Assembly: GCF_022095675.1 (NCBI RefSeq)
Contig: NZ_JAHYSG010000161.1
Coordinates: 1-21,816 of the forward strand
Source of the DNA: Dactylosporangium sp. AC04546
Lineage (GTDB): Bacteria > Actinomycetota > Actinomycetes > Mycobacteriales > Micromonosporaceae
DNA length: 21,816 nt
Direction of reading: 5' to 3'
Shown: piece by piece, positions 1 through 21,816 of the stretch
How positions within the stretch are numbered: position 1 is the first letter of the stretch
Layout: every line of letters starts with the position of its first letter
Translations under genes and position numbers: made by a program
Notes under the pieces: model-generated
Seen by the model: the letters and a program-made list of their open reading frames with translations, nothing else
Told to the model about the DNA's origin: nothing
The model's database searches: none

Positions 1-1147
1 GGGCCGGGGTGGGCGGGGCGCCGAAGCTCGGCGCGGTGGACGCCGGGGCCGTGTACGCCGGGGCGCCCGTCGACGTCGGCTGGACCGGCTGCGCCGGGGC
101 GCCCGAGGTCGGCGCGGCGAACGCCGGCGCGCCGGTCGAGGTCGGCTGGACCGGCTGGACCGACTGCGCGGGCTGCGCCTGCTGCGTGGCGAAGGTCTGG
201 GTCGCGTAGCCCGCGGCCGGGTTGGCCCAGCTTCCGGTCGCCGGCTGCTGCTGGTAGCCCGGCTGCTGGTAGCCCTGCGGGGCCGCCGTGGTCTGCGCGC
301 CCGCGTAGCCGGGCTGCTGGAACGCCCCGGTCTGCTGGCCGTAGGGGTAGCCGGGCTGGCCGTACGGGTAGCCGTACTGCACCGGCTTCGCGGGTGCGTA
401 GGCACCGAGGTACACCCGGATCACCAGGAACACCCCGAGGCCGAGGAGCGCCAGCATGCCCAGTCGCCCGAGGAAGCTCGCCAGCACGTACCCGAAGGAG
501 ACACCGTCGGTCTGCAGGTCGCCGATGAGGCCCGCCAGGAGCAGCACGACGCCGAACAGGGCCGCCACCCCGTACTCGACCAGGGCGCCCAGCACGACGA
601 TGCGGGCCCGCGACACGGCCGGCTCGACGTGCGTCGCGAGCAGCACCGCGATGATCGGCAGCGACACGGTGGCCAGCGACACGAAGGTGCCGAACGACCC
701 GCCCGCGTTGCTCAGGAAGTCCTGCGTGAACGAGGTCAGCAGGTGGATGAGGCCGACCAGGAGGAACAGCGCGTCGACGCCGAGCAGCACCAGGGTGGCC
801 AGCTCGCGGTAGGGCGCGGTGAACTGGCGGGCCGGCTTCGGCTCGCTGGCCGCGGTCATGGTCGCCTGCGGCTGGGGCACCTGGGCGTAGGCCGGCTGGC
901 CCGATGCCGGCTGCTGGCCGGGCTGGGCGTAGGCCTGCTGGGCCTGCTGAGCCTGGGCATAGGCCTGCTGAGCGTGGGCCTGCTGAGCCTGGGCCTGGGC
1001 CTGCTGGGCCTGGGCGTAGGCCTGCTGGGCCTGGGCCGGCTGGGCGTAGGCCGGTTGGGCCGGGGCGGGCTGGGCCGAGGTCGGCTGCAGGCCCGGCTGC
1101 GGCGCGAACCCTCCGGTCGACGTCGGGTCGGGTGGCTGGGTGCTCAC
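1..1147 (-). CDS. Four-helix membrane protein with Q/A/P/Y-rich tails (partial, 3' end outside window)
   Basis: The frame stays open from GTG at 1147 to the window edge, giving 382 visible residues. GGGAGAG lies about 6 bases before the GTG. Residues 1-105 are low complexity (Gln, Ala, Pro, Tyr). Four hydrophobic segments follow at about 116-137, 153-171, 183-208 and 222-246, with short loops. A Tyr/Gln/Pro-rich tail runs from 250 onward, containing YGYPYGQPGYPYGQ and two copies of QPVQPTSTGAPA (331-342 and 353-364). The layout of a low-complexity head, a four-helix core and a disordered Gln/Pro tail resembles the mycobacterial 34-kDa antigenic protein (Rv0954, DUF5336). I infer that from architecture only, not from a clear sequence match. 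No catalytic motif is visible. A structural or scaffold role at the membrane is possible but unproven. The gene is divergent from fbiA. Confidence 0.85.
   Translation of the reverse strand, partial: MSTQPPDPTSTGGFAPQPGLQPTSAQPAPAQPAYAQPAQAQQAYAQAQQAQAQAQQAHAQQAYAQAQQAQQAYAQPGQQPASGQPAYAQVPQPQATMTAASEPKPARQFTAPYRELATLVLLGVDALFLLVGLIHLLTSFTQDFLSNAGGSFGTFVSLATVSLPIIAVLLATHVEPAVSRARIVVLGALVEYGVAALFGVVLLLAGLIGDLQTDGVSFGYVLASFLGRLGMLALLGLGVFLVIRVYLGAYAPAKPVQYGYPYGQPGYPYGQQTGAFQQPGYAGAQTTAAPQGYQQPGYQQQPATGSWANPAAGYATQTFATQQAQPAQSVQPVQPTSTGAPAFAAPTSGAPAQPVQPTSTGAPAYTAPASTAPSFGAPPTPA
908..1060 (-). repeat. Gln/Ala-rich coding repeat inside the first gene
   Basis: Residues 30-80 of the minus-strand protein are built from irregular repeats of AQAQQAYAQ-like units, encoded by repeated GGCCTGCTGGGCC(T)GGGC blocks on the + strand. 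The units differ in length. The composition resembles prion-like Q-rich segments. Confidence 0.75.
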
Positions 1148-1272
1148 TGGCTCTCCCGAAATGACATGCATGGACGCATCAGGTCGCCAGCAGCCTAGTC
1201 CCTGCGATCGAATCTCGCGTGCGCAGGAAGCCCAGGGGAAATCTGTCGTACCGGTGCGGCAGGATTGACGGC

Positions 1273-2229
1273 ATGCGGATCGTGGTTCTGGCCGGCGGCA
1301 TCGGCGGCGCACGTTTTCTTCTCGGTGTCCGGGCGGTGGCCCGGGAGCTGGGCGCCGACGTCACGGCGATCGTCAACGTCGGCGACGACGTCACGCTGCA
1401 CGGCCTGCGCATCTGCCCCGACCTGGACAGCATCATGTATACGCTGGGCGGCGGCGCCGATCCCGAGCGTGGCTGGGGCCGGGTCGGCGAGACCTGGGTG
1501 GTCAAGGAGGAGCTCGCGGCCTACGGCGCCGAGCCCACCTGGTTCGGCCTCGGCGACAAGGACATCGCGACCCACCTGGTCCGCACGCGCATGCTCGACG
1601 CCGGCTATCCGCTGTCGGCCGTCACCGAGGCGCTCAACACCCGCTGGCAGCCGGGCATCCGGGTGCTGCCCGCCAGTGACGACCGCGTCGAGACCCACGC
1701 GGTCGCCGAGCTCGACGGCGCGGCCCGCGCCATCCACTTCCAGGAGTGGTGGATCCGCCACCGCGCGCAGCTGCCGACCCAGCGCTTCGTGTTCGTGGGC
1801 GCCGAGACGGCCAAGCCGGCGGCGGGCGTGCTCGACGCGCTGGCCGCCGCGGATGTCGTCCTGCTGGCGCCGAGCAACCCGGTGGTCAGCATCGCGCCGA
1901 TCTTCGCGGTGCCCGCCCTCCGCGAGGCGGTCGCGACCGGCGCGGCCCCGGTCGTCGGCCTGTCCCCCATCATCGGCACGGCCCCGGTGCGCGGCATGGC
2001 CGACAAGTGCCTCGCCGTCGTCGGCGTCGAGTGCACGGCGGCCGGCGTCGGCGCGCTCCTCGGCGCCCGCTCGGCCGGCGGCGTCCTCGACGGCTGGCTG
2101 GTCGACGAGACCGACGCGGGCGCACAGGTGCCGGGCGTCGAGGTCCGCGCGGTCCCGCTCTGGATGACCGACGAGGCCGCCACGTCCGCCATGGTCCGCG
2201 CGGCCCTGACCCTGGCCGGTGTCGCATGA
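1273..2229 (+). CDS. fbiA: 2-phospho-L-lactate/phosphoenolpyruvate transferase of F420 biosynthesis (CofD/FbiA)
   Basis: This 318-residue protein transfers the activated three-carbon unit (phosphoenolpyruvyl in most actinobacteria, lactyl in archaea) to the deazaflavin Fo, giving dehydro-F420-0 or F420-0. It starts with the CofD nucleotide-binding loop [13 protein letters not shown] (6-18). NVGDD (35-39), [40 protein letters not shown] and the C-terminal LSPIIG...RGMADKCL block follow. All are in the order expected for FbiA, and the length is normal. The ATG at 1273 was chosen because the glycine loop follows at once and CAGGA lies about 10 bases upstream; an upstream in-frame extension to 1219 is not family-like. 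The stop overlaps the fbiB start (ATGA, 2226-2229), indicating translational coupling. Confidence 0.95.
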
Positions 2230-3299
2230 CCCCGGCAGGCTTCGAGGTGCTGCCCGTCACCGGGATCGGCGACGTGCGGCCCGGCGACGACCTCGCGGGG
2301 CTCATCCGGGCGGCCGCGCCGTGGATCGTGTCCGGTGACGTCCTCGTGGTCACCAGCAAGGTGGTCAGCAAGGCCGAGGGGCAGCTGGTCGAGCTCCCGC
2401 ACGACGAGCCGGCGCGGGAGGCCGCCCGCGAGGCGGTGCTGCGGGCCGAGACCTCGCGGGTCGTCGCGCGGCGCGGTGCCACGCGGATCGTGCAGACGCA
2501 CCACGGGTTCGTGCTGGCGGCCGCGGGCATCGACGCGTCCAACGTCGACCCGGCGCGGCTGGTGCTGCTGCCGAAGGACCCGGACGCGTCGGCGCGCTGG
2601 ATGCGCGACGAGTTCCGGGAGCGCTTCGGCCTCGACGTGGCGGTCGTGGTCACCGACACGATGGGCCGGCCGTGGCGGCTGGGGCTCACCGACGTGGCGA
2701 TCGGCGCGGCCGGGGTCGACGCGCTGACGGACTATCGCGGGCAGCTGGACGCCTACGGCAACGAGCTCCAGCTCACCCAGATGGCGATCGTCGACGAGCT
2801 GGCGGCCGCCGCCGACCTGGTCAAGGGCAAGGTCACGCAGGTGCCGGTCGCGGTGGTCCGGGGGCTGCCGATCCGCGCCGAGGGGCACGGGGCAGGCGCC
2901 GCCGAGCTGATCCGCGGGGCCGACGCCGACCTGTTCTCGCTCGGCACCGCCGAGGCCGTCGCGCGGGGCCTGCGCCACTCGGCCGAGCTGGGCGACGCGC
3001 CGGCGTTCCATCCGGGGCCGGTGCACCTGCCCGAGCTGCCGTTCCCGCAGACACGGAGCGTGACCGTTCCGGACCACACGGCGGCGGCGATCGTCGCCTG
3101 GGCACCGGCCGGCGATCTCGCCGGCGCCGTCCGGGTGGGCATGGAGGTGCAGCGGCTGCGGGCCGTTCTCGCTGCTGAGGGCCTTGCGACCGTCTGGCTC
3201 GACGCGCCGGGCGACCCGCGGCTCGCGGGCGACGTCCCCGAAGGCGGCGTGCCACTCGGCGTGCTCGCCATCGGGCGCGGTAGCCTGCCGTCACTATGA
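2226..3299 (+). CDS. fbiB: Coenzyme F420-0:L-glutamate ligase (CofE/FbiB) with degenerate C-terminal nitroreductase remnant
   Basis: This 357-residue protein adds gamma-linked glutamates to F420-0 using GTP. The CofE ligase domain spans about residues 5-248, with [14 protein letters not shown] (39-52), [11 protein letters not shown] (141-151), DAYGNEL (175-181), ADLVKGK (196-202) and VAVVRG. Full-length actinobacterial FbiB is about 450 residues and ends in an FMN-binding nitroreductase domain that reduces dehydro-F420-0. Here the ligase domain is followed by only about 110 residues. The Arg-rich FMN-binding start of the nitroreductase (RRSVRRF in M. tuberculosis FbiB) is missing. Only the last helix-strand part survives as [22 protein letters not shown] (303-324) and VPLGVLAIG (342-350). 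The start is the ATG overlapping the fbiA stop. The stop overlaps the NUDIX start (ATGA, 3296-3299). Ligase activity is likely; reductase activity of this protein is doubtful. Confidence 0.93.
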
Positions 3300-3841
3300 C
3301 CCTGCACGATGACGCACTCGCGGTGCTGACGAGCTGGGCGGCGCCGACGGCCGAGGCCGAGTCCACCCGGCAGCGGTTCCTGGGCTTCGTCCGCTCCGAC
3401 GCCACCACCGTGTGGCGCGAACACCCCGGCGCCCACGTCACGGCGAGCACGCTGGTCGTCGACGCCGCCGCCGAGCGGGTCCTGCTCTGCCTGCACGGCC
3501 GCATCAAGAGCTGGGTGCAGCTCGGCGGCCACTGCGAGCCGGGCGACCGCACGATGGCCGGCGCGGCGCTCCGCGAGGCGACGGAGGAGTCGGGCATCGC
3601 CGGCCTGCGCCTCAGCGAGGCCCCGATCGGCCTGGACGTGCACCACGTCCAGTGCTCGGGCGGCCCGTCGCTGCACTACGACGTGCGGTATGCGGCGATC
3701 GCCCCGCCGGGCGCCGTCGAGAAGGTGAGCGCCGAGTCGAGCGCGCTGGGCTGGTTCACCCCGGACGCGCTGCCGGCGCCGCTCGCGGACGCTACCGAGC
3801 CGCTGGTCGCTCCGGCTCTCGCCTGGGCCAAGGGCGCCTGA
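3296..3841 (+). CDS. NUDIX hydrolase, third gene of the F420 operon
   Basis: This is a 181-residue soluble NUDIX protein. The Nudix box spans residues 77-101: GGHCEPGD, then [11 protein letters not shown], supplying the REATEE metal-binding core. The acidic residue of the first half is Asp (GD), one residue further from the REATEE core than the classic Glu, a variant common in GGHxEPGD-type members. The rest matches the fold: a beta-strand [19 protein letters not shown] before the box, then VHHVQCSG and LHYDVRYAA after it. The ATG overlaps the fbiB stop by four bases, so it is probably co-translated with fbiAB. The substrate is unknown. The linkage suggests a role in F420-related nucleotide handling or housekeeping, which is inference. 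Confidence 0.9.
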
Positions 3842-4078
3842 CCCGCCCACCCGGAGACCACGGCCCAGCCGACCGCGTACCGGGGATTCCGGCCCGACTG
3901 GCCGCCCGCCCGAGGCCGAGTGACCGCACCACCCATGCCGGCGCCGCGCCAGCCACGCCCGCGCCACATCAGCCACGCCCGCGCCGCACTCGCGCGCAGC
4001 CGCGCCGGCGCCGCACCCACGCCCGCGCCGCCGCGCGGGCTCAGGCCACCGCCACGCTCGGGCCGCCGCGTTTACGAA
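3842..4078. other. Gene-free, C-rich spacer with short direct repeats
   Basis: No credible gene is seen on either strand. The + strand is strongly C-rich, built from CGC/CCG/CAC words. The 15-mer agccacgcccgcgcc occurs exactly at 3951-3965 and 3971-3985 (20-bp period), with degenerate copies downstream. Open frames here encode only Arg/Pro/Ala-rich shadows without family features. The region separates the convergent NUDIX and manC genes. Confidence 0.6.
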
Positions 4079-4137
4079 GACGTTGGTCGATCCACCCTCG
4101 CCTTTCGTGATCAAGTTGAGGGTGATCGACCAACGTC
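4079..4137. repeat. Long imperfect palindrome between convergent genes (dispersed element or bidirectional terminator)
   Basis: Left arm 4079-4099 (GACGTTGGTCGAT, then CCACCCTC) pairs with right arm 4118-4137 (GAGGGTG, then ATCGACCAACGTC). Pairing is complete except for one unpaired C in the left arm, giving about 20 bp around an 18-nt loop. GATC occurs three times (4089, 4109, 4124). The element is clearly less GC-rich than its surroundings. It lies between the 3' ends of the NUDIX gene and manC, so a terminator role for both strands is reasonable. There is no T-run. The size and composition also suit a REP- or MITE-like repeat. Confidence 0.75.
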
Positions 4138-4180
4138 AACGGGAGCGAGCAGCGCGGGCGCGTGCCGGGTGGGCCTGTGG

Positions 4181-5290
4181 TTACAGCAGTTCGATCGAGC
4201 CGCGAGCCTTCAGCTGGTCCACCAGCTTCTTCACGTCCTGGGCCTTGGCGCGCGGGCAGACCAGCAGCGCGTCGGGCGTGTCCACGATGATCAGGTCGTC
4301 GACGCCGATCGCGGCGACCAGGCGGCCCGAGTGTGGGACGACCACGACGCGCTCCGAGTCCTGCATCAGGACCGTCGGCTTCGCCGGGGACTGGCTGTCC
4401 AGCCCCAGGTTCACGACCACGTTGCCGGCCGTGTCGGTCTCCAGCAGCTCGCCGAGGGTGTGGAAGTCGCCCACGTCGTTCCAGCCGAAGTTGCCCGGCA
4501 CCGTGCCGACCAGGCCCGCGCGGCCGGCGCCCTCCATGACGCCGAAGTCGACCGAGATCTTGGTCAGGCCCGGCCACAGCTCGGCCAGGACCTCCTCGCG
4601 CTCGCGGGTGTCCCAGGCCTCGGCGATGCGGGTCAGGCCCTCGTGGAGGGAGGGCTGCTGGCGGGCCAGCTCGTCGAGGAAGACGTCGACGCGCCAGACG
4701 AACATGCCGGCGTTCCAGAGGTACTCGCCCGAGGCGACGTAGCGCCGGGCGACGTCGAGGGCCGGCTTCTCGGCGAACTCGGCGACCTTGCACACGTCGC
4801 CGGTGCCGGTGGGCTCGCCGACGTGCAGGTAGCCGTAGCCGGTCTCCGGGTGGGTCGGCGTGATGCCGATCGTCATCAGCAGGCCGTCCTCGGCGCCCTG
4901 GATGGCCCGCCGCAGCGTCTCGGTGAATGCCGGGACGTCGCGGACCAGCTGGTCGGCCGCGAACGCGCCCATGACGGCGCGCGGGTCGCGGCGGGCGATG
5001 ACCGCCGCGGCCAGGCCGATCGCCGCGCACGAGTCGCGCGGGGTGGGCTCGACGAGGATGTTGCTCTCGGGAAGGCCGGGCAGCTGGCGGGCCACCGCCG
5101 CCGCATGCGCCACTCCCGTCACCACGAACGTGCCGGCCGGCGTCGCCAGGCCCTCCAGTCGCCCGTACGTCGCCTGGAGCAGCGATAACGGCGTGCCCGT
5201 GAGGGCGTGGAGGAACTTGGGATGACCGGCTCGCGACAGCGGCCAGAGCCGCGTGCCACTGCCACCTGCAGGAATCACCGCGTAGAACAC
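4181..5290 (-). CDS. manC: Mannose-1-phosphate guanylyltransferase (GDP-mannose pyrophosphorylase)
   Basis: This 369-residue enzyme makes GDP-mannose from mannose-1-phosphate and GTP for cell-envelope mannosylation. The N-terminus carries the nucleotidyltransferase signature AGGSGTRLWPLSR followed by PKFL. Further on are GAFAADQLV (the usual metal-binding xD site), TGYGYLHVGE, FAEKP, YLWNAGMFVWR and GNFGWNDVGDF, all standard for the family. The bifunctional isomerase half is absent, as in the short actinobacterial form. GTG at 5290 is chosen because family members start right at FYAVIPAGG. An in-frame ATG at 5347 would add 19 residues of uncharacteristic sequence, but it cannot be excluded because the Shine-Dalgarno before 5290 is only moderate. 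The gene follows the glycosyltransferase on the same strand after a 112-bp gap. Confidence 0.93.
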   Translation of the reverse strand: MFYAVIPAGGSGTRLWPLSRAGHPKFLHALTGTPLSLLQATYGRLEGLATPAGTFVVTGVAHAAAVARQLPGLPESNILVEPTPRDSCAAIGLAAAVIARRDPRAVMGAFAADQLVRDVPAFTETLRRAIQGAEDGLLMTIGITPTHPETGYGYLHVGEPTGTGDVCKVAEFAEKPALDVARRYVASGEYLWNAGMFVWRVDVFLDELARQQPSLHEGLTRIAEAWDTREREEVLAELWPGLTKISVDFGVMEGAGRAGLVGTVPGNFGWNDVGDFHTLGELLETDTAGNVVVNLGLDSQSPAKPTVLMQDSERVVVVPHSGRLVAAIGVDDLIIVDTPDALLVCPRAKAQDVKKLVDQLKARGSIELL

Positions 5291-5351
5291 TGGCCCATCA
5301 TGCCCAGCGGAGGGCACCTTCCAACAACTCAGTGGTGTCGTGTCCATTACG

Positions 5352-5388
5352 AAAATCGCCCGGCGCCATTTCAGAGGGTGACGCCGGG
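5352..5388 (-). terminator. Candidate intrinsic terminator after the glycosyltransferase
   Basis: On the minus strand CCCGGCG (5388-5382) pairs with CGCCGGG (5365-5359) across a 16-nt loop. CGA and a TTTT run (5355-5352) follow, 15 bp beyond the glycosyltransferase stop. The stem is short, so termination may be partial. If it works, manC needs its own promoter in the remaining 60 bp. Confidence 0.45.
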
Positions 5389-5402
5389 TGTGCTCATTGC
5401 CA

Positions 5403-6548
5403 TCAGAAGCGTGGGCTCGCGGCTCTCGACCAGGCGGCGAGGTGGACCTCGGCGCTCGACTCCCAGGTGAACTCCTTGGCCCGCGCGGCGCCCGCCTTGG
5501 CGAGGGCCGTGCGGCGCTCGGTGTCGTCGAGCAGGGCCGCCAGGTCGCGGGCGATCTCGTCGGGGCTCGGGCCGGTGTAGGCGACCGCGTCGCCGCCGAC
5601 CTCCGGCAGGGAGAGCCGCGGGGTGGTGAGCACCGGCGCGCCGCACGCCATGGCCTCCAGGATCGGCAGGCCGAAGCCCTCGCCGAAGGACGGATACGCC
5701 GCCACGATGGCCCCGCCGAGGAAGCCCGGGAGGTCGGCGTAGCGGAGGTACCCCGGCCGCAGCAGCCGAAGGTGGGAGGGAACCTCGCTGATCGCGCCGT
5801 CGATCTCGTCGTCGTGGCCCTGGCCGCCGGCGACCACGAGGGCCGGCGGGTCGGTGCGGTCGCGGACGGCGGAGATCCAGCCGCGGATCAGGCTGGGGAC
5901 GTTCTTGCGCGGCTCCTTGGCGCCGAGGAACGCGACGTAGGAGGTCGAGCCCAGGCCGAGCCGGGCCCGGACGCGGGCCTTCTCGTCGTCGCTCGGCGCG
6001 TGGAAGGCCTCGGAGTCGACGCCGTGGTAGGCGACGTCGATGCGGGTCGGGTCGGCGTCGAGCAGCCGGATGAGCTCGTCGCGGGTCGCCTTGCTGGGCA
6101 CGATCACCCGGCTGGCGCGGCGCAGCGAGGTCTTGATCGCCGAGCGGAAGAACGTGCGCCGGGACTTGTCGTAGTGCTCCGGCTCGGTGAAGAACGTCGC
6201 GTCGTGGACCGTCACGGTGACGGGGCAGCCGGCGCGCAGCGGGCACGTGTAGAACGGCGAGTGCAGCACCTGCGCCCCGACCTGCTGGGCGAGCATCGGC
6301 AGGCCGGTCTGCTCCCAGGCGAGGCGGGCCGGGCGGTGGGCCGCGGCGGCCGGCGCGGACATGATCCGTGCGTTGGGCAGCAGTCGCCCGTAGCGCTCCT
6401 GGTCGGTCCGCTGGCACACGACGGTCAGGTCGGAGTCCAGCTTGCCCAGGGCGCCGAGCAGCCCGTCAACGTAGCGACCCACCCCGCCTCGGTCGGCTGG
6501 AACACTCGTGGCGTCGACGAGCACGCGTGGCGGACGGCCGGGGGTCAC
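5403..6548 (-). CDS. GT4-family glycosyltransferase, probably mannosyltransferase
   Basis: This is a 381-residue GT-B fold protein. The N-terminal domain has VLVDATSVPADRGGVGRYVDGLL (around 9-31), the glycine-rich acceptor-side loop of GT4 enzymes. Linker-side motifs include VTVHDATFF, VIVPSKATRDEL and DVAYHGVDSE. The donor domain shows FLGAKEPRKN (about 207-216), LVVAGGQG, and the E-x7-E motif EGFGLPILE (290-298) followed by AMACGAPVL. GTG at 6548 is supported by AGAAGGAG eight bases upstream; the longer open frame to 6737 lacks family sequence. Being next to manC suggests a GDP-mannose donor, but this is inference: GT4 enzymes also use UDP- and ADP-sugars. No signal peptide or membrane segment is seen. 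Confidence 0.88.
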   Translation of the reverse strand: MTPGRPPRVLVDATSVPADRGGVGRYVDGLLGALGKLDSDLTVVCQRTDQERYGRLLPNARIMSAPAAAAHRPARLAWEQTGLPMLAQQVGAQVLHSPFYTCPLRAGCPVTVTVHDATFFTEPEHYDKSRRTFFRSAIKTSLRRASRVIVPSKATRDELIRLLDADPTRIDVAYHGVDSEAFHAPSDDEKARVRARLGLGSTSYVAFLGAKEPRKNVPSLIRGWISAVRDRTDPPALVVAGGQGHDDEIDGAISEVPSHLRLLRPGYLRYADLPGFLGGAIVAAYPSFGEGFGLPILEAMACGAPVLTTPRLSLPEVGGDAVAYTGPSPDEIARDLAALLDDTERRTALAKAGAARAKEFTWESSAEVHLAAWSRAASPRF

Positions 6549-6597
6549 TTGGCGACTCCTTCTGGACTCGACGACTCGATGTGACGTTCCGGCCCAA

Positions 6598-6603
6598 AGC
6601 CTA
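6598..6603 (-). promoter_or_regulatory. Possible -10 hexamer for the glycosyltransferase
   Basis: TAGGCT (TANNNT type) lies on the minus strand about 50 bases before the GTG start, in the 116-bp gap after the amidase stop. No convincing -35 element is seen. The same hexamer TAGGCT occurs at 1197-1192 (minus) upstream of the first gene. Confidence 0.25.
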
Positions 6604-6664
6604 CGCCCGATCCCCCGGTGATCGATGTCCACGACGCGACTGCGAGCCGAGTTCCACCCAGGAT

Positions 6665-8731
6665 TCAGCCGAGCGGCATCGGGATGTCGCCGGGCGATCC
6701 CACGTCGTAGCTGCCCACGCCGTGGATCTCGAACCATCCGTCGTGGAAGACCGCCAGATCGGCGCGGCCGTCTCCGTCGTACTGCCCGGGGATCGGCGTG
6801 TCGCCGGGATCGCCCAGCCGGACGGGTGCCTTGCCCTCCACCGTGAACTGCTGGGTCGTCGGCGACCAGGTGGCCGGATCGAGGGTGCCGTTGCCGTCGT
6901 AGTCGGCGGGCACCGCCACCGCCCCGGACTCTGCGTCGAGCGTGAACTCACGCAGCGCGTAGATCGCCCAGGTCTTGGTCGCCGGCCGCCAGATCGCCGC
7001 CTCGGCCCGCCCGTCGCCGGTGTAGTCGCCCGGGACCGGCTGGTCGCCGGGTGCGCCGAACCGGATCTGGCCGATGCCCTTGATGTACCAGTCCCCCGTC
7101 GACGGCCGGTACACGGTGAGCTCGGCCTTGCCGTCGCCGTCGAAGTCGGCCGGCACGGGCACGTCACCCGGCAGGCCCCACTGCACCACCCGCCGCCCCA
7201 GCCCGCTGAGCAGCATCGTCCAGTTGCCGGTGGTCGGCGACCAGGTGGCCACGTCGACCCTGCCGTCGCCGTTGTAGTCGGCGGGCACCGCGATCTCGTT
7301 CGGCCCGGTGGTGAAGACCGGCTGGGGCTGGCCCTGCAGCCACACGGTCCCGTCAGCCGGCCGGTAGGCCGCCATCAGCGTCCGCACGACGCCCGGCTCG
7401 ACCAGCTCACCGAGCAGCTCGCCGGCCCGGTCGCGGATCCGCGGCAGCACCTCCATGCCCTTGTCGCCGGGGCACTCGGTGGGGTTGGTCTGCCGGTGCG
7501 GGAACACCCGCGGGACCGTGACGCTGGTTCCCACCGGATAGCGGGAGGTGGATCCGCCGCCGGTGAGGGTGACGGTACCGCGCGGATCGATCGCCCGGCT
7601 GAGCGAAAGTTTCCAGGCGACGTACGTCGACGTGGCCTCGACGACGGCCGGCGGCACGGTCGTGGTGCGGTAGTCGCCGATGATCGCGATGCCCGCGGTG
7701 CCCGTGTTGAAGCCGCCCGCCTGAGCACCGACGACCGGCCGGGCCAGCCCGCCGCTGCGCCCCTCCCAGAGCCGGCCGAACCGGTCGACCAGCACGTTGT
7801 AGCCGATGTCGCCCCAGCCGCGGCTCACCGTCTGGAACTGGTAGATGGAGCGCAGGATCTTCGGTACGTCGGACTCGCTGTAGCCGTTCGGCGTCGCGGT
7901 GTGGTGGACGGCGACGGCCTTGACGTACGGGGCGTACTGCGGGCGCCAGTCCATCTGCCGCTCGTCGGCGCCCCAGGCGGCCCGCCGGTTGATCGCCGGC
8001 ATGAACGGCCGCAGCCCGACCGGCGCGGCCTCGGCGGGCGGTGGCGGGGGCGGCACCGCGTCCCCCGGCGCGTCGGTGGGGTCGATGAGGTCAGCGGTGA
8101 CGTCGTGCGGCGCCGTGCCGCTGACCGAGGTCACCGACACCTGGACGCCGTCGCTGGGCCCGACCCAGAGCAGGTCGGCGCCGCCCCGCTGGGCGCCGGC
8201 CGCGGCCTCCGGCCGGGCGAGGTCCTGGACGGGGCCCTGGGCCGGGTCGCGGTCGTTCTCGGCGGCGGTGACCGCTCGCCAGTTGCTCCACGCGCCGCCC
8301 GGCACGTGGTGACGCACGGCGACGCTGATCTCGCCGACGCCCGTCGTCTCGCGCCAGGTGACGCCGACGGCGCTGAACCGCCCGGTGGTCGCGCGGGTCG
8401 TGGTGAGCGTGCGGGTCTGGCGGGTGCGGCGGTATCCCTCGGCGAGCGGGACGTCACTCAGCGTCCCGCCCTGCGCGACGGTCCCCGCCGCCGGACGATG
8501 GAAGTCGCCGAGCGCGATGCGCGTGACCTGCGGCGTCACGCCGGCGCCGCCGGGCTCGCGGGCGGCCGGGTTGGCCCAGGCCAGCGGTTCGGCGAGGTCG
8601 GGCGGCGCGACCGGCAGGGATCGCGGGTCGGCCGTCGCGCCGCCCGTGCCCGCGCCGAACAGCGACAGCGTGCAGGCGACGACGGCGACGAGCTTGTGGC
8701 GCCGGTATCGTCGCGTTGCCCGGAATTGCAT
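6665..8731 (-). CDS. Secreted PGRP-domain N-acetylmuramoyl-L-alanine amidase with VCBS/FG-GAP repeats
   Basis: This is a 688-residue exported protein. Residues 1-35 form a signal peptide: Arg-rich start, hydrophobic VAVVACTLSLFGAG, cleavage probably near ATA-DP. A beta-rich region (about 60-220) and a Pro run (227-232) precede the peptidoglycan-recognition/amidase_2 domain (about 250-435). Zinc-ligand positions are visible as AVHHTA (His276/277), PHRQTN (His412) and TECPG (Cys420), with WGDIGYN and GIAIIGDY as core motifs. The C-terminus has five VCBS-like repeats with calcium-binding loops: DYNGDGRVD, DFDGDGKAE, DYTGDGRAE, DYDGNGTLD and QYDGDGRAD. It probably cleaves the stem peptide from MurNAc in the wall, with the repeats as a beta-propeller or adhesion module. 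The ATG has no Shine-Dalgarno; a TANNNT hexamer six bases upstream suggests leaderless expression. Confidence 0.92.
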   Translation of the reverse strand: MQFRATRRYRRHKLVAVVACTLSLFGAGTGGATADPRSLPVAPPDLAEPLAWANPAAREPGGAGVTPQVTRIALGDFHRPAAGTVAQGGTLSDVPLAEGYRRTRQTRTLTTTRATTGRFSAVGVTWRETTGVGEISVAVRHHVPGGAWSNWRAVTAAENDRDPAQGPVQDLARPEAAAGAQRGGADLLWVGPSDGVQVSVTSVSGTAPHDVTADLIDPTDAPGDAVPPPPPPAEAAPVGLRPFMPAINRRAAWGADERQMDWRPQYAPYVKAVAVHHTATPNGYSESDVPKILRSIYQFQTVSRGWGDIGYNVLVDRFGRLWEGRSGGLARPVVGAQAGGFNTGTAGIAIIGDYRTTTVPPAVVEATSTYVAWKLSLSRAIDPRGTVTLTGGGSTSRYPVGTSVTVPRVFPHRQTNPTECPGDKGMEVLPRIRDRAGELLGELVEPGVVRTLMAAYRPADGTVWLQGQPQPVFTTGPNEIAVPADYNGDGRVDVATWSPTTGNWTMLLSGLGRRVVQWGLPGDVPVPADFDGDGKAELTVYRPSTGDWYIKGIGQIRFGAPGDQPVPGDYTGDGRAEAAIWRPATKTWAIYALREFTLDAESGAVAVPADYDGNGTLDPATWSPTTQQFTVEGKAPVRLGDPGDTPIPGQYDGDGRADLAVFHDGWFEIHGVGSYDVGSPGDIPMPLG

Positions 8732-8737
8732 GCCGAG

Positions 8738-8743
8738 ATGCTA
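8738..8743 (-). promoter_or_regulatory. Candidate -10 of a leaderless promoter for the amidase
   Basis: TAGCAT on the minus strand (8743-8738) ends six bases before the ATG at 8731. That places the expected transcription start at or beside the A of the ATG. No Shine-Dalgarno exists in the gap. This spacing is the known signature of leaderless actinobacterial genes. The site lies within the 33-bp gap to the divergent gene at 8765. Confidence 0.45.
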
Positions 8744-8764
8744 TGGAAGGGATTTTCCGGACAT

Positions 8765-9505
8765 ATGGGGAATACAGTTCCTTCACTCTTTGCGGCGATT
8801 GTCGGCCGCGACCCGTCACTTCCGCTCGTGACCTTCTACGACGACGAGAGCGGCGAGCGGGCCGAGCTGTCCGGCGCGACGCTGGCCAACTGGGTGGCGA
8901 AGACGGCCAACCTGCTCGTGGACGGCTGCGGCCTCGGCCCCGGCGACCAGGCCACGGTCTGGCTGCCGCCGCACTGGCAGAGCGCGGCGGTGCTGCTCGG
9001 CGCCTGGTCGGCCGGGCTCACCGTGGCCTACGGCGAGCCGACCGCGGCCGGCGCCGACGTCGAGTTCGCGTCGCTCGCGGTCGTGGAGGCCGGCCCGCCC
9101 GCCGGGCCGGCGGACCGGTTCGTGCTCGGGCTGGCGCCGATGGGCATGCCGCTGCGCGAGGTGCCGCCCGGCTGGGCCGACTTCGTGGCCGACATGCGCC
9201 GGCACGGCGACCACTTCCCGGGCGCGCCGGTCGGCGATGACACGGTCGCGCTGCTCGACCCCGACGGCACGGCGGTGACCCACGCCGCGCTGGTCGAGCG
9301 GGCCGTGGCCCGGGCCGCCGGGCTCGGCATCACCGGCGGCCGGGTGCTCGTCGACGCGGACGTCTACCCCTGGCCGGTCGACTGGCTGCTCGCCCCGCTC
9401 GCGGCCGGCGCCAGCGTGGTCCTGAGCACCCACACCGACCTGGCGAAACTGCCGGCCCGCGCCGAGTCGGAGCAGGCCGTGCAGATCGTCGGGCCGACGG
9501 TCTAG
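8765..9505 (+). CDS. TIGR03089 family protein (truncated acyl-CoA synthetase-like)
   Basis: This 246-residue protein resembles the N-terminal part of an AMP-forming acyl-CoA synthetase. Motifs include PLVTFYDDESGERAELS, LANWVAKTANLLVDGCGLGPGD and VLLGAWSAGLTVAYGEP. The ATP-binding SGTTG-PK loop and the C-terminal lysine domain are absent. This is the pattern of the actinobacterial TIGR03089 family (M. tuberculosis Rv3268), whose function is unknown. The length is normal for that family, so it is not a broken gene. ATG 8765 is preferred. GGAAGGG lies 13 bases upstream, which is rather far. An in-frame ATG at 8738 would add nine residues and overlap the amidase promoter. The gene is divergent from the amidase (33-bp gap) and convergent with acetoacetate-CoA ligase. 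Confidence 0.85.
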   Translation: MGNTVPSLFAAIVGRDPSLPLVTFYDDESGERAELSGATLANWVAKTANLLVDGCGLGPGDQATVWLPPHWQSAAVLLGAWSAGLTVAYGEPTAAGADVEFASLAVVEAGPPAGPADRFVLGLAPMGMPLREVPPGWADFVADMRRHGDHFPGAPVGDDTVALLDPDGTAVTHAALVERAVARAAGLGITGGRVLVDADVYPWPVDWLLAPLAAGASVVLSTHTDLAKLPARAESEQAVQIVGPTV

Positions 9506-9538
9506 CTGAGGTCGGGGCGTGTCGGCTCCGGGTCCGGT

Positions 9539-11509
9539 CTAGCGGCCGGCCCGCACCGCCTCGAAGTACCGCAGCGACTCCGGGTTGGCCAGGGCGCCCT
9601 TCGCGGCGGCCTGGTCGACCGGGGTGCCGGTCAGGATGCGCTTGACCGGCACCTCGAGCTTCTTGCCCGACAGCGTGCGGGGCACCGCCTCGACCTGGAA
9701 GATCTGGTCGGGCACGTGCCGCGGGGACAGCGCGGTGCGCAGCTCGCGGGCGATCGTGGCGCGCAGGGCGTCGTCGAGCGTCACGCCCGGCCGCAGCACG
9801 ACGAAGAGCAGCAGCTCGCCCGCGCCGCCCTCCGCGTCCTCCAGGTGCACCACCACCGAGTCGGCGACGTCGTCGAGGGCCTCGACCACGGAGTAGAACT
9901 CGCTGGTGCCGAGCCGCACGCCGCCCCGGTTGAGGGTGGCGTCGGAGCGGCCGGTGATCACGCAGGCGCCGGTCTCGTCGATGGTGATCCAGTCGCCGTG
10001 CCGCCAGATGCCGGGGTACGTCGAGAAATAGGCCTCGGCGTAGCGGGATCCGTCGGCGTCGCCCCAGAACCCGACCGGCATGCTCGGCATCGGCGCGGTG
10101 ATGACCAGCTCGCCCAGCTCGCCCACGACCGGCGTGCCGTCGGCGGCGAACGCCTCCACGCGGGCGCCGAGCGCGCGGCAGGCGATCTCACCGGCCCGGA
10201 CCGGCAGCAGCGGGACGCCTCCCACGAATGCGGTGCAGACGTCGGTACCGCCGGACGCCGACGCCAGCATGACGTGCTCCGACACCGCCTCGTAGACCCA
10301 CTCGAAGCCCTCCGGCGGCAGCGGCGCGCCGGTCGAGCCGACGCCGCGGAGCGCCGACAGGTCGGCGAGCTCCTTCGGGACCACACCCGCCTTCCGGCAG
10401 GACAGCAGGAAGGGCGCGGACGTCCCGAAGTACGACATCCTCGTCTCCTCGGCGACCCGCCAGAGCCAGCCGAGGTCCGGGTGCGCCGGGTTGCCGTCGA
10501 CCAGCACGATCGCGGCGCCCACGGCCGGGCCGGAGACGAGGTAGTTCCACATCATCCAGCCGGTCGTGGTGAACCAGAAGAACCGGTCGCCGGGGCCGAG
10601 GTCGTGGTGCAGGGCGAGCATCTTGAGGTGCTCCAGCAGGATGCCGCCGTGGCCGTGGACGATCGGCTTCGGCAGTCCGGTGGTACCGGAGGAGTAGAGC
10701 ACGTAGAGCGGGTGCCCGAACGGCACCGGCTCGAACGCCAGCGGCTCGTCGGTCCCGGCGGTGAGCCCGGCCCAGCCGGTGCCCTCGGCGGTCGCCTCGC
10801 TGGTGGCCTCGGCGTGGAGGTACGGGATGGTGACCAGGGTCTCGACCGACGGCAGCGCCTCGACGATCGCGGCGACCTCGGCCCGGCGGTCGACCGGCTT
10901 GTCGCCGTAGCGGTACCCGTCGACGGCCACCAGCACCTTGGGCTCGATCTGCTGCCAGCGGTCGACGACCGAGCGGGTGCCGAACTCCGGCGCGCAGCTG
11001 GAGAAGATCGCGCCGAGGCTCGCCGTCGCCAGCATGAGCACGAACGTCTCGGGGATGTTCGGCGCGTACGCGGCCACCCGGTCGCCCGGCCCGACCCCCA
11101 GCCGGCGCAGCCCGGCCCGGGCCCGGCGGACCTGCTCGCGCAGCTCGGCCGCGGTCAGCGTGACCGGCCCGCGGGTCTGCGAGCGGGCGAGCACGACCGG
11201 CTCGTCGTCGGCGATGCCGGGCATGCGCAGGACGTTCTCGGCGTAGTTGAGCCGCGCGCCGGGGAACCACTCGGCGCCGGGCATCCGCGCGTCGGCGAGG
11301 GCGGTGGTGGGCGGCTCGTGCGCGACGACCCCGAAGTGGTCCCAGACCGCCTGCCAGAACTCGGCTGGCGAGTCGACCGACCAGCGCCACAGCGCCTGGT
11401 AGCCCCCGCCGAGGTCAAGGTCACGCTCCGCCTTGAGCCAGCCCAGGAACGCCCCGATGCGGGAACGCTCGAGCACGTCTGCGGGGGGTCGCCACAGCTC
11501 CTTCGCCAT
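9539..11509 (-). CDS. Acetoacetate-CoA ligase (acetoacetyl-CoA synthetase)
   Basis: This 656-residue ANL-superfamily enzyme activates acetoacetate with ATP and CoA to acetoacetyl-CoA. Family-typical features in order: N-terminal FLGWLKAERDLDL and WRWSVDSPAEFWQAVWDHFGV, then WFPGARLNYAENVLR. Next come the P-loop YSSGTTGLPKPIVHGHGG (about 272-289), WMMWNYLVSG, YFGTSAPFLLSC, GSTGAPLPPEGFEWVYE, ASGGTDVCTAFVGG and GDWITIDETG. The catalytic-lysine segment LSGKKLEVPVKRIL lies near residue 616. The length matches the roughly 650-residue family. ATG at 11509 was chosen because GGAAG sits eight bases upstream; a longer frame from 11527 adds only MQEDDS. It probably acts in ketone-body or poly-hydroxybutyrate-derived acetoacetate use, or in precursor supply. 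It is convergent with the TIGR03089 gene, with 33 bp between stops. Confidence 0.95.
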   Translation of the reverse strand: MAKELWRPPADVLERSRIGAFLGWLKAERDLDLGGGYQALWRWSVDSPAEFWQAVWDHFGVVAHEPPTTALADARMPGAEWFPGARLNYAENVLRMPGIADDEPVVLARSQTRGPVTLTAAELREQVRRARAGLRRLGVGPGDRVAAYAPNIPETFVLMLATASLGAIFSSCAPEFGTRSVVDRWQQIEPKVLVAVDGYRYGDKPVDRRAEVAAIVEALPSVETLVTIPYLHAEATSEATAEGTGWAGLTAGTDEPLAFEPVPFGHPLYVLYSSGTTGLPKPIVHGHGGILLEHLKMLALHHDLGPGDRFFWFTTTGWMMWNYLVSGPAVGAAIVLVDGNPAHPDLGWLWRVAEETRMSYFGTSAPFLLSCRKAGVVPKELADLSALRGVGSTGAPLPPEGFEWVYEAVSEHVMLASASGGTDVCTAFVGGVPLLPVRAGEIACRALGARVEAFAADGTPVVGELGELVITAPMPSMPVGFWGDADGSRYAEAYFSTYPGIWRHGDWITIDETGACVITGRSDATLNRGGVRLGTSEFYSVVEALDDVADSVVVHLEDAEGGAGELLLFVVLRPGVTLDDALRATIARELRTALSPRHVPDQIFQVEAVPRTLSGKKLEVPVKRILTGTPVDQAAAKGALANPESLRYFEAVRAGR

Positions 11510-11531
11510 GGAGTCATCTTCCTGCACGCCC

Positions 11532-11543
11532 GAACGATCGCTC
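11532..11543. promoter_or_regulatory. Palindromic operator candidate upstream of acetoacetate-CoA ligase
   Basis: GAACGATCGCTC is a 12-bp near-palindrome (GAnCGATCGnTC) 22-34 bases before the ATG at 11509, in the position of a repressor operator. It resembles short TetR-family sites by form only. No TetR gene is in the window. Confidence 0.3.
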
Positions 11544-11598
11544 AGTGTGGGTTACCCCTACCCCATGCCCTGTTCCGATGTGGGTCCGCCGGATGACC

Positions 11599-11635
11599 GG
11601 CGCGGCCGTCGCGTGGTTGCGGCGACGGTCGCGCC
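11599..11635 (-). terminator. Stem-loop downstream of the CU044_5270 gene
   Basis: A 14-bp stem (11599-11612 with 11622-11635, arms GGCGCGGCCGTCGC and GCGACGGTCGCGCC) encloses a 9-nt loop. On the minus transcript it has one A-C mismatch. It begins 15 bp after the stop at 11650. There is no T-run, as is common in high-GC actinobacteria. Confidence 0.6.
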
Positions 11636-11649
11636 GATCGGTGGTACCG

Positions 11650-12699
11650 CTACTTGACCGGCTTCTCGGTGCTCGCCGTCTTCTTCTCGACCGGGCGCCG
11701 TTCGCCCGGCTGCGGCCGGGGCTGGACCCCGAAGTCGACGAACTCGAACGCGTCGGCCTGCACCACGTGGTCGGCGCCGGTCGTCGCGCTGCCCGCGTAG
11801 CGGCCGTCGGCCGAGTCGAACAGCAGGCACTCGGTGCCGCGGCAGATCACGTCGTACCCGTGGCCGGCGATCGTCGCCGTGGTGCCCACGACGCCCCCGA
11901 TCCTGCCGGTCGCGCCGTAGATCGTGGCCCGCTGCTGCGGCGTCCAGAACGGCTCGGCGTAGTGGTACAGCTCGTACAGGTCCTTCCAGAGCACCTGCTC
12001 GCCCCGGTTCGGGTAGTTCGCGTCGTACCACGCCTTCCACACGGCATACAGCGCCTGGGAGTCGGCGGGCAGGCCGGCGAGGTACTGCGGCGTCGGGCGC
12101 ACCAGGTCGCCGGGCTCGGCGGCGATCTGGTCGATCTCGGCCTGCGACAGGGCGTCGTCGATGTTCGTCGCCGCGCCGTCGGTGCGCCGGATCCGCAGCG
12201 GGGCGATCGTCTGCGGGTCGATCCAGGCCTCGTGGATGTACCGGTTGCCGCCCTCCTGGAGGTTGTACGTCTTGACGTACAACACCTTGCCGTCACCCAG
12301 CGGCCGCGGCCACGGCTGGGCGGCCGACGCCACGGCAGCCAGCCGGTCGAGCGCCGCGACCGCCTTCGCGTGCGTCGCGTCGCCGGCCCCGGTGACCGGC
12401 GGGTTGACCGGCGCCCTGGTGCCCTCCGCGACCGGGAACGGCTTCTCCGACGCGCCCGGCGCCGGCGGGCCGCCCACCTGGCTCGCCGGCCCGCCCGGGC
12501 TGAGCAGGGCCGCCGCGGCGACGATGGCGGCCACGCCGGCCGCCGCGCTGACGCTCACCGGGATCCAGCGCCGCCGCGCCCGCGGTGCCGGCTGGCCGGC
12601 TCCGGCCAACCGCCAGCGCCCCCGGGCCAGCGCGCCGTCGCGCGGCTCGTCCAGCTCGCCGCGGAACTCCCGCAGCGCCTCGATATCTCTGTCGTCCAT
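11650..12699 (-). CDS. CU044_5270-type membrane protein, partner of the ECF sigma factor
   Basis: This is a 349-residue protein. A cytoplasmic N-terminus (about 1-42, DRDIEALREFRGELDEP..., ending in Arg-rich RARRRW) is followed by one membrane helix (about 45-65, VSVSAAAGVAAIVAAAALL). An extracytoplasmic domain follows, with VLYVKTYNLQEGGNRYIHEAWIDP (roughly residues 136-159), PADSQALYAVWKAWYD, LWKDLYELYHYAEPFWTPQQRATIYGA and YDVICRGTECLLFDSADG. I recognise the architecture and motifs of the CU044_5270 family, which is regularly encoded beside ECF sigma factors. An anti-sigma or sensor role is plausible but not shown. Two ATGs are adjacent (12702 and 12699). The second is five bases after GGAG and overlaps the sigma-factor stop (TGATG), implying translational coupling. 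The C-terminal tail is Lys/Thr/Pro-rich. Confidence 0.85.
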   Translation of the reverse strand: MDDRDIEALREFRGELDEPRDGALARGRWRLAGAGQPAPRARRRWIPVSVSAAAGVAAIVAAAALLSPGGPASQVGGPPAPGASEKPFPVAEGTRAPVNPPVTGAGDATHAKAVAALDRLAAVASAAQPWPRPLGDGKVLYVKTYNLQEGGNRYIHEAWIDPQTIAPLRIRRTDGAATNIDDALSQAEIDQIAAEPGDLVRPTPQYLAGLPADSQALYAVWKAWYDANYPNRGEQVLWKDLYELYHYAEPFWTPQQRATIYGATGRIGGVVGTTATIAGHGYDVICRGTECLLFDSADGRYAGSATTGADHVVQADAFEFVDFGVQPRPQPGERRPVEKKTASTEKPVK

Positions 12700-13244
12700 C
12701 ATCGCTCCAGGTCCTCCAGCGCCTTGCGCAACTTGGTGCGGGCCCGGTGCAGCGCCGACTGAACCGTGCCGGTGGGCAGGTCGAGCGCCGCGGCGATCTC
12801 CGCATACGACAGCTCGGCGATCGCGAACAGCAGCAGGACGTCACGCTGGCGGGCCGGCAGCCTGGCGAGCACCCGCGCGATGAGCCGCGCCCGCTGCCGT
12901 GCCACCACGCGATCGTCCGTGCGCGCCTCGTGACTGTCCGCCGCCGGCGGCACCAGCAACGGGTCCGCGCCGGTCCGGGCCAGCGCCCGGTAGCCGCGCA
13001 CCTCGTCGCGGCGATGGCGGAGCAGGACGTTGGTGGCGATGCCGTACAGCCAGGGCAGCGGATCGGCGGTGCCGCGCTCGATGACGTGCCGCCGCTCGAA
13101 GGCGATCAGGAACGTCTGCGCCACCGCGTCCTCGGCGAGGTCCGGCCCGATCCGCCGCGCGCAGTAGCGGTACAGCGCTCGCGCGTGGCGGTCGTAGAGC
13201 GCCGTGAAGCCGTCCGCGATCAAGAGGTTGCCTTCCGGGTCCAC
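12699..13244 (-). CDS. ECF-type RNA polymerase sigma factor
   Basis: This sigma-70 family protein of about 181 residues contains only regions 2 and 4. Region 2 runs from FTALYDRHARALYRYCARRIG through AEDAVAQTFLIAFERR (2.2) and PWLYGIATNVLLRHRRDE (2.3-2.4, about residues 64-81). After a Pro/Ala linker, region 4 is LPARQRDVLLLFAIAELSYAEIAAALDLPTGTVQSALHRAR, the helix-turn-helix for the -35 element. The start is uncertain. GTG 13244 is the outermost family-compatible choice, but AGAGG lies only one base before it. An in-frame TTG at 13223 has GGAAGG seven bases upstream and would give 174 residues. The frame continues far upstream only as a shadow of the thioesterase gene. It is followed by the overlapping CU044_5270 gene and lies 35 bp after the thioesterase stop. 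Confidence 0.92.
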   Translation of the reverse strand: MDPEGNLLIADGFTALYDRHARALYRYCARRIGPDLAEDAVAQTFLIAFERRHVIERGTADPLPWLYGIATNVLLRHRRDEVRGYRALARTGADPLLVPPAADSHEARTDDRVVARQRARLIARVLARLPARQRDVLLLFAIAELSYAEIAAALDLPTGTVQSALHRARTKLRKALEDLER

Positions 13245-13279
13245 ACCTCTTCTTGTCCGATGCGCGGTGCGGTGTTCCC

Positions 13280-13804
13280 CTAGTTTTTCTGCATTCGATG
13301 GGCCTGGATCGCTTCCCGGCGGGCGAGACGGTGCTCGCGTCGGATTTCCGCCTCTCGCCACCGCCCCTCGTTCTCCGGCGAGTCCGGGACCACCATCGGC
13401 ACCCGCCGCGGCCTGCCCTCGGCGTCGACGGCGACGAACACGAGGTACGCCGTCGCGACCACCACCGGGGCCTCCTCGGCCACCTCGTCCCAGCGCTCCG
13501 CCACCAGCCGCACGCCGACCTCCATCGAGGTGTGGCCGGTCCAGTTGACCTGTGCGAACGCGTGCACGAGATCGCCGACCCGCAATGGCTCCAGGAAGAC
13601 GATCTCGTCGATCGAGGCGGTCACGGCCGTCCCGCCGCTGTGCCGGGCGGCGGCCGCGCCGGCGACGTCGTCGACGAACTTCATGATGACGCCGCCGTGC
13701 ACCGTCCCGTAGAGGTTCACGTCGACGGCGGTCATGATCCGGCTCAGCGTGACCCGCGAGTAACCGGTGGGACGGCTGGGCGATCGGCCGGTGTGCTCGG
13801 TCAT
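13280..13804 (-). CDS. Hotdog-fold acyl-CoA thioesterase
   Basis: This 174-residue single-hotdog enzyme is of the cytosolic acyl-CoA hydrolase (BACH/YciA-like) type and hydrolyses acyl-CoA to free acid and CoA. Key sequence is NLYGTVHGGVIMKFVDDVAG (about residues 30-49), containing the N...G..HGG....D active-site pattern. TASIDEIVFLEPLRVGDLV follows, then NWTGHTSMEVGVRLVAE and TAYLVFVAVDAEGRPRRVP. The C-terminal helix is Arg/Glu-rich. The ATG at 13804 has no Shine-Dalgarno; a TACCGT hexamer ends seven bases upstream, consistent with a leaderless mRNA. It is the first gene of a minus-strand run with the sigma factor. The much longer open frame to 15319 is an antisense shadow of the proline-rich gene. 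Confidence 0.92.
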   Translation of the reverse strand: MTEHTGRSPSRPTGYSRVTLSRIMTAVDVNLYGTVHGGVIMKFVDDVAGAAAARHSGGTAVTASIDEIVFLEPLRVGDLVHAFAQVNWTGHTSMEVGVRLVAERWDEVAEEAPVVVATAYLVFVAVDAEGRPRRVPMVVPDSPENEGRWREAEIRREHRLARREAIQAHRMQKN

Positions 13805-13811
13805 GACAAAA

Positions 13812-13821
13812 ACGGTACGGT
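13812..13821. promoter_or_regulatory. Overlapping divergent -10 elements of two leaderless genes
   Basis: The 10-bp sequence acggtacggt holds two -10 hexamers: TACCGT on the minus strand (13817-13812) and TACGGT on the plus strand (13816-13821). They share two bases. Each ends exactly seven bases before an ATG (13804 minus, 13829 plus), and neither gene has a Shine-Dalgarno. The arrangement is symmetric about position 13816.5. Confidence 0.55.
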
Positions 13822-13828
13822 GCGAGCC

Positions 13829-16588
13829 ATGCGACACGTGGGAAGCCTGATCGCGGGGATGTTGATCGCCCCGATCGCGTGGCTGCTGATCGCCATCGGG
13901 CAGCAGAAATCCACGGAAACAGTGGCAAAGTGGGTCGCGAGCGGCGCGTTCGACTCGGTCGACCTGCTCGTCCCGGCCGCCTACCTGGTCGGCGCGGGCC
14001 TGCTCATCGGCCTCATCGCCACCCTCCGCATCTCCCCGGTCGGCCCGATCGTCGCCGGCCTGGCCCTCATCGGCACGTACGTGAGCCTGTTCATCGACCC
14101 GCTGTCGACGATGAGCAGCCTGCCGGACGACCTGGACCTCGCCGGGCTGAAGGTCGACCTCCGCCTGCCGATCGCCAACGGCACCACGGCGGTGCTGGGC
14201 TTCGCCCTGCTGGTCGCCGCGGCGAGCGTGAAGCGCTGGCGCCCGTGGCCGCAGGTCGTGGCGCTGCCGGCGGGCGAGGCGGGCACGCCGGTCGACATCC
14301 ACGAGTACCCGCTGGGCCAGGGCCCGAAGTCCACCCCGCCGGTCGCCGCCCGCCCGTCCTACGGCCCGGCGAACCAGACGGCCGAGTTCGCCGCGGGGGC
14401 CGGTGCCTCGACCGCGGTCCTGCCCTCGGCGGCGCCGGGCGGCCTCGGCGCCACGGTGATCATGGGCTCCCCGGGCGCCTACCCGGGGCGGCCGACGGAC
14501 GAGACGCAGCCCGTCTCGGCGCCGCCGCCGTACGTGCCGTCGGCCTCCTCGGCCCCGCCGCAGACCTTCCAGCCGCCGGTCCCGCCCGGCTCGTTCCCGC
14601 CGCCGGGTGTCCAGAGCGCCCAGCCGCCGTTCGCGCCGGCCGTGTCGGGCCCGCCGGCGGGGTCGGGTCCGGGGTCGTTCCCGCCGCCCGTCGTGTCGGC
14701 TCCGCCCGCCGGGTCGCCTCCCGGATCGTTCCCGCCGCCCGTCGTGTCGGGTCCGCCCGCCGGGTCGCCTCCCGGATCGTTCCCGCCGCCCGTGGTGTCG
14801 GGTCCGCCCGCCGGGTCGCCTCCCGGGTCGTTCCCGCCGCCCGTCGTGTCGGCTCCGCCCGCCGGATCGTTCCCGCCGCCCGTCGTCTCCGGGCCGCCCG
14901 CCGGGCCGCCTCCCGGGTCGTTCCCGCCGCCCGTCGTGTCGGGTCCGCCCGCCGGGTCGTTCCCGCCGCCCGCTGTCCCCGGGCCGCCTCCTGGGTTCCC
15001 GCCGCCCGTCGTCTCCGGGCCGCCGGCCGCGGTGCCGGGGCCGTCCGGGACGCCGGGCGGCAAGCCCGGACCGTTCCCGCCGGCGCGGCCCGGGATGCCT
15101 CCGGCGCCCGTCCAGCCTCAGGGGTTCCCAGCCGCGGCCGGGCCGTCGTTCGCGCCGCCGACGTCCGCGCCGCCTGCCTCGGCTCAGCCGGTTTCGGGTG
15201 CTCCCTCGTCCGCGCCGCCGCTGCGGCCGGCCGGGTCGGTGGGTGAGCCGGCCTGGCTGACGCCGGAGCCGGTCGGGGAGGCGAAGCGTCCCGGGGGTGG
15301 GTACGACGGGCTGACCCAACCGCCCGCCGGGCCCGCCGCCGGCAACCCGCCTGCCCCTGCGGCCCCCGCGGCGCAGCCGCCCGCCGGTGGGCGCCCGTCC
15401 ATCGATGCGCGGCTCGCGGCCCTCGGCACCTCGGGCCCGCCCGGCGCAGCCCCGGTCTCGACACCTCCCATGTCGACTCCCCCGGCCGCGACGCCGCCGG
15501 TCTCGACGCCTCCGGCCGCCGCGCCGCCGGTGACGGCTCCCCCGGCGCCCACTCCTGCGGTGACGGCTCCCCCGGTGTCCACCGCTCAGGCGTCCACCCC
15601 GCCCGACTCAACGCCGACTGTGTCGATGCCCCCGGTGCCGACGCCGCCCGTCACGGCCCCTCCGGTCACGGCGCCGGTGGTCTCTCCGCCGCCCGCCGCC
15701 GCGCCGCCCGTGGTCGCGTCAGGCGTCCCGGCGCCGTCCGGGTCAGGGCCTTCCGGGCCGGTGGCGGGGTCGCCACCTCCGGTGGCTACCGGGTACAGCC
15801 GGTCGGCCACACAGGGGAACGGTGACGACGAGGCCACACAGGTGATCGGGCAGGCCACCGGAGCATCCGGCGGCCCCAGCGCGTCGGGCGGCCCCAGCGC
15901 GTCGGGCGGCCCCAGCGCGTCGGGCGGCCCCAGCGCGTCGGGCAGCCTCAGCGCGTCGGGCAGCCTCAGCGCCTCCAGCAGTGCCGGCGCCCCCAGCAGT
16001 GCCGGTGCCTCCGGCCTCGGCGGTGACGACGAGGCGACCGGGGCCACGACCGCTGCCGGGCTGCCCTCGCGGGCCGCCCGGGAGAACGTGCCGGCGGAGA
16101 CCTCGATCCTCGACGGGCCGTCGTTCGACGGGTTCACCCCCGTCAAGCGGGCCGGTGCCGAGGAGGAGACCGAGGCGTTCCACCCGGGACACCAGTCGCC
16201 GGCCACCCCGCGGCCGCGGCATGCGGCGCCGCCGGACGCGGGACCGTTCCCGGCAGCGCCGGCGGGGGACGAGCCCACGACCCGGCTCGGGGGTACGCCG
16301 GACCCGGACGCCACGGCCAAGCTGGGCTTCCCGCCGGCCAGCATCGACCCCGACGCCACCACGCGGCTCGGGCCCAGCGCCCAGGAGCAGGCCGAGCGGC
16401 GGGCCGCCTTCGCCCGCGGCGAGGCCGAGCGGCGGGCCAACGCCCAGTCCGAGCTCGACCGCCTGGCCGCCGAGCGGGCCGCCCGCGAGACCGGCGGCGA
16501 GCACGCCGGGGAGCCCGACGCCGACCCGCCCGGCCGCGAGAACCCGCCCGCCTCACCGTGGTCGGCCCCGCCCTCCAACCGCACCTGA
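13829..16588 (+). CDS. Four-helix membrane protein with about 780-residue proline-rich repetitive tail
   Basis: This is a 919-residue protein. Hydrophobic helices lie at about 6-23, 46-65, 70-88 and 119-134, followed by VKRWRPW. The rest is predicted disordered. It has Pro/Ala/Gly/Ser-rich sequence from about 145, eight FPPPxVxxPP units (about 284-400), and a Pro/Thr/Val-rich part (TPPVSTPPA, VTAPPVTAP, about 545-635). Six six-residue GGPSAS/GSLSAS units follow (681-716). Asp/Thr-rich motifs DDEATQVIG, DEPTTRLGG, DPDATAKLG and DPDATTRLG come next. A final charged helix (about 850-890, QEQAERRAAFARGEAERRANAQ) looks like a coiled coil. ATG 13829 begins the first membrane helix and is seven bases after a -10 hexamer. 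The FPPP runs would be slow to translate without EF-P. The function is unknown. A membrane-anchored scaffold, possibly phosphorylated on the Thr motifs, is inference. Confidence 0.88.
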   Translation: MRHVGSLIAGMLIAPIAWLLIAIGQQKSTETVAKWVASGAFDSVDLLVPAAYLVGAGLLIGLIATLRISPVGPIVAGLALIGTYVSLFIDPLSTMSSLPDDLDLAGLKVDLRLPIANGTTAVLGFALLVAAASVKRWRPWPQVVALPAGEAGTPVDIHEYPLGQGPKSTPPVAARPSYGPANQTAEFAAGAGASTAVLPSAAPGGLGATVIMGSPGAYPGRPTDETQPVSAPPPYVPSASSAPPQTFQPPVPPGSFPPPGVQSAQPPFAPAVSGPPAGSGPGSFPPPVVSAPPAGSPPGSFPPPVVSGPPAGSPPGSFPPPVVSGPPAGSPPGSFPPPVVSAPPAGSFPPPVVSGPPAGPPPGSFPPPVVSGPPAGSFPPPAVPGPPPGFPPPVVSGPPAAVPGPSGTPGGKPGPFPPARPGMPPAPVQPQGFPAAAGPSFAPPTSAPPASAQPVSGAPSSAPPLRPAGSVGEPAWLTPEPVGEAKRPGGGYDGLTQPPAGPAAGNPPAPAAPAAQPPAGGRPSIDARLAALGTSGPPGAAPVSTPPMSTPPAATPPVSTPPAAAPPVTAPPAPTPAVTAPPVSTAQASTPPDSTPTVSMPPVPTPPVTAPPVTAPVVSPPPAAAPPVVASGVPAPSGSGPSGPVAGSPPPVATGYSRSATQGNGDDEATQVIGQATGASGGPSASGGPSASGGPSASGGPSASGSLSASGSLSASSSAGAPSSAGASGLGGDDEATGATTAAGLPSRAARENVPAETSILDGPSFDGFTPVKRAGAEEETEAFHPGHQSPATPRPRHAAPPDAGPFPAAPAGDEPTTRLGGTPDPDATAKLGFPPASIDPDATTRLGPSAQEQAERRAAFARGEAERRANAQSELDRLAAERAARETGGEHAGEPDADPPGRENPPASPWSAPPSNRT
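14640..15030 (+). repeat. Tandem coding repeat, 51-bp unit (FPPPVVSGPPAGSPPGS)
   Basis: TTCCCGCCGCCCG recurs at 14678, 14729, 14780, 14831, 14870, 14921, 14960 and 14996, with spacings 51, 51, 51, 39, 51, 39 and 36. The short spacings come from loss of four or five codons, in two cases SPPG. The copies are nearly identical at the DNA level, including third positions. Confidence 0.9.
15869..15976 (+). repeat. Tandem 18-bp coding repeat (GGPSAS / GSLSAS)
   Basis: Six 18-bp units encode GGPSAS or GSLSAS. Units 1-4 (15869-15940) are identical, ggcggccccagcgcgtcg. Units 5 and 6 (15941-15976) differ by a few bases. Exact DNA identity points to recent slippage or unequal recombination. Confidence 0.93.
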
Positions 16589-16604
16589 CCCAAGGCAGAA
16601 CGAG

Positions 16605-16642
16605 CGCCGCCCGAGTCGCACGCCGACCCGGGCGGCGTTTTT
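16605..16642 (+). terminator. Intrinsic terminator after the proline-rich membrane protein
   Basis: CGCCGCCCG (16605-16613) pairs perfectly with CGGGCGGCG (16629-16637), followed at once by TTTTT (16638-16642). It starts 17 bp after the stop codon. This is the clearest rho-independent terminator in the window. Confidence 0.9.
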
Positions 16643-16712
16643 CGCGTGAAGGCCGAAAGCGTGTGAAGCGGGCGGAACGGCCTGGCTCAGCGCGGTTTAA
16701 GGTTGGTGACTC

Positions 16713-16741
16713 TTACATTTAATAGTGTTAACTGATAACGT
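16713..16741 (+). promoter_or_regulatory. Candidate chitinase promoter in an AT-rich patch
   Basis: Positions 16696-16740 are strikingly AT-rich for this genome. TTACAT (16713-16718) and TAACGT (16736-16741) are separated by 17 bp, matching a -35/-10 arrangement, and would give a start site near 16748. An alternative -10 is TAGTGT (16723-16728). No DasR-like site or the Streptomyces chitinase direct repeat is seen. Confidence 0.4.
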
Positions 16742-16748
16742 CCCGATC

Positions 16749-16764
16749 CATCGATCCATCGATG
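16749..16764. promoter_or_regulatory. Palindrome in the chitinase leader (operator candidate)
   Basis: CATCGAT-CC-ATCGATG is a perfect inverted repeat with a 2-bp centre, 14-29 bases before the ATG and just at the predicted transcription start. It overlaps a direct repeat GATCCATC (16745 and 16753). GGGGG at about 16769-16773 is the probable ribosome binding site. Confidence 0.45.
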
Positions 16765-16777
16765 TGTTGGGGGTCCC

Positions 16778-18145
16778 ATGAGATCTCGGCGTCGCACATT
16801 CGCACTGGTGGCCGGGGCCGCGTTGACCGTCGTGACGGCGCTGGTTCTCGTGCCCACCATCCAGGCGCAGGCCGTCAGCAGTGCCGCCGCCGCGGCCTGT
16901 ACGGCGCCCACCTGGGTGGAAGGGAACACGTACACGGCGGGCACTCAGGTGACCTACAACGGGCACACCTACCAGGCGCTCGTCACCCACACCGCGTACG
17001 TCGGGGCCGGGTGGAACCCAGCCGCGGCGCCGTCGCTGTGGACGGACCTCGGCACCTGCACCGGCGGAACCACGTCGCCGTCGCCGTCGCGGACGACCTC
17101 GCCGTCCGCCAGCGCGAGCCCGAGCCGGAGCACGTCGCCCAGCCCGAGCCGTAGCCCGTCCAGCTCGCCGTCCACCTCGCCGACCGGCGGGACCTGCGGC
17201 GTGAAGTCGCGGCCGGCCGGGAAGGTGCTCCAGGGGTACTGGGAGAACTGGGACGGCGCCTCGAACGGCGTGCACCCGGGGCTCGGCTGGATCCCGATCA
17301 CCGACTCGCGCATCGCGCAGCACGGGTACAACGTCGTCAACCTGGCGTTCCCCGTCATCCGCTCCGACGGCACCGTGCTGTGGGAGAACGGCATGGACGC
17401 CGGCGTGAAGGTGCCGACGCCCGCCGAGATGTGCCAGGCCAAGGCCAACGGGCTCACGCTGCTGATGTCGATCGGCGGCGCGGCCGCGGGCATCGACCTG
17501 AGCTCCAGCACCGTCGCCGACCGGTTCGTCGCCACGATCGTGCCGATCCTCAAGGCGAACAACTTCGACGGCATCGACATCGACATCGAGACCGGGCTGA
17601 CCGGGTCGGGCAACATCAACACGCTCTCGACGTCGCAGGCCAACCTGATCCGCATCATCGACGGCGTGCTGGCGCAGATGCCGTCGAACTTCGGGCTCAC
17701 GATGGCGCCGGAGACGGCCTACGTGACCGGTGGCAGCGTCACCTACGGCTCGATCTGGGGCTCGTACCTGCCGATCATCAAGAAGTACGCCGACAACGGG
17801 CGGCTCTGGTGGCTGAACATGCAGTACTACAACGGCAGCATGTACGGCTGCGCGGGTGACTCGTACTCCGCCGGCACCGTTCAGGGCTTCACGGTGCAGA
17901 CCCAGTGCCTCAACACCGGCCTGGTCATCCAGGGCACGACGATCCGGGTGCCCTACGACAAGCAGGTCCCCGGCCTGCCCGCGCAGAGCGGCGCCGGTGG
18001 CGGCTACATGTCGCCGTCGCTGGTCAGCCAGGGGTACAACTCCTTCAACGGCCAGCTGAAGGGCCTGATGACCTGGTCGATCAACTGGGACGGCTCGAAG
18101 AGCTGGACCTTCGGCGACAACGTGAAGTCGCTGCAGGGCCGGTAA
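16778..18145 (+). CDS. Secreted GH18 chitinase with N-terminal CBM5/12 chitin-binding domain
   Basis: This is a 455-residue exported endochitinase. A signal peptide (1 to about 32: RSRRR, then a hydrophobic stretch ending IQAQA) precedes a CBM5/12 domain (about 42-94). The latter shows PTWVEGNTYTAGTQVTYNGHTYQAL and WNPAAAPSLWTDLG. A Ser/Pro/Thr linker (95-138) joins it to the GH18 barrel (about 148-455). The catalytic DxxDxDxE motif is complete: FDGIDIDIE at 263-271, with Glu271 as acid. Other GH18 marks are SIGG (231-234), MAPE (309-312), WLNMQYYN (345-352) and a C-terminal MTWSINWD (431-438). It hydrolyses beta-1,4-GlcNAc chains of chitin outside the cell. ATG 16778 starts the signal peptide, with GGGGG five bases before it. 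The gene is monocistronic, with a terminator on each side. Confidence 0.96.
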   Translation: MRSRRRTFALVAGAALTVVTALVLVPTIQAQAVSSAAAAACTAPTWVEGNTYTAGTQVTYNGHTYQALVTHTAYVGAGWNPAAAPSLWTDLGTCTGGTTSPSPSRTTSPSASASPSRSTSPSPSRSPSSSPSTSPTGGTCGVKSRPAGKVLQGYWENWDGASNGVHPGLGWIPITDSRIAQHGYNVVNLAFPVIRSDGTVLWENGMDAGVKVPTPAEMCQAKANGLTLLMSIGGAAAGIDLSSSTVADRFVATIVPILKANNFDGIDIDIETGLTGSGNINTLSTSQANLIRIIDGVLAQMPSNFGLTMAPETAYVTGGSVTYGSIWGSYLPIIKKYADNGRLWWLNMQYYNGSMYGCAGDSYSAGTVQGFTVQTQCLNTGLVIQGTTIRVPYDKQVPGLPAQSGAGGGYMSPSLVSQGYNSFNGQLKGLMTWSINWDGSKSWTFGDNVKSLQGR

Positions 18146-18162
18146 CCGGTAGGCAGTGTCGC

Positions 18163-18194
18163 GCGGCGGGCCGCTCGCAAGGGCGGCCCGCCGC
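18163..18194. terminator. Bidirectional stem-loop between chitinase and symporter
   Basis: GCGGCGGGCCGC (18163-18174) pairs perfectly with GCGGCCCGCCGC (18183-18194), a 12-bp all-GC stem with an 8-nt loop. It lies between two convergent stop codons (18145 and 18204). There is no T-run on either strand. Confidence 0.75.
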
Positions 18195-18203
18195 AGCCGT
18201 TCG

Positions 18204-19832
18204 TCAGCGCGGGCCGCGGGCCGTGTGGGCGCCCTGCGGGAGGCCGTCGAGCAGGGCGTCGAGCCGCTTCACCATCGGGTCGTCGACGTCGGCCTCGTAG
18301 TCCTCGGGCTGGGTGCGGTCGCGGCCGCCGGGCACGTTCGCCAGCCGCAGCAGGACGGTGCCGCCCACGGTGACGACGAGGTTCACCAGCAGCGCGACGA
18401 TCCCGGCGTACACCGTGATCCCGGAGTCGCCAAGGGGCCAGCTGGACCCGCCGAAGTGCGCCTTCACGACCTGGCCGGTCGGGGACAGCTGCGGGATGCT
18501 CCACAGCAGCGCCACCCCGGTCACCAGCCCGGCCAGCATCCCGGCGATGAGCGCCCGGCGGTGGAACCAGCCGGTGGTGAGGCCGAAGACGACCGCCGGC
18601 GCGGTCTGCAGGATGATGACGCCGCCGATGAGCTGGAGCTCGGCGGAGTACGCCGGGTCGAGCAGCAGGATGCACGCGACCGCGCCGAACTTGACCGCGA
18701 GCGACGCCCAGCGGCTCACCCAGGCCTCGTCGGAGGGGCTGGCCGACGGCTTGAGGTACTGCTTGTAGATCGAGCGGGTGAACGCGTTGGCGGCGGCGAT
18801 CGACATGACGGCCGCCGGGATGAGCGCGGCCACGCCGAGGGTCGCGTAGGCGATGCCGGCCGACCACGACGGGAACAGGTCGCGGAACATCAGCGGCGTG
18901 ACGGTGTTGAGGTCGCCGCCGATCGGCACTACGCCGTGGGCGGCGGCGAAGTAGCCGAGCATGCCCATGAGGCCCAGCGCGAGGCAGTAGACCGGTAACG
19001 CCGCCGTGTTGCGTTGGACGGTGGCCCGGTCCTTGGCGGCGATCATGGCCACCACGGCGTGCGGGTAGGCGAACATCGACAGCGCCGAGCCGATGATCAT
19101 CGTCAGGTAGCCCACCTGGGCGTGCTCGCCGAGCAGCAGCCCGTCGGCCGGCGACGGCGTGGCCGCGAACCGGTCGGCCATCCGCTGGAACGTGGGGCCC
19201 CAGCCGCCGGACATCGCCACGATCAGCACGCCGGAGACGACCACCCAGACGAGCAGCACGTCCTTGGCGATCGACAGCAGCGCCGGCGCCCGCAGGCCGG
19301 AGCGGAACGTGCTCACCGAGACCAGCCCGACCGCCACGAGCAGCGGCCACTCCCCGCTGACGCCGAGCACCTTGAACACGGCCTGCAGCGCGAGCAGCTG
19401 CACCGCCACGTACGGCATGGTCGCCACGATGCCGGTGACCGCCACCAGCGCGGCCAGCCCGGGCGAGCCGAAGCGGGCCCCGGCGAACTCGCCCGGCGTC
19501 ACGAAGCCGTGCCGGTGCGACACCGACCAGGCGCGGGCGCTGAGCACGAACGCGACCGGGGTGGTGGCGATCGCGAACGGTACCGCGAAGAACCCCACCG
19601 CGCCGATGCCGTAGGTCAGCGCGGGCACGGCGACGAACGTGTAGGCGGTGTACATGCTGCCGCCGAGCAGGAACCACGTGGTCCAGTTGCCGAAGGCCCG
19701 GCCGCCGACGCCCCACTCCTCCAGGCTGTGGATGCTGTGCGGCCGGCGCCAGCGGGCGGCGCCGAACCCGAGCAGCATCATCGCGCCCATGAGCACGGCG
19801 AAGACGGCGATCTCGACGTCGCGGTCGTTCAT
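18204..19832 (-). CDS. Sodium:solute symporter (SSS family)
   Basis: This 542-residue, highly hydrophobic protein has about 13 membrane helices, the size and layout of the SSS (LeuT-fold) family. Recognisable parts are the N-terminal EEWGVGGRAFGNWTTWFLLGGSMYTAYTFVAVP (the family's first conserved block), TPGEFAGARFGS, MFAYPHAVVAMIAAKDR, AAVMSIAAANAFTRSIYKQYLKP and VFGLTTGWFHRRALIAGM. The C-terminus is cytoplasmic and acidic. The substrate is not clear. The DUF3311 partner next to it is typical of permeases for monocarboxylates and similar organic acids (MctP-like), but this is inference. The ATG at 19832 overlaps the DUF3311 stop (ATGA), so the two are translationally coupled. It is the last gene of the minus-strand operon. 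Confidence 0.92.
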   Translation of the reverse strand: MNDRDVEIAVFAVLMGAMMLLGFGAARWRRPHSIHSLEEWGVGGRAFGNWTTWFLLGGSMYTAYTFVAVPALTYGIGAVGFFAVPFAIATTPVAFVLSARAWSVSHRHGFVTPGEFAGARFGSPGLAALVAVTGIVATMPYVAVQLLALQAVFKVLGVSGEWPLLVAVGLVSVSTFRSGLRAPALLSIAKDVLLVWVVVSGVLIVAMSGGWGPTFQRMADRFAATPSPADGLLLGEHAQVGYLTMIIGSALSMFAYPHAVVAMIAAKDRATVQRNTAALPVYCLALGLMGMLGYFAAAHGVVPIGGDLNTVTPLMFRDLFPSWSAGIAYATLGVAALIPAAVMSIAAANAFTRSIYKQYLKPSASPSDEAWVSRWASLAVKFGAVACILLLDPAYSAELQLIGGVIILQTAPAVVFGLTTGWFHRRALIAGMLAGLVTGVALLWSIPQLSPTGQVVKAHFGGSSWPLGDSGITVYAGIVALLVNLVVTVGGTVLLRLANVPGGRDRTQPEDYEADVDDPMVKRLDALLDGLPQGAHTARGPR

Positions 19833-20047
19833 CGCCGCACCTGCCAGACGTCGGGCTTGCGGGTCGCCAGATACACGACGGAGATGACGACGATGGCCAG
19901 CACCGCGCACGCGAGCTGGTACCAGTAGAAGAACGGCACGCCCCACAGGGTTGGGTCGGCCCGGTTGTACAGGGGCACCAGCAGCGGCGCTACGGTGGGC
20001 ACGGCCAGCAGCGCGTACCACCTCCGGTCGAATCGGGAGTTCGCCAC
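19829..20047 (-). CDS. DUF3311 small membrane protein, symporter partner
   Basis: This is a 72-residue protein with two membrane helices (about 10-27 and 39-62). The core LLVPLYNRADPTLWGVPFFYWYQLA is the DUF3311 signature (PLYNR, then PxFYWYQL). Such proteins are usually encoded directly before SSS symporters and are thought to be small accessory subunits, like YhdT-type partners. The GTG at 20047 is the only sensible start after the upstream LysR stop (23 bp away), but no clear Shine-Dalgarno precedes it, so translation may depend on coupling to the LysR gene. Its stop overlaps the symporter ATG by four bases. Confidence 0.85.
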   Translation of the reverse strand: MANSRFDRRWYALLAVPTVAPLLVPLYNRADPTLWGVPFFYWYQLACAVLAIVVISVVYLATRKPDVWQVRR

Positions 20048-20070
20048 GGGTCGATCACAGTGCGCGGTCT

Positions 20071-20841
20071 TCAGGATGACAAAGACCGAATTCCATCGGG
20101 CCCATAGATGATCCGCGTAAGCCGGCGGGCGGCCGGGGACAGCTGGCCCGGGCGGTGCAGCAGGCCGAACGGGCGCATGTGGTCCTTGCGGATCGTCGCG
20201 CCGCCCCGCTCGGCCGCGACCGCCTGGCGGGCCGAGACGAGCGCGGGGCCGCCGCCGGCCAGCACCAGCGGGACCACCGCGTCGGGATGGCCGCAGCGCA
20301 CCTGGGGCTCGCCGGCGTCCGTCGCCCCGGGCGGCAGCGCCAGCAGCAGCTCCTGGGTGCCCAGCTCGCGGACGGCCAGCCCGGGATGGCGCACCGGCAG
20401 ATAGCCGATGCCGAGCTCGCATCTTCCATCCACGACGTACCGCACGATCTCGTCCTCGTCGCGGCCCGTGTGCACGCGGACCGGGACCGCCGAGTGGCGG
20501 CGGTGGAACGCCGCCAGCGGGCCCGCGAGACCCGCGGCGAGGCCGTCGTGCACGGCGACGTCGAGCCGGCCGGCGCTCAGCCCGATCACGCCGCCCACCG
20601 CCGCCCGGGCCGCGGCCAGGTCGGCCAGCACCCGCCGGGCCGGGTCCAGCAGCGCCTTGCCGTCGGGCGTCAGCGCGAGGCGGCGCCCGCGGCGCTCGAA
20701 CAGCTCGACGCCGAGGTCGCGTTCGAGACTCTTGATCGACTGCGACAGCGCGGGCTGGGCGACGTGCAGAGCCAGCGCGGCGGCCGTCACGGTGCCGTGG
20801 TCGGCGACGGCCAGGAAGTGCTCGAGACGGCGCAGGTCCAA
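20071..20841 (-). CDS. LysR-family transcriptional regulator, shortened effector domain
   Basis: This is a 256-residue LTTR. The N-terminal winged helix-turn-helix is complete: MDLRRLEHFLAVADHGTVT, AAALALHVAQPALSQSIKSLERDLGVELFER, then LTPDGKALL. The effector-binding part runs RVHTGRDEDEIVRYVVDGRCELGIGYLP and ELLLALPPG, then jumps within about 15 residues to DAVVPLVLAGGGPALVS. The paralogue upstream has about 38 more residues between the same landmarks, so this copy has an internal deletion in the second Rossmann subdomain. Start TTG 20841 is well supported by GAAGGGA seven bases upstream. It lies 33 bp after the other LysR gene and 23 bp before DUF3311. It probably controls the symporter operon; ligand binding may be altered. 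Confidence 0.92.
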   Translation of the reverse strand: MDLRRLEHFLAVADHGTVTAAALALHVAQPALSQSIKSLERDLGVELFERRGRRLALTPDGKALLDPARRVLADLAAARAAVGGVIGLSAGRLDVAVHDGLAAGLAGPLAAFHRRHSAVPVRVHTGRDEDEIVRYVVDGRCELGIGYLPVRHPGLAVRELGTQELLLALPPGATDAGEPQVRCGHPDAVVPLVLAGGGPALVSARQAVAAERGGATIRKDHMRPFGLLHRPGQLSPAARRLTRIIYGPDGIRSLSS

Positions 20842-20874
20842 GGCGGTTTCCCTTCAGCGTGCTCCACTTCCACT

Positions 20875-21711
20875 TCAGCTGCGTAACGCGTGCTCCACGA
20901 ACGCGGCGGCGACGGTGGACAGTTCGGCGGTGCGGTGCACGAGCCCGTACGGCAGGCGCAGGGGCGGGTCGAGCCGGCGCACGACGGCGCCGCGCGCGGC
21001 GGCGGCCGGGGCGGCCGCGTCGGTGAAAAAGGCGGGGCCGGCCCCGGCGAGCACCAGCTCGACGAGCAGGTCGCGGCGACCGGCCTCGATGGCGACCCGG
21101 GTCCGCACGCCGGCCGCGCGCAGGGCGGCCTCCACCACCAGCCGTGGGGCGCTGCCCTCGGTCACGCCCAGCAGGGTGGCCCCGTTCAGCGTCTTGAGCT
21201 GGATCCGGGGCGGCGGCGTCGTCTTCGGCGGGTACGCGAGCACCAGCTCGTGCACGCCCAGCTCGACCTCGGTCAGGCCGGGGCGGGCGGCGGGGAGGTA
21301 CACCAGGCCGATCTCGCTGGCGCCGTCGCGGACCCGCTGCGGGATCTCGTCGTCGCCGGCGAGGTCGAGATTGACGTGTACCCCTGGTCGCTCGCGGGCG
21401 AACGAACCGGCCAGCTTCGCGCCCGGGTGGGCGCCCAGCGGCGCGGGGGCGACGACGTCCACGGTGTCCCGCTCGACCACCAGCGCGACGCCGCGCATGA
21501 GCTGCCGGGCCGGGGCGAGGAAGGCGCGGCCGGCCGCGGTGAGGACCACGCCGTGCGCGGCCCGGTGGAACAGCCCGGCGCCGAGGTCGCGCTCGAGGCT
21601 CTTGACGGACTGCGAAAGCGTGGGCTGGGCGACGTCGAGCGCGGTGGCGGCGCGGCCGAAGCCGCCGTGGTCGACGACGGCCAGGAAGTACCGGATCTGG
21701 CGGGTGTCCAC
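20875..21711 (-). CDS. LysR-family transcriptional regulator
   Basis: This is a 278-residue LTTR. The helix-turn-helix is MDTRQIRYFLAVVDHGGFGRAATALDVAQPTLSQSVKSLERDLGAGLF (about 1-48), with LTAAGRAFL following. The effector domain has VHVNLDLAGDDEIPQRVRDGASEIGLVYLP, ELVLAYPPK, LLGVTEGSAPRLVVEAALRAAGV and LLVELVLAGAGPAFF. It is clearly paralogous to the next gene, and together they look like a tandem duplication. The GTG at 21711 is chosen because it starts the HTH. AAAGG lies about 10 bases upstream, a weak site. It is the first gene of the putative lysR-lysR-DUF3311-SSS operon and has GTGC-box repeats just upstream, as expected for autoregulation. Confidence 0.93.
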   Translation of the reverse strand: MDTRQIRYFLAVVDHGGFGRAATALDVAQPTLSQSVKSLERDLGAGLFHRAAHGVVLTAAGRAFLAPARQLMRGVALVVERDTVDVVAPAPLGAHPGAKLAGSFARERPGVHVNLDLAGDDEIPQRVRDGASEIGLVYLPAARPGLTEVELGVHELVLAYPPKTTPPPRIQLKTLNGATLLGVTEGSAPRLVVEAALRAAGVRTRVAIEAGRRDLLVELVLAGAGPAFFTDAAAPAAAARGAVVRRLDPPLRLPYGLVHRTAELSTVAAAFVEHALRS

Positions 21712-21718
21712 CGGATCA

Positions 21719-21743
21719 GCACCTTTTGTGCACGCCGGGTGCA
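21719..21743. promoter_or_regulatory. GTGC-box cluster upstream of lysR (operator candidate)
   Basis: Two inverted repeats share a half-site: GCAC-N5-GTGC (21719-21731) and TGCAC-N5-GTGCA (21729-21743). The second has the T-N13-A form, close to the LysR-box T-N11-A. They sit 8-32 bases before the GTG at 21711, a position suited to autoregulation. The remaining 73 bases to the window end also hold two GTTACC copies (21764 and 21774). Confidence 0.4.
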
Positions 21744-21816
21744 GAAATCATTGCGCCAGTGTTACCCGCCGGTTACCGGCCCGACAAGCCCCCGTCCGGC
21801 CACCCACCACCCCCAC

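Follow-up and report, generated by a model that had tools for sequence, protein, structure and literature searches.

A putative bidirectional promoter with overlapping −10 elements between two predicted leaderless genes in Dactylosporangium

Bidirectional promoters (Warman, Grainger and colleagues; PMC12825309, PMC10268837) have opposed −10 elements with bases in common. By definition their divergent starts lie 7–25 bp apart (PMC10268837), 23 bp being a named common class (PMC12825309). The published view of these sites is steric exclusion, with room for only a single polymerase at any moment, yet basal competition was seen at none of the five E. coli examples tested; it arose only after one direction had been raised, basal activity being too low in all five (PMC12825309). 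Leaderless genes of actinobacteria have TANNNT close before the start codon and no Shine-Dalgarno sequence (PMC3898074, PMC7682106). In Actinoplanes SE50/110, of the same family as Dactylosporangium, TAnnnT was reported at 98% of mapped starts at a mean spacing of 6.2 ± 1.1 nt, and 1179 starts were leaderless (PMC7682106).

The csoR-cueA divergon of Bradyrhizobium has partly overlapping −10 elements and a leaderless csoR transcript, and its authors suggest polymerase competition; only that side is leaderless, however (cueA has a 42-nt leader), and a CsoR repressor box overlaps the −10 elements (PMC5057107). Divergent core promoters also overlap in the EcoRV restriction-modification system, where they are modelled as excluding each other, but control there is by a C protein encoded within the unit, and according to the authors its C transcript is not leaderless (PMC5333194). 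Closely juxtaposed divergent promoters are presented as a common feature in a Mycobacterium tuberculosis paper, in which prpD/Rv1129c is a divergent pair with two leaderless mRNAs; both of its genes are induced together, and the likeness does not extend to a described spacing or −10 overlap (PMC3898074). Among passages sampled from the literature on leaderless genes together with bidirectional or overlapping divergent promoters, mostly from papers outside subscription, none describes a pair of leaderless genes whose −10 boxes overlap.

We analyzed a 21,816-nt stretch of Dactylosporangium DNA (the window), for which an initial annotation had proposed such an arrangement. The geometry it gave (24 bp, a two-base overlap, 7-base spacings) proved exact on re-reading the coordinates. 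An interval of 24 bp (13805–13828) separates the minus-strand ATG (13804–13802) from the plus-strand ATG (13829–13831), and a 10-bp core, ACGGTACGGT, lies at 13812–13821. Within it, TACCGT on the minus strand (13817–13812), the putative −10 element of a thioesterase gene, and TACGGT on the plus strand (13816–13821), that of a gene for a Pro-rich protein, have T13816 and A13817 in common; opposed −10 elements that share positions are one mark of a bidirectional promoter. Each ATG follows its box by 7 nt, so the leaderless hallmark, TANNNT 5–7 nt before the start codon, is found on both strands. The second hallmark, lack of a Shine-Dalgarno sequence before the start, was also found on both sides, as the annotation had claimed, by a check of six tetramers: GGAG, GAGG, AGGA, GGAA and AAGG were absent from the 25 nt 5' of each ATG, and GGTG occurred once, at position −10 of the plus-strand gene, where it runs into the end of the core.

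From the −10 spacing, transcription is predicted to start at the A of each ATG, at 13804 (minus strand) for the thioesterase mRNA and at 13829 (plus strand) for the Pro-rich protein mRNA. The 25 bp between these starts, a distance predicted from the spacings, falls inside the 7–25 bp definition (PMC10268837); TA-sharing boxes with 7-nt spacers give 25 bp arithmetically, and 6-nt spacers give 23 bp. To judge by its sequence, the site fits the known bidirectional class, with both mRNAs predicted leaderless, and would call for no new mechanism. It differs from the E. coli examples in that, with two predicted leaderless mRNAs, promoter geometry also fixes the start-codon distance, and from the actinobacterial leaderless genes described (PMC3898074, PMC7682106) in that two of them stand back to back over one common −10 region.

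The gene descriptions of the annotation held up. The minus-strand gene (13280–13804) encodes a 174-aa acyl-CoA thioesterase-like protein (Pfam 4HBT, E 6.2e-19), and the plus-strand gene (13829–16588) a 919-aa protein with a hydrophobic N-terminus and a long Pro-rich tail, which had no Pfam match at 1e-3; both are predicted leaderless. Neither matched a regulator family in Pfam. Behind the thioesterase gene lies an ECF-type sigma factor gene (12699–13244, minus strand; sigma-70 regions 2 and 4, Pfam Sigma70_r2/r4, searched on 12699–13265), whose start, judged by eye, may be GTG 13244 or TTG 13223. Further on is an AMP-binding ligase gene (9539–11527, minus strand; Pfam ACAS_N, AMP-binding, AMP-binding_C), presumably of acetoacetyl-CoA synthetase type by its domain layout. 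The ECF operon that the annotation placed behind the thioesterase is present here but is an inconstant partner: the ECF gene was found in five of seven Dactylosporangium genomes, the other two having the ligase next after the thioesterase, ∼180–215 bp away, and was matched in none of 36 loci outside the genus.

The window holds the full double pattern a single time, and none of 100 dinucleotide shuffles reproduced it, a result that is weak alone, the pattern having been written after the site was seen. Spacing between TANNNT and ATG was counted in 800 kb of a related genome, for ATGs followed by at least 100 open codons. The counts peaked at 6 nt (29 cases) and 7 nt (22), whereas the 21 background spacings outside 5–8 averaged 3.6; in the genus Dactylosporangium, a spacing of 6–7 nt is a genuine sign of leaderless genes. 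Across 150 genomes of the family, the exact double pattern was found at 104 sites, versus 24 for a reversed control and 17 for a control with 10-nt spacers (all three being summed forward columns, and the counts not independent, many sites being orthologues). The annotation rightly called the site very compact, but other members of the family show this geometry too. For the TANNNTA layout commoner in E. coli, which gives 18 bp when the spacers are 6 nt, double-leaderless ATG pairs showed little enrichment, with 24 sites against 21 reversed for 7-nt spacers and 61 against 34 controls for 6-nt spacers. A phylum-wide search gave a site in 94 of 246 genomes; AT-rich genomes add many chance matches there, so it was not used as evidence.

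Alignment with close relatives, which the annotation had named as a check that could refute it, went in its favor: the core, both 7-nt spacings and the 24-bp interval are kept in all seven Dactylosporangium genomes compared, both boxes being invariant. Invariant as well in 7/7 are the six core positions that TANNNT leaves free. The thioesterase-side spacer is variable, with 3 of 7 columns invariant. Toward the plus-strand gene, conservation continues from the core to codon 20 (13822–13888, by column invariance), a stretch that may serve as upstream promoter region of the thioesterase gene. Codons 1–20 have 55 of 60 columns invariant, and third positions are invariant in 17 of 20 of these codons versus 40 of 130 in codons 21–150 (gapped columns taken as variable). 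Since this conserved block extends beyond the core, and does so unevenly, toward the plus-strand gene, conservation of the core is no proof of selection on the overlap itself. The thioesterase alignment has two genomes gapped beyond about codon 8.

Outside Dactylosporangium, 35 of 36 loci have TANNNT 6–8 nt ahead of the thioesterase start; any in-frame ATG or GTG about −60 to +30 nt of the match was accepted as that start, a choice that favors finding a box. Homologs of the Pro-rich protein N-terminus (tblastn restricted to the 45 loci, E at most 1e-3) are divergent from the thioesterase gene in 28 of 36 loci, and 25 of these 28 have TANNNT 7–8 nt ahead of the start of the membrane gene. By these counts the start codon and its distance from the −10 box are preserved in relatives, as expected of leaderless genes, with the permissive thioesterase start choice in mind. 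The boxes themselves differ within TANNNT (TAACGT, TAGGCT, TAAGGT and others). In the 24 loci with both boxes seen, the start codons are 45–68 bp apart. The overlap in Dactylosporangium looks derived, because the outside starts lie that far apart with boxes of their own. Taken with the 7-nt boxes, the spacing peak and conservation in the genus, these loci lend sequence support to the prediction that both genes are leaderless.

We consider it probable (roughly 75%) that the site is a bidirectional sigma70-type promoter with TA-sharing −10 boxes, both mRNAs leaderless, whose two directions are used side by side at basal level. Polymerase would bind the opposite-strand TANNNT boxes, with their common central TA, in one orientation or the other. 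Each transcript would begin 8 nt beyond the last T of its box, at the A of the ATG, and promoter geometry alone would set the 24-bp gap between start codons. Both starts would presumably depend on the housekeeping sigma factor and have low to moderate activity, the two genes most likely being expressed side by side, and polymerase competition would become relevant only under strong activation of one direction. Ancestral separate promoters of leaderless type probably collapsed into overlap in Dactylosporangium through loss of ∼20–45 bp.

That only one promoter is real, the other −10 match being a by-product and its gene transcribed weakly or from further upstream, is unlikely. No promoter of TTGACA/TATAAT type was found by a scan of 13500–14100, and by eye the −35 positions match nTGACn only partially, which may mean a weak promoter in one direction or in both. 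This want of a −35 on either side and the asymmetric conservation would suit a single promoter, as would the spacing counts, by which chance would account for about one-sixth of single TANNNT-N7-ATG open-frame matches (22 seen over a background of 3.6). Against it, both boxes occur independently at 6–8 nt outside the genus, the 24 bp between the genes cannot hold both a leader and a promoter, and there is no Shine-Dalgarno sequence. A candidate ECF-type −35 for the thioesterase gene, TGTCGCA (minus strand, within codons 1–3 of the plus-strand gene), was dropped: the sequence follows from the conserved MRH protein start, and other genera do not preserve how far it lies from the thioesterase −10.

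The annotation had gone further than the bidirectional reading, proposing mutually exclusive transcription and a genetic switch. In a true switch, polymerase bound one way would shut off the opposite gene, and a cell would make the thioesterase unit or the Pro-rich membrane protein but not both. Steric exclusion at the overlapping boxes is likely, in line with the published view (PMC12825309), with the exclusion modelled for EcoRV (PMC5333194) and with retention of the exact overlap in all seven Dactylosporangium genomes. Exclusion in practice is another matter, and a true switch is quite unlikely: all five tested E. coli promoters lacked basal competition (PMC12825309), the M. tuberculosis pair is co-induced (PMC3898074), and relatives hold this gene pair with separate −10 boxes. 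In a switch of EcoRV type, one unit of the pair encodes a regulator; here neither flanking gene has a regulator match. The ECF gene is missing from 2 of 7 Dactylosporangium genomes and was matched in none of the 36 outside loci, which discards an ECF-sigma-driven switch as a general reading.

Very doubtful is the view that ACGGTACGGT, as a 10-bp tandem, and the conservation reaching to 13888 mainly reflect an operator for some regulator, with the −10 likeness secondary. It would account for the invariance of the six TANNNT-free core positions and for the reach of the conserved block to codon 20, within which lies an imperfect 24-nt tandem repeat, but that repeat may merely follow from the protein repeat IAGMLIAPIAWLLIA, and variation of the −10 sequences within TANNNT outside the genus is what one would expect if they are promoters and not a single operator. 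A functionless chance arrangement, although single-sided matches are not rare by chance, is extremely improbable given the conservation, the recurrence over controls and the spacing peak.

More tentatively, and at somewhat under even odds, the bidirectional reading may extend to the family: back-to-back leaderless genes over a TA-sharing −10 pair would be a recurrent minimal architecture of Micromonosporaceae, packing two promoters, two transcription starts and two translation starts into 24 bp, and the Dactylosporangium pair would have been compacted from separate promoters, moving the thioesterase control region into the first 20 codons of its neighbor, with protein on one strand and promoter on the other. 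If both starts are used, a divergent gene pair could hardly be smaller than this one; altering the shared TA would affect two promoters at once, and an indel between box and ATG would upset transcription start and translation start jointly. The family offers a natural series of one gene pair, from 45–68 bp with separate boxes to 24 bp with a shared box, which could allow the effects of polymerase competition on expression and noise to be measured outside E. coli.

The initial annotation's description of the site matches the sequence exactly. The thioesterase gene (13280..13804, minus strand) starts with an ATG at 13804 and the divergent gene (13829..16588, plus strand) with an ATG at 13829, leaving a gap of 24 bp. 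T13816 and A13817 are common to the minus-strand box TACCGT and the plus-strand box TACGGT, and a spacer of 7 nt separates each box from its ATG. By translation and Pfam search, the minus gene encodes a 174-aa 4HBT thioesterase (95% identical to that of D. sucinum, 91% to that of D. fulvum), behind which are genes for a sigma factor (domains of regions 2 and 4) and an AMP-binding ligase. The plus gene encodes a 919-aa protein with a hydrophobic N-terminus and a Pro-rich tail, without a Pfam family; a chitinase-like gene with CBM5/12 and GH18 domains (Pfam) lies downstream at 16778-18145. The source assembly has 13 Mb in 348 contigs, with an estimated contamination of 11.5%.

The double layout matched the window once and 100 shuffles not at all, with a pattern defined post hoc from the site itself. 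Spacing was tested independently in 40 segments of 20 kb each (800 kb, roughly a tenth of the total) of the complete Dactylosporangium chromosome G003, by counting TANNNT boxes k nt ahead of an ATG opening at least 100 open codons. The spacings k=6 and k=7 yielded 29 and 22 boxes, while the 21 spacings outside 5-8 averaged 3.6; GTG starts gave 26 and 28. From 22 over a background of 3.6, we estimate that about five in six single k=7 matches in G003 are real leaderless-type starts. This peak agrees with the mapped starts of Actinoplanes SE50/110, of the same family, for which 1179 leaderless starts are reported, and TAnnnT at 98% of mapped starts with a spacing of 6.2 ± 1.1 nt (PMC7682106).

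We searched for the exact double pattern, CAT N7 ANNNTANNNT N7 ATG, with the reversed pattern as control. Seven Dactylosporangium genomes (G000-G006) held 21 sites and no control match. Across 150 family genomes there were 104 sites in 71 genomes against 24 reversed, counts made non-independent by orthologues; 10-nt spacers gave 17 against 16. With 6-nt spacers there were 87 against 41, and the TANNNTA layout, which gives the E. coli 18-bp class, yielded 24 against 21 with 7-nt and 61 against 34 with 6-nt spacers, all likewise non-independent. The reversed 6-nt pattern matched exactly once in each of G000-G006, and this control is probably inflated by one conserved unrelated site. Flanks were translated for 41 distinct sites from the genus and family searches: 25 were flanked on either side by an ORF of 100 aa or more, nine were a 120-aa/34-aa pair and seven had a short or no partner. 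The 25 represent about 14 gene pairs, by ORF length and 30-mer similarity rather than homology search, and are supporting evidence only, because a 70% GC genome yields long open frames cheaply.

Grouped by 30-mer and flanking ORFs, with Pfam names from loci L127, L131, L132 and L134, the 21 genus sites comprise seven thioesterase/membrane pairs, seven DsrE/34-aa ORF pairs, three TetR/FAD-enzyme pairs and four singles. The second group joins a 120-aa DsrE-family gene (Pfam DsrE) to a hydrophobic 34-aa ORF (MVTEIGFVSLLVAG...RGRW, no Pfam match) over the same 24-bp layout (L127 10070-10099; L133 10015-10044; L067; L084). Its 30-mer occurs in all seven Dactylosporangium genomes (ORFs confirmed in six), and another three genera of the family also have the pair. 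The 34-aa ORF may encode a leaderless membrane peptide that has been overlooked. The third sets a TetR-type regulator opposite a FAD-binding enzyme (Pfam on L134), also across 24 bp and with TTACCGTACGCTGTA in the core (L051, L059 and L068/L134; genome:contig G000:C28, G005:C28 and G104:C1); in G003 the partner frame has only 14 codons. Single cases include an ArsR-type regulator opposite an MFS transporter (L132 10019-10048, G006) and a ROK-family gene opposite a 527-aa membrane protein (L131 10096-10125, G005; both Pfam).

Comparison of the core and the 7-base spacing in close relatives had been proposed with the initial annotation; in all seven Dactylosporangium genomes the pair is present with 24 bp between the ATGs, 7 nt between each box and its ATG, and an unchanged 10-bp core (13812-13821). 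Invariant columns number 10/10 in the core, 6/7 in the plus-gene spacer and 3/7 in the thioesterase spacer. The core is surpassed in conservation by part of the plus gene, which contains the longest run of invariant columns (13841-13861); high invariance extends to about 13888, through codon 20 of this gene. Third positions there are invariant in 17/20 of codons 1-20 versus 40/130 of codons 21-150 (binomial P 8e-7); in the thioesterase they are so in 6/10 of codons 1-10 and 2/10 of codons 11-20. The near-frozen stretch (13822-13888) contains an imperfect 24-nt tandem repeat (13846-13869 and 13870-13893, the second unit running slightly past it). We infer that in Dactylosporangium the early plus-gene coding stretch is at the same time part of the thioesterase's upstream promoter; alternatively, codons 1-20 could be held by an operator, or by codon effects of a leaderless mRNA. 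In other genera (21 loci, identical codons counted among those with an unchanged residue) conservation at the beginning of the plus gene is only mild: for codons 1-10, 11-20 and 21-100, Actinoplanes has 3/6, 0/6 and 10/36, Catellatospora 4/7, 1/3 and 8/26, and Hamadaea 5/7, 4/6 and 16/39.

The best reading of the site is a bidirectional promoter of a TA-sharing class with 7-nt spacers. Its predicted start-to-start distance, 25 bp, lies within the 7-25 bp by which such promoters are defined (PMC10268837); common E. coli distances are 18, 10 and 23 bp (PMC12825309). Polymerase would take one of two orientations at the shared -10 region, each leading to a leaderless mRNA, and binding would be exclusive between them. 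Of the mutually exclusive switch in the initial annotation, exclusive binding is likely and the practical switch is not supported: basal activity at five of five such E. coli promoters was too low for cross-effects between directions, and boosting one side repressed the other (PMC12825309). Switching at the pair is therefore possible, not the default. The TetR/FAD-enzyme pair is a better switch candidate, because one of its genes is a regulator. Each component has a known precedent: EcoRV has overlapping divergent promoters that exclude each other (PMC5333194), csoR-cueA combines overlapping -10 boxes with a single leaderless mRNA (PMC5057107), and prpD/Rv1129c is a divergent pair whose two mRNAs are both leaderless (PMC3898074). 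We have not seen two leaderless genes over overlapping -10 boxes described in the literature searched, itself covered in part.

The ECF sigma operon, which had been cast as a partner in the switch, does not hold that place. In the window, 11650-13244, between thioesterase and ligase, holds the ECF sigma gene and then a gene (12702-11650) with a hydrophobic segment and no Pfam match. The ECF gene comes next after the thioesterase in five of the seven Dactylosporangium genomes; no ECF match was found within the 20 kb surrounding the pair in D. sucinum, the closest relative, or G003, where the ligase lies within about 180-215 bp behind the thioesterase, nor in any of 36 loci outside the genus (mostly 3.5 kb of flank searched). 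On this distribution the ECF gene is a variable passenger of the locus, and its presence in only five of seven genomes suggests gain or loss.

The outside loci (L011-L046, with L042 and L043 from one genome) include at least three from beyond the family, two Actinoalloteichus and one Streptomycetaceae. TANNNT stands 6-8 nt ahead of a thioesterase start in 35 of the 36, and 28 have a divergent homologue of the plus gene's N-terminus, some weak (26-30% identity). A box lies 7-8 nt ahead of that homologue's start in 25 of the 28; none was found at this distance in L013, L019 and L024, and in L013 and L019 the alignment starts at a TTG, leaving the true start uncertain. Judged by these predicted starts, the pair commonly consists of two leaderless-type genes. 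In the 24 outside loci where both boxes were seen, 45-68 bp separate the starts and neither box overlaps the other; the overlap in Dactylosporangium is therefore most likely derived, by compaction.
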